Positions 1 through 64,000 of a stretch of DNA of 64,000 bases are shown in pieces. The DNA lies in contig NZ_JACHHZ010000004.1 in assembly GCF_014202975.1 (NCBI RefSeq), positions 62,001 to 126,000 of the forward strand. The letters are read 5' to 3'. Position 1 is the first letter of the stretch. The number at the start of each line of letters is the position of its first letter. The notes under the pieces are model-generated. The model saw only the letters and a program-made list of their open reading frames with translations. It had not been told where the DNA came from and ran no database searches. A program made the translations under genes and the position numbers. This DNA is from Povalibacter uvarum (GTDB lineage Bacteria > Pseudomonadota > Gammaproteobacteria > Steroidobacterales > Steroidobacteraceae).

Positions 1-1388
1 GGTTCGATCACAAGACCATAGCGTTTTGCGAGCGCGCCGATCAGTCCGCCGCTTTCAGCCTGCGTGGCTGTCGGCATCAGCGGCACTTTTACGTCCACGC
101 GGCCGGGGCGCTTGAGATCGACTTCGATCAGGTCGGGGCGTGACGACGCGAGAATCCAGAGCACGCGACCGCGATTGGCGGTGTCGGCCATCTCCTGCGC
201 GATCATCGAATACAGGCGTCCCGAAAGACCGCTGTCCCCGCTGCCGGATTCGCGCCGGCCGAGCGTCTGGTCGGCTTCATCGATGAACACCATGCAGCGG
301 CCGAGCGCGCGCACGAGCCGGAAGATCTTCTCGAGATTGCCTTCGCTCGAGCCGACCCATCGGTCACGGAAATTCTTGAGCTTTACCACCGGCACGCCGG
401 CTTCGCCCGCGAGGCATTCGACGAGGAACGTCTTGCCGGTGCCGACCGGACCGCAGAGCAGGTAACCCATCGGCAGTGCCTTCAGATCGCCTGCCTGCCA
501 CAACGCGATGTCCTGTCGCAGCCAGTGCTTGAGCGCGTCCTGGCCGTGATAGTCGTCGAGCGTGCGCTTCGATTCGATGAACTCGACGAGCCCGCCGGAA
601 TCGCGCTCGACGAGATCCTTCTTGATCCGGGTGAGATCCTGCGGACCGAGAACCTGCTTCGAATGCGCACGCACCTTGATCAGGCTCTCGAGCGCCGACA
701 CAGTCACGCCCGCAAGCGCTGCTGCAAGCTGGTTCAGATTCGTGTTCGACGCGAAGGCTGCGGCGTTCTGCGTCTGCAGGATTCCCAATGCGCGTTCCAG
801 CGCCGATGCATCCGGCAGCGGCACGCGAATGCGGGCGGTGTGCGCGTCGAACGCAATCTGCGGCTCGACGTCGTTGAGATTGTCGGCAATCAGAATGCTG
901 GTGAAGGGCAGGTCGGCGAAAGGCGGTTCGCTGGCCCACTCGCGCAGCAGGCTCGTCAGGCTGCCGTGTTCATACCCGTTGCCGTCGGCCGGCGCGATCT
1001 GATCGATGCCACGCAGGATGACCGCGACGTTCTCTTTCGACTCGCGGCCCAGCACGCGCAGGTTGCCGAGATAGCGAAGGTACTTGCTGATGTACTGCAC
1101 CGCTTCGAGCGGCTCGCGCGGCGTGCGCTTCAGATCGGCACCCGCCCATTTCTCGACGAGCTCGCCGCCGCGTTCGATCGTCAGCCCGTTGCCCATGTCG
1201 TACGACAGAACGATCTGGAAGCCCGCGAGCAACTCGTTCTCGAGATAGCCTGCGAGATTGACGAGCCGCGCGCCGACCGCGATGCGGTCGTGAACGTTGC
1301 CGTAGAGAATGAACTGGCCGTGCGCTCCGCTTTCGTACGCGAGCGCCAGTTCATTCGCCCAGGCAGGTGATCCTTGGGGTGCAGGCAT
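1..1388 (-). CDS. AAA+ family ATPase (C-terminus cut by window edge)
   Basis: The open frame begins at an ATG at 1388 and runs off the left edge, giving 462 residues. The C-terminal half is a canonical AAA+ module. It has Walker A GPVGTGKTF at about residues 313-321, Walker B MVFIDEAD at about 366-373, and an SSRPDLIEVDLKRPGRVD second-region-of-homology/arginine-finger stretch near 415-432, which together resemble FtsH/Cdc48-type ATPases. The first 250 residues keep AAA-like hydrophobic strands (FILYGNVHD, VAVILRGID, SILIADNLND) without a P-loop. That suggests a degenerate first ATPase domain, as in Ycf46-like proteins (inference). The next gene upstream on the same strand is a PspA-family protein, so a role in membrane-stress remodelling is plausible. 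The substrate is unknown. Confidence 0.85.
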   Translation of the reverse strand, partial: MPAPQGSPAWANELALAYESGAHGQFILYGNVHDRIAVGARLVNLAGYLENELLAGFQIVLSYDMGNGLTIERGGELVEKWAGADLKRTPREPLEAVQYISKYLRYLGNLRVLGRESKENVAVILRGIDQIAPADGNGYEHGSLTSLLREWASEPPFADLPFTSILIADNLNDVEPQIAFDAHTARIRVPLPDASALERALGILQTQNAAAFASNTNLNQLAAALAGVTVSALESLIKVRAHSKQVLGPQDLTRIKKDLVERDSGGLVEFIESKRTLDDYHGQDALKHWLRQDIALWQAGDLKALPMGYLLCGPVGTGKTFLVECLAGEAGVPVVKLKNFRDRWVGSSEGNLEKIFRLVRALGRCMVFIDEADQTLGRRESGSGDSGLSGRLYSMIAQEMADTANRGRVLWILASSRPDLIEVDLKRPGRVDVKVPLMPTATQAESGGLIGALAKRYGLVIE

Positions 1389-1411
1389 CGGCTCTCACGA
1401 GAAGGCAGGAA

Positions 1412-1505
1412 TTTCCACGGGGGACACGGGGATCACTGGGTAGATCAGATCAATCGAATCTGCTTCTCGGTCCCGCCCCGTGCGCCCCGTGTTCCCCGTG
1501 GAGAT
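1412..1505. repeat. Intergenic inverted repeat, CCCCGTGG family, copy 1
   Basis: The left arm at 1415-1431 (CCACGGGGGACACGGGG) and right arm at 1485-1501 (CCCCGTGTTCCCCGTGG) are complementary with one mismatch over 17 bp, enclosing about 53 bp. It fills the junction between the AAA ATPase start and the PspA gene end, both on the minus strand. The same words recur at 25962-26099 and 33226-33316, with a remnant near 62173. Confidence 0.8.
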
Positions 1506-1516
1506 CTTGCTCTTCC

Positions 1517-2257
1517 TCATCCGCTCTGGCTCTCGCTGCCCATCGTGCGGGGCGCGGCAGGGGCGGCGGCTTCGCCGGGCAGGGAGATACCTTCACGCGC
1601 GGCGAAGTCGGCCAGCGCCTGGTCCGCGAGGGCGGCCATTTCGCCCTCCTTGAGGTCGACCTGGGTCATGTCGATCGAGTCGCGGGCGATGCGCGAGCGG
1701 CCGGCGGCCTTGGTGCGTTCCTCTTCCACCATTTCGTGCAGGCGATTGAGCGTGTCGCCGGCGCCGCCGATGCTCGAGATCATGCCCGAGGCCATTTCGT
1801 GGATTTCGGCCATGGCCTGGTTCATGCGCATGTCGTTGATCGCGCCCTTGAGGCTTTCGATCTTGGCGCGCGCGGTCTGGACCGCGACATCGCGAGCCTT
1901 CACGAGGTTCTTGTAGGTCGCTTCAGCCTGTTCGAGCTGCTTGCGGTTCTCTTCGAGCTGCTGCTCGATGGTCTGGAGGCGCAGCGCGTACTGGCCGGCG
2001 GCGGATTTGTTACCGGCGCGGAGGTGCGCAGCCGTCTTGGCGCGCAGGTCCTTCTGCTCTGCTTCGAGCTTGCGGACCTGGCCCATGATGCGTTCGCACA
2101 GGCCGGCGTGGGTCGCGAGACCCTGGTTGAAGTTGGCGATCTGCTTGCGGAGGTTCTCCTGCTCCAGCTCCAGCAGCGCTTCGGGATTGCGCTTCTCGAT
2201 CCCGGTAATGAACAGCGAGAAAAATCCTCTGATGAGATTCGCCACTCTGCTGAACAT
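1517..2257 (-). CDS. pspA: PspA/IM30 family membrane-stress protein
   Basis: The product is 246 residues. The start is the ATG at 2257, preceded by GGAGGATGC, rather than the longer in-frame opening. The N-terminus (MFSRVANLIRGFF) is an amphipathic membrane-binding helix. It is followed by a long, charged, almost uninterrupted coiled coil at about residues 25-190, the hallmark of PspA/Vipp1 proteins, which assemble into ESCRT-III-like rings or rods on damaged inner membrane. The C-terminus is an Ala/Pro-rich tail. The neighbouring AAA+ ATPase differs from the classical sigma-54 activator PspF: no sigma-54 interaction motif (GAFTGA) is visible in it. No pspB or pspC lies in the window. The family call is solid; the stress signal is unknown. 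Confidence 0.88.
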   Translation of the reverse strand: MFSRVANLIRGFFSLFITGIEKRNPEALLELEQENLRKQIANFNQGLATHAGLCERIMGQVRKLEAEQKDLRAKTAAHLRAGNKSAAGQYALRLQTIEQQLEENRKQLEQAEATYKNLVKARDVAVQTARAKIESLKGAINDMRMNQAMAEIHEMASGMISSIGGAGDTLNRLHEMVEEERTKAAGRSRIARDSIDMTQVDLKEGEMAALADQALADFAAREGISLPGEAAAPAAPRTMGSESQSG

Positions 2258-2467
2258 GCATCCTCCGCCAACGTAAGTGCCGGCCAACGGTCCGATTGTG
2301 GGCGCAGAGCGTAGCGAAAATCGCCGGTGACTCATAGCAATGCGGCGCGAGGCGCGGCATGTCACCGGTGAGCGGGGGAGGGAGACCGGCCAATTCGCTG
2401 CCCAGTTCACGGCACCGGTTCGACCGGCTGCCAGGAGCGGCTAAGTGGCGGCTGGTACACTGCCCCC

Positions 2468-3349
2468 ATGCCCCGCACCAGACCCGCATCCCCCCAGCAT
2501 CTGCGCGACGTCCTCGATCTCGAGCAGCTCGATACCAACCTGTTCCGCAGCCGCGTCAACCAGGAAAACATGAATGGCTCGCTGTTCGGCGGCCAGATCC
2601 TGGGGCAGGGGCTGAGAGCCGCCGCCCTGACGGTGGAGGGCGCGAGGCAGCCGCACTCACTTCACGGATACTTCCTGCTGGCTGGCGCCAGCGATACCCC
2701 GGTCATCTACGACGTGGAGCTAACGCGCGACGGCGGCAGCTTTTCGACCCGCCGTGTCGTGGCGCGCCAGCGCGCGAAGACGATCTTTCACATGGAGTTG
2801 TCGTTCCATCGCGAGGAATCCGGCTTCGAGCACTACGGTGCGCTCGATATCGACGTGCCGGACCCGGAGCAGCTCACGAGCACCGAGGAACTCGCTCGCA
2901 AGTACTCGGCGCTGTTGCCGAAGGACTCACCGCCGCTCGAGAGCTGGCCATCGATCATCGAATTCAGGCCGGTGAATCCCGACGATCTCTTCATGCGCAA
3001 GGCGCGCGTGGCGCGGGGTCTCTACTGGATCCGTTCGTCCTCGAAGCTCCCGGACGATCCACTCACTCAGCTCGCCGGCCTCGCATATCTCTCCGACTAC
3101 TTTCTGCTGACCACGACGCTGCTCAATCACCCCGAGTCGATGGGCACGCGCGTGATGATGGCGAGCCTCGATCATGCGATGTGGTTCCACCGTCCGTGCC
3201 GCGCGGACGAATGGCTGCTCGTCGATTCGACCAGTCCGTTCATGGGCGGCGCGCGAGGCTTCGCGAATGGCCATGTGTATGACGTGAATCGCCGGTTGGT
3301 GGCGTCAGTCGCGCAAGAGGGTTTGGTGAGGCCGATGAAGGCCGGTTGA
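2468..3349 (+). CDS. tesB: Acyl-CoA thioesterase II
   Basis: The product is 293 residues with a double hotdog fold, close to the usual TesB length. It hydrolyses acyl-CoA to free acid and CoA in the cytoplasm. Motifs include GSLFGGQILGQ near residues 37-47, the second-hotdog core LAYLSDYFLL with the catalytic Asp at about 210, SLDHAMWFHRP near 233-243, and the terminal VASVAQEGLVR with the conserved Gln at about 283. By alignment from memory, the position of E. coli Thr228 appears to be Ser here (Ser233), which could still serve. It stands alone on the plus strand and converges on the pseudouridine synthase gene with only 13 bp between the stops. Confidence 0.93.
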   Translation: MPRTRPASPQHLRDVLDLEQLDTNLFRSRVNQENMNGSLFGGQILGQGLRAAALTVEGARQPHSLHGYFLLAGASDTPVIYDVELTRDGGSFSTRRVVARQRAKTIFHMELSFHREESGFEHYGALDIDVPDPEQLTSTEELARKYSALLPKDSPPLESWPSIIEFRPVNPDDLFMRKARVARGLYWIRSSSKLPDDPLTQLAGLAYLSDYFLLTTTLLNHPESMGTRVMMASLDHAMWFHRPCRADEWLLVDSTSPFMGGARGFANGHVYDVNRRLVASVAQEGLVRPMKAG

Positions 3350-3362
3350 GAGTTGGCGGTCG

Positions 3363-4208
3363 TCACCCTTCGCCCAGCACCGCCGACCTCAATCTCTCGA
3401 TATCCTTCTTCCCGAGCAGCTTGAACTGCCCGGGTTTCAGTTCACCCGCCTTCAGCGGGCCAATCGCCACTCGCTCCAGTTCGCGTACCTTGAGGCCGAC
3501 TCGCGCCAGCATCCGACGGATTTCGCGGTTCTGGCCTTCGCGCAGCGTCACGCTGAGCAGCGTGCGATTGCCGCGGCTGCGATCGACGAAACGCTTCAGG
3601 ATGCGCACCGATTCCATCGATGCCTTCTTCGAAGTCTTCGTTCCATCCGAGCCCGGTGTGACCAGGTACATGCCGCGCTTGAGCGCCTGTAGTTGCTCGT
3701 CCGAAGCGAGACCGGAACAGACGACGCGATACTCCTTTGCGACACCGAACTTCGGATGCGTGAGCTGGAACGCGAGATCGCCGTCGTTCGTGAGCAGCAG
3801 CAGTCCGGTCGAATCGCCGTCGAGACGTCCCACCGGGTAGAGGCGCTCATCCTTGCGCATCGCGGGCGGGAGCAGGTCGAGGACGTTGCGGCGGCCTTCG
3901 GGATCGCGTGTCGTCGTGATCACGCCCTTGGGTTTGTTCACGAGTACATAAGTATGAGCGCGTGAAGTCTTCGCGGTGTCGGCGGCGCCGCTCGTCGCGC
4001 TCTGCGGCAGCTCGATCACTTCGCCATCGAGATCGACGACGTCGTGGGCCGGATCGACGAAGCAGGGCAGCGTCGTCACGACTTTGCCATTCACGCGCAC
4101 GCGACCGCCGGTGATCATGTCTTCGCAATCGCGACGTGCGCCGATGCCGGCTTCGGCCATCGCTTTCTGGAGGCGAACGCCTGACTGAGGGGAGGAAGTC
4201 CGGGTCAT
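3363..4208 (-). CDS. rluB: rRNA large-subunit pseudouridine synthase, RsuA/RluB family
   Basis: An N-terminal S4 RNA-binding domain (VRLQKAMAEAGIGARRDCEDMI...GRVRVNGK) is followed by the RsuA-type catalytic domain. The signature PVGRLDGDSTGLLLLTNDGDLA contains the catalytic Asp, and the ending EGQNREIRRMLARVGLKVREL is the usual second motif. About 281 residues from the ATG at 4208; a GTG at 4247 would add 13 residues, but neither start has a convincing ribosome site. RluB isomerises U2605 of 23S rRNA in E. coli. RluB versus RluE/RluF cannot be settled from motifs alone, but the length and the S4 domain favour RluB. There is a lysine-rich insert (TKTSKKASMES) in the catalytic domain. Confidence 0.85.
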   Translation of the reverse strand: MTRTSSPQSGVRLQKAMAEAGIGARRDCEDMITGGRVRVNGKVVTTLPCFVDPAHDVVDLDGEVIELPQSATSGAADTAKTSRAHTYVLVNKPKGVITTTRDPEGRRNVLDLLPPAMRKDERLYPVGRLDGDSTGLLLLTNDGDLAFQLTHPKFGVAKEYRVVCSGLASDEQLQALKRGMYLVTPGSDGTKTSKKASMESVRILKRFVDRSRGNRTLLSVTLREGQNREIRRMLARVGLKVRELERVAIGPLKAGELKPGQFKLLGKKDIERLRSAVLGEG

Positions 4209-4282
4209 TGGGATAGCGGCACGCGAGCGGCAAAGAAACTGCCGCACGTTTACACGACCACACGCCCGTCCGTCTACACGGG

Positions 4283-6085
4283 CTATGCGTTCGCCTTGGC
4301 TGGAGCGGCAGCGGCCCTCTGCGCAGCACCCGCGGCCCGCGCAAATTCGTGATTGAGCAGCGCGCGAAGGCGAACCGCTTTGAGCGGCTTGTGCATGATC
4401 GTGAGCCCAGCGGCGCTGACTTTGCGCAGTTGTTCGGGTGCCGTGTCGCCTGAGATCAGCACGGCTGGAATCGATTCGCCGAGTTGCGCGCGCAGCGCCT
4501 TGATGGCTTCGATTCCCGTGTCTTCGCCGCGCAGGCGCAAGTCCGCGAGGATGAAATCGGGGACGCGATCGCCGAGGGTGGTCAGCGCTTCGGGTGCGTC
4601 CATTGCTGTCACGCAGCCGCAGCCCCAGCTCTCGAGCAGGCTCTGCATGCCGAGTCGCACCGACGCTTCATCGTCGATGACCAGGATCAGCTTGCCGCGC
4701 AGGAGGTTGGGCACTTTCTGCTCGATCGTGGCTGAGACCGACTGCGGACGCTCGGGATCGGCCACCGGCACTTCGATGGAGAAGCGCGAGCCGCGACCGG
4801 GAATGGAGCGCAGCGTGAGCGGATGTTCGAGCAGGTTCGAGATGCGGCGGACGGTTGCGAGACCCAATCCCAGGCCGCGGGTGCGATCGCGCTCGGGATT
4901 GTTGAGCTGGTAGAACTCTTCGAAGATGCGTTCGTGTTGTTCCGCCGGAATACCCATGCCGGTGTCCCATACCTCGAACACGAGCTTCTTGCCGCGTTTG
5001 CGGCAGCCGACGAGCACGCCACCTTCGGTGGTGTAGCGCAGCGCGTTGGATACGAGGTTCGAGAGCATGCGGAAGAGCAGCGTCGAATCGGTATTCATGA
5101 CAGCGTCCGATCGACGCAAGCGCAGGGTCAATCCCTTCTCCTGCGCGGGCACGAGGAAGGTGCTGCGCAGGCGATCGAAGACGGCATTGACCGGCACGGC
5201 TTGTCGCTTCACTTCGACCTGGCCGGCATCGAGTCGCGAAATATCGAGAAGGTTGTCGAAGAGCTGTTCGAGTGATTCCGTGCACAGCAGGATCTGATCG
5301 ACGAGCTTGATGCCTGCGCGGCCTTCCGAGCCGTTGCGCAGCGCTGTCGCGAAGAGGCCGAGCGAGTGCAGCGGCTGACGCAGGTCGTGATTCGCGGCGG
5401 CGAAGAATCGGGATTTGGAACGACTCGCCTCTTCGGCGCGCACACGGGCTTGCTCCGCCAGTGCGTTCTGCCGCTTCAGCTCATCGACGAGCTCTTCGTT
5501 TTCGCAACGCAAGCGGATCTGCGCAGCGACCGCGCGCGCCTGTCGTTCGACGAACAGGAGCACATATCCCAGAACAGCGATCCAGAGCACACCGAGCGCC
5601 GCATTGCCGTAGCCGCCTTCGAAGACGTAGCGGACGGCCAGCAGTCCGAATACCGGCACTGCGAATGAATGCAGGGCGGGCGGGAAGTACGCGTGAGTCA
5701 TGATGCTGATCGTCGTGCGGCTCGCGAGGCACGCCGAGATCAGCGCGAGCGTCAGTGATTGTGAATGCCCGACGAGGACGAAAGCCGCGGAGCCCCATAC
5801 GAATCCGCCGATGAACGCGACGTTGGCGAGGCGCATGCCCCAGGTTCGCGGTTCCGTCTGCGCGTTGGCTGCGCGGCGGTACGCGAATGCGAGCCACTGA
5901 CCCGCTGCCTGCACGAGCACGACACCGACACACCACCCGAAGATATTGAGCCCGGGCACTTGCGGCCAGGCGATGATGACCATGAGAGCCGCCATGAGGA
6001 TGGCGGAAGTGGAAACCGCGGAGGCATTGCCATACAGCATCGCGACGCGTTGCTGTTCAACGCGTCGCAGGAGTGCCGCGTCCAT
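4283..6085 (-). CDS. Hybrid sensor histidine kinase / response regulator
   Basis: The product is 600 residues. About five or six hydrophobic segments (roughly residues 20-180) form a membrane sensor without a large periplasmic loop. A coiled coil leads to the HisKA box (FFAAANHDLRQPLHSL, phospho-acceptor His233). The HATPase domain shows an N box NLVSNALRYT, DTGMGIP and GLGLGLATV. A receiver domain fused at the C-terminus (IDDEASVRLG, acceptor Asp515 in FILADLRL, Lys in MHKPLK) receives or buffers the phosphoryl group. The LuxR-type regulator immediately upstream, 33 bp away on the same strand, is the likely output partner. The signal is unknown. The membrane-plus-HDLRQPL architecture resembles kinases that pair with NarL/FixJ regulators in other proteobacteria. 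Confidence 0.92.
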   Translation of the reverse strand: MDAALLRRVEQQRVAMLYGNASAVSTSAILMAALMVIIAWPQVPGLNIFGWCVGVVLVQAAGQWLAFAYRRAANAQTEPRTWGMRLANVAFIGGFVWGSAAFVLVGHSQSLTLALISACLASRTTISIMTHAYFPPALHSFAVPVFGLLAVRYVFEGGYGNAALGVLWIAVLGYVLLFVERQARAVAAQIRLRCENEELVDELKRQNALAEQARVRAEEASRSKSRFFAAANHDLRQPLHSLGLFATALRNGSEGRAGIKLVDQILLCTESLEQLFDNLLDISRLDAGQVEVKRQAVPVNAVFDRLRSTFLVPAQEKGLTLRLRRSDAVMNTDSTLLFRMLSNLVSNALRYTTEGGVLVGCRKRGKKLVFEVWDTGMGIPAEQHERIFEEFYQLNNPERDRTRGLGLGLATVRRISNLLEHPLTLRSIPGRGSRFSIEVPVADPERPQSVSATIEQKVPNLLRGKLILVIDDEASVRLGMQSLLESWGCGCVTAMDAPEALTTLGDRVPDFILADLRLRGEDTGIEAIKALRAQLGESIPAVLISGDTAPEQLRKVSAAGLTIMHKPLKAVRLRALLNHEFARAAGAAQRAAAAPAKANA

Positions 6086-6118
6086 GTTCGACGTTTGGGT
6101 TCGACGTTGGCGGCGGGA

Positions 6119-6754
6119 TCAGCGAATGGCAGCGTACGTGCTGTTCGCCGGCAGGAAGCCGCGACGCTGGGCCGCGAGTACCGCCTGCGTCCGATTGCGC
6201 ACGTTCAGCGCCTCGAAGACGGCGCTGACGTGAGCTTTCACAGTGCGCTCGGCGACGTCGAGCGCCCGGGCGATTTCCTTGTTGCTGCAACCGCGACCGA
6301 GCATCGAGATGACCTCAAGCTGGCGCAGCGTGAGCGAACCACCTTCCGTCGGTGCCGCTGGCGCCTGATTCGTTTCCGGTACGAACACTTCACCACCGAG
6401 GACGCGCTCGATCGCGCGAACCATTTCGTCGGCTGTGAAGGATTTGGGGATGAAGCCCGACGCGCCGGCTGCAACGGCTCGCGAAGCGATGCCGTCGTGC
6501 TCGTCGCCGGAGATCAGGATGCAGGCAGTCGTCGGGAATTTCTCGCCGATGACCTTGAGCGCGTTGAAGCCGTCATCGCCGCGCAGGTGAACGTCGAGGA
6601 GCACGAGTCCGACGTCGCCATCCCGCTGCAGGATCTGCATTGCTTCCTGGACCGACGAAACACTCAAGACCCCCGCATCGAGTGCGCTCTGTTCCAGCAC
6701 GCTGTGGAAGCCGGCGCGAAAGAGCGGATGGTCATCGACGATCAGGATTTTCAT
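6119..6754 (-). CDS. NarL/FixJ (LuxR-HTH) family response regulator
   Basis: The product is 211 residues. The receiver domain begins MKILIVDDHPLFRAGF, with acceptor Asp54 in VLLDVHLRG, a Ser/Thr switch in ILISGDE and Lys in FIPKSF. A linker leads to a LuxR-type helix-turn-helix at about residues 140-205 (LTLRQLEVISMLGRGCSNKEIARALDVAERTVKAHVSAV). It is a DNA-binding transcriptional output protein. It probably forms one transcription unit with the hybrid kinase that follows (33 bp gap). The next gene upstream is 305 bp away, so its promoter should lie in that gap; two short palindromes at 6873-6898 are candidate autoregulatory sites. Confidence 0.92.
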   Translation of the reverse strand: MKILIVDDHPLFRAGFHSVLEQSALDAGVLSVSSVQEAMQILQRDGDVGLVLLDVHLRGDDGFNALKVIGEKFPTTACILISGDEHDGIASRAVAAGASGFIPKSFTADEMVRAIERVLGGEVFVPETNQAPAAPTEGGSLTLRQLEVISMLGRGCSNKEIARALDVAERTVKAHVSAVFEALNVRNRTQAVLAAQRRGFLPANSTYAAIR

Positions 6755-6872
6755 GATGGCTGCCCCACGGCTCGGTTGCCTCGTCGTCCTGCCAGATACA
6801 TTGAGCAGACGCGTCCGTCGTCTGCATGGCCGGTTCTAGCCTAAGCGTGTTCTTGCGGTCCATCGTACGTCC

Positions 6873-6898
6873 GGGCTAGCCCGCAGGGCAATTGCCCT
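6873..6898. repeat. Pair of adjacent perfect palindromes
   Basis: GGGCTAGCCC (6873-6882) and AGGGCAATTGCCCT (6885-6898) are perfect palindromes separated by two bases; the second is followed by TTTT on the plus strand. They lie about 120-145 bp upstream of the response-regulator start. They could be a regulator-binding site or a short terminator-like hairpin for plus-strand transcription. The sequence alone does not decide. Confidence 0.5.
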
Positions 6899-6904
6899 TT
6901 TGTG

Positions 6905-7048
6905 CAGCGCGGAATCGTTCGCGGTTTGTACGGAAATTGCTGCCCATAGTGCCAATTGTTCGTGAGGGAATCGATCGGGAAGATGACACCGTAGATCGAT
7001 CCCCCGTGAGAGTTACGCCGGCCACCCAGAAGGCGCCGGCGTTTTTTT
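6905..7048 (+). ncRNA. Candidate small RNA ending in an intrinsic terminator
   Basis: The 305 bp gap between two minus-strand genes holds a strong plus-strand terminator (7015-7048) although no plus-strand protein gene precedes it. Just upstream is a second stem: GGGAATCGATC (6966-6976) pairs with GATCGATCCCC (6994-7004) with one bulge. The interval contains four GGA motifs (CGGAATC, CGGAAAT, GGGAATC, GGGAAGA), the motif bound by CsrA/RsmA-type proteins. No clear promoter or GacA-type activator box was found, and the 5' end is arbitrary. This is an inference from RNA structure only. Confidence 0.35.
7015..7048 (+). terminator. Intrinsic terminator, plus-strand orientation
   Basis: ACGCCGGC (7015-7022) pairs perfectly with GCCGGCGT (7035-7042) around a 12-nt loop, and the stem runs into seven T residues (7042-7048). 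On the minus strand the A-run precedes the stem, so it is not a good terminator for the kinase gene ending at 7060. The orientation implies plus-strand transcription coming from the gap. Confidence 0.7.
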
Positions 7049-7059
7049 GCCCGCGCCGG

Positions 7060-9750
7060 TCAGCGCAGCTCGGGTTCGTTGCCCAGGAACTCCAGCGCCA
7101 CTCTGGGCTTTCCCCACTTGCCGTACAGATCCTCGACCCAGCCGCGCATTCGCTTCGTCGTCGAGTCTTCGCTGCCCCTGGATTTCAGTGCCGTGAGATA
7201 GCCCTTGCGCAGGAGCGGCTCCGCTTCGGCGTACCTGCCCTGCTGGGACAGCGACCGGCCGAGCGCGCCCTCGATGATGGACACCATCGAGGACTCGACG
7301 CCGCTGGCCGAAGTGAAGGTGGCGAGCGCAACCCGGATTTCCTTCTCGCCCTCGACGGGGCGTCCGCACTCCGCGAGAGCACGCCCGAGTCCGAGCCTGG
7401 AGGAGCCGACGTAGAGATGCTCTGGCGGCAGCGTGAGGGCAAAGATCCTGAGCGCCGAGTGCTGCTCCCCCAGGGACTCATCGCACTTGCGTTGCTCGAG
7501 GAGCGTCAGGCCAAGCAGCATGCGGGCGTAGCCGACGAAGACATTGTCCTGTCCGCGCACCTTGATGTTGAGCTGTACTGTCTCGCGCAGGATCGCTTCC
7601 GATTCGCCGAGCTCGCCGCTCTGCTGCAGGAACCGCCCGTAGTTGGCGAGCGCCATCATCGTGAACGGGTGCTCGTTGCCGAAGAGATCGCGGTACAGGG
7701 AGATCGATTGCTTGAAGAGCGGCGTCGCTTCGGCGAGGCGGCCCTGCCGGCTCAGCGAGTCCGCGAGGTTCTGGATCACGTGCGCGGTGTCGGGATGATT
7801 CGTTCCCAGCACACGCAAGCTCAGGTCGCTCGCCCGACGGAAGCTCGCGATCGCTTCGTCGTGACGGCCGAGATAGGCAAGGAGTTGACCGCGACTCGTC
7901 AGCGTCTCGACGAGCAACGCGCCCTCCGCGCCGCTGGTCTCATCGAGCATGCCGAGGATTTCGCCGTATTGCCGGTCCGCTTCCTCGAAACGCTCCTGCA
8001 CCTGCATGAGATTGCCCAGGTCATGCATGGCCGAAGCGAGAGGGAGTTTGTCGGCGCCGGCATGCTTGCGCTGTATCGCGAGCGCTTCCTCGAGCAGGCT
8101 GGCAGCGCGATCCCGCTCACCGCTGTTGAGCAGCGTGCGACCCAGTTGCTGCATCGACTCAGCGCTCTCGATGCTGTCAGGCCCGAAGAGCTGCACGCGC
8201 TGTCGCAGGGAGTCTTCGAGCAGGCGGCTGGCGTCCGGATACAACCCGAGCGATCCGTACACGGATCCCATGGTTGCCATCAGGCTCGCGCGAATCTCGG
8301 GCTGGGTGTCCAGCCCGCCCTGCATGCGTCTCGAACCGATGTCGAGCACCTCACGGACCGTGATTTCGTTGCCTCGGCTGTGGCTCGGGTCAGCTTGCTG
8401 AAAGAGCTCGATCAGGAACGAAGAGATCTGTTCGGCTCTCGCGCGTTCACGGGTGATGCGCCGGTTCTGTTCGATCGTCGAAGCAGTGAAAGTGATCAAT
8501 GCAACCAGCGCGAGCGCGGCCGCGGCGACACCGTACTTGTATCGGTCCACGAACTTCCGTGCGCGGTATGCCCATGTATCGCGTCGCGCGAGGATGGGCC
8601 GGCCAGCGAGGTAGTTGTTGATGTCCGCCGCGAGCTGTGCGGCGGAGGAATAACGTCGGTCTGGTTCCTTGCGCAGGGCCGTGAGGACGATGTTGTCCAG
8701 ATCGCCGGTGAGTTCCCTGCGAAGTTTCGCTGGTGTCGTCGAGCGCTCCGTGCAGAGGCGCGCAAGCAGCGCCGGTTCCAGTCGTACCCCGTCTCCAACA
8801 AGATCGCGCGCCAGCGGAGGTGGCGTTTCCTCGCAGATCGCCTGCTCGAGATCGGCCAGGCGGTTACTGCGCGCAGTCAGTGGTTTGCGGCCCGTCAGCA
8901 GTTCATACAGCAGCACGCCCATGACGTAGATGTCGCTGGCCGTCGAGATGAGATCTCCACGCAGCTGTTCGGGGCTGGCGTGATCGGGCGTCATGAGACG
9001 CACATCCGCCTGGGTGACGGCCATCGTGTGCTGGAGCTGGCGCGCATCGAGGAGTTTCGCAATGCCGAAGTCCAGCAGCTTCGGCGTGCCGTCCGCGGTC
9101 ACGAGGATGTTCGAAGGCTTCAGATCCCGATGCACGATCAGGTTCTGATGTGCGTACTGGACGGCGGAGCAGACGGTGACGAAGAGATCGAGCCGCTGCC
9201 GGATCGTCAGCCGATGCTCGTCACAGTAGTCGTCGATGGGCTTGCCGCTGATGTACTCCATCACGATGTACGGCGTCCCGTTCGAGGTCGCGCCGCCATC
9301 GAGGAGCTTGGCGATGTTGGGATGATTGAGACTGGCAAGGATCTGCCGCTCCATCTTCAACCGGCTCTGCAGTCGGGCCGAAACCAGTCCCGTCTTCAGC
9401 AGCTTGATCGCAACGCGCTGGCTGAAGGATTCGTCCGCGCGTTCGGCCAGAACCACGATGCCCATTCCACCGGAGCCGAGCACGTCGGTGACGCGATAAC
9501 GGCCGATGAGCGTGCCGACCAGTGAAGTTGCTCCCGGATCGGGTGCGTCATCCGGCGCATCGAGGCTTTGCTCCCACCAATCGAGGCCGCTGCCGTTCTC
9601 CACGCTCAGTTCGGCGAGCACTTCCTGATAGCGCTCCTCGTTGCCGGTGCAGGCGTCCTGCAGAAACGACAGGCGCTGATCGTCGGGGAGCTGTCGTGCG
9701 ATGCGCACGATCTCTCCCGATGTCATGGATGTGTAAGTCGAATGACGCAC
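7060..9750 (-). CDS. Membrane Ser/Thr protein kinase with C-terminal TPR repeats
   Basis: The product is 896 residues from a GTG at 9750 (an ATG eight codons later, at 9726, is equally possible). A short N-terminal helical region is followed by a Hanks-type kinase domain at about residues 85-345. It has a glycine loop GSGGMGIV (92-99), Lys116, HRDLKPSN (Asp209) and DFG (227-229), so it should be active. A single transmembrane helix near 406-425 separates it from about ten TPR units (for example TAHVIQNLADSLSRQGRLAEATPLF) that fill the rest. The TPR array would therefore lie across the inner membrane, in the periplasm, as a protein-binding sensor. Such kinases often sit next to an ECF sigma factor; none is adjacent here. 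Divergent to it is a tiny glycine-zipper membrane protein. Confidence 0.92.
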   Translation of the reverse strand: MRHSTYTSMTSGEIVRIARQLPDDQRLSFLQDACTGNEERYQEVLAELSVENGSGLDWWEQSLDAPDDAPDPGATSLVGTLIGRYRVTDVLGSGGMGIVVLAERADESFSQRVAIKLLKTGLVSARLQSRLKMERQILASLNHPNIAKLLDGGATSNGTPYIVMEYISGKPIDDYCDEHRLTIRQRLDLFVTVCSAVQYAHQNLIVHRDLKPSNILVTADGTPKLLDFGIAKLLDARQLQHTMAVTQADVRLMTPDHASPEQLRGDLISTASDIYVMGVLLYELLTGRKPLTARSNRLADLEQAICEETPPPLARDLVGDGVRLEPALLARLCTERSTTPAKLRRELTGDLDNIVLTALRKEPDRRYSSAAQLAADINNYLAGRPILARRDTWAYRARKFVDRYKYGVAAAALALVALITFTASTIEQNRRITRERARAEQISSFLIELFQQADPSHSRGNEITVREVLDIGSRRMQGGLDTQPEIRASLMATMGSVYGSLGLYPDASRLLEDSLRQRVQLFGPDSIESAESMQQLGRTLLNSGERDRAASLLEEALAIQRKHAGADKLPLASAMHDLGNLMQVQERFEEADRQYGEILGMLDETSGAEGALLVETLTSRGQLLAYLGRHDEAIASFRRASDLSLRVLGTNHPDTAHVIQNLADSLSRQGRLAEATPLFKQSISLYRDLFGNEHPFTMMALANYGRFLQQSGELGESEAILRETVQLNIKVRGQDNVFVGYARMLLGLTLLEQRKCDESLGEQHSALRIFALTLPPEHLYVGSSRLGLGRALAECGRPVEGEKEIRVALATFTSASGVESSMVSIIEGALGRSLSQQGRYAEAEPLLRKGYLTALKSRGSEDSTTKRMRGWVEDLYGKWGKPRVALEFLGNEPELR

Positions 9751-9879
9751 GGCCCGCCCATTATGCGCCGCGTTTTCGTCGCCGGCGCGACGGATGAACT
9801 AAGGGCCCATTGCGATGGCCGCGGTTCGGAATGCTACAGTCGGTGGGCCAACTGACTCGAACTCAGAAGGAGATGGAAC

Positions 9880-10038
9880 GTGAGCAGCAATCCTCCGAAC
9901 AATGGCGGGAACAACAATAACAATGGCGGTGGCGGCTCAACGAACGCCGGACCTCCTGCGGGACCCGTGGTCCTGGCTGCCATGGTGGGCGGACTGATCG
10001 GCGGGCTCGTCGGTGCCGTCGTCGGCACGATGATCTGA
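9880..10038 (+). CDS. Small Asn/Gly-rich glycine-zipper membrane protein
   Basis: The product is 52 residues. The start is a GTG at 9880, placed by a strong ribosome site AGAAGGAG at 9866-9873. The first half is low complexity (SSNPPNNGGNNNNNGGGG). The second half is one hydrophobic helix with small residues every third or fourth position (AAMVGGLIGGLVGAVVGTMI), a glycine zipper that typically packs into membrane oligomers. The frame stops at TGA 10036-10038. It is transcribed divergently from the TPR kinase and converges on cydX with 40 bp between. No family was recognised. The strong ribosome site argues that it is a real gene; toxin-like or envelope-structural roles are both possible. Confidence 0.65.
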   Translation: MSSNPPNNGGNNNNNGGGGSTNAGPPAGPVVLAAMVGGLIGGLVGAVVGTMI

Positions 10039-10078
10039 ACAGCGTCTACCGCGCGCAATTCCTGCGATGCGATGCAGC

Positions 10079-10198
10079 TCAACCGGTCGAACCGGTTGAG
10101 TCGCGTTTGTCGTCCTCGTACAACTCGAGCCACATCGCATTCAGGATGGCGAAGGTGCAGGCGAGTCCGAGGCCGAGAATCCAGGAGAAGTACCACAT
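10079..10198 (-). CDS. cydX: Cytochrome bd oxidase small subunit CydX
   Basis: This 39-residue protein begins MWYFSWILGLGLACTFAILN and continues with AMWLELYEDD, which is the classic CydX/YbgT pattern: one transmembrane helix, an invariant MWY start, a central Ala-Cys, and WLE followed by an acidic tail. CydX binds CydA beside the haem site and stabilises the oxidase. It lies 33 bp after cydB on the same strand and closes the operon. The C-terminus has a short duplicated STG. Confidence 0.9.
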   Translation of the reverse strand: MWYFSWILGLGLACTFAILNAMWLELYEDDKRDSTGSTG

Positions 10199-10231
10199 GA
10201 ATGTTGTGCCGTGATCGAGCAATGAAGCGCG

Positions 10232-11359
10232 TCAGTACGCGCCCTTGTGAATGTGTTCCAGCGAAACCTTGCCGCGCAGCACTCTGAACACCCAGGCAGT
10301 GTAGGCGAGAATCAGCGGCATGAAGATGAGCGTCGCCACGAGCATGATGAACAGCGTGAGCTGACTGCTGCTCGCATCCCACACCGTAAGGCTGCTGCCG
10401 GGATCGAGCGACGACGGGAGCATGAACGGGAATGCGCTGAATCCAGCCGTGCAGATCGTTCCCGCCACGGCCAGTCCACTCGAGATGAGCGCGATGCCCG
10501 CGCGGTCACGGGCGAAAACGAACGCGCCGATCGCCCCCAGGTAGCCGATGACCGGCGCCGCCAGCATCCACGGATAGCGGCCGTAGTTGTCGAGCCACGC
10601 GCCTGTGCCGCTCAGCACGGCTTTGCCCAGAGGATTCGACGGGCCGGCCGTGTTGATCTCCGATGCGATCCGGTACCCGTCGACCGACATCGAGATGAGC
10701 ACGCCGCAGATCGTGAAGAGAATGATGTAGGCCACCGCGCTGATGCGTGCGGCAGTGGCCGCGCGGTCCGACATCGGTGAGTGCGTCTTGAACGCGGCAT
10801 ACGTTCCACCGTGCATCGCGAGCATTGCGACACTGACGAGGCCGCAGAGCAGCGCGAACGGATTGAGCAGCGCGAAGAAGGAGCCTTCATAGAAAACCCG
10901 CAGCGTATCGTCGAACCGGAACGGCACGCCGAGCAGGAAGTTGCCGAACGCTACGCCGAAGACGAGGGAGGGCACGAAGCCCGCGATGAACAGGCAGACG
11001 TCCCAGATGTTGCGCCAGCGAGGATCGGCAAGTTTGTTGCGGAAGACGAATCCCACGGGTCGCAGGATCAGCGCCGCGAGCACCAGGAACATCGCGATAT
11101 AGAAGCCCGAGAAAGAAGTCGCGTAGAGCGGCGGCCATGCGGCGAAGATCGCGCCGCCGCCGAGAATGAACCAGACCTGGTTGCCTTCCCACACTGGTTC
11201 GATCGTTTCGAGGAATGCGCGCCGCTCCTCGTCCGTCTTGCCGAGGAAGCGAAACAGCATGCCGACGCCGAGATCGAAGCCGTCGGTCACAGCGAAGCCC
11301 ACCAGCAACACGCCGAGGAGGGCCCACCAGATCAATCGCAGTAGTTCGTAGTCGAGCAT
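10232..11359 (-). CDS. cydB: Cytochrome bd ubiquinol oxidase subunit II
   Basis: The product is 375 residues, the usual CydB length, with about eight or nine transmembrane helices. The N-terminus [41 protein letters not shown] and [22 protein letters not shown] are signature CydB sequences, and [17 protein letters not shown] is in the second half. CydB pairs with CydA in the inner membrane; the enzyme oxidises quinol and reduces oxygen with high affinity. It follows cydA after 127 bp, a gap occupied by a 31 bp perfect inverted repeat that may tune the CydA:CydB ratio (inference). cydX follows. Confidence 0.96.
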
Positions 11360-11370
11360 GACTTTTCTCG

Positions 11371-11481
11371 AAGTAGATAGCGGATAGCGGATGGCGGATA
11401 GGGGGCGATGGTGAGGAAGCGGTCGGAGCTGACCTCAGAACCATCCGCTCCTATCCGCCATCCGCTATCCGCTATCTACTT
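11371..11481. repeat. 31 bp perfect inverted repeat inside the cyd operon (TAGCGGA element)
   Basis: The left arm 11371-11401 and right arm 11451-11481 are exact reverse complements over 31 bp around a 49 bp loop. Each arm is built from the short tandem word ATAGCGG/ATGGCGG. It occupies almost the whole cydA-cydB gap. A related tandem (TAGCGGTTAGCGGTTGGCGG) without a mirror arm sits at 53664-53693. In RNA it would form a very stable hairpin within the operon message. Confidence 0.88.
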
Positions 11482-11486
11482 CCTCT

Positions 11487-13028
11487 TCAATGAGCTCCTT
11501 CCTCGCCGGACCAGCGTTCGGGGCCCTGGCGGATGACTCGCAGCATCAGGAAGACGTCGACGACCGCGAGCGTCGTGTAGAAGACCACGAAGCCGATGAG
11601 GCTGAACCAGACATGGCCCGCGCTGACGGAGGATACGCCGAGGGAGGTCGGCAGCATGCCTTCGATGACCCACGGCTGGCGTCCATACTCGGCGACGATC
11701 CAGCCGAGCTCGGCGGCGACCCACGGCAATGGCAGGCTGTACAGCGCGACGCGCAGCAGACCTCGATGCTGTTCGATGCGTCGTCGCGCGGTGAGGACGA
11801 ATGCGGTTGCGAACAGCACGATGAAGAAGAGTCCCAGGCCGACCATGATCCGGAAGGACCAGAAGAGCACCGGTACGTTCGGGACCGTCGACCACGCAGC
11901 GAGCTTGATCTGTTCTTCCGTCGCATCGTTCGGATCGGCGACATAGTGTTTGAGCAGCAGCGCATATCCCAGGTCGTGCTGGTAGCGACCGAAGTTGCGC
12001 AACGCATCAGTGTCGCGACCGTCGACGCGCAATTTTTCCAGCGCGGCATACGCGATCTGGCCGCGACGGATCCGGTGCTCCGCATCCGCGACGAGGTTGA
12101 AGATGCCGGGTACTTCCTTGTCGATCGAACGCGTTGCGATCAGTCCGAGCGCCCACGGAATCTTGATCTCGGCGTGCGTCTTGCGTTCTTCGACATCGGG
12201 AATGCCGAAGACAGTGAAGCCCGCGGGCGCTTCTTCCGTGTGCCACATGGCTTCGATCGCTGCGATCTTCATCTTCTGATGTTCGCTCGCGGTGTATCCG
12301 CTCTCGTCGCCGAGGACGACGACAGACAACGAGGCGGCCAGTCCGAAGCTCGCGGCGACTGCGAACGACCGTCGGGCCAGTGCGCGATTGCGGCCGCGCA
12401 GCAGATAGTAGGCGCTGATCGCGAGCACGAACATTGCTCCGGTGACATAGCCGGCGCTCACTGTATGAACGAACTTCGCCTGTGCGACGGGATTGAAGAT
12501 CACTTCGGAGAACGACGTGACCTCCATGCGCATCGTTTCGAAATTGAAGCGCGAGCCGACGGGGTTCTGCATCCAGCCGTTCGCGATGAGGATCCAGAGC
12601 GCTGAGAAGTTGGAGCCGATCGCGACCAGCCAGGTCACGACCATGTGCTGCAGTTTCGACAGCCGCTCCCAGCCGAAGAAGAACAGGCCGACGAACGTCG
12701 ACTCGAGGAAGAACGCCATCAGGCCTTCGATGGCCAGCGGCGCGCCGAAGATGTCGCCGACGTAGTGCGAGTAGTACGCCCAGTTCGTGCCGAACTGGAA
12801 TTCCATCGTGATGCCGGTCGCGACGCCCATCGCGAAGTTGATGCCGAAGAGCACGCCCCAGAATTTCGTCATCCGGCGCCAGATCTCGCGTCCCGTCATC
12901 ACGTAGACGCTTTCCATGATCGCCATCAGGATCGACAGCCCGAGCGTCAGCGGCACGAACAGGAAGTGATAGAGCGCCGTGAGCGCGAATTGCAGGCGCG
13001 AGAGATTGACGACCTCGACGTCGATCAT
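11487..13028 (-). CDS. cydA: Cytochrome bd ubiquinol oxidase subunit I, long Q-loop type
   Basis: The product is 513 residues. The haem ligands are in place, each offset by two from E. coli: His21 (ALYHFLFV, haem b595), His188 (KFVHTVSAGY, haem b558) and Met395 (SFRIMVGLG, haem b558). Glu101 and Glu109 of the proton path are present. The loop between about residues 240 and 385 carries GDESGYTASEHQKMK and the extended segment up to VPNVPVLFWSF, i.e. the long (E. coli type) quinol-binding Q-loop. It starts at an ATG overlapping the stop of cydP by 4 bp (ATGA), which implies translational coupling. It catalyses quinol-dependent oxygen reduction without proton pumping. Confidence 0.97.
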   Translation of the reverse strand: MIDVEVVNLSRLQFALTALYHFLFVPLTLGLSILMAIMESVYVMTGREIWRRMTKFWGVLFGINFAMGVATGITMEFQFGTNWAYYSHYVGDIFGAPLAIEGLMAFFLESTFVGLFFFGWERLSKLQHMVVTWLVAIGSNFSALWILIANGWMQNPVGSRFNFETMRMEVTSFSEVIFNPVAQAKFVHTVSAGYVTGAMFVLAISAYYLLRGRNRALARRSFAVAASFGLAASLSVVVLGDESGYTASEHQKMKIAAIEAMWHTEEAPAGFTVFGIPDVEERKTHAEIKIPWALGLIATRSIDKEVPGIFNLVADAEHRIRRGQIAYAALEKLRVDGRDTDALRNFGRYQHDLGYALLLKHYVADPNDATEEQIKLAAWSTVPNVPVLFWSFRIMVGLGLFFIVLFATAFVLTARRRIEQHRGLLRVALYSLPLPWVAAELGWIVAEYGRQPWVIEGMLPTSLGVSSVSAGHVWFSLIGFVVFYTTLAVVDVFLMLRVIRQGPERWSGEEGAH

Positions 13029-13219
13029 GATCCGTCTCCGCCGTCGGCAGGCGCGAACAGATGTTCTTCGATCGTCACCGGCGTGATGCGCGGCCGGTCA
13101 TCGAAGAACAGAAACCGCAGCGCAATCAGCGCGAGCAGCTTGAAGGCGAGAATCGCAATGATTTCCCGCCGCAGCGACGCACGCCGCGTGGGAGCAGCAC
13201 CTGAGGTGTTATGCGACAT
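13025..13219 (-). CDS. cydP: Cytochrome bd oxidase putative small subunit CydP
   Basis: The product is 64 residues: a basic N-terminus (TRRASLRREI), one transmembrane helix (IIAILAFKLLALIALRFLFF), then FDDRPRI and a short hydrophilic tail. This matches the CydP small proteins encoded just before cydA in Xanthomonas-like bacteria. Overlap with cydA is 4 bp. The ATG at 13219 has no free ribosome site: the 26 nt before it are taken up by a GC hairpin (13222-13244). The operon order is therefore cydP-cydA-cydB-cydX. Confidence 0.8.
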   Translation of the reverse strand: MSHNTSGAAPTRRASLRREIIAILAFKLLALIALRFLFFDDRPRITPVTIEEHLFAPADGGDGS

Positions 13220-13221
13220 CG

Positions 13222-13244
13222 CGCCCCGCTGGTTGAGCGGGGCG
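13222..13244 (-). promoter_or_regulatory. Hairpin covering the cydP translation start region
   Basis: CGCCCCGCT (13222-13230) pairs perfectly with AGCGGGGCG (13236-13244) around a 5-nt loop, two bases upstream of the cydP ATG on the minus strand. The only purine-rich ribosome-site candidate lies in the stem. It could restrain translation of cydP and, by coupling, cydA, or be the remnant of a terminator. No U-run follows. Confidence 0.55.
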
Positions 13245-13308
13245 GATTGTCGTGATTTGCTGCGGTGCGATCAATTGCGGGAAGTGCGGAGAGGCGGGCG
13301 GCGCCCGC

Positions 13309-13366
13309 CGTGACGGGGTGACGAGCAGAGCAATCTGGATTCGACTCTTGCCCGTCACCCGTCACG
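13309..13366. repeat. Imperfect inverted repeat between phoX and cydP
   Basis: CGTGACGGGGTGACGA (13309-13324) is mirrored by CCCGTCACCCGTCACG (13351-13366) with small mismatches. The arms consist of a repeated GTGAC(G)GG word, the same design as the other gene-junction repeats in this window. It directly abuts the phoX stop. Confidence 0.55.
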
Positions 13367-13369
13367 CGA

Positions 13370-15451
13370 TCAAGTCCCGATCACTCCACCGTCATCCTTC
13401 GTGATCACCAGCGTCGCCGAGCGCGGGCGCGTTTCTCCATTGATGTTTGGCCACGTGCCATCCGGGTGCTGGATGTTAACGAACAGCGTGCGACGGTCCG
13501 GAGTGGCCGTGATGCCGGTCAGTTCGCAACCCTTCGGGCCGACGAGGAAGCGCTTCACGATGCCGGTTTCCGGGTTCGCGGCGAGCATCTGCTGGTTGCC
13601 GAAGCCACGCGCCGTGTTGGAGTAACCATCGGTCTGGATCCAGACGAGGCCGGTGTGCGAGTCGACCCACAATCCGTCCGGGCTGTTGAACGTCGCGTCA
13701 TCGCCCAGGTAGGCCTGCTTGTCCGTCCCCGGGAAAACCTGCGCCGCGTACGCCGGATTGGCATTGTACGGAGCGACCGCGCCGAGCGACTGAACCGTCT
13801 GCAGCGACGGGCCGCCGAACACGAAGATGTCCCACGTGAACTCCGTCTCCCAGAAGCGGCCGCGGTCTTCGCGCCAGCGGACGATGTGTCCGTCGGGGTT
13901 GCCCGCGCGCGGATTAGCCGGATCGACGGGCTGATTGCCCGTGCCGCGTGCGGAATTGTTCGTGAGCGTGAGATAGACATGACCCGAACGCTCATCGACG
14001 ACGGCCCATTCAGGACGATCGAGTCGCGTGGCGATGACGTAGTCAGCAGCGGAGCGCGTGTTGATGAGAACGTCGGCCTGGCTGTTGAAGCCGTTCGCCG
14101 GCGTCAGGCCATTCTTGCCGAACGTCAGCGCGATCCACTGGCCCGTGCCGTCTTCGTTGAAGCGGGCGACGTAGAGCGTGCCTTCATCGAGATATTCGTC
14201 GCCGCAGGCTTCCCAGGGAGCGAAGGGCTTCTTGCTCACGAACTTGTACATGTATTCGCCGCGCGAGTCGTCGCCCATGTACACCACCACGGGCTTGCCG
14301 ATGGTCGTCGGTGCAACCCAGGCGCCTTCGTGCCCGAAGCGGCCGAGCGCAGTGCGCTTCTTCGGCGTCGACTTCGGGTCGAACGGATCGATCTCGACCA
14401 CCCAGCCGAAGTTGTTCGCTTCGTTGCGATAGTCCTGCAGCGCGCCCTGGACATCGTAGAAATCCGGCGTGCTCGGCGTCGCGTTGAATCGGGCGTACTT
14501 GTCTTCGGGACGTGTGCCCCAGCCGTAGGTTGCGGTGGCTGCAGCCGGCACGCCGTAGCGCGAATGCTCGCGCGGGCGGCCAGTCGTCACGGTGTTGTAG
14601 AAGTAGCCTGCCCAGTTCTCTTCGCAGGTCAGATACGTGTCCCACGGCGTGTAGCCGTTCGCGCAGTTGTTGACCGTGCCGCGCGTGCGAGTGCCCTTCG
14701 GGCTGTACTTAGTCTTGAGCAGATCGGAGCCGCGTGCCGGACCCGCGATGTCCATCGGCGTCTGCGCGGTGATGCGGCGGTTGTACTTGCTGCGTACGGT
14801 TCTCCACTCGCCGTTGGCGCGCTTTTCGATCTCGAACACGCCGACGCCGTGCGACGCGATTTCCTTGCGGACTTCATCTTCGACGGGACGGCTGCCGTCC
14901 GCGTTGCGTGAGAAGCCATTCGGGTGCAGGAACACCTGGTCGATGTTCTCGTAGTTGCGGCACAGGACGCCGGACTGGTTGCCGCGAGCTCCGCGATACA
15001 ACGGGAAGAAGTGCATGCCGTCGTGATGAGCGCCGGCCTGCGATTCGCGGTCAGCGCCGGTATTGAAGTCGCCGGGAATATACGGAGGGTAAGGAGCGGC
15101 GAGCGGCGCGCCTTCGGGTGAGAGCACCTGCACACTGTAGCCTTCGGGCACGACGACCTGGTCTTCGAAACCGGGATTGAAAGCCGGCACTGCCTGGTAG
15201 CCCGGATCGATCCGGCGACGGGGACGAGCGTTGCCGTAGTCTTCGCCGTCGTCATTCCCGCCATGGCCATTTCCCTGGGCCAGTGCCGACGTGGCGAGGA
15301 AGCTGCTGACTGCTACTGCCACGCCGCCTTTCACCACATCACGGCGGCCATAGCGGCGCTCCACGATGTCGGTGAACCACGGATTCGAAGTCGGGTTGCA
15401 TTCTGGTTCTTCACCCACAGCGGCGGCGGGAGTGAAATTCTTGTCGTGCAC
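13370..15451 (-). CDS. phoX: PhoX-family alkaline phosphatase (DUF839), Tat-exported
   Basis: The product is 693 residues. A twin-arginine signal (ERRYGRRDVVKGGVAVAVSSFLATSALA) sits after a 30-residue leader that is typical of PhoX. The mature protein matches the PhoX beta-propeller family: VPEGYSVQVLSPEGAPL, GAHHDGMHFFPL, EENWAGYF and GRFGHEGAWVAPTTIGKPVVVYMGDDSRGEYMYKFVS. PhoX enzymes are periplasmic Ca/Fe-dependent phosphomonoesterases released in phosphate starvation. No Pho box was recognised in the short gap upstream. Related DUF839 proteins of unknown substrate exist, so the exact substrate is inferred. Confidence 0.9.
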   Translation of the reverse strand: MHDKNFTPAAAVGEEPECNPTSNPWFTDIVERRYGRRDVVKGGVAVAVSSFLATSALAQGNGHGGNDDGEDYGNARPRRRIDPGYQAVPAFNPGFEDQVVVPEGYSVQVLSPEGAPLAAPYPPYIPGDFNTGADRESQAGAHHDGMHFFPLYRGARGNQSGVLCRNYENIDQVFLHPNGFSRNADGSRPVEDEVRKEIASHGVGVFEIEKRANGEWRTVRSKYNRRITAQTPMDIAGPARGSDLLKTKYSPKGTRTRGTVNNCANGYTPWDTYLTCEENWAGYFYNTVTTGRPREHSRYGVPAAATATYGWGTRPEDKYARFNATPSTPDFYDVQGALQDYRNEANNFGWVVEIDPFDPKSTPKKRTALGRFGHEGAWVAPTTIGKPVVVYMGDDSRGEYMYKFVSKKPFAPWEACGDEYLDEGTLYVARFNEDGTGQWIALTFGKNGLTPANGFNSQADVLINTRSAADYVIATRLDRPEWAVVDERSGHVYLTLTNNSARGTGNQPVDPANPRAGNPDGHIVRWREDRGRFWETEFTWDIFVFGGPSLQTVQSLGAVAPYNANPAYAAQVFPGTDKQAYLGDDATFNSPDGLWVDSHTGLVWIQTDGYSNTARGFGNQQMLAANPETGIVKRFLVGPKGCELTGITATPDRRTLFVNIQHPDGTWPNINGETRPRSATLVITKDDGGVIGT

Positions 15452-15532
15452 GGCAGTCTCCAGGCGAGGTTGATGACCCGCGCAGTTAAGGAGCCGTGTA
15501 TTGCGGATTGATGACGGGGGCGTGACATCACT

Positions 15533-18175
15533 TCATCGCTGCATCACCTCATCACGCGCGCGATGCGCCTTGCTCCGTCCCAGCCACTTCGCCGGCAACG
15601 CCGTCTCGCTGATCAACGAAACCAGCAACGCTGCTCCGTACGGAACCGCCTGGATCATGAGCACGGCAATCCAGACCGCGACGTCCGGGCCGCGAAGTTC
15701 CGCCGGTACGCCGAGACTGGTGCCGTTGGGCAGTACGACCTGGTGCGTCAGGAAATAGACCGCGGCCAGCAACAGGATCAGGAAGAGCGCTTCCTGCACG
15801 GCGCCGGCGAATGCACGCGTCAGGACGTGGGGACGTGCCTCCTTCGGAGTGCGGAAGAAGGGTTCGTCGCGCGTGACCATGCCCTTCAGCATCGCGAGGC
15901 CGATCGTGTGCGACAGGGCGAGGCCGGCCAACGCAGCCGCGATTGTCTGACGAATGTTTGCGCCCACTCGCGAGACGTACAGGTGCGCGAGCTTGACCAG
16001 TTTGAAAGTGAACAGCGCGAGCGGCAGGATCGAGAACATGACGAGCGGCGGATCGATGCGGTGCGGGGCATACACCATCGCGATGGACCAGCCGATCGCC
16101 GCGATGTTGAAGATCAGGTTCAGGCCATCGGCGAGCCACGGCAGCCAGCCGGCAACGAAGTGATAGCGCTGGCCGGTCGTGAGTTGCGTGCGTCGGGCGA
16201 ACAAGGCGCCCGAATGACGTCGCAGGATCTGCATCGCCCCATAGGCCCAGCGGAATCGCTGCTTCTTGTAGTCGCCGAACGTGTCGGGCATCAGTCCGCG
16301 ACCGTAGCTGCGGGGCAGGTAGTAAGCCTCGTAACCGTGTTCGAACAGGCGCAGACCCAGCTCGGCATCTTCGGTGATGCTCCATTGTGCCCATCCGCCG
16401 GTCCGCACGAGAGCGTCGCGCTGCACGAGCATCATCGTCCCGTGCTGGATGATCGCGTTGCGCTCGTTGCGCGTGATCATGCCGATATGAAAGAAGCCTC
16501 GGTACTCCGCGTAGCACATTGCCTTGAAGAAACTTACCTCGTGATCGCGGTAGTCCTGCGGCGCCTGAACGATCGCGACTTTGTCGTTCGAGAAGGCCGG
16601 GACGAGGTCACGCAACCACCGGGGTGCGACCTGGTAGTCGCTGTCGATCACCGCGACGATCGTCGCAGCCGGATCTGTTCGTTCGAGCGCAAAGTTCAGG
16701 GCGCCGGCCTTGAAGCCCGCGAGCGGCTTGACGTGAAAGAACCGGAATCGCTCGCCGAGCCTGCGGCAGTGAGCTTCCACCGGGCGCCAAACGGATTCAT
16801 CCGCGGTGTTGTTGTCGATGACGAGGACTTCGTAGTCCGGATAGTCGAGCCGGGCCAGCGCGTCCAGCGTTGCGGTCAGCATCGCCGCGGGTTCGTTGTA
16901 GGCGGGAACGTGAATGGAAACCTTCGGCCACTGCGAGAGGGCGGGGAGCGGCGCGTTCAAGGAACGGCGGCGTCTTGCCCAGCGAGCTTCGGCCCACTCG
17001 ACCGCTTCCGCCACGACGATTGCGATCACGCCGAGCATGCCCAGGATCAGGAACGCTCCGACGATCACACTGACGAGCGTCAGGTACTGCTGCGAATACT
17101 GATAAATGACGAGCACCGCGATCGTTGCGGCAGCGTAGATCACGATGGCGAGGAAGCTGCTGCCGCGTGTGCCGAGGCCACTGCTGTTGGTGTAGACGAG
17201 CGCAAGCAGGATTGCAGCGACGACGACCGAGATGCCCGCGAGCATCTGCCACTGCGGGATTCGCACGATCGGCTTGATGAACTCGAATTTGGGTTGCCGT
17301 TCGACGTTGTACACGCCCCAGTACGCGCCGACCGCGCCTTCGTAGCGCGCCTTCCAGGGCTGATCGAACGCTTCCATGATGTAGTACACGTAGCCTTCGT
17401 CCCGCGCCCGCGCCAGAAAGCGGCGCAGAAAGAGGGCCTCGTTGCTGAGCGACGCGACGGCGCCTTCCCGTGTGCGTCCTTCTGAAGGCCAGCCGACTTC
17501 GCAGATCACGACGCGCTTGCCGGGGAATGTTTTCTCGAGCAACTCGATGCGCGACGCCATGTAGTCGACTGCTTCTTCGACGGGGATGCCTTCCCAGTAA
17601 GGCAGCAGGTGGACGCCGATGAAGTCGACGTGCTCGGCGAGCTTCGGATGCGTGATCCATACATGCCAGGGTTCCGCCGTGCTGACCGGCTGCTCGACTG
17701 CGTCGCGAACCCTGTCGAGCGCCGCGGTGAGCTCGTTGACGCTCAGGTCGCCGCGCAGGACCGATTCGTTCCCGATGACGAGCCGGATGACATTGGCGTG
17801 ATCACGGGCCAGTTCGATCGCCGCCGCAATCTCCTTCTCATTGGTGGCGCGATTGCGGTCGAGCCACGCGCCGACAGCGACCTTGATCTGATGTCGCTCA
17901 GCGAGCTCGGGGACTTCGGCCAGCGTGTCGAGGGACGAGTAAGTGCGCACCGCGTTGACCGACGCACGCGCCAGCAATGCGAGATCGGCATCGATCTGCT
18001 CCGTCGAGGGCAGCACACGATCCACCGGGTTCTGGTTCGCCTGGAACGGCGAGAAGGCCATGCCCTGCACGCGCTGCGGCCAGTGCGGCTCATCGACCGG
18101 CCGGTTGAGCCATGCCCAGAGGCCGAAAGTGATCGCGGCAAAGACGATCGCGACGAGGTAGCTCGAAAACTTCAT
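15533..18175 (-). CDS. Bifunctional GH17 glucanase/transglycosylase - GT2 glucan synthase (NdvB-like)
   Basis: The product is 880 residues. An N-terminal membrane anchor (about 5-22) is followed by a GH17 domain (about 35-310), with the acid/base Glu in IGNESVLRGD and the nucleophile Glu in ICEVGWPSEG. Two or three transmembrane helices follow (about 315-420). A family-2 glycosyltransferase domain shows VSIHVPAYNEP, the DxD-type VIDSDYQV, base TEDAELG and processivity motif KKQRFRWAYGA. Further transmembrane helices close the protein. The arrangement matches the P. aeruginosa/rhizobial NdvB type, where beta-1,3-glucan is polymerised and branched or cyclised by the GH17 part. A periplasmic or secreted beta-1,3(-1,6)-glucan is the likely product. 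Confidence 0.88.
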   Translation of the reverse strand: MKFSSYLVAIVFAAITFGLWAWLNRPVDEPHWPQRVQGMAFSPFQANQNPVDRVLPSTEQIDADLALLARASVNAVRTYSSLDTLAEVPELAERHQIKVAVGAWLDRNRATNEKEIAAAIELARDHANVIRLVIGNESVLRGDLSVNELTAALDRVRDAVEQPVSTAEPWHVWITHPKLAEHVDFIGVHLLPYWEGIPVEEAVDYMASRIELLEKTFPGKRVVICEVGWPSEGRTREGAVASLSNEALFLRRFLARARDEGYVYYIMEAFDQPWKARYEGAVGAYWGVYNVERQPKFEFIKPIVRIPQWQMLAGISVVVAAILLALVYTNSSGLGTRGSSFLAIVIYAAATIAVLVIYQYSQQYLTLVSVIVGAFLILGMLGVIAIVVAEAVEWAEARWARRRRSLNAPLPALSQWPKVSIHVPAYNEPAAMLTATLDALARLDYPDYEVLVIDNNTADESVWRPVEAHCRRLGERFRFFHVKPLAGFKAGALNFALERTDPAATIVAVIDSDYQVAPRWLRDLVPAFSNDKVAIVQAPQDYRDHEVSFFKAMCYAEYRGFFHIGMITRNERNAIIQHGTMMLVQRDALVRTGGWAQWSITEDAELGLRLFEHGYEAYYLPRSYGRGLMPDTFGDYKKQRFRWAYGAMQILRRHSGALFARRTQLTTGQRYHFVAGWLPWLADGLNLIFNIAAIGWSIAMVYAPHRIDPPLVMFSILPLALFTFKLVKLAHLYVSRVGANIRQTIAAALAGLALSHTIGLAMLKGMVTRDEPFFRTPKEARPHVLTRAFAGAVQEALFLILLLAAVYFLTHQVVLPNGTSLGVPAELRGPDVAVWIAVLMIQAVPYGAALLVSLISETALPAKWLGRSKAHRARDEVMQR

Positions 18176-18319
18176 GGGATGGAACGATCGCGCCGCGCAG
18201 ATCTACGAAGGCCGGCCACTGCGCCGCATGGTAACTTACTGTCCAACGCAGCAGCCGGAACGCGCGGAACGCGGGTCGGGTTCGGTCGGTCAACTCGTTG
18301 TTTTCACGGAGAACTTACA

Positions 18320-18946
18320 ATGCGCCGAGGGGTCATTCACGCGGTCACGTCTGCTCTCGTCATGGCGATCGCCGGCACGAGCATCGCCCGGGCGGACGGC
18401 ACGAAGTTCGAGATCACACCCTTCGTGGGTCAGATGGCCGGCGGTGAGTTCGAAGATACGACCACGGGCGGCGATCGCGATGTCGAGAACGACCTCGACT
18501 ACGGCCTGTTCTTCAACGTCAACGCAGGCAGCCCGGACCGTCAGTACGAAATGTTCTATGCGCAGCAGGGAACGAGCGTCGAGGGCGCGGTCCCGATCGA
18601 CATCGACATCCAGTACCTGCACGTCGGCGGCATCGTGAATTTCACCGACGTGCAGCCGGTCGTGCCGTTCTTCGGCATCACCATCGGCGCAACGAAGTTC
18701 TCACCCGATGCGACCGGCCTCGACGATGAGACGAAGTTCTCCGTCAGCGTCGGCGGAGGCCTGAAGTACAAGTTCACGGATCACTTCGGCCTGCGCCTCG
18801 ACCTGCGCGCCTTCGTGTCGATGCTCGACACGGATGGCGGATTCCTCTGTGCTTCGACGCCAGCGGGCGCCGGCTGCGCGATCACAGCGTCGTCCGACAC
18901 CTTCGTGCAGTATCACGGCTCGCTGGGCTTCATCGCGGCGTTTTAA
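18320..18946 (+). CDS. Outer-membrane beta-barrel protein
   Basis: The product is 208 residues from the ATG at 18320, preceded by GGAGAAC. A signal peptide (RRGVIHAVTSALVMAIAGTSIARA) ends at about residue 24. The mature part has alternating aromatic/polar strands (FEITPFVGQMAGG, YGLFFNVNAG, VVPFFGITIGATKF, FSVSVGGGLKYKFTDHFGLRLDLRAF) and an aromatic C-terminus (LGFIAAF), typical of small eight-stranded barrels of the OmpW/OmpX-like class. A loop has two Cys (LCAST...AGCAIT) that may form a disulfide. Function unknown. It converges on the S9 peptidase gene, with a long inverted repeat between them. Confidence 0.8.
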   Translation: MRRGVIHAVTSALVMAIAGTSIARADGTKFEITPFVGQMAGGEFEDTTTGGDRDVENDLDYGLFFNVNAGSPDRQYEMFYAQQGTSVEGAVPIDIDIQYLHVGGIVNFTDVQPVVPFFGITIGATKFSPDATGLDDETKFSVSVGGGLKYKFTDHFGLRLDLRAFVSMLDTDGGFLCASTPAGAGCAITASSDTFVQYHGSLGFIAAF

Positions 18947-18956
18947 AGAGTCGGAT

Positions 18957-19043
18957 GTTTCACACGGAGTTCACGGAGTGCACGGAGGGCATGAGCCGGA
19001 AAGCTTCTTAACCTCCGTGTTCTCCGTGAACTCCGTGTGAAAT
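18957..19043. repeat. Intergenic inverted repeat, TTCACGGAG element
   Basis: The arms 18957-18988 and 19012-19043 are complementary at 29 of 32 positions and are built from the word (T)TCACGGAG in tandem. The central 23 bp contains an AAGCTT. It separates two convergent genes (outer-membrane barrel and S9 peptidase) and would form a hairpin in both transcripts, so it may act as a bidirectional terminator. No T-run follows on either strand. Confidence 0.85.
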
Positions 19044-19050
19044 CCTTACT

Positions 19051-20982
19051 TCAGGAGCCCGCCGACGCACCCGGACCGAGATTCTCGAGCAGGAATTTCT
19101 CGATCTCCGTCAGCAGCGTGATGCGATCCGACTTGCGATCAAGCTGGTGAGTGGCTTTGTCGAGATAGACGGCGCGATACGGTTTGCCCGCTTTCTTGAG
19201 TGCGCTCTCCATCTTTTCCGAGTGATCGACTTCAACCTGGTAGTCGCGGTCGCCATGGATCAGGAGCACCGGGATCTTGATCTGGTCGACGTGGCGTCGG
19301 GGTGAATCCGCGAGCAGCTTTTCCTTGTTGAGGCCGATCTGCTCGCGGGCGAAGCGGTAGTTCGAGAAGAAGCGCGATTCCTGTATGAGCTGATGCAGAT
19401 CGCTCACGCCTGCGATGCTGACGGAGCAGCGATAGAGATCGCTGTTGCGTACGGCACCGAGCAATGCGGCGTAGCCGCCGAAGCTCCAGCCGACTGTGCA
19501 CATGCGGGCCGGATCGGCGATGCCCTGGGCAACCGCCCAGCGCGCGGCATCGGTGATGTCCGAGTACGTGAGGCCGCCCCAGTCCTGGTGGGCGTCGTAG
19601 AACCAGTCGCCGCCATAACCGGACGAACCGCGGAAGTTCATCTGGAGCACCGCGTAGCCGCGATCGACGAGGAACGCACGCAGGAAGTCGAAATCCCACG
19701 TATCCCGCGCGATCGGGCCGCCGTGCGGCATCACGATCAGCGGCAGCTTCTCCGGGCGCAATCCGACAGGCACCGTCAGATAGCCCGGGATTTCCGTGCC
19801 GTCCGCGGCCTTGTACGTGATGGAGCGCATGCGGCCGAGCTGCTCCTGCTTCAGCTCCGGATACGCAGTGCCGAGACGCATCAGCTTGCCCTGCTTCTTG
19901 TCGAGGATCGAATAAGTACCGTAGTCGGTGTCGCTGTAGGAACGAACTACGAATGTCTGCTCGTCGCGGCTGTAGTCGCTGATGAACGTGAACTTGCCCG
20001 GCTCGAATTTCTCGACGGACTTGATGAGCCCGCGAATGGTTTCGTCCGTGTAGTAGATGAAGGGGCGATCGAGCTCGTACCAGATGCCGAGGAGCCGGCC
20101 ATCGGGCGTCATCACCGGATCGTCCGCATCGACGAGTGGATGGGAGAACACGAGCTGGGGCTCGCGCTGGTCCGTCAGATCCATTTCCCACAGCGCTGAG
20201 CGACCTTCGAAACTCCCTGTCGCGTACGCGATGTTCTTTCCCGGCGCGACGGCGATCGGCGTGAGAGCGTCGCTTTCGCTGAACGCCTTGATCTTCACCA
20301 GCCGTCGCCATTCGCGCTCGTTCTCGAGCCGCGCGAAGTAGCTGACTTCCGTCGAGTTCGAGTAGCCGTAGCCGAGCCGGACGTTGCCCGCGGCATCGGT
20401 AGTGAACGAGCGGATCGGCATATGCTCGCGAGTGCGGCTGATCGTGTTTCCGGAATTGACGTTCATCTCGAACACGGTCGGATAGCCGTTGCGGTCGTGG
20501 TCCAGTTCGATCAGCACGGTGTCGGGCTCGTCCGGCGTCCAGTCGAGAATCTGGTCATGGAACTGCGCGATGCCGGCGTCCGAGTTCTGAATGAGCATCT
20601 TCTGCTTGGTGCCGTCTGCGTTGACCGCGACCAGGCGCGTGATCGGATAGACGCGGCCGGCTTCGGTCACCATCGCCCGCAGGCCGCATAGCAGTCGCGT
20701 GTCATTCGCCCAGTTGCACCATGCGATTTCGTACTTGCCCGGTTCCGAGCGCACGATCGGCCGATACTTGGCACCCGGCGTCATGCGGTCGAACGTCATT
20801 GCGACCGATACGTCGTCGATCGAACTGACGAAGGCGATCTGGCGCCCATCGGGCGAAATCGTCACGTTGCGCACCGCCGGGAGTCGCGCGAAGGCTTCGA
20901 GCGGTTGCGGAGCCGCATGTGCGGAATCGATGGCTATCAGAACGCCTGCGGCCAGCGCGACCGCACCGAGAAACCGAACCAT
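19051..20982 (-). CDS. S9 family prolyl-oligopeptidase-type serine peptidase
   Basis: The product is 643 residues from an ATG preceded by GGGAGG. A signal peptide (FLGAVALAAGVLIAIDSAHA) sends it to the periplasm. The N-terminal half is a WD40-like beta-propeller (VRNVTISPDGRQIAFVSS and similar). The C-terminal alpha/beta hydrolase has nucleophile Ser500 (GWSFGGYAALL), Asp about 580 (IHGDRDYQV) and His about 612 (ATHQLD). An oxyanion-type HGGP (MPHGGPIARD) precedes it. It should cleave peptides, with dipeptidyl- or acylaminoacyl-peptidase activity as options. No operon partner on this strand. Confidence 0.92.
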   Translation of the reverse strand: MVRFLGAVALAAGVLIAIDSAHAAPQPLEAFARLPAVRNVTISPDGRQIAFVSSIDDVSVAMTFDRMTPGAKYRPIVRSEPGKYEIAWCNWANDTRLLCGLRAMVTEAGRVYPITRLVAVNADGTKQKMLIQNSDAGIAQFHDQILDWTPDEPDTVLIELDHDRNGYPTVFEMNVNSGNTISRTREHMPIRSFTTDAAGNVRLGYGYSNSTEVSYFARLENEREWRRLVKIKAFSESDALTPIAVAPGKNIAYATGSFEGRSALWEMDLTDQREPQLVFSHPLVDADDPVMTPDGRLLGIWYELDRPFIYYTDETIRGLIKSVEKFEPGKFTFISDYSRDEQTFVVRSYSDTDYGTYSILDKKQGKLMRLGTAYPELKQEQLGRMRSITYKAADGTEIPGYLTVPVGLRPEKLPLIVMPHGGPIARDTWDFDFLRAFLVDRGYAVLQMNFRGSSGYGGDWFYDAHQDWGGLTYSDITDAARWAVAQGIADPARMCTVGWSFGGYAALLGAVRNSDLYRCSVSIAGVSDLHQLIQESRFFSNYRFAREQIGLNKEKLLADSPRRHVDQIKIPVLLIHGDRDYQVEVDHSEKMESALKKAGKPYRAVYLDKATHQLDRKSDRITLLTEIEKFLLENLGPGASAGS

Positions 20983-21139
20983 TGCGGGACCTCCCAGGTC
21001 GTCCTTGTCTGCGCCCTCGTTTCGCTGGAATCGTTGTTTGGGGCGTTCGGGGCCGAGCGTAAGGCATCGGGCATGCGCACGCCACGACGTGAGTCATGGT
21101 TACACTTGCTGCTGGAAACCCTTAAACCCCCTGGTGCCC

Positions 21140-21826
21140 ATGCTGATAATCGAGAACCTGCGGAAGGCCTTTCCCGGCATGAGCGCGCGCCAGGTACTGA
21201 GCGACGTGTCGCTGCGGGCGGGCCCCGGCGACTATGTCGCCATCATGGGGGAGTCGGGCTCCGGCAAGTCCACGCTGCTGAACCTGATCGCCGGGCTCGA
21301 CACGCCGGACTCCGGCCGCGTTCTGATCGACGGCCAGGATCTGCTCTCGCTCGATGACGCCGCCCGCACGCTGCAACGTCGCGCCCGGATGGGGTTCGTA
21401 TTCCAGGCCTTTCATCTGCTCCCGCATCTCACGATCGAACGCAACGTCGCGCTGCCGCTGGCGCTCAACGGTGTCGATGAGCGCACGTCTCGCGAGCGAG
21501 TCGAGGAGTTGCTGACCGCGGTGGGGCTGATCGATCGCCGCAGCGAGTTTCCCTTGAAGTTGTCAGGTGGCGAGATGCAGCGAGTCGCAGTCGCGCGTGC
21601 ACTCGTGCACAAGCCGACGCTGGTGCTTGCCGACGAACCGACAGGCAATCTCGATGCTGAGTCCGCCGCTGAAGTCCTGCAGTTACTGCGAACGCAGCTG
21701 AAGCGCGACAACGCCATCGGCATCCTGGTGACGCATTCGACCGTCGCCGCGGCAACGACAGATCGTATGTACCGACTCGCTGCGGGAACACTGCACGAGC
21801 AGTCGGTGCAAAGGGCGAAAGTTTGA
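21140..21826 (+). CDS. ABC transporter ATP-binding protein (LolD/MacB-like, AttE-type)
   Basis: The product is 228 residues from the ATG at 21140. Walker A is GESGSGKST, the Q-loop is VFQAFHLLPHLT, the signature is LSGGEMQRVAVARAL, Walker B is LVLADEPTGNLD and the H-loop is ILVTHS. The MacB/LolD-specific EPTGNLD and the pairing with an FtsX-domain permease point to an extracytoplasmic-substrate ABC machine rather than an importer. Its stop overlaps the permease start by one base (TGATG), so the two are translationally coupled. Frames further upstream lack coding character. Confidence 0.93.
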   Translation: MLIIENLRKAFPGMSARQVLSDVSLRAGPGDYVAIMGESGSGKSTLLNLIAGLDTPDSGRVLIDGQDLLSLDDAARTLQRRARMGFVFQAFHLLPHLTIERNVALPLALNGVDERTSRERVEELLTAVGLIDRRSEFPLKLSGGEMQRVAVARALVHKPTLVLADEPTGNLDAESAAEVLQLLRTQLKRDNAIGILVTHSTVAAATTDRMYRLAAGTLHEQSVQRAKV

Positions 21827-24348
21827 TGGCGGGCACCGCGGTTCTTGATGCTGGCGTTTTCGGACCGTTGCGGCATGCGCCGGGCCGCACAGCGCTCGCG
21901 GTTGTAGCCATCGCGCTGGGCGTGGCGCTGGGATTCGCGATCTATCTGATCAATCGTGTCGCCGCCGATGAAGTGTCGCTCGCGGCGCGCAGTCTCTTCG
22001 GCATGGCGGATCTGGCGGTCGAAGCGACGGGGGACGGGTTCGATGAAGGCCTGTATCCGATCGTCGCACGCGTGCCAGGTGTCGAAGTGGCGAGTCCTGT
22101 GGTGCAGATCGAAGCGCGCATGGTCGGCAGGCGCGGTGTGCTGACCCTGCTCGGCATGGATGTGTTCCGTTCGCGTCGACTGCAGCCGGCATTCGCGCAG
22201 GCGGCGGGCGGCGGCGATAAAGCCGAGTCGGCGCCGGTGATCGATGGCGAACCGATTTTCCTGAGCGCTTCCGCTGCGCGAACGCTCGGTGCGAAGGTCG
22301 GCGAGAGAATGCAGTTCCAGGTGGGCCTGGAGCCGCGCGAATTCCAGGTCGCGGCAATCCTGCCGCGGACGGCGCTCGAAGATCGGGCGGCGATCATCGA
22401 TATAGCCACTGCGCAATGGCAGTTCGAACGTCTCGGCAGGCTTTCGCGCCTCAATCTGCGTCTCGCTCCTGGCGCGAACGTAGATCAGGTGCGCGACTCG
22501 CTTGCGCAGGTGCTTCCGGAAGGCGTTCGGGTTGTGACGCCGGGGCAGGCAGCGGACGATGCGCTGCGATTGTCGCGAGCGTATCGATCCAATCTGACGG
22601 CACTCGCGCTGGTGGCGCTCTTCACGGGAGGTTTCTTCGTCTACTCGACGCAGTCGCTCGCCGCGCTGAGACGACGGCGGGAGTTCGCGCTGCTTCACGC
22701 GCTCGGCGTAACTCGGCGCGAACAGTTGTTCATGGCGCTTGTTGGTGGTGGCGCGATCGGTGCGGCCGGAGCGCTGGTGGGAATCGCCGGTGGATTCCTG
22801 ATCGCACAGCTCGGGCTCACTGCGCTAGGCACCGATCTGGGCGCAGGGTATTTCCGGGGCGGCGCGCCAGCGCTCGAATTCCATTGGCACGAGGCAGTCG
22901 CGTTCTGCGCGCTCGGTATCGTCGTTGCCGTTGCCGGAACGCTGCAGCCGGCATTGCAAGCAGCGAACGTGCCGACAGCCACGGCGTTGAAGGCAGGCGA
23001 CGTTACGAGCGGCGACGTCCGTTCGCACTTCGTTCTCATCGCTGCGCTGTTCGTGCTCGCAGCGATCACGTTGTTCCTTCCGCCAGTGGCGGGGCTGCCG
23101 TTACCCGGGTACGTATCGATTGGGCTCCTGATCATCGGCACCGTCGTGGCGATGCCGGCGATCCTCAGGTCGCTTCTCGCTCATGCGCCGGCGTTGAAGC
23201 CGGTTCCCTGGGAGATCGCCATCGCGCATCTGCGCGGCACGGCGCGCTACGCCACGTTGAGTGTGTCGGCCATCGTCGTGAGTTTCAGTCTCATGGTCGC
23301 GATGGCGATCATGGTCACGTCGTTCCGCACATCGCTCGATCTGTGGGTGCAGCGAATCCTGCCGGCCGATGTCTATCTGCGTTCCGGCTATATCGGGCAG
23401 TCGTCTCACCTGGATCAGGCGCTCCTCGAATCGATACGGGGTATCGGAGGAATCGAGAGACTCGAGACCAGTCGCTTTGCAGTGGCGGATGCCATCGACA
23501 GCGGACAGCCGTTGACCGTGATCGCGCGTGAGGTCGATGCTTCCAGCGCGGAGCGCGTGCTGTGGCTTGAAGCGGTCGCGAAGCAGCCCGTTGCAGCCAA
23601 TGCCGTTCCTGTCTGGATTTCAGAGGCGGCTGCGGACCAGCTTCGGCTCGGGCCGGATGCGACGTTCGATCTGCTGCTCGCCGGTCGAAAAGTGACGGCG
23701 TCCATCCGCGGAATCTGGCGCGACTACGAGCACCCGCGCGGGGCCGTGATCATGGATCGGGCGACCTACGAGTCGCTGACAGGTGACGGGGCAATCAACA
23801 CGATCTGGATCTGGCTGAAGGCCGATGCGTCGATCGACGATGTTCAGCGTCAGATCAGGGAACGAATGCCCGCGGGCAGCGAATACGATCTGCGCATTCC
23901 GCAGGATCTGCGGCGGTTGTCGCTGCAGGCGTTCGATCGGACATTCGCCGTGACGTATGCGCTCGAGTGCATCGCGATCCTCATTGGCTTGTTCGGCATC
24001 AGTGCGGGCACGAGTGCGCAAGTGCTCGCCCGACGCCGCGAGTTCGGCGTGCTGCGTCACATCGGACTCACGCGACAGCAGATCGCGTCCACGCTGGCGA
24101 TCGAAGGCGCGGGGCTGGGCGCGCTCGGTGTGCTCGTCGGCTTGATCACTGGTGCCTGCGTCAGTCTGATTCTCATCTATGTCGTGAATCGCCAGTCGTT
24201 CCACTGGAGCATGGATCTCTATGTTCCGTTTGGCCTGCTCGGGATTCTCAGCAGCGCGCTGATCGCCGCCGGCGCCGTCATCGCCGTCGTGAGCGGTCGC
24301 CAGGCGATGAGAGGCGACGTGATCGCGGCGGTGAAGGAAGATTGGTAG
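21826..24348 (+). CDS. ABC transporter permease with two FtsX domains (fused AttF-AttG type)
   Basis: The product is 840 residues. It contains a first transmembrane helix (GRTALAVVAIALGVALGFAIYLI), a large periplasmic domain, and an FtsX block of three helices near residues 245-390 (LTALALVALFTGGFFVYSTQSLAALRRRREFALLHALG). A second set follows: SVSAIVVSFSLMVAMAIMVTSF, another periplasmic domain, and a final FtsX block (FAVTYALECIAILIGLFGISAGTSAQVLARRREFGVLRHIGLTR). Two FtsX permease units are thus joined in one chain, as expected for a complex needing only one permease gene. Such machines move or release lipids, lipoproteins or glycolipids. Two bp separate it from the lipocalin-like gene. Confidence 0.9.
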   Translation: MAGTAVLDAGVFGPLRHAPGRTALAVVAIALGVALGFAIYLINRVAADEVSLAARSLFGMADLAVEATGDGFDEGLYPIVARVPGVEVASPVVQIEARMVGRRGVLTLLGMDVFRSRRLQPAFAQAAGGGDKAESAPVIDGEPIFLSASAARTLGAKVGERMQFQVGLEPREFQVAAILPRTALEDRAAIIDIATAQWQFERLGRLSRLNLRLAPGANVDQVRDSLAQVLPEGVRVVTPGQAADDALRLSRAYRSNLTALALVALFTGGFFVYSTQSLAALRRRREFALLHALGVTRREQLFMALVGGGAIGAAGALVGIAGGFLIAQLGLTALGTDLGAGYFRGGAPALEFHWHEAVAFCALGIVVAVAGTLQPALQAANVPTATALKAGDVTSGDVRSHFVLIAALFVLAAITLFLPPVAGLPLPGYVSIGLLIIGTVVAMPAILRSLLAHAPALKPVPWEIAIAHLRGTARYATLSVSAIVVSFSLMVAMAIMVTSFRTSLDLWVQRILPADVYLRSGYIGQSSHLDQALLESIRGIGGIERLETSRFAVADAIDSGQPLTVIAREVDASSAERVLWLEAVAKQPVAANAVPVWISEAAADQLRLGPDATFDLLLAGRKVTASIRGIWRDYEHPRGAVIMDRATYESLTGDGAINTIWIWLKADASIDDVQRQIRERMPAGSEYDLRIPQDLRRLSLQAFDRTFAVTYALECIAILIGLFGISAGTSAQVLARRREFGVLRHIGLTRQQIASTLAIEGAGLGALGVLVGLITGACVSLILIYVVNRQSFHWSMDLYVPFGLLGILSSALIAAGAVIAVVSGRQAMRGDVIAAVKEDW

Positions 24349-24350
24349 GA

Positions 24351-25415
24351 ATGAATCGCGTACTCGCATTGCTGTTCGTCCTGTTCGCTGGCGTCACCGC
24401 CAGCGCGCAGCCGGCTTATCCTGTCGTCGATCCCGCCTACGTCATCGAATTTCCGCGTGATGAGGGGAGTCATCCGCGGTTCCGGACGGAATGGTGGTAT
24501 GTCACGGGGTGGCTCGAAACATCCGCCGGATCGCCGGTGGGGTTTCAGATCACGTTCTTCCGGACGCGACCCGGCACACAGGAAGGCAACCCGTCGCGGT
24601 TCGCCGCGAAGCAGGTGCTGTTTGCGCACGCTGCCTTGAGTGATCCGCGAACCGGAAAATTGCTTCGCGGAGAGCGTTCGGCGCGCGCGGGCTTTGGGCT
24701 CGCCGAGTCGAGGGAAGGGGATCTGGACGTCGTGCTCGACGAGTGGTCGCTGCGTCGCGTCGACGGCAGCGACTATCGCGCTGTGGCGATCGCTGAAGGC
24801 TTCTCGCTGCAGCTCGACCTGCGCGCTTCCGCGCAGCCGCTCCTGCACGGCAAAGCGGGCTTCAGTCAGAAGGGGCCGGAGACTTCGAACGCGAGTCACT
24901 ACTACAGCCTTCCGCAGCTCGAAGTGAAGGGCCAGATCGAGATCAGCGGTCGCAAGGAGGCGGTGCGTGGCCGGGCGTGGCTCGACCACGAATGGTCGAC
25001 CGCATTCCTCGATCCGCAGACCTACGGGTGGGACTGGATCGGCATCAATCTCGACGACGGCGGTGCGCTCATGGTGTCGCGCATGCGCGATCAGCACGGT
25101 GTGTCGCGCTGGGCGTTCGGCACTTTGCGAACGCCATCGGGGACGACGACGTTCGAGCCGCAGGAGATCGAGTGGCAGCCGCAGCGGCAATGGCGCTCAC
25201 CGCGCACGGGTATCGAATACCCGATCGAATGGGCAGTTCGCATCGGCGATCGCACGATTCGCCTGCAGCCGCTGATGGATGATCAGGAGAGCGATACGCG
25301 CGGCAGCACAGGGACGATCTACTGGGAGGGAGCAGTGACGGCTATGGAGGAGGGCCGAGCGATTGGACGGGGCTATCTGGAGCTGACGGGGTACGGGGAA
25401 AGGTTGAGGCTGTAA
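24351..25415 (+). CDS. Secreted lipocalin-like AttH/CrtC-family protein
   Basis: The product is 354 residues from the ATG at 24351, two bases after the permease stop. A signal peptide (RVLALLFVLFAGVTASA) is followed by the AttH/carotenoid-1,2-hydratase-like double beta-barrel: FRTEWWYVTGWLE, FQITFFRTR, SHYYSLPQLEVKGQIEI and the signature RGRAWLDHEWSTAFLDPQTYGWDWIGINLDDG. In AttEFGH clusters this protein acts with the ABC machine in the periplasm. The ligand is probably hydrophobic. The CrtC label is a family name only; no carotenoid genes are nearby. Confidence 0.88.
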   Translation: MNRVLALLFVLFAGVTASAQPAYPVVDPAYVIEFPRDEGSHPRFRTEWWYVTGWLETSAGSPVGFQITFFRTRPGTQEGNPSRFAAKQVLFAHAALSDPRTGKLLRGERSARAGFGLAESREGDLDVVLDEWSLRRVDGSDYRAVAIAEGFSLQLDLRASAQPLLHGKAGFSQKGPETSNASHYYSLPQLEVKGQIEISGRKEAVRGRAWLDHEWSTAFLDPQTYGWDWIGINLDDGGALMVSRMRDQHGVSRWAFGTLRTPSGTTTFEPQEIEWQPQRQWRSPRTGIEYPIEWAVRIGDRTIRLQPLMDDQESDTRGSTGTIYWEGAVTAMEEGRAIGRGYLELTGYGERLRL

Positions 25416-25421
25416 GACGAT

Positions 25422-25453
25422 GTGATGCGGTGATGAAGTCATCACCGCATCAC
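25422..25453. terminator. Bidirectional hairpin between convergent genes (GTGATGCGG element)
   Basis: GTGATGCGGTGATGA (25422-25436) pairs perfectly with TCATCACCGCATCAC (25439-25453) over 15 bp with a minimal loop. It lies between the stop of the lipocalin-like gene and the stop of the HiPIP gene, which converge. A terminator role for both strands is inferred; there is no clear T-run. The arms again consist of a short repeated word (GTGATG). Confidence 0.7.
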
Positions 25454-25462
25454 TGACTCATC

Positions 25463-25810
25463 TCATCCCACTTTCGCGCCCGGCTTCAACACCCATACCT
25501 TGCACCAGCCGTCCTTGTCGACGAGCTTGCCAGGGAACAGGTTGCAGGGACGCCATTCGTCCCCTTCCTTGCCGACGAGCTGCACGCAGTTGTGGCAGAA
25601 GCTGCCCGGCTTGTACTGCGGCACCTTGCTGGCGTCGACTTTCTTCGCGTCATGCACGTAACCCATCGCGACAGCGAGAGGATCCTTCTCATCCAGGTGG
25701 GGCGCGTCCGCTGCCTCTGCTTCGCGCACGAGTCCTGCGCAGGGAAGGGCAACGAGTCCGGCGATGGCGGACTTCAGCAGGGTGCGGCGATCAAGCGGTG
25801 AATCGCTCAT
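25463..25810 (-). CDS. High-potential iron-sulfur protein (HiPIP), Tat-exported
   Basis: The product is 115 residues from the ATG at 25810, preceded by AGAGG. A twin-arginine signal (DRRTLLKSAIAGLVALPCAGLVREAEA) ends near residue 33. The mature part of about 80 residues carries the four cluster ligands Cys72, Cys75 (FCHNC), Cys89 (WRPCNLFPGKLV) and Cys103 (GWCKVW) with HiPIP spacing. HiPIPs are soluble periplasmic electron carriers between respiratory complexes and terminal oxidases or photosynthetic centres. No photosynthesis genes are seen, so a respiratory role is likely. It appears monocistronic. Confidence 0.93.
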   Translation of the reverse strand: MSDSPLDRRTLLKSAIAGLVALPCAGLVREAEAADAPHLDEKDPLAVAMGYVHDAKKVDASKVPQYKPGSFCHNCVQLVGKEGDEWRPCNLFPGKLVDKDGWCKVWVLKPGAKVG

Positions 25811-25961
25811 GACGAAACCTCTTTTGAGCTGGCGGATGGCTGGCTGCCGCGATTCTAGCCCGCCTCGCGACGATTGTTGGTACGCGTCATGCGCACGTAA
25901 GACAAACTTTGCACCGCAGCTGCGAGTGATTTTCACTTCAGGTCCCGGCTTCGCGAAGACG

Positions 25962-26099
25962 GAAGATTTCCACGGGGAGCACGGGGCGACCACCGGGGAT
26001 TGGAAAAAATGACGTCCGCGTGGGTGCGGCGTGTGCAGTGAGTGTTTCAGAACTCGCATGGGCCGCGTGTTCGCCCCGTGCTCCCCGTGGAAAATCTTC
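25962..26099. repeat. Intergenic inverted repeat, CCCCGTGG family, copy 2
   Basis: The arms 25962-25989 (GAAGATTTCCACGGGGAGC then ACGGGGCGA) and 26071-26099 are complementary over 27-28 bp with a single one-base indel. About 80 bp lies between them. It sits between HiPIP and rraA, both on the minus strand, and makes up about half of the 297 bp gap; nothing else recognisable is in that gap apart from the presumed HiPIP promoter. Confidence 0.85.
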
Positions 26100-26107
26100 T
26101 CTCCTCC

Positions 26108-26587
26108 TCAGACCAGCGACCGTCTGGCGACGATGATTCCGTCCTCATCCGCGTATACCCACTCTCCCGGGCGGAACGTCGCTCCGGCAAACCGCACGAC
26201 GAGATCGCGCTGGCCTTCGCCGCGCTTGTCGGTCTTCATGGGGAGCGTGCCCAGTGCGTGCACGCCGAGCGGCATCTGGGCGATGGCCGCCGAATCGCGG
26301 ATGCAGCCGAAGATGATGACGCCGCTCCAGCCCTGATCGACAGCGCTCTGCGCGAGCATGTCGCCCAACACTGCCCGACGCATTGAACCGCCTGCATCGA
26401 CGACCAGCACGCGGCCGTCGCCAGGTTCCTTCACAAGCTCACGGACGCGCGAGTTGTCTTCGAAGCACTTGATGGTGGCGATGCGACCCGCGAACCGCGC
26501 ACGGCCGCCATAGCTGCGAAAGAGCGGCTCGCAGACTTCGATGTCGTCGCTGAACTGGTCGCAGAGGTCGGCGGTTCGAAAGTCCAT
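26108..26587 (-). CDS. rraA: Regulator of ribonuclease E activity A (RraA family)
   Basis: The product is 159 residues from the ATG at 26587, matching the E. coli RraA length of 161. It begins FRTADLCDQFSDDIEVCEPLFRSYGGRARFAG, with the core RVLVVDAGGSMRRAVLGDMLAQSA, GWSGVIIFGCIRDS and ALGTLPMKTDKRGEGQRD. RraA trimers bind RNase E and inhibit RNA decay. Members of this fold also include oxaloacetate decarboxylase/HMG aldolases, which carry an R-D metal-site pair; CIRDSAAI here keeps Arg-Asp, so an aldolase activity cannot be excluded. A longer in-frame GTG/ATG start exists but adds an unlikely basic leader. Confidence 0.88.
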   Translation of the reverse strand: MDFRTADLCDQFSDDIEVCEPLFRSYGGRARFAGRIATIKCFEDNSRVRELVKEPGDGRVLVVDAGGSMRRAVLGDMLAQSAVDQGWSGVIIFGCIRDSAAIAQMPLGVHALGTLPMKTDKRGEGQRDLVVRFAGATFRPGEWVYADEDGIIVARRSLV

Positions 26588-26631
26588 GGCAAGCGCTCGC
26601 TGTAAAAGGGACGGGCGAGTTTGCCGGACAG

Positions 26632-26645
26632 GGCCGCGCGCGGCC
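26632..26645. repeat. GC palindrome upstream of rraA
   Basis: GGCCGCGCGCGGCC is a perfect 14 bp palindrome 45 bp upstream of the rraA start, in the 130 bp rraA/SPOR-gene junction. It could terminate transcripts from the SPOR gene (on the minus strand) or bind a regulator. No T-run follows. Confidence 0.4.
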
Positions 26646-26717
26646 AAGCGCACGACGCGAAGTCGATGGAAGCTTCTGCAGTGAGGAAGCCCGAGGCCGA
26701 GGGCCCCGGGAGTTCGA

Positions 26718-28769
26718 TTACTTCGTCAGCTTGCCGACGAGGCGCGACAGCAGCGAGTCGTTCTTCGGCAGCTTGCGGATCGCGCTTTCCGACAGATGCA
26801 CATCGCGTGCTTCGTCGAGCAGCTGTTCATTCAGGCTCTTCTTGGGCTGCAGCGCCTTGTGCCTGCCCGTCGCCGAAGTCTTGCTCAGCGGCGGCGAACG
26901 CTTCGTTGCCGGCGCGCCGTTCTTTGCAGCGGGCTTGAGCGCCTTGTGCTTGCCGCTCGCATCCACTCTGAATGATCCCGTTGCGTTCGGCTTGAACGAA
27001 CCGGTGGCATTCGGGTTGAACGCGCCGGTCCCGTTGGGATTGAACGAGCCCGTGGCGTTCGGATTGAACGCGCCGGTCGGGCTGCGATCGGTGACTTCCA
27101 TCGTAACCGTCGGAATGTTGGGCTTGCGATCGCGGGCCTGGGTGAGCTCGATGATCTTGCCTTCGTTCTTGGATGCAGCGACGGCTGTGGCCTTCGGCGC
27201 GGGCGCATCTTTGAAACGCGACTGCTCCGCTGCGCTGATGCGAATGACTGTGGGCGAGGGGAAGAACGTACGCAGGTAGCCGGTGACAGCCTCAGCGGAG
27301 ACTTCCTCGCGGAAGAAGCCCAGGCGCAGCGAGTAAACGATCTTGCCGCTGCCGGCGTTGGCGATCGAGTAGACGCGATACGCCTCGAAGATGTCGAGGT
27401 GCGGCATCGCATCGAGATTCACGGGGCGCTCGGAGACGACGAGCTGGATGGAGAACCACTTCTCCTGCGAGTCGTCGTTCAATTCGGCGCTCGTGAGTGC
27501 ACGAATGGTCTGCGTGCTGTCGAGCTCTGGCGTAGGTCCGTTGCGGTTCGCCGACGCAGCGATCGCTGGCGCGGCGGGGCGCTTCTCCGGAACGCTCGGA
27601 GCAGCCGCCGGAGTCTTTGCGACTGCGGGCGTGACGGGTGCCGTGGGAGCAGCAGCCTTGCGAGGTGCTTCCTTTGCCGCAGCGGGAGTTGTCTTCTGGG
27701 GCGCGGGTGCCGGTGCCTTGGCGGCAGCGGGTCCAGGCTGAATGCCCGTCGATTCCAGGCTCAGCGACACGGAAGGAATCTCGACGCCCTTGCCGACGTG
27801 GAACGGTTGAGCGGGACCGGCGGCAGGCGTGGGCGCAGCGGGCTTCGCGGGCTCTGGGTCAGAGAGCGTGAATGCGATTGGAGTCTCCGGCGCCTTCAGT
27901 GCCGGCTTCTTCGCTTCCGGTGCCGGAGCGGCAGGCTTGGCCGGCGTCTGCGCGGGCGTTGCCTTGATGACTGCATCCGTCTTGGTGACGGCGATGACTC
28001 GAGCAGCCGGCTTCGGCGCCTGGAGCGCAGGCGGATCCCACGACAGTTCGATTGCGGCGAGATCGTCGGCAGGCGAAGAAGCTTTCGCTGGCGACGCCGT
28101 TCCTTTCGCAGCCGCGGGTTCGTCGAGCCACTCCATTTCCATCTCGACGACCGGTGTCGGCGCGGGTGGTGCGGGAGGAGGCGCGGCCTTGACCGGCGCC
28201 GCCGCAACAGGAGCGGGAGCGGGCTTCGGTGCGGGAGCAGCGGCAGCAGCAGGCTTCACAGGCGCTGGCGTAGGCGCAACCACGGCAGCGGGCTTCGCGG
28301 GCGTCGGAGCCGGCGCAGGCGGTGCGGGCTTGACGACGACGGGCTTCGGCGCAGCCGCGGGTTTCTCGGCGAGACCGACCGGTCGCTTCCACGTCGCCGT
28401 GGTTTCGGTGTCCGGCAGGAATCCGCGAGCGAAGCGGCGATCGTCATCCGACAAGCACGCGACGAAAGCAGTCGGATAGTTGTCGCGTACTGCAGCGAGT
28501 ACGCGTTCCGCGTCAGCCTCGCTCGTGAAAAAACCCAGGCGCAGGCGATGGCGTGTGCGGCCGTCCTCGGAGCGGGCGACCTGATAGAGCTTGTACGTTT
28601 CGAAACCGGGGATGGTCTTGCCGTTGGTCTGGACGGGCGCGATCGAAGCGCACAAGTTGATCACGAAGAGGGAAGTGGCGGGCGTTGCGGATGCAACCGG
28701 CGCGAGCAACGGATCGGCGAATGCCGCGCCATTGCGCCCCACGAAGACCTTGCTGGTGTTCTCTTCCAC
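26718..28769 (-). CDS. SPOR-domain protein with Ala/Pro-rich linker and octapeptide repeats
   Basis: The product is 683 residues from a GTG at 28769, chosen because GGGGAAG precedes it. The N-terminal module (about 30-125; LFVINLCASIAPVQ...YKLYQV...RHRLRLGFFTSEADAERVL) and a module near 430-520 (FSIQLVVSERPVNL...YRVYSI...VYSLRLGFFREEVSAEAV) both look like SPOR domains, which bind peptidoglycan stripped of stem peptides at division sites. They flank about 300 residues of Ala/Pro/Lys-rich low complexity. Near the C-terminus are five octapeptide repeats (TGSFNPNA type, about 565-604) and two KHKAL/RHKAL motifs. No signal peptide or clear transmembrane helix was seen, so a cytoplasmic location is possible. 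The long leader carries a cyclic-di-GMP-I riboswitch. Confidence 0.75.
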   Translation of the reverse strand: MEENTSKVFVGRNGAAFADPLLAPVASATPATSLFVINLCASIAPVQTNGKTIPGFETYKLYQVARSEDGRTRHRLRLGFFTSEADAERVLAAVRDNYPTAFVACLSDDDRRFARGFLPDTETTATWKRPVGLAEKPAAAPKPVVVKPAPPAPAPTPAKPAAVVAPTPAPVKPAAAAAPAPKPAPAPVAAAPVKAAPPPAPPAPTPVVEMEMEWLDEPAAAKGTASPAKASSPADDLAAIELSWDPPALQAPKPAARVIAVTKTDAVIKATPAQTPAKPAAPAPEAKKPALKAPETPIAFTLSDPEPAKPAAPTPAAGPAQPFHVGKGVEIPSVSLSLESTGIQPGPAAAKAPAPAPQKTTPAAAKEAPRKAAAPTAPVTPAVAKTPAAAPSVPEKRPAAPAIAASANRNGPTPELDSTQTIRALTSAELNDDSQEKWFSIQLVVSERPVNLDAMPHLDIFEAYRVYSIANAGSGKIVYSLRLGFFREEVSAEAVTGYLRTFFPSPTVIRISAAEQSRFKDAPAPKATAVAASKNEGKIIELTQARDRKPNIPTVTMEVTDRSPTGAFNPNATGSFNPNGTGAFNPNATGSFKPNATGSFRVDASGKHKALKPAAKNGAPATKRSPPLSKTSATGRHKALQPKKSLNEQLLDEARDVHLSESAIRKLPKNDSLLSRLVGKLTK
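26958..27077 (-). repeat. Five tandem 24 bp units encoding TG(A/S)FxPNx octapeptides
   Basis: Five in-register 24 bp repeats within the SPOR-protein gene encode TGAFNPNA, TGSFNPNG, TGAFNPNA, TGSFKPNA and TGSFRVDA. They are coding repeats rather than a CRISPR: there are no spacers and the unit length equals eight codons. Copy number may vary between strains. Confidence 0.8.
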
Positions 28770-28886
28770 TTGTTCTTCCCCAACGCAATGCAGCCAGACC
28801 GCAGGCAGCTACGGTCACAAGCGAGAGTCATTCCGGCGGGGGAGAGTGCGTGTATGCGCTTACACACTCATGGTGTCACGTCAGCG

Positions 28887-28910
28887 CGCCCGAGATTTTT
28901 TTTTCGGGCG
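28887..28910. repeat. Hairpin with poly-T/A loop in the SPOR-gene leader
   Basis: CGCCCGA (28887-28893) and TCGGGCG (28904-28910) form a 7 bp stem whose 10-nt loop is almost entirely T (plus strand) or A (the transcript of the SPOR gene). It lies between the riboswitch aptamer and the gene start. The run is in the loop, not after the stem, so it is not a standard terminator on either strand. Confidence 0.5.
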
Positions 28911-28963
28911 AGGACGATGAAGAAACGGATTCTCACCGACTCGACCGATTGCGTCGCTGATTC

Positions 28964-28984
28964 AACCGCATTCGTCCTGCGGTT
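28964..28984 (-). promoter_or_regulatory. Hairpin at the 3' edge of the riboswitch aptamer
   Basis: AACCGCA (minus strand, from 28984) pairs with TGCGGTT (to 28964), a perfect 7 bp stem starting just where the aptamer ends. It may be part of the expression platform, competing with or stacking on aptamer helix P1. This is inference from position; no U-run follows. Confidence 0.4.
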
Positions 28985-29075
28985 CGTGGCAACCCCGCTG
29001 TCTTGGGAAATGACTTCCGTTAGACCGGTAGTTTTGCGTCCTCGCCTTTCGGCGAGTTTGCCCTTGGCACAGATC
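28981..29075 (-). promoter_or_regulatory. Cyclic-di-GMP-I (GEMM-I) riboswitch aptamer
   Basis: Read on the minus strand, this stretch contains the diagnostic GEMM-I pieces in order. GGGCAAAC is followed by a P2 helix CUCGCC-GAAA-GGCGAG with its GNRA tetraloop, then GACGCAAAAC, CCGGUCUAACGG, a P3 hairpin (GGAAGUCAUUUCC), AAGAC and the conserved AGCGGGGUUGCC. GGCAA at the 5' side pairs with UUGCC at the 3' side to close P1. The layout matches the Vibrio cholerae Vc2 aptamer closely. It binds the second messenger c-di-GMP. It lies in the leader of the SPOR-domain gene (start 28769), leaving about 210 nt for an expression platform; ON or OFF polarity cannot be read. Confidence 0.92.
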
Positions 29076-29076
29076 A

Positions 29077-29106
29077 ATTCTTTGGCAGCGCGGCGGGATA
29101 AGTCAA
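29077..29106 (-). promoter_or_regulatory. Predicted sigma-70 promoter of the riboswitch transcript
   Basis: On the minus strand, TTGACT (29106-29101) is followed after 18 bp by AAGAAT (29082-29077). The implied start site at about 29070 is right at the 5' edge of the c-di-GMP aptamer, which supports the assignment. The -10 matches consensus at four of six positions. Confidence 0.5.
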
Positions 29107-29281
29107 GCGTTCAAGTCGGCTTCAGCAGACACGTAATGTTGCGACAGTGGCGCGGCTAAGTTGTTAATGGGGTTATGTCTTATCAAGAAAACGAAGCGGT
29201 GACCGAGTGATGATGTGATGACGCCAGAAGGAGACATATTCCGCTGTGATCACTTCGATCGAGTGATCGCGTGACGAGGCC

Positions 29282-29623
29282 TCAGACAGCCATTCGTGTC
29301 CACGCTTCGCGCGTGGCGCTCGCGGGTTCACCGGCCATGATGCGTGGCGCGAGCTGCGAAACGATGTGGACCTGGGCGGCATCGGAAAGACCGAGCGCGC
29401 GGAGGGCGCCTTCGAGACCATCGATCAATTGCCGACGATCCGCCTCGGCCGGGCAGGAGTCGCGCGCGAGAGAGGCGAGCTCGTCACCGACGCTCTGGAT
29501 CGTCTCGGCGATCGAGGGCGCGAATTCGCTGAGGTCGCCACGCAACCGCGCGGCGAACCGGAACGAGTTGTAGGCGCAGACATAGGCGCGATTACGCAGC
29601 TTCAAGTTCCTGAGCAACCCCAT
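29282..29623 (-). CDS. Conserved hypothetical protein, helical, about 113 aa
   Basis: The product is 113 residues from an ATG at 29623 with an excellent ribosome site (GGAGG, six bases upstream), so it is very likely expressed. It starts with a basic segment (LLRNLKLRNRAYVCAYNSFRFAARLRGDL) and continues with predicted amphipathic helices (FAPSIAETIQSVGDELASLARD, LIDGLEGALRALGLSDAAQVHIVSQLAPRIMAG). No signal peptide and no recognised domain. The next gene on this strand is the riboswitch-controlled SPOR gene 512 bp away, so they are probably separate units. Confidence 0.65.
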   Translation of the reverse strand: MGLLRNLKLRNRAYVCAYNSFRFAARLRGDLSEFAPSIAETIQSVGDELASLARDSCPAEADRRQLIDGLEGALRALGLSDAAQVHIVSQLAPRIMAGEPASATREAWTRMAV

Positions 29624-29863
29624 GTACGCCTCCGCCAGTGGCCCTCGTGGACCCGATGGGGGAGAAAGTGTGGAGTGCGTCGCTCTCAGCGTGGTGTGCG
29701 CTACGTCTCAAAAGACGGGCGCTTCCGGCTGTTGCGCGAGCACGTCATTGCCAATCAAGTACCTGCGCGAGAAGAATTTTTTTCACGTTCCCGCCGGTAA
29801 AAAACGCATTGACTTTGTCCCCGGCACGACTGCCTGGCCGGGCGTTTCGAAACCTCGTATTTT

Positions 29864-30163
29864 TCAGGCCCGGCCCACGTTGCGGTCGGTCGGCGAATGA
29901 AAGTACTCGCTCTCGGCGGCGAACTGCTTCATCAGCTTGCGCAACTCCTCGAGCCTTCCTTCCGCCGTGCTGATCGGCAGGCATTCTTCGCACTCGGGGT
30001 CCGAACACGGCTGACGGGAGTAGAGCCAATACTGGACGGCCCCCGCAAGCAATCCATCGGCAATATCCCAGATGTCGGCCTTCTGGTCGGTATCGGCGAT
30101 GCGGTTCCCGAGGTCCACGGCCTTGCCGAAGGCTTCAGAGAACGGGTTGTCGGTTTCCTGCAT
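29864..30163 (-). CDS. Conserved hypothetical protein with CxxxxCxxC motif
   Basis: The product is 99 residues from an ATG at 30163. The acidic N-terminal half (FGKAVDLGNRIADTDQKADIWDIADGLLAGAVQYWLYSRQ) looks helical. A Cys cluster follows (PCSDPECEECLP; Cys53, Cys58, Cys61), then a helical tail (AEGRLEELRKLMKQFAAESEY). Three closely spaced Cys could bind zinc or a metal cofactor, although a fourth ligand is not obvious. No family recognised. It stands alone between a minus-strand hypothetical gene and a divergent plus-strand gene. Confidence 0.6.
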   Translation of the reverse strand: MQETDNPFSEAFGKAVDLGNRIADTDQKADIWDIADGLLAGAVQYWLYSRQPCSDPECEECLPISTAEGRLEELRKLMKQFAAESEYFHSPTDRNVGRA

Positions 30164-30298
30164 GACACGTCGGGGACAAAAGAAACGGGTCTGTATTGTA
30201 ACCAGCCGGTCCCCGGTTGAAGAGCAGCAACTTGCCTTGATGTAGGGGTAAGGGGCTGCTTCAATGCCCCGCCAACTGACATAACTTTCGAGGATCTC

Positions 30299-30691
30299 AT
30301 GGCCGACGAACGCGACGACGCGCAGATGGATGCCGATGCGCTGTACCGGGAAGAAATGTTTACGGATCGCCGCGTTGGAGCCCTGCGCCGCCTCACCCCG
30401 GTTAAGCGCGACGGTTCGCCGGATACTGCCCGTCCGACGCTGTTCATCGGGCAGGCCGAGATCATGACCAACATGGGACCTGTCCCCCTGAGCTTCGAAT
30501 TGCCGGGTGAAACGCTCGACAAGGCCGTGGAAGGGTTCGGGGCCGCCGCGAATGCAGCAATCGAGCGAACGGTGCAGCAGATCCAGGAAATGCGCCGCCA
30601 GCAGGCTTCGCAGCTCGTCGTGCCCCAGGGCGGACTCCCCCCGAACATGGCCGGCGGTCCGCGCGGCGGCGGGAAGATTCAGTTCCCGTAG
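30299..30691 (+). CDS. Conserved cytoplasmic hypothetical protein, about 130 aa
   Basis: The product is 130 residues from an ATG at 30299, with GAGGATCTC as ribosome site. Acidic start (ADERDDAQMDADALYREEMFTDRRVGALRRLTPV), a central strand-rich core (RPTLFIGQAEIMTNMGPVPLSFELPGETLDKAVEGFGAAANAAIERTVQQIQEMRRQQASQ) and a Gly/Pro-rich tail ending KIQFP. No signal peptide or membrane segment. Similar small proteins occur in other gammaproteobacteria, to my recollection without known function. The Anbu cluster follows 150 bp later on the same strand, so co-transcription is possible but unproven. Confidence 0.65.
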   Translation: MADERDDAQMDADALYREEMFTDRRVGALRRLTPVKRDGSPDTARPTLFIGQAEIMTNMGPVPLSFELPGETLDKAVEGFGAAANAAIERTVQQIQEMRRQQASQLVVPQGGLPPNMAGGPRGGGKIQFP

Positions 30692-30844
30692 TCAAAACCT
30701 CTGCACCAATATCGTGCCGCCCCGCCCTCATCCGGGGCGACGCGATGACCTCCGGCGGCGCTGCCGTGCTGAAAATGCACTGATTTCTCGCTGGCACGCT
30801 TTTCGCTCCCTCCGGTTTCGTTGCCTTGAGAACCGGGATCGGGG

Positions 30845-32263
30845 ATGCCAGCGGTCAAGCCCTACGATGAAATGCATGCGGAAGACGGGAGTGTTCGTGA
30901 GCACTACCGGACGTTCTCGTCATGGCTCGACCGGACCCCGAAGGATCGGGTGGCCCAGAAACGCACGGAAGCCGACTCCCTCTTTCACCGCGTCGGCATC
31001 ACCTTCGCGGTTTACGGCGAAGAGGCGGGCACCGAACGGCTGATCCCGTTCGACATCGTTCCCCGGATCATTCCCGCGCAGGAGTGGCAGCACCTCGCCG
31101 CCGGCCTGCGCCAGCGCGTGCGCGCTCTCAACGCGTTCATCGCTGACATCTACCACGACCAGAACATCCTCGCGGCGGGCCGCATTCCGGCCGAGCAGGT
31201 CCTGTGCAACGGGCAATATCGTCCGGAGATGCAGGGCGTCGATGTTCCCGGCTCGATCTACGCGCATATCGCCGGTATCGACGTCGTGCGCGCGGGGCGC
31301 GGCGAGTTCTACGTGCTCGAAGACAACCTGCGCGTTCCGTCCGGCGTGTCGTACATGCTCGAAGACCGCCGCATGATGATGCGATTGTTTCCCGAGCTGT
31401 TCGCGCAGCACTCGATCGCGCCCGTCGAGCACTATCCCGACCTTCTGCTCGAGAATCTGCGCAGCGTAGCGCCGCATGGCGTGAACGATCCGACGGTCGT
31501 GCTGCTCACACCGGGCGCCTATAACAGCGCGTACTTCGAGCACGCGTTTCTCGCGCAGCAGATGGGCATCGAACTCGTCGAAGGCCAGGATCTCTACGTC
31601 GAAGACGAGTTCCTCTATATGCGTACGACGCGCGGTCCCCAGCGTGTCGATGTGATCTATCGACGCATCGACGACGATTTTCTCGATCCGCTCGCGTTTC
31701 GTCCCGACACGATGCTGGGCGTTCCTGGTCTCTTGTCCGCGTATCGTGCGGGACGAGTCACGATCGCGAACGCGATCGGCACCGGTGTCGCCGACGACAA
31801 GTCGATCTATCCCTACGTGCCGGAGATGATCCGCTTCTATCTCGGCGAAGAGCCGCTGCTGTCGAACGTGCCGACGTACGTGCTCAGGCGCAAGGAAGAT
31901 CTCGACTACACGCTCGCCCATCTGAATGAGCTCGTCGTGAAGGAAGTCCACGGCGCCGGCGGCTACGGAATGCTCATCGGCCCCGCCGCGACGACGGCGC
32001 AGATCGAAGAGTTCCGGCAGCGAATCCTGCGCAATCCCGAGAAGTACATCGCCCAGCCGACACTCTCGCTTTCGGCTTGTCCCACCTTCGTCGATCAGGG
32101 CATCGCGCCGCGACACCTCGATCTGCGCCCGTTCGTTCTGTCGGGCAGCGAGGTCACGCTCGTGCCGGGTGGATTGACGCGAGTGGCGCTGCGCGAAGGA
32201 TCGCTGGTCGTGAACTCGTCCCAGGGCGGCGGCACGAAAGATACGTGGGTGCTGGAAAAATAA
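30845..32263 (+). CDS. Circularly permuted ATP-grasp type 2 protein (COG2308)
   Basis: The product is 472 residues. It matches the circularly permuted ATP-grasp family: GRGEFYVLEDNLRVPSGVSYMLEDRRMMMRLFPELF, LTPGAYNSAYFEHAFLAQQMGIELVEGQDL, LVVKEVHGAGGYGMLIGP and RPFVLSGSEVTLVPGGLTRVAL. ATP-grasp enzymes form amide or peptide-like bonds through acyl-phosphates. In bacterial genomes this family is almost always encoded with alpha-E, transglutaminase and Anbu genes, exactly as here. The substrate is unknown. It ends 3 bp before the alpha-E gene, consistent with one operon. Confidence 0.92.
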   Translation: MPAVKPYDEMHAEDGSVREHYRTFSSWLDRTPKDRVAQKRTEADSLFHRVGITFAVYGEEAGTERLIPFDIVPRIIPAQEWQHLAAGLRQRVRALNAFIADIYHDQNILAAGRIPAEQVLCNGQYRPEMQGVDVPGSIYAHIAGIDVVRAGRGEFYVLEDNLRVPSGVSYMLEDRRMMMRLFPELFAQHSIAPVEHYPDLLLENLRSVAPHGVNDPTVVLLTPGAYNSAYFEHAFLAQQMGIELVEGQDLYVEDEFLYMRTTRGPQRVDVIYRRIDDDFLDPLAFRPDTMLGVPGLLSAYRAGRVTIANAIGTGVADDKSIYPYVPEMIRFYLGEEPLLSNVPTYVLRRKEDLDYTLAHLNELVVKEVHGAGGYGMLIGPAATTAQIEEFRQRILRNPEKYIAQPTLSLSACPTFVDQGIAPRHLDLRPFVLSGSEVTLVPGGLTRVALREGSLVVNSSQGGGTKDTWVLEK

Positions 32264-32266
32264 TCG

Positions 32267-33214
32267 ATGCTGAGTCGCACCGCCGATCACCTCTACTGGA
32301 TGGCGCGCTACACCGAGCGTGCCGAGAATCTCGCGCGCATGCTCGAGGTGAACTACCGGATGTCACTGCTCCCGCAGGGATCCGAGATCGTCGAGCAAGG
32401 CTGGATCGCGACGCTCACCATCATCGGATTGATGGATGCATTCAAGCAGCGCTACGGCGCGGTGACGCCAGCGAACGCGATCGCGTTCCTCGTATTCGAT
32501 CGCGACAACCCGATGAGCATCTACAGCTGCGTTCGAGCCGCGCGTGAGAACGCTCGCGCAGTGCGAGGCACGCTGACGTCGGAGATCTGGGAGAGCATCA
32601 ACGCGACGTGGCTCGAGATGCGTGTCGCTGGCATGCGTCCTTCGTCGGAAGCGGAGGTCGGCAACTTCTTCGAGTGGGTAAAGTATCGATCGCACCTGAC
32701 CCGCGGCGTCGTGCAGGGCACGATGCTTCGCGACGAAGCGTGGCATTTCACCTGGCTGGGTACTTACCTCGAACGCTCGGACAGCACCGCCCGGATTCTC
32801 GATGTGAAGTATCACTTGTTGCTGCCGCGAGGCGAGAAGGCCGGCGGCGCTGCCGACTACTATCAGTGGGGCGCGCTGCTCAACTCCGTGTCTGCGTTCG
32901 AGATCTATCGCCGCGTCTATCGCGATCTCATCACGCCGCGTCGCGTTGCCGAATTGCTGGTGCTCAGAGCTGACATGCCGCGATCGCTGCATCGCTGTGT
33001 TTCTCAGGTCTACACACATCTGACCGCGGTGCGTAACTCGCAATCCGCCGAGACGGAACGCCGCGCAGGCGAACTGCATGCCTCGCTGCTCTTCGGGCGC
33101 ATCGAACACATTTTCGAACTGGGTCTGCACGAGTATCTCGTGCAGTTCATGGGGCGCACGCGCGACCTGGGCGAGCGCGTCTCTCGCGACTTCCTTGTCT
33201 CGTCCGCGGATTGA
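32267..33214 (+). CDS. Alpha-E domain protein (DUF403)
   Basis: The product is 315 residues, all helical. It begins MLSRTADHLYWMARYTERAENLARMLEV, the hallmark of the alpha-E family, and ends HIFELGLHEYLVQFMGRTRDLGERVSRDFL. Conserved Arg/Glu pairs (YTERAEN, TYLERSDSTARILDVKYH) suggest a nucleotide- or metabolite-binding surface. Enzymatic activity has not been established for this family as far as I know. It sits between the ATP-grasp gene (3 bp) and the transglutaminase gene (124 bp, containing a long inverted repeat). Confidence 0.93.
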   Translation: MLSRTADHLYWMARYTERAENLARMLEVNYRMSLLPQGSEIVEQGWIATLTIIGLMDAFKQRYGAVTPANAIAFLVFDRDNPMSIYSCVRAARENARAVRGTLTSEIWESINATWLEMRVAGMRPSSEAEVGNFFEWVKYRSHLTRGVVQGTMLRDEAWHFTWLGTYLERSDSTARILDVKYHLLLPRGEKAGGAADYYQWGALLNSVSAFEIYRRVYRDLITPRRVAELLVLRADMPRSLHRCVSQVYTHLTAVRNSQSAETERRAGELHASLLFGRIEHIFELGLHEYLVQFMGRTRDLGERVSRDFLVSSAD

Positions 33215-33225
33215 GAGCCGGAATC

Positions 33226-33316
33226 GGAATTTCCACGGGTGCACGGGGAAACACGGGGTCGGAGTGATCGATCTTCCTTGCCCCGTGATACCCGTGCTCC
33301 CCGTGGAAAATCTTCC
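33226..33316. repeat. Intergenic inverted repeat, CCCCGTGG family, copy 3
   Basis: TTTCCACGGGTGCACGGGG plus AAACACGGGG on the left (33226-33258) is mirrored on the right (33281-33316) by CCCCGTGATACCCGTG, CTCCCCGTGGAAA and ATCTTCC with a few mismatches. It is inside the Anbu operon, between the alpha-E and transglutaminase genes. The right arm is nearly identical to that of copy 2 (26071-26099). Confidence 0.8.
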
Positions 33317-33338
33317 TTCTTCGATTGAGGTCCTGAGC

Positions 33339-34145
33339 ATGCAACTGCATATCCGCCACGAAACGCTCTATCGCTACGGCGAGCCCGTGAAGCGCAGCGT
33401 TCAGAACCTGCGGCTCACGCCGCGGCGCGATCCGGTGCAGCGGGCGCTCGACTGGAGCATCAGTGCGCCGGGACGTCAGCATGAACAGATCGACGCGTAC
33501 GGCAACGTCGTGCATCTGCTCACGCTCGATGAGCCGCATCGGGAGATTCGCATCGTCGTGCAAGGCATCGTCGAGACGCAGGACACCGAAGGCGAGCCGA
33601 TGCCGAACGAGGGTAAGCTGTCGCCGCTCACGTATCTGGCCGAGACGAATCTCACTCGCGCCGACGCGGCGCTCCAGGAGTTTGCAGTCGAGCGCATGCC
33701 GCGATCGGGCGATCGAAGGGCGGGGCTGCTGCGATTGGCGAACGCCGTGAGCGACACGATTGGCTACGAAAGCGGCGCAACGGACGTGCACGAATCCGCC
33801 GCTCGCGCCTTCAGCCGCGGCAAAGGGGTCTGCCAGGATCATGCGCATGTGTTCATCGCATGCTGTCGCGCCAGTGGCATTCCAGCGCGCTACGTCAGTG
33901 GCTACGTCTACACTGGAAAAGATGGCGAAGTCGCGAGTCACGCCTGGGCTGATGCCTGGCTGGGCCCGGATCACGGCTGGATCCCGATCGATGTGACGCA
34001 TCGAACCTTCGTTGGCGGTCGCCACTGCAGGCTCGCCGTCGGTCGCGACTATCTGGATGCGTGTCCTGTCCGGGGCGTTCGCAGGGGCGGCGGTCCTGAA
34101 GAGATGCAGGTGGCGGTGATCGTGGCGGCGTCCGCGCAGCAGTGA
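33339..34145 (+). CDS. Transglutaminase-like cysteine protease/peptidase of the Anbu cluster
   Basis: The product is 268 residues from the ATG at 33339. An N-terminal beta-rich domain (MQLHIRHETLYRYGEPVKRSVQNLRLTPR) is typical of bacterial transglutaminase family proteins. The catalytic triad is visible: Cys in SRGKGVCQDHAHVFIACCR, His in ASHAWADAWL and Asp in GWIPIDVTH. No signal peptide, so it acts in the cytoplasm. In this gene context it probably cleaves or forms an amide bond in a small peptide-like product made by the ATP-grasp protein (inference). Confidence 0.92.
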   Translation: MQLHIRHETLYRYGEPVKRSVQNLRLTPRRDPVQRALDWSISAPGRQHEQIDAYGNVVHLLTLDEPHREIRIVVQGIVETQDTEGEPMPNEGKLSPLTYLAETNLTRADAALQEFAVERMPRSGDRRAGLLRLANAVSDTIGYESGATDVHESAARAFSRGKGVCQDHAHVFIACCRASGIPARYVSGYVYTGKDGEVASHAWADAWLGPDHGWIPIDVTHRTFVGGRHCRLAVGRDYLDACPVRGVRRGGGPEEMQVAVIVAASAQQ

Positions 34146-34187
34146 AGTGAAGCGAGTTCTGAAGGCAATTCCAAAGGCGGAATCCCA

Positions 34188-34925
34188 ATGACTTATTGCG
34201 TAGGCATCCTGCTCGATGCGGGAATGGTGTTTCTCGCGGATTCGAGGACGAATGCAGGCGTCGACCAGATCAGCACCTTCCGGAAGATCTCCGTATTCGA
34301 GAAGCCCGGCGAACGCGTGATGGTGCTCATGAGCGCGGGGAACCTCGCGATCTCGCAGGCGCTGAACAACTCACTGCGCAACAAGACGCTCGCTACGGAC
34401 GGCGACAGCCTGTTCACGGCTCAGGACATGTTCGCCGCTGCCCGGCATGTGGGTGACACGCTGCGTGAAGTGCATCGGTACGATGCAGAGGCGCTCAAGG
34501 ATCACAACATCGAGTTCAATGCGTCGCTGGTCTTCGGCGGCCAGATCGGGCGTGAACCGCCGCGGCTCTTCTGCATCTACGCCGCCGGCAACTTCATCGA
34601 GGCGACGCCGGACACGCCGTACTTTCAGATCGGCGAGTCGAAGTACGGCAAACCGATCCTAGATCGTGTCGTAAGTCGCAGCACCAGCGTCGCGCAGGCC
34701 GCGAAATGCGCGTTGATCTCGATGGATTCGACGATCCGCTCCAACCTGTCGGTTGGGTTGCCGCTGGATCTGCTGAGTATTCATCGCGACGGTCTGCGCG
34801 TGCAGAGCCACGTGAGCATCAACGAGGATCACGACTACTTCAGGATGATCCGCACGCGCTGGAGCGAGAGTCTCCGGCACGCATTCCACGAACTGCCGGA
34901 CCCGGAGTGGATGAGGCGGAGCTGA
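34188..34925 (+). CDS. Anbu, bacterial ancestral proteasome beta-like peptidase
   Basis: The product is 245 residues. The N-terminus TYCVGILLDAGMVFLADSRTNAGVDQI places a Thr directly after Met as the predicted N-terminal nucleophile. The Ntn-hydrolase core continues with FEKPGERVMVLMSAGNLAISQAL, IEFNASLVFGGQIG, LFCIYAAGNFIEAT and SVGLPLDLLSIHRDGL. Anbu subunits assemble into open or helical rings and are related to HslV and 20S proteasome subunits. There is no HslU-like unfoldase next to it; the partners are ATP-grasp, alpha-E and transglutaminase. The physiological substrate is unknown. Confidence 0.93.
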   Translation: MTYCVGILLDAGMVFLADSRTNAGVDQISTFRKISVFEKPGERVMVLMSAGNLAISQALNNSLRNKTLATDGDSLFTAQDMFAAARHVGDTLREVHRYDAEALKDHNIEFNASLVFGGQIGREPPRLFCIYAAGNFIEATPDTPYFQIGESKYGKPILDRVVSRSTSVAQAAKCALISMDSTIRSNLSVGLPLDLLSIHRDGLRVQSHVSINEDHDYFRMIRTRWSESLRHAFHELPDPEWMRRS

Positions 34926-34930
34926 GTCGC

Positions 34931-35755
34931 CTACTTCTTCTTTCCCCTCGGCACGGGCACCCAGCCCAGCTCCTTGCTGATTTCGTCGGCGGCGCTCGTG
35001 ACAGTGCCGATCAGTTCGTTCATCCGGGCGTCGTCCATGTATTGGGCGACGCTCGCGACGCTGATCGCGGCGACGATCCGGCCGGATTCGTCCCGCACCG
35101 GTGCGCCGACGCAGCGAATCCGGTCTTCATTCTCTTCGAGATCGAACGAGTAACCGCCCGCGGCATACGTTCGCATGTTGTCGACCCACTCTTGGAATTT
35201 GCCGGCGGGATGATGACCTCGCCCCGCTTCGGCTTCGAAGTGAGCTCGCCATTCATCTCGGGAACTGTCGAGCAGCAGAGCTTTGCCCAGGCCCGTCGAG
35301 CACAGCGGGTGGCGTTCGCCCACGCGTGAGCTGATATCAATGCGTCGCCTCCCCGGGATCTTGTCGACGTAGAGCGCCTTGTTGCCGTCGAGAAGTCCGA
35401 GGTGGACCGTGTCCTCCGTCTGTTCCGCGAGCTTCTCGAGCACTGGCCGGGCGACTCTCGGCAGATCGATCTGCTGCCGGGCGGAGTACCCCAGCTCCAG
35501 CAGCTTCGCGCCGAGCATGTAGCCCTCGCGCGGCACGAACTTCAGGTAGCCCCGATCGACCAGCGCCGACGCCAGCCGGTGCACCGTGCTGCGATTCAAC
35601 TGAAGCATCGTCGACAACTCCGCCAGGGCCACCGGCCCCGCCGTCACTGCTTCCAGCAAATCGAGACCGCGCAGCAGCGTCTGGCTGCCAGCCGGCGCCG
35701 CGGACGGCTTTGCCGCCTTCGCGGAGGCCTCTATTGACCGTGAGTTGTTTCTCAT
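34931..35755 (-). CDS. IclR-family transcriptional regulator
   Basis: The product is 274 residues. A winged helix-turn-helix at about residues 25-85 (LLRGLDLLEAVTAGPVALAELSTMLQLNRSTVHRLASALVDRGYL) is followed by the IclR effector domain (LLDGNKALYVDKIPGRRRIDISSRVGERHPLCSTGLGKALL...RCVGAPVRDESGRIVAAISVAS). It is divergent from the FAH-SDR genes of the sugar-acid island. A direct repeat of TCTCATATA overlaps its own start codon, and a matching inverted repeat precedes the TonB receptor gene. It is therefore the likely local regulator of this catabolic island, responding to a pathway intermediate. The 5 bp gap to the Anbu stop (convergent) is accidental packing. Confidence 0.92.
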   Translation of the reverse strand: MRNNSRSIEASAKAAKPSAAPAGSQTLLRGLDLLEAVTAGPVALAELSTMLQLNRSTVHRLASALVDRGYLKFVPREGYMLGAKLLELGYSARQQIDLPRVARPVLEKLAEQTEDTVHLGLLDGNKALYVDKIPGRRRIDISSRVGERHPLCSTGLGKALLLDSSRDEWRAHFEAEAGRGHHPAGKFQEWVDNMRTYAAGGYSFDLEENEDRIRCVGAPVRDESGRIVAAISVASVAQYMDDARMNELIGTVTSAADEISKELGWVPVPRGKKK

Positions 35756-35776
35756 ATAGAAATGCTATCTCATATA
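35750..35776. promoter_or_regulatory. Predicted IclR operator 1 (between regulator and FAH gene)
   Basis: TCTCATATA occurs twice as a direct repeat (35750-35758 and 35768-35776). The second lies within the 13-mer GCTATCTCATATA (35764-35776), which recurs on the opposite strand at 37473-37485-type spacing upstream of the TonB receptor. The first copy overlaps the start codon of the regulator, implying autoregulation. AT-rich against a very GC-rich background. Confidence 0.65.
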
Positions 35777-35811
35777 TCGGGACTATTCGAACAAGGTCAT
35801 CCCATCACGCC

Positions 35812-36675
35812 ATGAAACTCTGTCGCTACGGACCGCGGGGGAACGAACAGCCTGGCCTCGTCGATGCGACCGGCACGCTGCGGAGCCTGTCGGCCCATTT
35901 CGATGACCTGACGGCCGCGAATATTACAGCGGAGGGCCTCGCAAAACTCCGGTCCATCGATCCGTCGACCCTGCCGGTCGTCCAGGGGCCGGTGCGGTAC
36001 GGCCTGCCGTTCACGGGGACGCGGCAGTTCATCGCAATCGGTCTCAACTATGCCGATCACGCCGCCGAATCGAACATGGCGATCCCGAAGGAGCCCGTCG
36101 TTTTCACCAAGGCCGTGAGCTGCCTGCAGGGGCCGAATGACGACGTGATGATTCCGCGCGACTCCGTGAAGACCGACTGGGAAGTCGAGCTCGGGATCGT
36201 CATCGGCAAGCGCGCTTCCTATGTCGAGGAAAGCGCCGCGATGGACTGCGTCGCCGGCTATTGCGTAGTCCACGACGTCAGCGAGCGCGAGTACCAGCTC
36301 GAGCGCGGCGGTTCCTGGGACAAGGGCAAGGGTTGCGCGACCTTCGGCCCGGTCGGGCCGTGGCTCGTCACGCGCGATGAGATTCCGGATCCGCAACAGC
36401 TCGATCTCTGGCTCGAGGTCAACGGCGAGCGCGAGCAGCACGGCAATACGCGAACGATGATCTTCGGTGTCGCGACGCTGGTGAGCTACCTCAGCCGGTT
36501 CGTCGTCCTGCTTCCCGGCGACATCATCACCACGGGCACACCGCCCGGCGTGGGCATGGGAAAGCAGCCGCCTCGCTTTCTGCGTGCCGGCGACAGCGTG
36601 CGCCTCGGCATAGAAAAACTCGGTATTCAGCAGCAGCGGATCGTCGGCTGGGCCGCAGCAGGAGTTGCCCCGTGA
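35812..36675 (+). CDS. FAH-family hydrolase, probable 2,4-diketo-3-deoxy-L-rhamnonate hydrolase
   Basis: The product is 287 residues from the ATG at 35812. The fumarylacetoacetate-hydrolase fold is clear: IAIGLNYADHAAESNM, the metal site around DWEVELGIVIGKRASYV, SEREYQLERGGSWDKGKGCATFGPVGPWLV and TGTPPGVGMGKQPPRFLRAGDSV. In non-phosphorylating L-rhamnose and L-fucose pathways, such an enzyme (LRA6 type) cleaves the 2,4-diketo-3-deoxy acid to pyruvate and L-lactate. The presence of rhmD, an SDR and an L-lactate dehydrogenase-like gene in the island supports that role. The downstream SDR gene overlaps by 4 bp (GTGA). Other FAH-family activities (isomerase or ureidoglycolate lyase types) are possible. 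Confidence 0.85.
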   Translation: MKLCRYGPRGNEQPGLVDATGTLRSLSAHFDDLTAANITAEGLAKLRSIDPSTLPVVQGPVRYGLPFTGTRQFIAIGLNYADHAAESNMAIPKEPVVFTKAVSCLQGPNDDVMIPRDSVKTDWEVELGIVIGKRASYVEESAAMDCVAGYCVVHDVSEREYQLERGGSWDKGKGCATFGPVGPWLVTRDEIPDPQQLDLWLEVNGEREQHGNTRTMIFGVATLVSYLSRFVVLLPGDIITTGTPPGVGMGKQPPRFLRAGDSVRLGIEKLGIQQQRIVGWAAAGVAP

Positions 36676-37421
36676 GCTTTTTCCCTAATCGATTTGCCGG
36701 GCGAACCGCAATCGTAACCGGCGGGGCTTCCGGATTGGGTCTCAGGACCGCAAGCCGCATCGTGCGCGAGGGCGGGCGCGTTTCCCTGTGGGACATCAAT
36801 GCGGATGTGCTTCGGGAAGCGAAGGGCGCCGTCGGTGCAGATCACGTGGTGGTGCTGGATGTCTCCGATCCGCAAGCGGTCAGCCGGGCAGCGCAAACGA
36901 CGCATGACGCGCTCGGCAAGGTCGACATTCTCATCGGCAGCGCGGGGATCACCGGCGCGACGCGGCCTGTTGACGAATTTCCGATCGAGAGCTGGCAACG
37001 CGTGATCGACGTCAATCTCAATGGTCTCTTCTACTGCTGCCGCGAAATCGTGCCGATGCTGGTGCGCAACGGGTACGGGCGGATCGTCAACGTGGCATCC
37101 GTGGCGGGCAAGGAGGGCAATCCCAACGCCTCCGCGTACTCGGCGTCGAAGGCCGGCGTGATCGGCCTCACCAAGTCGCTGGGCAAAGAGCTCGCGACGC
37201 GCAATGTGCTGGTCAACTGCATCACGCCCGCGACGTTCGAAAGCCCGATCCTTTCGCAGTTGCCTCAAAGCCAGGTCGAGTACATGCGCTCCAAGATTCC
37301 GATGGGGCGCCTCGGCGATGTCGAGGAAAGCGTCGCCCTCGTGTGCTGGCTCGCCAGCGAAGAGTGCTCGTTCTCCACCGGCGCGACCTTCGACATCTCG
37401 GGAGGCCGCACGACTTTCTGA
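36672..37421 (+). CDS. SDR oxidoreductase, probable 2-keto-3-deoxy-L-rhamnonate/fuconate 4-dehydrogenase
   Basis: The product is 249 residues from a GTG at 36672 overlapping the FAH stop by 4 bp; GGAG lies seven bases before it. Classical short-chain dehydrogenase: TGGASGLGLRT nucleotide loop, Asp in LWDINADVL (NAD preference), VNVASVAGKEG with the catalytic Ser replaced in context by ASVAG, YSASKAGVIGL (Tyr-Lys pair) and ending CSFSTGATFDISGGRTTF. Enzymes of this type oxidise the 4-hydroxyl of 2-keto-3-deoxy sugar acids before FAH-type hydrolysis. The coupled arrangement with the hydrolase makes this assignment attractive but not proven. Confidence 0.85.
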   Translation: MSFFPNRFAGRTAIVTGGASGLGLRTASRIVREGGRVSLWDINADVLREAKGAVGADHVVVLDVSDPQAVSRAAQTTHDALGKVDILIGSAGITGATRPVDEFPIESWQRVIDVNLNGLFYCCREIVPMLVRNGYGRIVNVASVAGKEGNPNASAYSASKAGVIGLTKSLGKELATRNVLVNCITPATFESPILSQLPQSQVEYMRSKIPMGRLGDVEESVALVCWLASEECSFSTGATFDISGGRTTF

Positions 37422-37456
37422 TCGGAAAATGCCTACCGCCCGATCGGTGGCAGGCA

Positions 37457-37493
37457 TTGACTATGTTCTTTATATGAGATAGCGTCTCATATA
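37457..37493 (+). promoter_or_regulatory. Predicted IclR operator 2 and promoter before the TonB receptor
   Basis: TATATGAGA (37471-37479) and TCTCATATA (37485-37493) form a perfect 9 bp inverted repeat with 5 bp between. The half-sites equal those at 35750-35776. A TTGACT hexamer at 37457-37462 lies just upstream and TAGCGT occurs 17 bp later, so the operator would overlap the promoter. About 95 bp remain to the receptor start. Regulation by the nearby IclR protein is inferred from this match. Confidence 0.65.
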
Positions 37494-37588
37494 GTGGGAT
37501 TGAAAATATGTAGAGCGACAACGGAGGGACCCGACGGTCGATGCCGTGAGGCACGCCGCGCCAGACCACAACCAACCAGGGGGTTTGC

Positions 37589-40459
37589 ATGAAACGGTCG
37601 ATCAGGGGCCCGCAATCCAGCGATCGCTGCCGGCTCTTATTGTCAGCGCTTGGGTTCACAGCCGCATCAGCGCTGCCTGTCACAGTCTTCTCTCAGGACG
37701 CGCCCGCGGGCGCGGACGGCGAAAAACTCGAAACCGTCGTCGTCACCGGCTCACTGCTGTCTACCGACAACACGTCGTCCCCCACGCCGCTGACGGTAGC
37801 CTCCGGTGAGCAGTTGGCGATGGCGGCGCCGAGAACGCTTACCGAAGCGCTCATTCAGTTGCCGGTGTTCAAAGGATCGCCCAGCGTCACGAGCCAGGGC
37901 ACAGGCACGACGGGCAACAACGCCGCGGCCTATCTGAACCTCCGCGGCCTCGGGGTTCAGCGCACGCTCGTCCTGCTCGATGGCCGCCGCGTCGTATCGG
38001 CGACATCCGCCGGCAGCGTCGACGTCGCGATCATGCCCGAGGCGCTCGTGAAGTCCGTCGAAGTCGTGACGGGCGGCGCCTCGGCCGCATACGGCTCCGA
38101 TGCAGTGGCAGGCGTCGTCAACTACCGCCTCGACACCAAGTTCCAGGGACTGAAGACCTCGGCCCAGTACGGCATCAGCGACTACAACGACAACGAGAAC
38201 TACAAACTCTCGATCGCGGGTGGCACGGGCTTCATGGATGACCGGCTGCACTTCATCGGCAGTCTCGAGTACTACGACAGCAAGGGTGTGGAGACCAACG
38301 ATCGTCGCGACTGGGCCTATCACGGCACGGGAGCCATCCCGAATCCGAACGTCACCGCGGCGAATCCGGCATCTCCGACCAATCCGCGCCAGATCGTCGT
38401 ACAGGATCCCTACTCGTCGGTCGCCGCACCCGGCGGTTTGATCACCAACACCGCTTTGCGCGGCACGACCTTTGGCCCCGATGGTCAGCCGCAGCAGTTC
38501 CAGTACGGTGATCTGCTGACTTCGACGCTGATGGCTGGCGGCGGCAGCTGGAATCCGAGCCTCCTGCTCGTCCTGCAGCCGGCGCAGACGCGCGCCGTCG
38601 GGTTCGGTCATCTCAGCTTCGACGTCAACGACAACCTGTCGGTGTTCGTCGAAACCAACCTCGCGCGCAACGAGGTGAGCTACAACAGCTTGCCCACGTT
38701 CGAGCTCAGCGCCACCGCGTTCACGATCTTCCGCGACAACGCGTATCTCCCGGCCGCGACCGCAGCGATCATGAACGACCCGGCGGCACCGATTAACCAG
38801 GTGACTGTCGGCCGTATCAGCCCGGACATCGCGATTCCGCATCTCGACGGCACGAGCGAAACGCAGCGCTACGTCGGCGGTCTCGAAGGCACGTTCGGCG
38901 AGAACTGGAGCTACCGCGCCTACTACCAGCACGGCCAGAACCACTCCGTGTTCAAGACGCTCGAGGATCCGATCTCCGACAACCTGTACCGGGCCGTCGA
39001 TGCTGTCTGGTCCAACGGCAAGATCGTCTGCCGTTCGACGATCACCGATCCGACCAACGGCTGCGTGCCGATGAACATCTTCGGTGTCGGCGCGCCCTCC
39101 GAAGCTTCGCGCGCGTACGTCAACGGCACGGCGATTCAGGACGTGACCGTGAAGCAGGATGTGGTCGAAGCGACCGTGCTCGGCCGCGTCGGCCAGCTGC
39201 CAGGCGGCGAGATCGGTGTCGCCTTCGGCGCCGGCTATCGCAAAGAGCAGTTCGATCAGTGGACCGATCCGATCTCGCAGCGTATTCGCACAGGCGTTGG
39301 CATTCAGGGCTATCCGCCCGGCCTCATCAACACGCTCGGCGGCTTCGAGCGCACCAATCCCCAGCCGTCGGCGGGCGAATACGACGTCAGCGAGGCTTTC
39401 GGCGAAATCGACCTGCCGTTGCTGTCCGGTGTGACGTTTGCGGAGGCGCTCACCGTGAACGCCGCCGTGCGCTACACCGACTACAGCACGAGCGGCGGCG
39501 TGACGACGTGGAAGGCGGGCGTGGTGTGGGAGCCGGTTTCCGGCTATCGCCTGCGCGCAACGCGTTCGCGCGACATCCGGGCTCCCACCCTCGGCGAACT
39601 GTTCCAGGGCTCCAGCCAGGGAACCGCGAGCATCGTCGATCCGGCGCGTAACGGTGCGACCGGCACGGCACTGACCGGCAACATCGGCAACACCAATCTG
39701 TTGCCGGAAGAAGCGGACACCATCGTGCTCGGCTTCGTGCTCGAGCCGGACTTCATGCCGGGGTTCAGCCTGTCGGTGGACTGGTACGACATCAAGATCG
39801 CGGACGCGATCGCCACATTGTCGGCACAGCAGGAAGTCGATCTGTGCTACGCCGGTGCGACCGAGCTGTGCCAGTTCATCCAGCGCGATGCCAACGGCGC
39901 AATCTCGCGCGTGCGCATCCCCTGGCTGAACGTCGCAGAGCGCGCAACCAGCGGTATCGATACCGAAGCGGCTTACTCGCTCCCGCTCGACAACGTGCTC
40001 TCGCTCGGTGCGGGTTCGCTGACCTTCCGGTTGCTGGCCAACTACCTCGACAAGTTCGATACGCAGGTGCAGGGCGCACCGAAGCTCGAGCTGGCGGGCG
40101 ACATCGGCATCAACAGCACACCGGAATGGAGCGGCGTGCTGTCCGCCCAGCTGGAGGGCGGGCCGCTCTCGCTCTACGCGCAGGCTCGCTACATCGGCTC
40201 GGGCAAGTACGACAACACCAAGACGCCGACGGATCTGAGCGAGAACCACGTCCCGTCGATCACGTACATCGACCTGACGGCGACGTACAGCATGGGCGAC
40301 GAAACCAACTCGCAGCTGTTCTTCACGGTGAACAACCTCGCAGACAGGGATTTCCCGATGACCCCAGGCATCCTTATCTCGGGCAGCAGTCTGGGGAATC
40401 GCACTCTGTATGACATTGCGGGACGTTCCTACACTGCGGGCGTGAGATTCCGCTTCTGA
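37589..40459 (+). CDS. TonB-dependent outer-membrane receptor (catabolic island)
   Basis: The product is 956 residues from an ATG preceded by AGGGGG. A signal peptide (RCRLLLSALGFTAASALPVTVFS) leads to a TonB box-like region (EKLETVVVTGSLL). A plug domain follows (LTEALIQLPVFKG, LNLRGLGVQRTLVLLDGRRVV, VEVVTGGASAAYGSDAVAGVVNYRLD). The 22-strand barrel ends GVRFRF with the required terminal Phe. It imports a substrate across the outer membrane using TonB energy. Its position inside a sugar-acid island suggests a carbohydrate or oligosaccharide containing 6-deoxyhexose. The long inserts rich in Asn/Thr/Pro are extracellular loops. No STN signalling domain. Confidence 0.93.
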   Translation: MKRSIRGPQSSDRCRLLLSALGFTAASALPVTVFSQDAPAGADGEKLETVVVTGSLLSTDNTSSPTPLTVASGEQLAMAAPRTLTEALIQLPVFKGSPSVTSQGTGTTGNNAAAYLNLRGLGVQRTLVLLDGRRVVSATSAGSVDVAIMPEALVKSVEVVTGGASAAYGSDAVAGVVNYRLDTKFQGLKTSAQYGISDYNDNENYKLSIAGGTGFMDDRLHFIGSLEYYDSKGVETNDRRDWAYHGTGAIPNPNVTAANPASPTNPRQIVVQDPYSSVAAPGGLITNTALRGTTFGPDGQPQQFQYGDLLTSTLMAGGGSWNPSLLLVLQPAQTRAVGFGHLSFDVNDNLSVFVETNLARNEVSYNSLPTFELSATAFTIFRDNAYLPAATAAIMNDPAAPINQVTVGRISPDIAIPHLDGTSETQRYVGGLEGTFGENWSYRAYYQHGQNHSVFKTLEDPISDNLYRAVDAVWSNGKIVCRSTITDPTNGCVPMNIFGVGAPSEASRAYVNGTAIQDVTVKQDVVEATVLGRVGQLPGGEIGVAFGAGYRKEQFDQWTDPISQRIRTGVGIQGYPPGLINTLGGFERTNPQPSAGEYDVSEAFGEIDLPLLSGVTFAEALTVNAAVRYTDYSTSGGVTTWKAGVVWEPVSGYRLRATRSRDIRAPTLGELFQGSSQGTASIVDPARNGATGTALTGNIGNTNLLPEEADTIVLGFVLEPDFMPGFSLSVDWYDIKIADAIATLSAQQEVDLCYAGATELCQFIQRDANGAISRVRIPWLNVAERATSGIDTEAAYSLPLDNVLSLGAGSLTFRLLANYLDKFDTQVQGAPKLELAGDIGINSTPEWSGVLSAQLEGGPLSLYAQARYIGSGKYDNTKTPTDLSENHVPSITYIDLTATYSMGDETNSQLFFTVNNLADRDFPMTPGILISGSSLGNRTLYDIAGRSYTAGVRFRF

Positions 40460-40467
40460 GGCACGGA

Positions 40468-40496
40468 CGCCGCGCCGTCCTCGGGACGGCGCGGCG
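40468..40496 (+). terminator. 13 bp GC hairpin between TonB receptor and dehydratase genes
   Basis: CGCCGCGCCGTCC (40468-40480) pairs with GGACGGCGCGGCG (40484-40496) around a 3-nt loop, 8 bp after the receptor stop. No T-run follows (CACACCACCAACA), so it may be a partial or Rho-assisted terminator, or an RNA-stability hairpin. It would set receptor expression above that of the enzymes downstream. Confidence 0.6.
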
Positions 40497-40561
40497 CACA
40501 CCACCAACAACGATTCGCGCTGACCGATTCGCAGCTTTCACCTGTATCGGGGGATCAAGAG

Positions 40562-41818
40562 ATGAAAAGACGTTCATTCCTGCAACGCGCCGGACTCGCC
40601 GCGGGCGCCATGGCTTCAGTGACGCTGCCGCCGCTGGCGTGGGCTCAGGAAAAGTCGAAACTGAAGATCACCGGCATCCGCCTGGTGAAGACGAAGGAAA
40701 AGAATCCGCTCCCCAAGTACACGCCGTCGGCGGGCTCCTGGTCCACGCAGGGCGTCGAAGTCGCGAACCCCGTTTCGATCTATCCCGAATACAAACCGAC
40801 GCGCAGCCTGTTTCAGGCCACGAACGTCGACAGCTTCACGGTCGAGGTTACGACCGACAAGGGCATTACCGGCCTCGGACAGGGAGGCCCGGGCGGCGGC
40901 CCGATCGTGACCGGCCATCTCGCCAAGCTGATGATGGGTCGCGATCCCTTCGACATCGAACGCAACTGGGACATCTGCTGGCGCGCAACCATGTCGTATG
41001 GACGTGCAGGCGTGGTGTTCAACGCACTGAGCGGCTTCGACAACGCACTCTGGGACATCATCGGCAAGGCGCTGAACCTGCCCGTGTACGATCTCATCGG
41101 CGGCGAAACGAAGGACCGCGTTCCCGCGTACTGCACAGGCAACGATATCGAACATCACGTGAAGTTCGGCTACACGAAGCTGAAACTCGCGATGCCACAT
41201 GGGCCGGCGAGCGGCCGTGAAGGCATGCGCGAGAACGCCAGGCTCGTGGAGCGCGCACGCAAGGCGCTCGGCCCTGACGGCGAAATCATGCTGGACTGCT
41301 GGATGGCTTGGACCGAGCGTTACACGATCGAAATGGCCGAGATGCTCGAGCCGTATCGCGTCTACTGGATGGAAGAGGTGCTGCAGCCGCACGACTACGA
41401 AGGCTTCGGTCGCCTCAACGAGGCAATCAAGTCGACTCGCATCGTCACCGGCGAGCACGAGTACGGTCGCTACGGCTTCCGTCGACTGCTGCAGGTCAAC
41501 GGCGCGCAGATCTGGCAGCCGGACCTTGCCTGGTGCGGTGGTCTCACCGAACTGCGGAAGATCGGCGCGCTTGCATCGGCGTACGACATTCCCGTCATTC
41601 CGCACGCTGGCGGCTTGAACGGTGCAAGCCACTTCACCATCGCCACCGTGAACGCACCGTGGTGCGAGCTCTTCATGCCGCCGCCGGGCGGACCGAAGCA
41701 GGTCTACGACATGTTCGAAGAGCGCTACGGCATCACGCGCGGACCGGAGGGCATCTACATGCATCCGCCGCGCGAACCGGGCTGGGGCTGGTACTTCGAG
41801 TCCGACGGTCCGATCTGA
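40562..41818 (+). CDS. Tat-exported enolase-superfamily sugar-acid dehydratase (RhmD-like)
   Basis: The product is 418 residues. It begins with a twin-arginine signal (KRRSFLQRAGLAAGAMASVTLPPLAWA), so it should fold in the cytoplasm and be exported. The rest is a mandelate-racemase-group enolase protein: metal ligands in IMLDCWMAWT (Asp), YWMEEVLQP (Glu) and TGEHEYGRYGF (Glu), WQPDLAWCGGLTE, and the catalytic His in VIPHAGG. These motifs align with those of L-rhamnonate dehydratase. Periplasmic dehydration of an aldonic acid is the inferred function. It follows the receptor gene and precedes an MFS gene by 25 bp. Confidence 0.86.
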   Translation: MKRRSFLQRAGLAAGAMASVTLPPLAWAQEKSKLKITGIRLVKTKEKNPLPKYTPSAGSWSTQGVEVANPVSIYPEYKPTRSLFQATNVDSFTVEVTTDKGITGLGQGGPGGGPIVTGHLAKLMMGRDPFDIERNWDICWRATMSYGRAGVVFNALSGFDNALWDIIGKALNLPVYDLIGGETKDRVPAYCTGNDIEHHVKFGYTKLKLAMPHGPASGREGMRENARLVERARKALGPDGEIMLDCWMAWTERYTIEMAEMLEPYRVYWMEEVLQPHDYEGFGRLNEAIKSTRIVTGEHEYGRYGFRRLLQVNGAQIWQPDLAWCGGLTELRKIGALASAYDIPVIPHAGGLNGASHFTIATVNAPWCELFMPPPGGPKQVYDMFEERYGITRGPEGIYMHPPREPGWGWYFESDGPI

Positions 41819-41843
41819 TCCTGCGTCCGGGAGGGGCCTCCGA

Positions 41844-43181
41844 ATGACCCAAGCGGACGGAGCTGCGGCCAAACCAGGCAAGGTCCGGTGGCTGATGGTG
41901 GGCATCGTGCTCGCCATCGCCGCCGTCGCTTACCTGGACCGCAGCAACATTTCGATCGCTGCCTCGCTCCTCAAGCACGACCTTGCGCTGACCGATGTCC
42001 AGCTGGGCTTCGTGTTCAGCGCCTTTGTGCTTGGGTATGCGGTGACGCAGCCGATCGCGGGACGCATCGCTGATCGCTACGGCGCGTATCGGACGATCGC
42101 GATCGGCATTTTCCTGTGGAGCGTGCTCACCGCGGCCACGGCGATGATTCCGTCGACATTCGCGGGTGCCTTCGCGACGCTCCTCGCCGTCCGGTTCCTT
42201 CTCGGGATCGGCGAGTCGGTGATTTTCCCGGCGAGCAACCGGCTCGTCGCGAACTGGATCCCGTCGAAGGAGCGGGGTCTCGCCAACGGACTGGTTTTCG
42301 CGGGCGTCGGTCTCGGCGCGGGCATCGCACCGCCGCTCATTACGACGATCATGCTGGAACACAGCTGGCGCTGGGCGTTCATGGCCAGCGCCGCGATCGG
42401 CGTCGTCGCGCTGGTCGTGTGGCTGCTCATGGTGCGGGACTCGCCGGCCAGGCACTTCCTCATGAGGAAGCCTGAACTCGACTACATCCAGGCAGGCATG
42501 CCGGCCACCGCAACCAGCAGCGGCGGCGAGCAGATCGCCTCATGGCGCACGATCATCGGCAATCGCCAGGTCGTGCTGCTGACCGTGAGCTACTTCTGCT
42601 TCGGATACGTCGCCTACATCTTTTTCTCGTGGTTCTTCGTCTATCTCTCGACGGTGCGCGGTCTCGATCTGAAGTCGAGCGGCCTGTACGGGATGCTCCC
42701 GTTCATTGCCATGGCGCTCGCATCGCCGTTCGGCGGACTGATTTCCGACAAGCTCGCGGCACGACACGGTCGTCGTATCGGGCGCTGTGCGGTTGCTGGA
42801 ATCGGCATGGCATGCGCCGCGATCTTCGTTGCGCTTGCGACCCAAGTTGCCGACGCACGCGTCGCAAGTCTCGTGCTCGCTGCGGGGTCAGGGTCGCTGT
42901 ACCTCGCGCAAAGCGCCTTCTGGACCCTGTCGGCCGACCTGGGTCGTTCCTCGGCGGGCTCGGTCGCCGGCGTGATGAACATGGGCGGCCAGCTCGGCGG
43001 CGCAGTGGTTGCATCTCTGACTCCAGTAATTGCCAACGGCTACGGCTGGTCGGCTTCCTTCCTGTTCACGGCAGCGCTGGCGATGGTGGGTGCCGCGGCA
43101 TGGATATTCATCGATCCGAACAGCGAACTGACCGCGGAGCCGTCAGCAGGTTCGCTCGATGTCGCGGCCGTTCGGCATTGA
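41844..43181 (+). CDS. MFS transporter, ACS (anion:cation symporter) family, copy 1
   Basis: The product is 445 residues with twelve predicted transmembrane helices. The family signature in the first helix pair is WLMVGIVLAIAAVAYLDRSNISIAASLL, and loop 2-3 has GRIADRYGAYRTIAIGIFLWSV. These are characteristic of the ACS family, which carries hexuronates, glucarate, tartrate and rhamnonate with protons. It lies between the exported dehydratase (25 bp) and the exported hydratase-like gene (23 bp), so it would import their product from the periplasm. Substrate not proven. Confidence 0.9.
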   Translation: MTQADGAAAKPGKVRWLMVGIVLAIAAVAYLDRSNISIAASLLKHDLALTDVQLGFVFSAFVLGYAVTQPIAGRIADRYGAYRTIAIGIFLWSVLTAATAMIPSTFAGAFATLLAVRFLLGIGESVIFPASNRLVANWIPSKERGLANGLVFAGVGLGAGIAPPLITTIMLEHSWRWAFMASAAIGVVALVVWLLMVRDSPARHFLMRKPELDYIQAGMPATATSSGGEQIASWRTIIGNRQVVLLTVSYFCFGYVAYIFFSWFFVYLSTVRGLDLKSSGLYGMLPFIAMALASPFGGLISDKLAARHGRRIGRCAVAGIGMACAAIFVALATQVADARVASLVLAAGSGSLYLAQSAFWTLSADLGRSSAGSVAGVMNMGGQLGGAVVASLTPVIANGYGWSASFLFTAALAMVGAAAWIFIDPNSELTAEPSAGSLDVAAVRH

Positions 43182-43204
43182 CCGCTCGATCCCAAGGCAT
43201 ACCG

Positions 43205-44053
43205 ATGAAAGTTCTGCTGCTGTTCCTTGCTTCCACGTCCGCCGCGATCGCTTGCGACGACGATCCGCGAGTCGAGCGAGTCGCAACGTCTTGGCAACAG
43301 CAACAAGCGCTACCGGCGCTCGACGATCTCGACCTCGATAGAGCTCTCTGCTTCCAGTCGAGGTTCATGGACCGCATGGCGGAGTCGCTCGGGCCCGTCG
43401 TTGGGTACAAAGTTGGCGTTTACACCGCTGCGGCTCGCAAGACGTATGCGGCATCCGCGCCCGTCGTCGGTCAGCTGCGGCAGAAGATGCTGGTGACGGA
43501 AGGCAGTGCCATTGCCGCAAGCGACGGGATCGCTCTCGTCTCCGAAGCCGATTTCATCCTCGTTGTGAAAGACTCAGGCATCAACGACGCTCGCACGCGT
43601 GAGGAAGCCTATCGACACTTGCGCGGATTCCGTCCGTTCATCGAGGTGCCGGATCTCAACTATGCCGGCTCGGTGAAGCCCAGCCTGGGTCAGCTCGTTG
43701 CGCTCAATGTGAATGCGCGCCTCGGTGTGCTCGGCGCAGAGATTCCGCTGCAGCAGACGCGGACCGGGTTTGACGGACTCGCGAATCTGACCGCGGAAGT
43801 CACGGTGACCGGTGCGGCAGAAGGCGCTGTACACGCTCGCGGCATCGCACGTGAAACTCTCGGCGATCCGCTCGAGATCGTGCTCGCGGCACGTGACGGC
43901 CTGAAGCAGCAGGGCGGCGCTCTCAAGGCCGGCGACCTGATCAGCATCGGTACGCTGACTCCGCCTCGGCCTGTGAAAGCGGGCGAGACTCTCAGCGTTC
44001 GCTACAGCGTGGCTCCGTCGACCGCCGGCATCACGGTGCCGTTCGTTCCCTGA
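43205..44053 (+). CDS. Exported 2-keto-4-pentenoate hydratase-like protein
   Basis: The product is 282 residues from the ATG at 43205. The N-terminus (KVLLLFLASTSAAIACDDDP) is a secretion signal; Cys17 after AIA may be lipidated, and Asp at +2 would retain it at the inner membrane under the E. coli rule, although Ala at -3 is not the usual lipobox residue. The body resembles the MhpD/HpaH hydratase branch of the FAH superfamily: RFMDRMAESLGPVVGYKVGVYTAAARKTY, ADFILVVKDSGINDARTREEAYRHLRGFRPFIEVPDL and LKAGDLISIGTLTPPRPVKAGETLSVRY. Members are normally cytoplasmic, so export is unusual. The catalytic role on a sugar-acid derivative is inferred from context. Confidence 0.78.
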   Translation: MKVLLLFLASTSAAIACDDDPRVERVATSWQQQQALPALDDLDLDRALCFQSRFMDRMAESLGPVVGYKVGVYTAAARKTYAASAPVVGQLRQKMLVTEGSAIAASDGIALVSEADFILVVKDSGINDARTREEAYRHLRGFRPFIEVPDLNYAGSVKPSLGQLVALNVNARLGVLGAEIPLQQTRTGFDGLANLTAEVTVTGAAEGAVHARGIARETLGDPLEIVLAARDGLKQQGGALKAGDLISIGTLTPPRPVKAGETLSVRYSVAPSTAGITVPFVP

Positions 44054-44070
44054 CACTGCGTCGAGCGGCA

Positions 44071-45378
44071 ATGGACACGCGCTTCTCGAACGCCGATCCG
44101 GAACTCGACGGCGCCGTTCAGAAGGCGATCCGCCGGCTCGTGCCGTTCCTGCTGCTGATGTACGTGTTGGCGTTTCTCGATCGTGCCAACGTCGGTTTCG
44201 CCGAACACGCGTTCAAGGCCGACACGGGTTTGTCGAACGCGGCCTATGCGTTCGGCGCCGGCATCTTCTTCCTTGGGTATTCGCTCTTCGAGGTGCCGAG
44301 CAACCTGCTCATGCATCGCTTCGGCGCGCGCGTGTGGATGTGCCGGATCATGGTGACCTGGGGCCTGATATCGGCCGCCATGGTCGCCGTGCAGGGGGAG
44401 ATCTCGTTCTATGCTCTGCGGTTTCTCCTCGGCGTTGCCGAGGCCGGATTCTTTCCGGGCGTGATCTATTTTCTGTCGCAGTGGTTTCCGGCGTACGCGC
44501 GAACGCGGGCCATCGGCTTCTTCTACTTCGGAGCACCGCTGGCGTTCATCTTCGGCGGTCCGCTTTCCGGAATGCTGCTGGAGATGCACGGCTTTGCCGG
44601 CATGCATGGCTGGCAGTGGATGTTCCTCATCGAAGGACTGCTTGCGAGCATCGTTGGCGTGTGGGCGTTCTGGTACCTGGACGATCGCCCCGAGGATGCG
44701 CGGTGGCTGACGCCCGGGCAACGCACGGCACTCGGCAAGGCCGTGCTGGCCGAGGATCGTCACAAAGTGGCCCACGGTCCGCAGGATCTTCTCTCCGTGC
44801 TGACCAACATGCGTGTGCTCTTCCTGTCCGCGATCTATTTCCTGATCCAGATGAGTGTCTACGGAGTCGTGTTCTTCCTGCCTTCCCAGGTTGCCGCATT
44901 GGTCGGCGAACAGGTTGGCATCAAAGTGGGTCTCGTCACCTCGATTCCGTGGATGTGCGCGCTCATCGCTGTCTACCTTGTCCCGCAATGGGCGAAGCAG
45001 GGCAGGAATACAGCAATGATTGCGGCAGTGACGCTCGCCGTGAGCGCGGCGGGAATCGCCATGTCAGTCGCTTCCTCTTCGCCGCTGCTGTCGCTGACCG
45101 CACTTTGCCTCGCGGCGGCGGGATTCATTGCTGTGCAGCCGCTGTTCTGGAGTTTCCCAACGGGTTACCTCGGCGGGGTGGCTGCTGCCGGAGGAATTGC
45201 ACTCATCAACTCGCTGGGATCGCTCGGCGGATTCTTCGCGCCCAACGTCAAGGCTTTCACCGAGCAGGCGCTCGCATCATCGCAGGCGGGCCTGTACGTG
45301 CTTGCGGGTACGACGCTGCTTGGCGCGGGCTTGTTCATCGGATTGCGTGAGCGCCCGGCACGCACCGCTGCAGTTTGA
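44071..45378 (+). CDS. MFS transporter, ACS family, copy 2 (RhmT-like)
   Basis: The product is 435 residues with twelve helices. The first helix [26 protein letters not shown] and loop [28 protein letters not shown] match the phthalate/rhamnonate/4-hydroxyphenylacetate branch of the ACS family. E. coli YfaV (RhmT) next to rhmD is the relevant comparison, and rhmD follows here after 10 bp. It likely imports L-rhamnonate or a close analogue across the inner membrane. Having two ACS carriers in one island suggests two substrates or two pathway entry points. Confidence 0.9.
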
Positions 45379-45388
45379 GATTCAAGTC

Positions 45389-46576
45389 ATGTCGAAGATG
45401 CCGACGATCAAACAGGTACGGGCTTTCACTCTGCGAGGCGGCGGTGCCGACTATCACGACCAGAAGGGCGGTCACTGGATCGACGATCACATCGCGACGC
45501 CGATGAGCAAGTACCCACAGTACCGCCAGAGCCGGCAGAGCTTCGGCATCAACGTGCTGGGTACATTGGTCGTGGAGATCGAAGCGAGCGACGGCACGGT
45601 CGGATTCTCTGTTACAACCGGCGGCGAAATCGGCTGCTGGATCGTGGAGAAGCACCTCGCGAGATTTCTCGAAGGCGCCTGCGTGACGGATATCGAGAAG
45701 CTGTGGGACCAGATGTTCAATGCGACGCTGTACTACGGTCGCAAGGGCGTTGTCATCAATACGATTTCCGGCGTCGATCTCGCGCTCTGGGATCTGCTTG
45801 CGAAAGTCCGTGGTGAGCCCGTGCACGCATTGCTCGGCGGGGCGGTGCGCGATGAGCTCGTGTTCTATGCAACGGGAGCGCGTCCGGACCTGGCGAAGCA
45901 AATGGGGTTCATCGGCGGCAAGCTGCCATTGCATCATGGTCCGGCGGAACGTGAAGAAGGGCTGCGCAAGAACCTGGAGTTGCTCGGCGACATGCGCCAG
46001 CGGGTCGGCGACGACTTCTGGCTGATGTACGACTGCTGGATGAGTCTCGACGTCGAATACGCGACGCGGCTGGCGAACGCGGCCGCCGAGTTCGATCTGA
46101 AATGGATCGAGGAAGCGCTGCCGCCGGATGACTACTGGGGCTATGCCGAACTGCGTCGCAACGTTCCCTCCGGCATGCTCGTGACGACGGGTGAGCATGA
46201 AGCAACGCGGTGGGGCTTTCGCATGCTCCTCGAAATGGAGTGCTGCGACATCCTGCAGCCGGATGTCGGCTGGTGCGGCGGCATCACGGAGCTGCTGAAG
46301 ATATCGGCGCTTGCCGATGCGCGCGGCAAGTTGGTCGTGCCGCACGGCTCATCGGTCTACAGCTACCACTTCGTGATCACCCGTCAGAATAGTCCGTTCG
46401 CGGAATTCCTGATGATGGCGCCGCAAGCCGACAAGGTGGTGCCGATGTTCTCGCCGCAGTTGCTCGACGAACCCGTTCCCGTCAACGGACGCATGAGAGC
46501 TTCCGCACTCGATGCTCCGGGTTTCGGTGTGCGGCTGAACCCGGCGTGCGATCTGCATCGACCTCACACTCACTGA
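45389..46576 (+). CDS. rhmD: L-rhamnonate dehydratase
   Basis: The product is 395 residues from the ATG at 45389. It is very similar to E. coli RhmD over its length: [113 protein letters not shown] and [22 protein letters not shown]. Metal ligands and the catalytic His are present. The enzyme removes water from L-rhamnonate to give 2-keto-3-deoxy-L-rhamnonate, and also accepts L-mannonate/L-lyxonate in E. coli. No signal peptide, unlike the paralogue upstream. Genes for L-rhamnose dehydrogenase and lactonase are not in the window. Confidence 0.94.
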
Positions 46577-46579
46577 CCC

Positions 46580-47719
46580 ATGGCCATCGTCAACAGCATC
46601 GCGGACCTCCGCGAACTCGCCCGCCGTCGCATTCCGAAAGCGATCTTCGACTACGCCGATCGCGGGGCGTACGACGAGGTCACGATCGACCGCAATCGTC
46701 GCGATCTCGCGGCGCTCGAGTTTCGCCAGCGCGTGATGGTGGACGTGTCGACGCAGTCGCTGCGAACGACGCTGGTCGGTGAAGATGCCGCCATGCCGCT
46801 GGCGATCGGGCCCACGGGCCTCACGGGTCTGTTCCACGCCGATGGCGAAATGCTGGGTGCGCGCGCCGCCGAGGCCTTCGGCATTCCGTTCTGCCTTAGC
46901 ACGATGTCGATCTGCTCGATCGAAGATGTGCGCAGCGTCGTGAAGAAGCCGTTCTGGTTTCAGCTGTACCTGATGAGAGATCGCAGCTTCAACGAAGAGC
47001 TCATCGAGCGCGCGAAGGCGGCGCAGTGCTCGGCGCTGATGCTGACCGTCGACATGCCGATTCAGGGGCTGCGTCGCCGCGATCCCAAGAACGGGCTGAG
47101 CATTCCGCCTCGGCTGACGTTGCGGAACGCCATCGATGTGGCGACCAAGCCCACGTGGGCTTTGCGAGTGCTCAGGGGACGGCGCCGCACGTTCGGCAAT
47201 CTGGCGGGACGAATGCAGAACACCGGTGGTCTCACGACACTGTCACAATGGATCGGCTCGCAGTTCGATCCGACGGTCACCTGGCGCGATATCGAGTGGG
47301 TGCGCAGCCGCTGGCCCGGAAGACTCATCGTCAAGGGAATCCTCGACGCCGAGGATGCGCGTCTCGCGTGCGACAGCGGAGTCGATGCGCTCGTCGTGTC
47401 CAATCATGGGGGGCGCCAGCTCGACGGCGCTCCTTCGACGATCTCCGTACTGCCGAAGATCGCCGAAGCAGTCGGCGGACGTTGCGAGGTTCTCTTCGAC
47501 GGCGGCGTTCAGTCGGGTCAGGACGTGCTCAAGGCATTGGCTCGCGGTGCGCGCGGCTGCCTCATCGGCAAAGCCTTTCTCTATGCATTGGCTGCGAACG
47601 GCGAGGCCGGTGTTACGAGCGCCCTGGAGATCATCAGCAGGGAACTGCAGGTGAGCATGGCGCTGACCGGAAGCAACGATGTGCGGCGCATCCCCGCGAA
47701 CGTCCTGCAGAACGCATGA
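46580..47719 (+). CDS. lldD: FMN-dependent alpha-hydroxy-acid (L-lactate) dehydrogenase
   Basis: The product is 379 residues, 3 bp after rhmD. TIM-barrel flavoenzyme of the LldD/glycolate-oxidase family: IADLRELARRRIPKAIFDYADRGAYDE, LAIGPTGLTGLFHADGE, FWFQLYLMRDR and the active-site signature VVSNHGGRQLDGAPSTI with the catalytic His, followed by DGGVQSGQDVLKALARGARGCLIGK. It oxidises L-lactate to pyruvate at the inner membrane, passing electrons to quinone. L-lactate is the expected co-product of the FAH hydrolase at 35812, so the gene closes the pathway. (S)-mandelate or other 2-hydroxy acids are alternative substrates. Confidence 0.88.
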   Translation: MAIVNSIADLRELARRRIPKAIFDYADRGAYDEVTIDRNRRDLAALEFRQRVMVDVSTQSLRTTLVGEDAAMPLAIGPTGLTGLFHADGEMLGARAAEAFGIPFCLSTMSICSIEDVRSVVKKPFWFQLYLMRDRSFNEELIERAKAAQCSALMLTVDMPIQGLRRRDPKNGLSIPPRLTLRNAIDVATKPTWALRVLRGRRRTFGNLAGRMQNTGGLTTLSQWIGSQFDPTVTWRDIEWVRSRWPGRLIVKGILDAEDARLACDSGVDALVVSNHGGRQLDGAPSTISVLPKIAEAVGGRCEVLFDGGVQSGQDVLKALARGARGCLIGKAFLYALAANGEAGVTSALEIISRELQVSMALTGSNDVRRIPANVLQNA

Positions 47720-47729
47720 GGAAGTATCT

Positions 47730-47951
47730 ATGAGATTTCCCTGGAGAACGGCGAGCGGTGCGGTGTGGACCGTCGAGGACGTGCGCAGACTGCGCGAGAT
47801 GGCGGATCAGGGCATGTCGCCACGGATCATTGCAACGCAGCTGAATCGATCGGAGTCTTCGATCAGGAACAAGGCGGGGATGCATGGCATCTCGTTGCGC
47901 TCGCGACTGGTCGCGGTGCCGCAGGAAGAGTCGATGTTGGCGGCTCGCTAG
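47730..47951 (+). CDS. Small Myb/GcrA-like helix-turn-helix protein
   Basis: The product is 73 residues from the ATG at 47730 with GAGGAAG upstream, 10 bp after lldD. The central segment VWTVEDVRRLREMADQGMSPRIIATQLNRSESSIRNKAGMHGISLR resembles SANT/Myb-type or GcrA-like DNA-binding helices (a Trp-start helix, a turn and a recognition helix with SSIRNKA). No other domain. It ends the island and could be an accessory regulator. Similar very small proteins occur singly in proteobacterial genomes, so its link to the pathway may be only positional. Confidence 0.7.
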   Translation: MRFPWRTASGAVWTVEDVRRLREMADQGMSPRIIATQLNRSESSIRNKAGMHGISLRSRLVAVPQEESMLAAR

Positions 47952-47960
47952 GTCATTACC

Positions 47961-48029
47961 GTCACACCCGCGAAAGCGGGTGTCCATCTTCTCCAGATCC
48001 GGATGGATTCCCGCGTTCGCGGGAGTGAC
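47961..48029. repeat. dRS3-like inverted pair, copy 1
   Basis: Hairpin 1 (ACACCCGCGAAAGCGGGTGT) and hairpin 2 (ATTCCCGCGTTCGCGGGAGT) face each other, and the complete arms GTCACACCCGCG...TCCATC and GATGGATTCCCGCG...GTGAC are also mutually complementary. Total about 69 bp, with a core of TTCTCCAGATCCG. It lies between the convergent small HTH gene and motB. Confidence 0.85.
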
Positions 48030-48034
48030 GGCGG

Positions 48035-49006
48035 TTACTGCGCCGCTTCCGGCGCCACCGCCGCAACCGGTTCACCTTCAGCCGTTGCTGCGCCGCCCTG
48101 CTGGTTGTCCTGCACGCTCAGCAACGAGCCGTTCTCGTGATTGATGGCATCCTCCGTGCGCTTGTTCATCACGACGATGCTGATGCGGCGATTGATCGGG
48201 CTGTCCGGAATCTGCGGGTCGAGAAGAACGCTCGAAGCCAGGCCGACGACACGGCCGATCTTCTCAGGCGTGAGACCGCCGCCGATGAGTGAACGACGCG
48301 CGGCGTTCGCGCGATCGGCCGACAGCTCCCAGTTGCTGTAATTCACGCGACCGTACGGACGGATATCCGTGTGGCCGCTGATGCTGATGCGGTTCGGCAC
48401 GTTGTCGATGATCGTCGTCAGCTCGCGCAGGATGTTGTCCGCGAACGGCTCGAGCACCGGACTGCCGAGCGGGAACATGGAGCGCCGCTCGTGATCGATG
48501 ATCTGGATACGGACGCCTTCAGGTGTCACGTCGAGAAGAATCTGGTCCTTGAACTGCGCCAGCGATTCGCGCTGATCGATCGCGTCGCGCAGCTGACTGA
48601 GCAGGCCTTCGAGCCTTTCCTTGTCGAGCTCTTCCGCGAGCTTCTCCGCGTCCGCAGGATCTGCCGGCTGTGTTTCCGCGGTCGCCGTGCGATGCAGCTC
48701 CATGCCGCCACCGAGCTGGATCATGCTCGTGCTGGCACCGCCGGGTCCCTGGATCGATGTCGGCGACGGCACGGTGCTCGTGCCCGGCACAGCCGACGGA
48801 TTCTGGAAGTACTCGGAGATCGCACCTTTCTGTTCCTCGGTCGTGGAGCCCATGAGCCACAGCAACAGGAAGAACGCCATCATCGCGGTCGCGAAGTCGG
48901 CGAATGCAACTTTCCACGAGCCACCGTGATGGCCGTGCGCATGCTTCTTGACGCGCTTGATGATGATCGGCGCGACTTGGCCAGCGTCTTTGGGTCGGGC
49001 AGCCAT
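48035..49006 (-). CDS. motB: Flagellar motor stator protein MotB
   Basis: The product is 323 residues. The single transmembrane helix SWKVAFADFATAMMAFFLLLWLMG contains the proton-carrying Asp37. A plug/linker region follows (EYFQNPSAVPGTS). The OmpA-like peptidoglycan-binding domain is at about residues 150-290 (ISISGHTDIRPYGRVNYSNWELSADRANAARRSLI). It forms the stator with MotA, anchoring to the cell wall and conducting protons for flagellar rotation. The C-terminal tail is Ala/Gly-rich. 27 bp separate it from motA on the same strand. Confidence 0.95.
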   Translation of the reverse strand: MAARPKDAGQVAPIIIKRVKKHAHGHHGGSWKVAFADFATAMMAFFLLLWLMGSTTEEQKGAISEYFQNPSAVPGTSTVPSPTSIQGPGGASTSMIQLGGGMELHRTATAETQPADPADAEKLAEELDKERLEGLLSQLRDAIDQRESLAQFKDQILLDVTPEGVRIQIIDHERRSMFPLGSPVLEPFADNILRELTTIIDNVPNRISISGHTDIRPYGRVNYSNWELSADRANAARRSLIGGGLTPEKIGRVVGLASSVLLDPQIPDSPINRRISIVVMNKRTEDAINHENGSLLSVQDNQQGGAATAEGEPVAAVAPEAAQ

Positions 49007-49033
49007 GGTGGAAGCTACGTGCGCTCGCGCTCG

Positions 49034-49891
49034 TTAAGCTTTTTTGCCCCTGAGCTGCGCTTCGAGATCCTTGAAGCTCGGGCGCAGTTCGCCCGGCGTC
49101 GCCTTGCGGCCGAACTCGATCGCCACCTGCGGCGGGTGCCCCTGCAGGAAGCCGAGGATGCAGATCTTGATCGTGTTGTAGAACTGCGTTTCGTCGCGAG
49201 CCATGCGCTCCATCGCCGTGCTCATCGGGCCGACGAAGCCGTACGCGATCAGAATGCCGAGGAAGGTGCCGACCAGCGCGGCCGCCACTTTCTTGCCGAT
49301 CTCTTCAGGAGGGCCGCCGAGCGCGCCCATGGTGTTCACGATCCCGAGCACTGCGGCCACGATACCGAAGCCGGGCAATGCGTCCGACACTTTGCTCAAC
49401 GCACCGGCAGGTTCGCCGGCGTCGTGGTGATGTGTTTCGATTTCGACATCCATCAGCGCTTCGAGCTGATGCTGGTCCATGTCGCCGCTGATGATCAGGC
49501 GCAGGTAGTCCTGGATGAATTCGATGACGTGCTTGTCCTTGAGGATGAGCGGACGCTTCGCGAAGATCTCGCTCTTCGTGGGGTCTTCGATGACGCGCTC
49601 GAGGCCCATCATGCCTTCCTTGCGCGCGACCGAGAGCAGGTCGTACATGACAGCGAAGAGCGCCTGGTAGTGCGTCTTCTTGTAGGGCGACCCCTTCATG
49701 ATCTGGCCGATGCCGCCCAGTGCACGCTTCGTGACACTGAATGGATTGGCGATGACGAACGCGCCCGCGGCGGCGCCGCCGATGATGAGGACTTCATACG
49801 GCTGCCAGAGCGCCATCAATTGTCCGCCATGCGCGGCATAACCGCCGAGCACGCAGCCCATGACAATGACGATGCCGAGTATCAGATTCAT
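49034..49891 (-). CDS. motA: Flagellar motor stator protein MotA
   Basis: The product is 285 residues with four transmembrane helices: NLILGIVIVMGCVLGGYAAHGG, YEVLIIGGAAAGAFVIAN, and the pair VSDALPGFGIVAAVLGIVNTMGALGG and VAAALVGTFLGILIAYGFVGPMSTAM. The cytoplasmic loop carries charged residues that contact FliG (SVARKEGMMGLERVIEDP). MotA5-MotB2 stators convert proton flow to rotation. ATG start at 49891 with AGGA upstream. The window holds no other flagellar genes, so motAB stands apart from the flagellar regulon locus. Confidence 0.95.
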   Translation of the reverse strand: MNLILGIVIVMGCVLGGYAAHGGQLMALWQPYEVLIIGGAAAGAFVIANPFSVTKRALGGIGQIMKGSPYKKTHYQALFAVMYDLLSVARKEGMMGLERVIEDPTKSEIFAKRPLILKDKHVIEFIQDYLRLIISGDMDQHQLEALMDVEIETHHHDAGEPAGALSKVSDALPGFGIVAAVLGIVNTMGALGGPPEEIGKKVAAALVGTFLGILIAYGFVGPMSTAMERMARDETQFYNTIKICILGFLQGHPPQVAIEFGRKATPGELRPSFKDLEAQLRGKKA

Positions 49892-50043
49892 GAACGGGTC
49901 CTAAGGCTCACCGGCACGGATAGTCCCGTCCCGAACATAAAGTCGGCCGGGGACGCCGGACCTTGAGTGCCAACCACGTACGCCCTTCCCTGATCGGATT
50001 CGGGGACAATGCCGAGGGCGCGATTCCCCCGTGGGAGGCCAAT

Positions 50044-50853
50044 GTGAGCGATATGAAACTGTTAACTGCGTCATGGCGCACTGCGGTGCTTTTCCTGGTG
50101 GCCTGGGCCCCAGGGCAGTCGCTGGCCCAGTCGCTGGAGATCATCGATCTCAAGTACCGGACCGCCCCTGAGGTCATCCCGATCGTGCAGCCGCTCGTGG
50201 AGCCCGGCGGCGCGCTGAGCGGTTCGGACTACAAGCTGTTCCTGCGGGCCAGCGCCGCGAACGTGGCGCAGATCAAGCGGGCTCTGGCCGAGATCGATCG
50301 GCAGCCGCGCCAGCTCATGGTTTCGGTGCGCCGCGCGACGCGGGACGCGATCGACAGGGAAGCGATCGCTGGTACGGCAGTCATCACCAATCAAGGCAGC
50401 CGGGCCACCGTGCATGCCACAGACGGCAGCATCCGTAGTGAGGACTCGAACGTGAGCTCGGTGCAGATGCTCGAAGGGGGTTCAGCGCGGATCTCGACGG
50501 GCCAGAGCATTCCGATGGTGACGGCCGTGCTCGCCGCCGGCGGCAGACGCCCCTGGCTGGGCGCGTCCACCGAATACAAGGATGTGAGCACCGGCTTCAT
50601 CGTCACGCCTCGCGTGACCGGAAGTCGCGTGATGCTCGACATCTCGCAGCAGGCACAACGAGTGAGCGGCAATTCGTCGACGATCCAGAGCCAGTCCATC
50701 GATACGCAGGTTGGCGGCGCGCTCGGCCAGTGGATCTCGCTGGGCGGCGTCAGCGAGTCGGGGCAATCGCGCGGCAGCGGAACGTTGAGCCGCAGCTACT
50801 CGACCGGCAGCAGCGACATGGAAGTTTGGGTGAAGGTAGAGATGGGTCGCTGA
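50044..50853 (+). CDS. Short secretin-like exported protein
   Basis: The product is 269 residues. The GTG at 50044 is preferred because GGGAGG lies five bases upstream; an ATG at 50053 is the alternative. A signal peptide (KLLTASWRTAVLFLVAWAPGQSLA) is followed by a secretin N-type (NolW-like) domain: LEIIDLKYRTAPEVIPIVQPLVEPGGALSGSDYKLFLRASAANVAQIKRALAEIDRQPRQLMVSV. Then comes a beta-rich region (STGFIVTPRVTGSRVMLDISQQAQRV) resembling only the beginning of the secretin barrel. At this length it cannot form a full type II/IV secretion pore. It may be an accessory or pilotin-type factor, possibly acting with the gene downstream. Confidence 0.75.
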   Translation: MSDMKLLTASWRTAVLFLVAWAPGQSLAQSLEIIDLKYRTAPEVIPIVQPLVEPGGALSGSDYKLFLRASAANVAQIKRALAEIDRQPRQLMVSVRRATRDAIDREAIAGTAVITNQGSRATVHATDGSIRSEDSNVSSVQMLEGGSARISTGQSIPMVTAVLAAGGRRPWLGASTEYKDVSTGFIVTPRVTGSRVMLDISQQAQRVSGNSSTIQSQSIDTQVGGALGQWISLGGVSESGQSRGSGTLSRSYSTGSSDMEVWVKVEMGR

Positions 50854-50863
50854 GAGCGCTGTG

Positions 50864-51457
50864 ATGCTGCGACACTGGAAACCCCTGCTTGCGATCGGCG
50901 CCTGCTTCTTCGGCATCGTGGGCATGCTGTCGGGCCGTCCGATCGAACGGTCGCCGGGTGTTCTGGCACCGGAGGAGCCCATCCAGATGGCAGCCGAAAC
51001 GGCGCCGTTCGACCATGGGGATTACCGGGTCGCCCCGCGGGCCCGGTATGACATCACGGCGCGTGTGCTTTCGGTCGAGCCCTACAGGGTGGATGGCGGC
51101 GCAGGGATCGCTCCGATCGATTTCGCAGTCGGCTGGGGCCCGATGTCCGACAGCACGGTGCTCGATCACTTCCGGGTCACGCAGGGATCGCGGTTCTTCA
51201 CGATCTATCCCGACGAGGAAGCCATCGATCTGCCCACCGCTCTGCGCAGTGCGGCCAACATGCATCTCATCCCCGGATCAGCGCAAGTGCGTGAGCAACT
51301 CGAGTCCACTCGCGCGGGCAACATCGTGCGCTTGCAGGGCATGCTCGTGAACGTCAGTCGCGCGGACGGATTCACCTGGGAAACTTCCCTCAGTCGCAAT
51401 GACACGGGTGCGGGTGCCTGCGAGCTCTTCTTCGTGGAGCAGGTGGAAGTCAGGTGA
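50864..51457 (+). CDS. Conserved membrane-anchored hypothetical protein
   Basis: The product is 197 residues from the ATG at 50864 (GTG at 50861 also in frame), 10 bp after the secretin-like gene, so probably co-transcribed. A single N-terminal hydrophobic helix (LLAIGACFFGIVGMLSG) would anchor it in the inner membrane, with the rest in the periplasm. The soluble domain is beta-rich: YDITARVLSVEPYRVDGGAGIAPIDFAVGWGPMSDS, then FRVTQGSRFFTIYPDEEAIDLPTALRSAANMHLIP, ending with ACELFFVEQVEV. Recognised as a conserved proteobacterial protein type but without a name known to me. The single Cys near the end is not part of a motif. Confidence 0.7.
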   Translation: MLRHWKPLLAIGACFFGIVGMLSGRPIERSPGVLAPEEPIQMAAETAPFDHGDYRVAPRARYDITARVLSVEPYRVDGGAGIAPIDFAVGWGPMSDSTVLDHFRVTQGSRFFTIYPDEEAIDLPTALRSAANMHLIPGSAQVREQLESTRAGNIVRLQGMLVNVSRADGFTWETSLSRNDTGAGACELFFVEQVEVR

Positions 51458-51492
51458 TCGAAAGCGCTGCCGATCGGGCAGTCGCGCAGTAA

Positions 51493-52866
51493 TCAGCCCT
51501 TCTGGAATCGACAAGCCACTCTGAGGCCCGGCGCATTGTCCGAGAGCTCGACCGTGCCGCGATGGAGCCGCATCACTGCCGCGACGAGACTGAGGCCCAG
51601 GCCGCTGCCGGTCTGGGTGCGATCGCGTTCGAGGCGAACGAACGGCTGGAGAATATGTTCACGCTCAGCGGCGGGCACTCCCGGACCATTGTCGGCCACG
51701 GTGAGGTTCACTTCGTTGCTCGTCGTTTCGACAGCGACGTCGATGCGCCCGCTCGCAGGAACGTACTTCAGCGCGTTCTCCACCAGGTTGACGAGTGCCT
51801 GCGCCAATAGCTGCTGATTGCCGCGGATGATGGCGTGGGTTTCGCCGCTGAAGGCCAGAGATAGGCCGCGTTCGCTCGCTTCAGGCTGATAGAGATCGAC
51901 GATTTCACGCGCGAGCTCCGCGAGGTCAACGGCTTGGAGTGCGAGTTCGCGCGCACTACCATCGGCCTGAGCAATCTGCAGCAGCGTTCCCAACGTGCGC
52001 TGCACGCGATCGAGCTCGGCGAGCGTGGCGTCCATGACTTCACGCGATCCGCTCGCGAGGTCCGGGTGCTGCAGCGCTTCCTCGATCCGCACCCGGGCTC
52101 GATAGAGCGGTGCGCGCAGGTCGTGGGCTGCGCTGTCGAACGTCGTGCGCAATACGCTTGTCTGCTGCTCGATGCGATCGAGCATGCCGTTCACGGTCTT
52201 GGCCAGCTCATCGAATTCGTCGTGCGAGCCTTCGACTGGGAGGCGCTCCGACAGCCGGCCCGTCATGATCGATTCGCAAGTCGTCGCCACCGCCGCAATA
52301 CGACGGCGCACGCGCTGGCTGTAGAAATAAGTGACCGGCACTGCGAGCGCGAGACACAGGCTCGTGCCCCAGATCATTGCGGAGCGCAGGCGCGACGCGA
52401 GTTGCTTGCGTTCGAGGATGTCCGTTCCGACGAGCAATGACCTTCCCGACGGCAGCTTGAAAATCTGCGCGCGTACGGGATGCGCGACGACTCCGCCGTG
52501 TTCGCTCGCATCGATCTCGAACTCGATCCACGCATCGCTGGTCGCGATCTGTTCCGGCCAGCCGGCGATGTTTCCGGCGATACGACGTCCCTGTGCATCC
52601 ACCAGCAGGTAGACAGCGCCAGTGCGTCCCCAGCTGTCAGCGCGCCGATGCAATGTCTCGACGAGCTGCAGCACGCCGCCGCGACGATAGTCGTCGATGA
52701 GCCCATTGACCTCCGCCTGGATGACGACATCGACTTCGTGATCGAGCACACGAGCCGTGAGGATGTAGACGGTGGTGAGAAGGATCGCGATGCCCGCGGC
52801 AAAGATCGCCGCGAACAGCGCGGTCAGGCGGGAGGTGGAGAGGCGGAATTTGCGGGGAGCGGACAT
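51493..52866 (-). CDS. Sensor histidine kinase (EnvZ/QseC class)
   Basis: The product is 457 residues from the ATG at 52866. The first transmembrane helix (LTALFAAIFAAGIAILLTTVYIL) and second (MIWGTSLCLALAVPVTYFY, about 170-190) enclose a periplasmic sensor domain of about 130 residues. HAMP (RRRIAAVATTCESIMTGRLSERLP) leads to the HisKA box FDSAAHDLRAPLYRARVRIEEAL and an HATPase domain (NLVENALKYV, DNGPGVP, GSGLGLSLV). It pairs with the OmpR-type regulator 119 bp upstream in the same direction. The gap holds a dRS3-like repeat ending only eight bases before the start codon. The stimulus is unknown. Confidence 0.92.
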   Translation of the reverse strand: MSAPRKFRLSTSRLTALFAAIFAAGIAILLTTVYILTARVLDHEVDVVIQAEVNGLIDDYRRGGVLQLVETLHRRADSWGRTGAVYLLVDAQGRRIAGNIAGWPEQIATSDAWIEFEIDASEHGGVVAHPVRAQIFKLPSGRSLLVGTDILERKQLASRLRSAMIWGTSLCLALAVPVTYFYSQRVRRRIAAVATTCESIMTGRLSERLPVEGSHDEFDELAKTVNGMLDRIEQQTSVLRTTFDSAAHDLRAPLYRARVRIEEALQHPDLASGSREVMDATLAELDRVQRTLGTLLQIAQADGSARELALQAVDLAELAREIVDLYQPEASERGLSLAFSGETHAIIRGNQQLLAQALVNLVENALKYVPASGRIDVAVETTSNEVNLTVADNGPGVPAAEREHILQPFVRLERDRTQTGSGLGLSLVAAVMRLHRGTVELSDNAPGLRVACRFQKG

Positions 52867-52874
52867 GGTTCGTT

Positions 52875-52944
52875 CGTCATTCCCGCGCAGGCGGGAATCC
52901 ATCTTATCTGAAAGCCATGGATTGCCGCGTTCGCGGGAATGACG
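52875..52944. repeat. dRS3-like inverted pair, copy 2
   Basis: ATTCCCGCGCAGGCGGGAAT (52879-52898) and GCCGCGTTCGCGGGAAT (52924-52940), with flanking CGTC/GACG and TCCAT/ATGGA arms, form a complete element of about 70 bp. The first palindrome equals the 20 bp consensus described for the Neisseria dRS3 repeat (ATTCCC, eight bases, GGGAAT). It sits between the response regulator and kinase genes of one two-component operon. Confidence 0.85.
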
Positions 52945-52985
52945 CAGGCGCAGCCCGATTCGCTGCGGGCAGTGCCAGCCATCAA

Positions 52986-53663
52986 CTATTCGGATTCCTT
53001 CAATACATACCCAGCGCCCCTGACCGTATGAATCAACGGCCGCGGGAACCCCTTGTCGACCGCGTTGCGCAGTCGGCTCATGTGAACGTCGATGATGTTC
53101 GTCTGCGGATCGAAGTGCAGGTTCCACACGCCTTCGAGCAGCATCGTGCGGGTGATGACCTGGCCGGGGCGGCGCATCAGGTACTCGAGCAGCTGGAATT
53201 CCTTGGTCGTGAGATCGATGTTGCGGCCTGCGCGCGTGACGTGGCGGCCGAGCAGGTCGACTTCGAGATCGCCGACCTGCAGTCGCGTTGCTTCCGCGGC
53301 CGATGCGCTGCGCCGGCTCAGCGCTTCGATGCGTGCAAGGAGTTCGGCGAACGCGAACGGCTTGGTCAGGTAGTCGTCGCCGCCGACCTTCAGCCCGTGA
53401 ACGCGATCGTCGACCGTGCCCAGCGCGGACAGAATCAGTACGGGAGTGCGATCACCTTTCTCACGCAGCGAGGCGATGATCGCGAGACCGTCCATGAAGG
53501 GCAGTTGCCGGTCGGCAATGATCACGTCGTACCGGTTCTGCGTGGCTCGCGCGAGACCGTCACGACCGTCGGCACTGTGGTCGATCGTGTAGCCGCTCTC
53601 GCGCAGACCCTTGATCAGGTACTCGGCCGCCTGGAGATCGTCTTCGATGAGAAGCAAGGACAT
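52986..53663 (-). CDS. OmpR/PhoB-family response regulator
   Basis: The product is 225 residues. The receiver begins MSLLLIEDDLQAAEYLIKGLRESGYTID, with acceptor Asp in VIIADRQLPFMDGL, the Ser/Thr switch in VLILSALG and Lys in YLTKPFAFAEL. A winged-helix DNA-binding domain at about residues 130-222 (NIDLTTKEFQLLEYLMRRPGQVITRTMLLEGVWNLHFDPQTNIIDVHMSRLRNAVDKGF) is typical of QseB/PmrA-like regulators. It is encoded upstream of its cognate kinase. The local start is preceded by a tandem TAGCGGTT repeat (53664-53693) that leaves little room for a standard ribosome site. Confidence 0.93.
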   Translation of the reverse strand: MSLLLIEDDLQAAEYLIKGLRESGYTIDHSADGRDGLARATQNRYDVIIADRQLPFMDGLAIIASLREKGDRTPVLILSALGTVDDRVHGLKVGGDDYLTKPFAFAELLARIEALSRRSASAAEATRLQVGDLEVDLLGRHVTRAGRNIDLTTKEFQLLEYLMRRPGQVITRTMLLEGVWNLHFDPQTNIIDVHMSRLRNAVDKGFPRPLIHTVRGAGYVLKESE

Positions 53664-53693
53664 AGCGGTAGCGGTTAGCGGTTGGCGGTTGGC
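53664..53693. repeat. Tandem TAGCGGTT-type repeat before the response regulator
   Basis: The words TAGCGG, TAGCGGT, TAGCGGT and TGGCGGT follow one another directly upstream of the response-regulator start. It resembles one arm of the TAGCGGA inverted repeat in the cyd operon, without a mirror arm nearby, and may be a decayed copy. Confidence 0.6.
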
Positions 53694-53715
53694 AAGAGTT
53701 CAGAAACAAGACAAA

Positions 53716-53748
53716 GGCCGTGAGCACCGGATCGGGGTGCTCACGGCC
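53716..53748 (-). terminator. Intrinsic terminator of the HtrA protease gene
   Basis: GGCCGTGAGCACC (53716-53728) and GGTGCTCACGGCC (53736-53748) pair perfectly over 13 bp with a 7-nt loop. On the minus strand the stem is followed by TTTGTCTTGTTT, a U-rich tract. It lies 25 bp past the stop of the protease gene. Confidence 0.8.
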
Positions 53749-53773
53749 AGGGCCTTATCTGGTCACTAAACTG

Positions 53774-55261
53774 TCAGCCTACGCGGACTGGAACGAAGAT
53801 CTGGGCATTCTCGCGCTCGATGAGGAGGGCGACAACCTTTCCGCCCTTGCCGGCGGCTTTGCGCAGTTCATCCACCGACTTCACGGGCTTGCCGTTGACG
53901 CCCAGGATGATGTCGCCGGGTTGCACGCCGGCTTCGGCTGCGGGGCCGCCCACGTCTTCGACGAGGATCGAGCCGCTGGTTTCGGCCTGGCGCTTCTCTT
54001 CCGGGGCGAGCGGGCGAACGGCGAGTCCCAGCTTGCTTTCGGTGTCGTCCGCGGCGTTGCCACGTGAAGCCACCTGTTCCGCCTGCTCCTTGATCTCCTC
54101 CGGTCGCGCGGTCACGGTCTTCGTGCTGCCGTCGCGCCACACTTCGATCTTCACCGGCGTGCCGGGCTTGGTTTCGGCAATGATCGCCGGGACCTGAGCG
54201 GATCGATCGATCTCGTTGCCGTCCACTTTCAGGATGACGTCACCGGCCTTGATGCCCGCCTTGTCGCCGGGGCTGTCGCTTTCGACCATGCCGACGAGCG
54301 CGCCACGCGGACGATCGAGTCCGAACGAATCGGCGAGCTGGGCATCGACTTCCTGGATAGACACGCCGATGCGGCTGCGGGTCACCTTGCCCGTTGCGAC
54401 GAGCTGTTCCTGCACCCGCGTCGCCACATCGATCGGAATTGCGAACGACAGGCCCATGTAGCCTCCCGTGCGGCTGTAGATCTGCGAGTTGATGCCGACG
54501 ACTTCGCCCTTGAGATTGAAGAGCGGTCCGCCGGAGTTGCCCGGATTCACCGCGACGTCCGTCTGAATGAAAGGTGTGTAGTTCGCAGCGCCCGGCATCG
54601 AGCGCGACGTCGCGCTCACGACGCCTGCCGTCACGCTGTTCTCGAAGCCGAACGGCGAGCCGATCGCGATCACCCATTCGCCGGGCTTGAGCGTCGATGC
54701 GTCGCCGAGCTTCACGATCGGCAGGTTTTTCGCTTCGATCTTGATGACGGCCACATCCGTACGTTCGTCGACCCCGATGACCTTGGCCTCGTACTCGCGC
54801 CGGTTGGTCATCTTCACCGTGACCGATGAAGCGCCGTCGACGACGTGGGCGTTGGTGAGAATGTAGCCGTCCGCGCTCACGATGAAGCCCGAGCCTTCGC
54901 CACGCGCGGGCTGGGGGTTGCCACGCGGCATCTGGCCGCCGCCGAACCGACGGAAGAATTCGTAGAACGGGTCGTTGGGCGACATGCCCGGTCCGCTGGA
55001 ATTCGGTCCGCCGCTGAAATTGCCGACCGGTTGCGCTTTCTCGACGACGGCGACGTTCACGACCGCGGCACCGTAGTGCTCGACGAGCGTCGTGAAGTCC
55101 GGCAGCCCCGTGACGACTGGCGCAGTCGCCGCCGAAGCAGGCGTCGCCGCGTCCGCACGGGCGCCGGCCAGAGACGACACCACTTGTTCCTGAGAGCAGG
55201 CAGCCAGCGAAAACCCGACTGCCGCGATGCAAAGAGAAGCCCGAGCCAGATTCGCAACCAT
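53774..55261 (-). CDS. degP: DegP/HtrA-family serine protease, predicted lipoprotein
   Basis: The product is 495 residues. The N-terminus LARASLCIAAVGFSLAACSQEQ has a lipobox LAAC, so Cys22 should be lipidated, with Ser at +2 favouring the outer membrane. The trypsin-like domain carries His139 (LTNAHVV), Asp169 (DERTDVAVIKI) and Ser243 (NPGNSGGPLF). Two PDZ domains follow (about 290-385 and 405-490). It degrades or holds misfolded envelope proteins. DegP/MucD family members are normally soluble in the periplasm, so lipidation is notable. A 266 bp divergent region separates it from the ECF sigma gene; both may be envelope-stress controlled. Confidence 0.92.
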   Translation of the reverse strand: MVANLARASLCIAAVGFSLAACSQEQVVSSLAGARADAATPASAATAPVVTGLPDFTTLVEHYGAAVVNVAVVEKAQPVGNFSGGPNSSGPGMSPNDPFYEFFRRFGGGQMPRGNPQPARGEGSGFIVSADGYILTNAHVVDGASSVTVKMTNRREYEAKVIGVDERTDVAVIKIEAKNLPIVKLGDASTLKPGEWVIAIGSPFGFENSVTAGVVSATSRSMPGAANYTPFIQTDVAVNPGNSGGPLFNLKGEVVGINSQIYSRTGGYMGLSFAIPIDVATRVQEQLVATGKVTRSRIGVSIQEVDAQLADSFGLDRPRGALVGMVESDSPGDKAGIKAGDVILKVDGNEIDRSAQVPAIIAETKPGTPVKIEVWRDGSTKTVTARPEEIKEQAEQVASRGNAADDTESKLGLAVRPLAPEEKRQAETSGSILVEDVGGPAAEAGVQPGDIILGVNGKPVKSVDELRKAAGKGGKVVALLIERENAQIFVPVRVG

Positions 55262-55318
55262 AGATGCTTACTCCGCCGAATGAGTTGACTTGGCGCCGTC
55301 CCGCGCCGGATCAAAGGC

Positions 55319-55346
55319 ATGGACTGCCGCTTTCGCGGGAGTCCAT
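55319..55346. repeat. Half or decayed dRS3-like element
   Basis: ATGGACT (55319-55325) pairs with AGTCCAT (55340-55346) around GCCGCTTTCGCGGG. It resembles one end of the complete dRS3-like elements at 47961, 52875 and 57194 with an altered stem. It lies in the divergent degP/sigma-factor region, about 60 bp upstream of the protease start. Confidence 0.55.
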
Positions 55347-55527
55347 CCGGACGTTGCTCACGTTGAGACGACCGATGCCCGGGAAAGTTTGGTGGCGCAG
55401 GCCGGCGATTCCAGTTTCTTACAAAGAATTCATATGGATAGGCCGGTCTTCGCCCGCTCAGCGGCGCGGGAAAACCGCGATTGATTCCGCTTGCGAAGCG
55501 CGTCCAACGGGCAGACAGTGGCTAATC

Positions 55528-56154
55528 GTGGACGCGGAATTGATCGACGACCGTGAACTGGTGCGGCGCATGCTCGCCGGCGAGGAACGCGCCTTCAACG
55601 CGTTCTTCAACGACTTCTTTCCGCGCGTCTACCGTTTTGCCCTGCCGCGGCTGGCCGGCGATCAGGAGACCGCGAAGGAAGTCGTGCAGGCAACGCTCGT
55701 CAAGGCGATCCGCCATCTGGCCAACTACCGGGGCGATGCGGCATTGTTCAGCTGGGTCTGCCAGATCTGTCGGCATCAGATCGTCGACCATCTGCGGGTC
55801 CATCGGCGTCACAGCAAGCATGTGACTCTGCTCGAGGACAGCCCGGATCTGCGGGCCGCTCTCGAATCGATCGAAGCGCCGGCGGAAGATGAGCCGTTGC
55901 AGCACTACGGCACCGAAGAAACACGCCGGCTGATTCGCAGCGTGCTCGATCGCCTGCCGGGCCGTTACGGAGATGTGCTCGAATGGAAGTATGTCGAGGG
56001 ACGCTCGGTCGAAGAGATCGGCGCGCTGCTCGGCATCGGCCACACGGCTGCGCAATCGATGCTGGCGCGTGCGCGTGTTGCGTTTCGCGAGGCGCTCGAA
56101 ACGGTGTTCGGATCGACCGCCGCGGATGTACTCGCTGGGATGCGTAGTGTCTGA
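55528..56154 (+). CDS. ECF-type RNA polymerase sigma factor
   Basis: The product is 208 residues from a GTG at 55528 (weak ribosome site; chosen as the only in-frame start just before the conserved region). Region 2 is LVRRMLAGEERAFNAFFNDFFPRVYRFALPRLAGDQETAKEVVQATLVKAIRHLANYRGDAALFSWVCQICRHQIVDHLRVHRR. Region 4 is SVLDRLPGRYGDVLEWKYVEGRSVEEIGALLGIGHTAAQSMLARARVAFREAL. It directs core polymerase to specific promoters. The FecR-like gene follows 18 bp later. The C-terminal part after region 4 is short, so it is not a long-tail ECF type. Confidence 0.92.
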   Translation: MDAELIDDRELVRRMLAGEERAFNAFFNDFFPRVYRFALPRLAGDQETAKEVVQATLVKAIRHLANYRGDAALFSWVCQICRHQIVDHLRVHRRHSKHVTLLEDSPDLRAALESIEAPAEDEPLQHYGTEETRRLIRSVLDRLPGRYGDVLEWKYVEGRSVEEIGALLGIGHTAAQSMLARARVAFREALETVFGSTAADVLAGMRSV

Positions 56155-56172
56155 AGTGATGCACACGAGTCC

Positions 56173-57186
56173 ATGAACGAGAAACTCCCCACTGCCGGGC
56201 TGGATGAAGACTCCGAAGACGAACGGAGTCTGCGCGATCTGCTGCGCGAGGCGGGCGCGCGCGACGTGCCTTCCAGCGAGGTGATGAACGAAGTGCGCCA
56301 GGTCGTGCACGGTGAATGGCGCGAGCTCGTCGAGCAACGCCAGCGTCGCCGCCGGTTTGTCGGATTCAGCGCGGCCGCCGGCATCGCAGCCGCGGTCGTT
56401 GCCGTTACGCTCGTATTCCAGATGGGTTCGAAGACTGGTGAACCTGTGGCGACTGTCGCCCGGGTCGACGGAGTTCTGCAGGCCGCCGCCGGCGGCAGCG
56501 ATGAATGGCACCCCATCGTCCAGGGAGCGACGGTCACGACCGGGTCGATGTTGCGCACGGACGAGGGCACGCGTGTAGCGTTGACGTTGCCGAACGGCGT
56601 GTCGATGCGGATCGCGGCCGGCACGCTGATCGAGCTCAAGTCGCCGGAGCGCGTTGCGCTCGACAGCGGCGCGCTGTACGTCGATGCGAACCACCGCGCC
56701 GGCGCGCCAGCGGACCAGGCGCTGGTCATTGAAACTCTTTACGGCGCCGTCCGTCACCTGGGCACGCAGTACGAAGTCAGGACGATTCGATCCGGTATCG
56801 AAGTCAGCGTTCGCGAAGGCCGTGTCGAGATTGCAGGGCAGGGCGATACATACGTGGGCGCAGCGGGCGACCGTATGACCATCAGCAACCAGGGTGTGTC
56901 GGAACGCAACCGCATCTCCACGCAGGATCCGCGCTGGCAGTGGGCGACGAGCATCGCGCCCGTGTTCGATATCGAGCGTCAGCCGCTGTCGCGATTCCTC
57001 GAATGGGTCGCGCGCGAGACGGGCAAGCCCGTTGAGTACGCGACCCCAGAGCTGCAGGCGAGCGCGGGGCAACTCATTCTGCGCGGCTCCATCAACAATC
57101 TTCCTCCGGAGCAGGCGCTGGCCGCGGTTCTCGCGACCACGCCGTTCAAGCATTCCGAGACGGAAGCGGCGATCCTGATTCACTGA
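56173..57186 (+). CDS. FecR-family anti-sigma/signalling protein with C-terminal STN-like domain
   Basis: The product is 337 residues. A cytoplasmic N-terminal part of about 70 residues (sigma-binding) precedes one transmembrane helix (VGFSAAAGIAAAVVAVTLVFQMG). The periplasmic FecR domain (about 95-230) contains VDGVLQAA..., VTTGSMLRTDEGTRVALTLPNGVSMRIAAGTLIELKSPERVALDSGALYVDA and TLYGAVRHLGTQYEVRTI. The final 75 residues (FDIERQPLSRFLEWVARETGKPVEYATPELQASAGQLILRGSINNLPPEQALAAVLATT) resemble an STN domain. It should relay a receptor signal to the ECF factor encoded 18 bp upstream. Confidence 0.9.
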   Translation: MNEKLPTAGLDEDSEDERSLRDLLREAGARDVPSSEVMNEVRQVVHGEWRELVEQRQRRRRFVGFSAAAGIAAAVVAVTLVFQMGSKTGEPVATVARVDGVLQAAAGGSDEWHPIVQGATVTTGSMLRTDEGTRVALTLPNGVSMRIAAGTLIELKSPERVALDSGALYVDANHRAGAPADQALVIETLYGAVRHLGTQYEVRTIRSGIEVSVREGRVEIAGQGDTYVGAAGDRMTISNQGVSERNRISTQDPRWQWATSIAPVFDIERQPLSRFLEWVARETGKPVEYATPELQASAGQLILRGSINNLPPEQALAAVLATTPFKHSETEAAILIH

Positions 57187-57193
57187 GAGCCTC

Positions 57194-57264
57194 CGTCATT
57201 CCCGCGAAAGCGGGAATCCACGCCTGTTAGGAGAAGATGGATCCCCGCTTTCGCGGGGATGACA
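57194..57264. repeat. dRS3-like inverted pair, copy 3
   Basis: CGTCATTCCCGCGAAAGCGG plus GAATCCA (57194-57220) and TGGATCCCCGCTTTCGCGG plus GGATGACA (57238-57264) are complementary; each half is also its own hairpin. The core CGCCTGTTAGGAGAAGA is unrelated to the cores of the other copies. It lies between the fecR-like gene and the Omp85-like gene. Confidence 0.85.
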
Positions 57265-57342
57265 GCTCGCCGCCTTTTTCCCCGATTGCTCCGTGCGCGT
57301 GAGTGCGTCCTACGCACAGCAGCCTCCTGTTCCGGAGCCCCC

Positions 57343-59025
57343 GTGAAAACCGCCGCGACAATCTCCGTCCTGTGCTGCCTGTGGGCAGTCGCCGAAGCCG
57401 AAGAAGCGCCGGTCGAGCAAGTGGCGCTCAATCTGCCCCCGGCTGCACGTTCGTCGTCGCATTCCCTCGATGACGCTCGCCTGCAACTCGATCACGCGCT
57501 CATCGGCAACGTCGAAATCCGGATCGACGATGTGTTCGAGGATGCAAACGATCTTTCGGCGCCGTACAAGCTCGCCAACGCGCTGCATATCTCTACGCGG
57601 GTGCGGACGATCGCCGAGCAGCTCCTGTTCCACACGGGTGACGCGTACAACCCGCATGCGCTCGCCGAGTCGGCCCGGATGCTGCGCGAGCAGCGTTATC
57701 TGAGCGATGCGACGATCGAGCCGGTTCGCTACAACGACGACAACACCGTCGATGTCGTCGTGCATGTCCACGACGTGTGGACAATGAGTCCCGGGATCTC
57801 CTTCGGTCGAAAGGGCGGCGCAAATGCGGTGAACCTGGAGTTCGAGGACACGAACTTCCTCGGTCTCGGCAAACAGATTGCCGTGGATCGATCCAGCGAT
57901 GTCGATCGCGATGCATGGCGGTTCGCCTACAAGGATCCGCACTTGTTCGGGAGCTGGTGGCGGCTCGGGGCGAGTTATGCCGACATGAGCGACGGTCGCG
58001 AGGAGTCGCTGTCGCTGACCCGGCCGTTCTATTCGCTCGATACGCGATGGAGTCTCGGCGTCGGCGGGTTCGATTCGACTTCGACGCAGTCGCAGTACTC
58101 GCTCGGCGAGATCGTGAATCAGTACGCCGTCCATCAGCAAGCGTTCGATCTCGGCGGCGGCATCTCCGAAGGTTTACAGGATGGCTGGGTGCGACGCTGG
58201 ATAACGGGCGTGCGCTACGACGCGCGTGACTTCTCGCTGGCGCCGCCGAAGGATGGAGTCAACGCGATGGTCCCGGAAGATCGCGTGCTCTCGTATCCGT
58301 GGGTTGGCATCGAAGTCATCCAGGATCAGTATCGGCAGACGCGCAATCTCGATCAGATCGGACGCACGGAGGATCTGCACCTCGGCCGCTCAGCCCGGCT
58401 CGAACTCGGCTACGCGTCGAGCGCCTTCGGCTCGACGCACGACGCCGTCGTCCTGAATGGAACGCTGCAGGCGGGATTCGAGCCGCTCGAGGATCACTAC
58501 TCCATCAGCTCGCTCGCCCTGAACGGGCGACTCGAGGACGGCGAAGTCCACAACGGAACGCTCGAGGTCGGCAGTCGCTACTACATGCGGCAATCGCCGC
58601 GTCGCGTTCTCTTTGGCGCGGTGTCGGCTTCGTTCACGTCGAATCTCGATCCCGACACGCAGCTCCTGCTCGGCGGCGACAGCGGGCTGCGCGGGTATCC
58701 GCTTCGCTACCAGGCCGGTACGACACGGGCTCTGCTGACGCTCGAGGAGCGCTTCTATACGCGCTGGCAGCCGCTCAAGCTGTTCAATGTCGGCGCGGCG
58801 GTGTTCTTCGATGCAGGTCGCACATGGGGAACCGATCCTTATGCGCTCGCAGGCGGCAGCGGCGAGTCGCTCGGCTGGCTGCGGGATGTCGGTGTGGGCC
58901 TGCGGCTGGGAAGTGCGCGTTCGGGTCTCGGCAACGTCCTGCACATCGATGTCGCCTGTCCGCTGGATGGCGGCAAGGACATCGACAGCGTGCAGTTCCT
59001 CATCGAAACACGGCGTTCGTTCTGA
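57343..59025 (+). CDS. Omp85/surface-antigen-type outer-membrane protein
   Basis: The product is 560 residues from a GTG at 57343, with GGAG six bases upstream. A signal peptide (KTAATISVLCCLWAVAEA) is followed by one POTRA-like domain (IGNVEIRIDDVFEDAN...HTGDAYNPHALAESARMLREQRYLSDATIEPVRYNDDNTVDVVVHVHDVW). A 16-strand-type barrel follows (LLLGGDSGLRGYPLRYQAGTTRALLTLEERFYTRWQPLKLFNVGAAVFFDAGRTWG), where GLRGY is the Omp85 loop-6 VRGF/Y-type motif. The C-terminus is RRSF. It probably inserts or transports a protein or lipid at the outer membrane. It overlaps functionally with the PAP2 gene starting one base after its stop. Confidence 0.85.
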   Translation: MKTAATISVLCCLWAVAEAEEAPVEQVALNLPPAARSSSHSLDDARLQLDHALIGNVEIRIDDVFEDANDLSAPYKLANALHISTRVRTIAEQLLFHTGDAYNPHALAESARMLREQRYLSDATIEPVRYNDDNTVDVVVHVHDVWTMSPGISFGRKGGANAVNLEFEDTNFLGLGKQIAVDRSSDVDRDAWRFAYKDPHLFGSWWRLGASYADMSDGREESLSLTRPFYSLDTRWSLGVGGFDSTSTQSQYSLGEIVNQYAVHQQAFDLGGGISEGLQDGWVRRWITGVRYDARDFSLAPPKDGVNAMVPEDRVLSYPWVGIEVIQDQYRQTRNLDQIGRTEDLHLGRSARLELGYASSAFGSTHDAVVLNGTLQAGFEPLEDHYSISSLALNGRLEDGEVHNGTLEVGSRYYMRQSPRRVLFGAVSASFTSNLDPDTQLLLGGDSGLRGYPLRYQAGTTRALLTLEERFYTRWQPLKLFNVGAAVFFDAGRTWGTDPYALAGGSGESLGWLRDVGVGLRLGSARSGLGNVLHIDVACPLDGGKDIDSVQFLIETRRSF

Positions 59026-59026
59026 A

Positions 59027-59746
59027 GTGTCAGCGCATGCGGATGCCTGGTGGGACGAGCTGCGCTGGCCATTGCTCGCCTTTGCGGTCGCCATTGCGAT
59101 CATCAGCGCGACGGGCGCGGATACGCGGATCGCGGGCACGATTTTCTTCGACGAAGCGCGCATGCGGTGGCGCGGCGGAGAGAGCTGGTGGGCCAACGAT
59201 TTTCTGCACACCGGAGGCCGCTGGTTCATCCGCTCACTGGTGGCGTCCGCCTGTTGTCTGTGGATCACGACTTTCTTCGTCGACCGGTGGCGGCAACGGC
59301 GGCGTCCCGTGGCCTATTTCATTGTTTCGATGGTTCTCGCCATCGGCTGCGTCGGATTGTTGAAGCAACTGACCAACGTCGATTGCCCGTGGGACCTGCA
59401 GCTGTTCGGCGGCCGGCTTCCCTACGTGTCGCTGTTCAGCGATCGGTTGGAGTCGCTGCGTGCCGCCCATTGCTTCCCGGCCGCCCATGCGAGCTCCGGC
59501 TATGCGCTGATGACTCTGTATTTCGCGATACGCGAACGGTCACGCGCTTGGGCGACGGTCGGACTCGCTGCCGGTGTTGCTGCCGGACTGGTCTTCGGGC
59601 TGGCACAGCAGTCGCGTGGCGCGCACTTCCTGTCGCACGATGTATGGAGCTCGATGCTGGTATGGCTGATCGCATCGAGCGTCTATCGGTTCGGTTTTCG
59701 CAGCCGGTTGTGGAGTCGGCCCAATTCAATCGAACCCGGGGTTTGA
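59027..59746 (+). CDS. PAP2-family membrane phosphatase
   Basis: The product is 239 residues from a GTG at 59027, one base after the stop of the Omp85-like gene (TGA A GTG), which indicates translational coupling. About six transmembrane helices. The three phosphatase motifs are visible: KQLTNVDCPWDL (motif 1, with Lys), FPAAHASSGYALM (motif 2, with His) and SRGAHFLSHDVWSSM (motif 3, with Arg and His). These integral enzymes dephosphorylate lipid phosphates such as lipid A, undecaprenyl pyrophosphate or phosphatidylglycerol phosphate from the periplasmic face. Given the neighbours, a role in outer-membrane lipid modification is the best guess (LpxE-type), unproven. Confidence 0.88.
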   Translation: MSAHADAWWDELRWPLLAFAVAIAIISATGADTRIAGTIFFDEARMRWRGGESWWANDFLHTGGRWFIRSLVASACCLWITTFFVDRWRQRRRPVAYFIVSMVLAIGCVGLLKQLTNVDCPWDLQLFGGRLPYVSLFSDRLESLRAAHCFPAAHASSGYALMTLYFAIRERSRAWATVGLAAGVAAGLVFGLAQQSRGAHFLSHDVWSSMLVWLIASSVYRFGFRSRLWSRPNSIEPGV

Positions 59747-59811
59747 TTAAGATGCCGCGAGTGAAGTCGTTCGCTGGATGACTTCGTCCGCACGGAACGG
59801 CATCCTTCAGC

Positions 59812-62154
59812 TTGAGCGATTCATTCATCACCGGTGGCCGGCACAGCGCGATTCGCGCCGCGATCGCGTGCATGGTGTTTGCCTGCAGCGTTGCAGTCGC
59901 TGCGCCCTACCAGGGCCGTCGCGTCAGCGATGTGCTCGATCAGCTGCGGGTCGAAGGGCTCACGTTCATCTACAACACCAGTCTCGTCTCCGATGATCTC
60001 GTGATTGGTGTCGAGCCGAGTGCGCAGCGGGGAGTCGAACTGGCGCGGGAAATTCTCGGGCAGCACGGGCTGGTGCTCGCCGAGGTGGCTCCGAAGACCT
60101 TCGCAGTGCAGCGAGGGGAACCGCCGCAACCTGCGAAGCCGAAACCAGCCGAACCCGCCGCGGCGCGTCCGATCGTCGAGGAAGTCGTCGTTCAGACGAG
60201 CCGATACGCACTCGCGTCCGATGTCGCGGGCTCGCACGCGTTCCTCGATCAGATCCAGGTGACGAATCTGCCGCGCCTCGGCGATGAGACCCTCCAGGCC
60301 GTGCAGCGATTGCCGGGTGTGGCGGCCAATGGGTTCTCGAGCATTGCTTCGATTCGCGGCGGTGTTCCCAACGAAACCGCGATCGTGCTCGACGGCCTGC
60401 GGCTCTATGAACCGTTCCATCTGAAGAATTACCTGAGCCCGGTGAGCCTGCTCGATTCGCGGCTGATCGCGGGGCTCGACGTGTACTTCGGTGGATTTCC
60501 GGTCATGTACGGCGATCGCATGAGCGCGATCATCGATGCACGCTCGATCCGGCCGGAGCAATCGCGGTACTACGAGCTGGGCCTGAGTCTCTTTCACGCC
60601 AATGCACTCGCGTCCGGAAAATTCCACGACGACCGGGCGCAATTGCTCGTCTCCGCGCGACGCAGCAATCTCGGCGAGCTCGCGCAGTTCGCGGAGAACG
60701 ATTTCGGCAAGCCGGAGTACTCGGACGGCTTCGCGAGGTTCGACTATCAGTTCAGCGAAGCAACCAGAGCGTCGCTGAGCACGCTGCTCTCCCACGACCA
60801 GATTTCCGCGATCCGATCCGGCGGTACGGAACGTGCGCAGGATGAGTCGACCAACGTCTACACGTGGGCGGCGCTCGAGCATGACTGGTCCGGTTCGCTG
60901 ACCAGTCGCGCGATCGCTTCATGGACCGACATCGTCGACAAACGACGCGGGCAGGTGGATGACCCGGATCGTCGCTTCGGCACGGTCGTCGATGACCGCA
61001 CTTTCAGCGTGGTCGGCCTGCGCATCGACAACGACTGGAACGCGGAGAACCTCATTCACCGCTTCGGCGCGGAAGTGCGCCGCCTGTGGGCCGACTACGA
61101 GTACGACGCAAACATTTCCTTCGCGGCGGGTTTCCCATTCCCCGGTTCTCCGCCTGCGACTCGTGCGCGCAACGTCGTGTTGCATCCGGACGGCTTCGAA
61201 GCATCGGGCTACTGGGATACGCGTTTCGAAGTGAATCCTCGTTGGACGCTCGAAGGCGGCCTGCGGATCGACACGCAGACCTACGACGGCTCAGGCGATT
61301 CCGAGCAATGGAGCCCGCGAGTGAGCGTGCTCTATCTCTGGAACCCAGAGACGCGGCTGCGTGCGAGCTGGGGGCGCTTTTACCAGTCGCAGGGCATCAA
61401 TGAGCTGCAGGTGGAGGACGGGGTCGACCGGTTCTATCCGGCGCAGCATGCGAACCACGCGATCTTCAGCATCGAACGTACATTTGCCGGACAGCTCGAC
61501 GCGCGACTGGAGTTGTACCGCAAGGACTATCGCCAGCTGAATCCGCGCTTCGAGAATCTTTTCGATCCGCTCGTGCTGCTGCCGGAGATCGAGTTCGATC
61601 GGGTCCGCATCGCGCCGGACAGCGCTCGCGTCGATGGCGCCGAAGTCTGGTTCAACTGGCACCCCGACAGTCATTGGAGCGGCTGGCTGAGCTATACATG
61701 GTCGCAAGCACGCGATCGCACTGCGGGGGACGACGTATATCGCAGCTGGGATCAGCGCCATGCCGTCAGCCTGGGGATCGCGTGGACGAGTGGGCCTTGG
61801 GCAGCGACGCTCGCGAACAGCTTCCACACCGGATGGCCGACGACTCAGCTGAGTCTGGTGCCCGATCCGGCCCCCGGCCAGTCGCCGGTGGTTCTGGGCC
61901 CGCGCAACGCGCTGCGCTACGACGACTTCAATTCACTCGATCTTCGCGTCACCCGAACCTTCGATCTGCCTCGCGGCCAGCTCGATGTGTTCATCGAAGT
62001 GACGAACATGACCTCACGCGAGAATCCTTGCTGCACGGAGTATCGCGTCATCGACACGCCGGCAGGCCCGGCGCTGGAGTCCAGCACCGACAACTGGCTG
62101 CCGATGGTGCCGTCGATGGGGGTGCTGTGGCGATACGGGAAGGAGAAAGAGTAA
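59812..62154 (+). CDS. TonB-dependent receptor with N-terminal STN signalling domain
   Basis: The product is 780 residues. The start is taken as the TTG at 59812, the most upstream in-frame codon; no good ribosome site is seen. A signal peptide (SAIRAAIACMVFACSVAVA) is followed by an STN domain at about residues 32-100 (YQGRRVSDVLDQLRVEGLTFIYNTSLVSDDLVIGV...REILGQHGLVLAEVAPKTFAVQ). Then come a Pro/Ala-rich linker, a plug (LGDETLQAVQRLPGVAANGFSSIASIRGGVPNETAIVLDGLRLYEPFHLKNY) and a barrel. The STN contacts FecR-type proteins, so with the ECF and FecR genes upstream it forms a FecA-FecR-FecI-like system. The C-terminus WRYGKEKE is not a canonical terminal aromatic, suggesting extra residues past the last strand. 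Confidence 0.88.
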   Translation: MSDSFITGGRHSAIRAAIACMVFACSVAVAAPYQGRRVSDVLDQLRVEGLTFIYNTSLVSDDLVIGVEPSAQRGVELAREILGQHGLVLAEVAPKTFAVQRGEPPQPAKPKPAEPAAARPIVEEVVVQTSRYALASDVAGSHAFLDQIQVTNLPRLGDETLQAVQRLPGVAANGFSSIASIRGGVPNETAIVLDGLRLYEPFHLKNYLSPVSLLDSRLIAGLDVYFGGFPVMYGDRMSAIIDARSIRPEQSRYYELGLSLFHANALASGKFHDDRAQLLVSARRSNLGELAQFAENDFGKPEYSDGFARFDYQFSEATRASLSTLLSHDQISAIRSGGTERAQDESTNVYTWAALEHDWSGSLTSRAIASWTDIVDKRRGQVDDPDRRFGTVVDDRTFSVVGLRIDNDWNAENLIHRFGAEVRRLWADYEYDANISFAAGFPFPGSPPATRARNVVLHPDGFEASGYWDTRFEVNPRWTLEGGLRIDTQTYDGSGDSEQWSPRVSVLYLWNPETRLRASWGRFYQSQGINELQVEDGVDRFYPAQHANHAIFSIERTFAGQLDARLELYRKDYRQLNPRFENLFDPLVLLPEIEFDRVRIAPDSARVDGAEVWFNWHPDSHWSGWLSYTWSQARDRTAGDDVYRSWDQRHAVSLGIAWTSGPWAATLANSFHTGWPTTQLSLVPDPAPGQSPVVLGPRNALRYDDFNSLDLRVTRTFDLPRGQLDVFIEVTNMTSRENPCCTEYRVIDTPAGPALESSTDNWLPMVPSMGVLWRYGKEKE

Positions 62155-62165
62155 GAGGTAAGAGT

Positions 62166-62211
62166 AAGAATCTCCCCGTGTGCCCCGTGGAGATTCTTCG
62201 TCTTGCTTCTT
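62166..62211. repeat. Hairpin at the convergent receptor/yceH junction (CCCCGTGG remnant)
   Basis: GAATCTCC (62169-62176) pairs with GGAGATTC (62190-62197) around CCGTGTGCCCCGT, which carries the CCCCGTG word of the family. Weaker complementarity extends outward through AGAGTAA/TTGCTTCTT-like tracts. It lies between the receptor stop (62154) and the yceH stop (62216). Confidence 0.6.
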
Positions 62212-62215
62212 CCTC

Positions 62216-62869
62216 TCACTCCAGCTTCGCCTTCAACTCATCCAGTTCGCGGCGCAGTTCCGCGACGATTTCTTCCAGTTTCTCGATTCGCTCTGCTTGT
62301 GGCTGGGGGCGAGGGATCTGCACCATCGATTCGGTCGCGGAGGCTTCGGGAATCTCGACATCGCCGCTGAACAGATGCGCATAGCGTGAATCGCGGCGAC
62401 CGGCTTCGCGCGGCAGCTGCACAACGAAAGGTCCGTCTTCACGCTTGGCGAGATTGAGAAGCGCGGACTCGACTTCGGAAACGTCGTTCACCTCCGCCAT
62501 GCGCGCGGCACGCGTCTTGAGTTCGCCAGGCGTCTGAGGGCCACGGACCAGGAGTTCGCAAAGGATGCCGGTTTCGAGCGGCGTGAAAGTGAGCGAGCCG
62601 AAGCCGGTGTTGCAGAACCGATGCTGGTACTTCTGTACGCGGCTGCCGAAGCCGGACTTCTCCAGGACGAAGTGCTTGCGGACGAGGGAGTCCAGCGTCT
62701 GCTGCACCGTGCGCTCGTCCAGATCCATGATCGGGTCGCGGTTGCTCTTCTGATTGCACGCGGCAGTCAGGGAGTTCAGGGACAGCGGATACTGGTCCGG
62801 TGTCGTGATTGCCTTCTCGATCAGGCAGCCGATCACGCGGGCTTCGAGGGCCGTCAGCTCGATGTTCAC
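62216..62869 (-). CDS. yceH: YceH family protein (DUF480)
   Basis: The product is 217 residues from a GTG at 62869. It begins [67 protein letters not shown], the first of two winged-helix-like domains, and continues with [45 protein letters not shown]. These are signature YceH/DUF480 sequences; the ending is a coiled coil ([24 protein letters not shown]). Function unknown; the tandem winged helices suggest nucleic-acid binding. The divergent FAD-oxidoreductase gene starts 156 bp away. Confidence 0.92.
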
Positions 62870-63025
62870 CCTGAGGGTCCTTATTCGATTTGGTTACGAG
62901 AATATAAGCAAAGAACGCCCGCGTTGCCGCAGTTGTGTGGATTTCGGCCTGCACCTCATTGGACCGTCCGCACCGGCGACCACTACAATTCGTCGCCCCA
63001 GATCGCCACCGCTAGCGAGTCAGCC

Positions 63026-64000
63026 TTGCTGAACCTGTCCCTGCCGCTCGATCCCGTCGAGGCGGAACGCATTCCCGTCCCCGAAGCTCCCGCGCGCCTG
63101 CGCGAGATTCCCTACAACTACACCTCGTTCTCGGACCGGGAGATCGTCATTCGGCTGCTCGGCGAGCCGGTCTGGCAGGTGCTGGACGAGCTGCGGACTG
63201 AGCGCCGGACTGGCCGTTCGGCGCGGATGCTGTACGAAGTGCTCGGCGACATCTGGGTCGTTCAGCGCAACCCCTATCTCCAGGACGACCTGATCGACAA
63301 TCCGAAGCGTCGCCGCCTGCTGATCGACGCCCTGCACCATCGCTTGAACGAGGTCGAGCGTCGCCGCGAGCCTGCGGACGCGGATCGCAATGCAAAGGTC
63401 GGCCAGTTGCTCGAAGCGGCCCGCAAGGCGGTCGAGTCGTTCGCGAGCGAATTCGACCGGGTCGCTACGCTGCGAAAGCGGGCGCGCAAGCTCTTCGCGC
63501 GCTACACCCGTGAAGATTGCATCCGGTTCGACGCCTTCGCACGCGTGTCGCACGTCACTGATGCCACTGACTGGCGAATCGAATATCCGTTCGTCGTGCT
63601 GTCGCCGGATGCCGAGAAGGAAATCCCGGCGCTCGTTCGCGCTTGCATCGAGCTCGGACTCACAGTGATTCCCCGCGGCGGTGGTACTGGCTACACCGGC
63701 GGCGCGATCCCGCTGACCAGCATGTCGGCCGTCATCAATACCGAGAAGCTCGAGCGCCTCGATGCCGTGGAGCTGGGCGAGCTGCAGGGAGTCGAGGGCA
63801 AGGTCCCGACGATCTACAGCGAAGCCGGCGTCGTGACTCGCCGCGTGTCGGATGCCGCCGAGCGTGCGGGTTACGTCTTCGCGGTCGATCCCACATCAGC
63901 GGACGCGTCGTGCATCGGCGGCAACATCGCGATGAACGCGGGCGGCAAGAAGGCGGTTCTCTGGGGCACCGCGGTCGACAATCTCGCGTGGTGGCGAATG
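63026..64000 (+). CDS. DUF3683-type FAD-binding oxidoreductase (truncated at right edge)
   Basis: This is the first 325 residues of a longer gene, from a TTG at 63026 (a CTG follows at 63029; no strong ribosome site). The N-terminal DUF3683-like region ([64 protein letters not shown]) is followed by the start of a PCMH-type FAD domain: [21 protein letters not shown] near residues 220-240 and [28 protein letters not shown] near 290-318. Full-length proteins of this type are giant FAD/Fe-S D-lactate- or glycolate-type dehydrogenases of over 1000 residues. The C-terminal Fe-S part lies outside the window. Confidence 0.88.

Follow-up and report, generated by a model that had tools for sequence, protein, structure and literature searches.

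A c-di-GMP class I aptamer is conserved upstream of a tandem-SPOR gene in Steroidobacteraceae and most likely acts as a translational OFF switch

According to PMC9262584, the c-di-GMP-I class includes a translational OFF switch, Vc2 of Vibrio cholerae, whose nucleotide G20 is treated there as a factor in ligand selectivity and not as a hard filter. On the protein side, PMC6895207 describes the SPOR domain of RlpA as contacting denuded glycan through Q270, A273, F274 and a patch of arginines. Here we analyze a locus in a stretch of 64,000 nucleotides (the window) in which an aptamer of the Vc2 class lies directly before the gene of a protein with two SPOR-like domains (Table 1). We found no report of a c-di-GMP-I (GEMM-I) riboswitch with a SPOR-domain target in the open-access papers searched, among which most papers of subscription journals are absent, so that an earlier report is possible; the same open-access search returned no riboswitch report for Steroidobacter. 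The locus thus apparently combines a known riboswitch class with an unreported conserved target.

Table 1. Position of the aptamer, leader elements, target gene and protein domains in the window.
Feature	Position	Strand	Basis
Sigma-70-like promoter, TTGACT - 18 nt - AAGAAT	29077..29106	-	Motif; TTGAC in related loci
c-di-GMP-I (GEMM-I, Rfam subtype c-di-GMP-I-GGC) aptamer	28984..29071	-	RF03167 and RF01051 scores; covarying helices
Hairpin of the leader, adjoining the C-rich candidate anti-ribosome-site on its 5' side	28844..28869	-	Leader sequences, by eye
CUCCCCCGCC, candidate anti-Shine-Dalgarno	28835..28844	-	Sequence, CCCC in relatives, folding
GGGGAAG, Shine-Dalgarno-like, 5 nt before GTG	28775..28781	-	GGGGA in related leaders
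Target gene, GTG start at 28769, 683 aa, tandem SPOR-like, no clear export signal	26718..28769	-	ORF, homologue alignment, hydropathy
SPOR-like domain 1 (~aa 33-106)	28452..28673	-	Pfam SPOR, AlphaFold, Foldseek
SPOR-like domain 2 (~aa 437-516)	27222..27461	-	AlphaFold, Foldseek

An Rfam scan of the window gave a single match at gathering threshold, a c-di-GMP-I-GGC aptamer (RF03167) that covered model positions 1-80 completely with 73 bits (cut-off 59 bits, E = 2.2e-15). The parent family RF01051 scored the same segment at 83.6 bits (cut-off 35 bits), the highest value among the ten c-di-GMP-I matches of the genome. The initial annotation had placed a GEMM-I aptamer on the minus strand and had proposed an Rfam covariance-model search as a check, and the aptamer indeed scored above both curated cut-offs. 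In an alignment of 24 aptamers, from which the structure used in the covariation test was itself derived, 98.5% of the helix cells were paired and six pairs had both sides changed; on four of five measures none of 500 shuffles reached the observed values, and on the fifth 15 of 500 did. A chance match was ruled out, given a score far over threshold and the conserved pairing with the gene. By sequence and structure, the segment is a c-di-GMP class I aptamer.

The annotated arrangement of aptamer and gene was also borne out, since we found a GTG-start open reading frame of 683 aa with 215 nt between the end of the aptamer match and the start codon. Homologues of the gene were present in 30 of the 60 genomes searched, the own genome included. 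The aptamer lay directly upstream in all 14 genomes of the genus (own included; in G004 according to coordinates and the covariance model) and in 11 of the 13 other genomes of the family with a homologue, that is, in 25 of 27; it was found neither before the homologue of G015, a short paralogue with a frame of 251 aa, nor before that of G022. The remaining three genomes (G039, G050 and G056) come from other families of the order and matched remotely; Rfam detected no aptamer at their three loci, two of which (L038 and L040) encode a different, exported-looking protein. From a second, named collection of 99 relatives, the nearest of which are Steroidobacter and Peristeroidobacter, 80 loci were kept, eight of which had the gene cut by the contig start. 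When the 72 loci with a 5' end were scanned with a covariance model trained on 24 of these aptamers, 69 had a match of at least 64 bits directly before the gene; the exceptions were L140 and L150, with weak matches (35.8 and 25.1 bits), and L111, with none. The two collections overlap, so their counts are not independent. The pairing of aptamer and gene is strongly conserved and kept widely across related bacteria, and it is therefore beyond chance. We also observed that the tandem-SPOR gene of G006 (L046 / L079) is split over two frames in the assembly while its aptamer scores normally, and that short SPOR-like paralogues with frames of ~250-380 aa, some of them two-domain, occur in G015 (L066), G184, G203, G211, G214, G228 and G234; the L066 paralogue has no aptamer upstream.

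Besides the aptamer of the window, the genome carries nine further c-di-GMP-I aptamers. Four of them precede genes for Ig-like/fn3 proteins: two lie in tandem, 180 nt apart, ahead of one gene at L071 (G000:C2:383260-383345 and 383526-383611), and a third aptamer of L071 (G000:C2:385422-385510) stands before a similar gene nearby. Another (L068, G000:C4:546427-546519) precedes an M23 peptidase gene followed by a gene that is secA-like by eye, and one precedes a ResA/TlpA-like redoxin gene followed by an unknown gene and a gene that is TPR-like by eye. The others lie before a gene for a DUF11/THxN-type protein, before an unknown gene with a TPR gene after it, and before pilM. Judged from these targets, the tandem-SPOR gene looks to belong to a surface-related regulon.

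The genome contains 36 GGDEF matches, so c-di-GMP signalling is well represented, and we infer that c-di-GMP is the ligand of the window RNA. At the position that we take to be equivalent to G20 of Vc2, the window aptamer and the nine other aptamers of the genome carry G, as do 68 of 69 relatives in the named collection (66 assigned by script; L086 and L152 by eye). These data argue against sensing of a different cyclic dinucleotide, for instance 3',3'-cGAMP, which we regard as very improbable, even though PMC9262584 describes a GEMM-I member that senses cGAMP and a few relatives deviate at the mapped position: A occupies it in L025 (G029) and L085 and C in L026 (G028), where ligand specificity may have changed.

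The initial annotation had further proposed a matching promoter before the aptamer, and we found there a promoter-like pair with 9 of 12 consensus bases. Two sites of this kind occur on both strands of 4.5 kb, compared with a mean of 0.3 in shuffled sequences, and TTGAC is present near the 5' end of the aptamer in 66 of 69 related loci, from 75 nt upstream of the aptamer match to 12 nt inside it. In the leader, the C-rich element CUCCCCCGCC is complementary to two G-rich stretches, the GCGGGG of the aptamer and the GGGG in the ribosome site; leaders of the genus, inspected by eye, likewise hold a C-rich element able to pair with one or the other, and 39 of 69 related leaders, those of all 11 genus loci included, have CCCC in the stretch from the aptamer to the ribosome site. 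Hairpins comparable to the one in Table 1 were seen at the same place in several relatives of the genus (by eye). Of 24 leaders, 19 have GGGGA at a distance of 10-12 nt from the start, and the motif was found in 44 of the 69 leaders of the named collection; the expression platform is not universal, because 25 of these 69 leaders are without it. Among the 13 genus leaders, the element is GGGGAAG in 11, where it lies 11-12 nt before the start, GGGGAAC in L049 and GGGAC in L044. The counts of TTGAC, GGGGA and CCCC are raw, without a shuffle control, and those of GGGGA carry a bias toward finding the motif, since the script partly used such ribosome-site motifs to choose among the in-frame starts; its choice was wrong for L120 and probably for L152. 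The alignment of 14 leaders, with a mean identity of 40% and many gaps, appeared too poor for platform covariation. An upstream mini-ORF (ATG AGT GTG TAA, 28871-28860) was dropped as a candidate, as it was unseen in the relatives read by eye.

To compare the two states of the leader, 24 leaders were folded at 30 C, either free or with the aptamer pairs enforced. In 14 leaders (the 13 of the genus and that of G028, a set picked from the 24 after the first folding results were known), ribosome-site exposure was 0.41 in the free state and 0.21 with the aptamer enforced, a difference of 0.20, compared with -0.12 to 0.05 in 20 shuffled sets (Wilcoxon p = 0.0017). In 34 non-genus leaders the corresponding values were 0.31 and 0.17, a difference of 0.14, compared with -0.01 to 0.06 in 20 shuffled sets (p = 8e-6); this set comprised all non-genus leaders of the named collection with GGGGA, the 25 leaders without the motif and 10 genus leaders being omitted, and some of its genomes are also among the 24 folded first. 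The leaders are related, which overstates their independence and makes both p-values optimistic. On average, the formed aptamer is thus predicted to hide the ribosome site more than the free leader does, an effect that shuffled leaders do not reproduce. The leader of the window itself showed a small predicted change (0.22 to 0.18), many leaders hardly any, and in a few the change was reversed (L048, 0.18 to 0.23, and L063, 0.45 to 0.65, among the first 24; L148, 0.17 to 0.29, and L096, 0.16 to 0.36, among the 34). Overall, we favour a translational OFF switch, computationally the most likely direction, at a confidence that the small or reversed changes in some leaders keep moderate. This adds a direction of control to the pairing proposed in the initial annotation, which had stated none.

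We propose that transcription would start just upstream of the aptamer. When c-di-GMP is low, the GCGGGG of the aptamer 3' strand could pair with the C-rich sequence of the leader, the GGGGAAG ribosome-binding site would be more exposed, and the tandem-SPOR protein would be made. At high c-di-GMP, the folded aptamer would retain its own GCGGGG strand and release the C-rich element, which could then cover the ribosome-binding site, and translation would drop. The product, expected mainly at low c-di-GMP, would be soluble and probably located in the cytosol, with long Ala/Pro linkers carrying its two SPOR-fold domains. This explanation as a whole, switch and product together, we hold to be rather probable.

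The opposite direction, an ON switch in which the bound aptamer would free the ribosome site or prevent (Rho-dependent) termination, would have the protein made at high c-di-GMP, the usual pattern for adhesion genes. Other aptamers of the genome precede pilM, genes whose products are putatively at the surface and genes for Ig-like proteins that are exported, and surface functions of such kinds are often raised by c-di-GMP. The near absence of change in the folding of the window leader, and the few relatives that run opposite to the OFF prediction, point the same way, and the pilM switch of Geobacter, a GEMM-I relative, is an ON switch according to PMC9262584. However, the stronger covering of the ribosome site with the aptamer in the sets of 14 and 34 leaders lay outside all 20 shuffled sets in each case, and no intrinsic-terminator-like site was found between aptamer and gene, a result that ruled out control by intrinsic termination. 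An ON switch is thus the less likely direction; Rho-dependent or other transcriptional control in place of translational control is possible.

To characterize the product, 19 homologues were aligned, and they matched over two blocks with Ala/Pro-rich linkers between them. A SPOR domain had been annotated in this protein, and we found Pfam SPOR above its cut-off at aa 60-103 (25.4 bits, cut-off 21), that is, in domain 1, where 16 of 50 members matched at E<=0.01; the second SPOR-like domain had gone unmentioned, and it matched Pfam SPOR in none of the 50 members. AlphaFold models had pLDDT values of 82 (domain 1) and 81.4 (domain 2), and for both the best four Foldseek matches in the PDB were SPOR domains (DamX, CwlC and RlpA for domain 1; CwlC, RlpA and DedD for domain 2), with E values of 0.01-0.06, none reaching 0.001, and TM scores by target length of up to 0.72, for RlpA. 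Searching solved structures by sequence gave nothing useful, and NCBIfam gave no match. Taken together, the models make a SPOR fold likely for both domains. We also observed a conserved LDSTQTIRALT motif before domain 2, and C-terminal repeats of Thr-Gly-Ser/Ala-Phe units with TG(K/R)HKAL-like motifs (window 26845-27080, minus strand) whose number varies within the genus. The gene looks monocistronic. Convergent neighbours downstream, named by eye from sequence, were a zinc-ribbon-like gene in 51 of 73 loci and a uvrA-like gene in 51 of 73, and an RraA-like gene follows in the window and eight other loci; no functional partner stands out, and deriving a function from the neighbours was abandoned.

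The initial annotation had linked the protein to peptidoglycan binding and thereby to cell-wall or division functions. If the protein were a periplasmic peptidoglycan-binding or division protein, c-di-GMP would control such functions through it. The SPOR fold of both models agrees with this reading, as do the aptamer before the M23 peptidase gene, the invariant arginines R66, R71, R73 and R75 of domain 1, and, in an alignment by eye, an invariant asparagine (domain 1) and an invariant glutamine (domain 2) opposite Q270 of RlpA. In the same kind of alignment, the RlpA contacts Q270, A273, F274, R302, R309 and R311 were only partly kept in both domains: F274 is replaced by serine in both, and one of the two RVR arginines aligns in domain 2. 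Hydropathy of the window protein and 72 homologous frames gave no clear indication of a signal peptide or an anchor in the membrane. The best 19-residue value of the window protein was 1.51, in a segment overlapping the first SPOR strand, whereas the values near the N terminus of the four other SPOR proteins found in the genome are 1.92-2.44; separation by hydropathy alone is weak, as two exported-looking controls reached only 1.60 and 1.67. Of the 72 homologous frames, 7 had a value of at least 1.6 at some point, in most cases within an Ala/Pro-rich linker or a SPOR strand; in L086 the hydrophobic stretch precedes the SPOR domain and may lie ahead of the true start. A misplaced start hiding an anchor was ruled out for the window, whose open frame of 696 aa exceeds the 683 aa by at most 13 residues; in G002 the open frame is 631 aa against 627 aa. 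Peptidoglycan binding is accordingly doubtful, and we judge the envelope role annotated for this protein to be improbable. A related SPOR-like domain was also seen at L038, L040, L212, L213, L214, L216, L217 and L219, where the encoded proteins look exported, are mostly ~800-900 aa long and, by eye, contain TPR-like and barrel-like parts; at L038, L212, L214 and L217 an adjacent frame holds numerous CxxCH haem motifs.

A cytosolic location, and with it any function of the protein, can be proposed only conditionally. Tentatively, the riboswitch could be a family-wide OFF switch over cytosolic tandem-SPOR proteins that do not bind the wall and that have an intracellular role, for example as a scaffold at low c-di-GMP. 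If this were true, SPOR domains would have a new intracellular use under direct control of a second messenger, and a truly cytosolic protein would cast doubt on the practice of taking any SPOR domain for a cell-wall binder. Whichever its location, the tandem-SPOR gene is a strongly conserved and apparently undescribed target of a c-di-GMP riboswitch, and the conserved control suggests that its product is important when Steroidobacteraceae switch lifestyle.

The aptamer of the window is like other c-di-GMP-I (GEMM-I) riboswitches of RF01051 and RF03167 in sequence and structure, and it differs from those in the literature on these families in its conserved target, a tandem-SPOR protein. It shares its class with Vc2, whose translational OFF control is also the direction proposed here; the target differs from that of Vc2, and the direction at our locus is a computed one. 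As to the SPOR family PF05036 (RlpA, DamX, DedD, CwlC), the predicted fold is common to both domains of the window protein, and domain 1 exceeds the Pfam cut-off. In contrast to that family, the window protein carries two domains per chain, has no clear export signal, keeps the glycan-contacting residues incompletely (by eye), and lacks the first helix in the model of domain 1, while that of domain 2 has only a short one.
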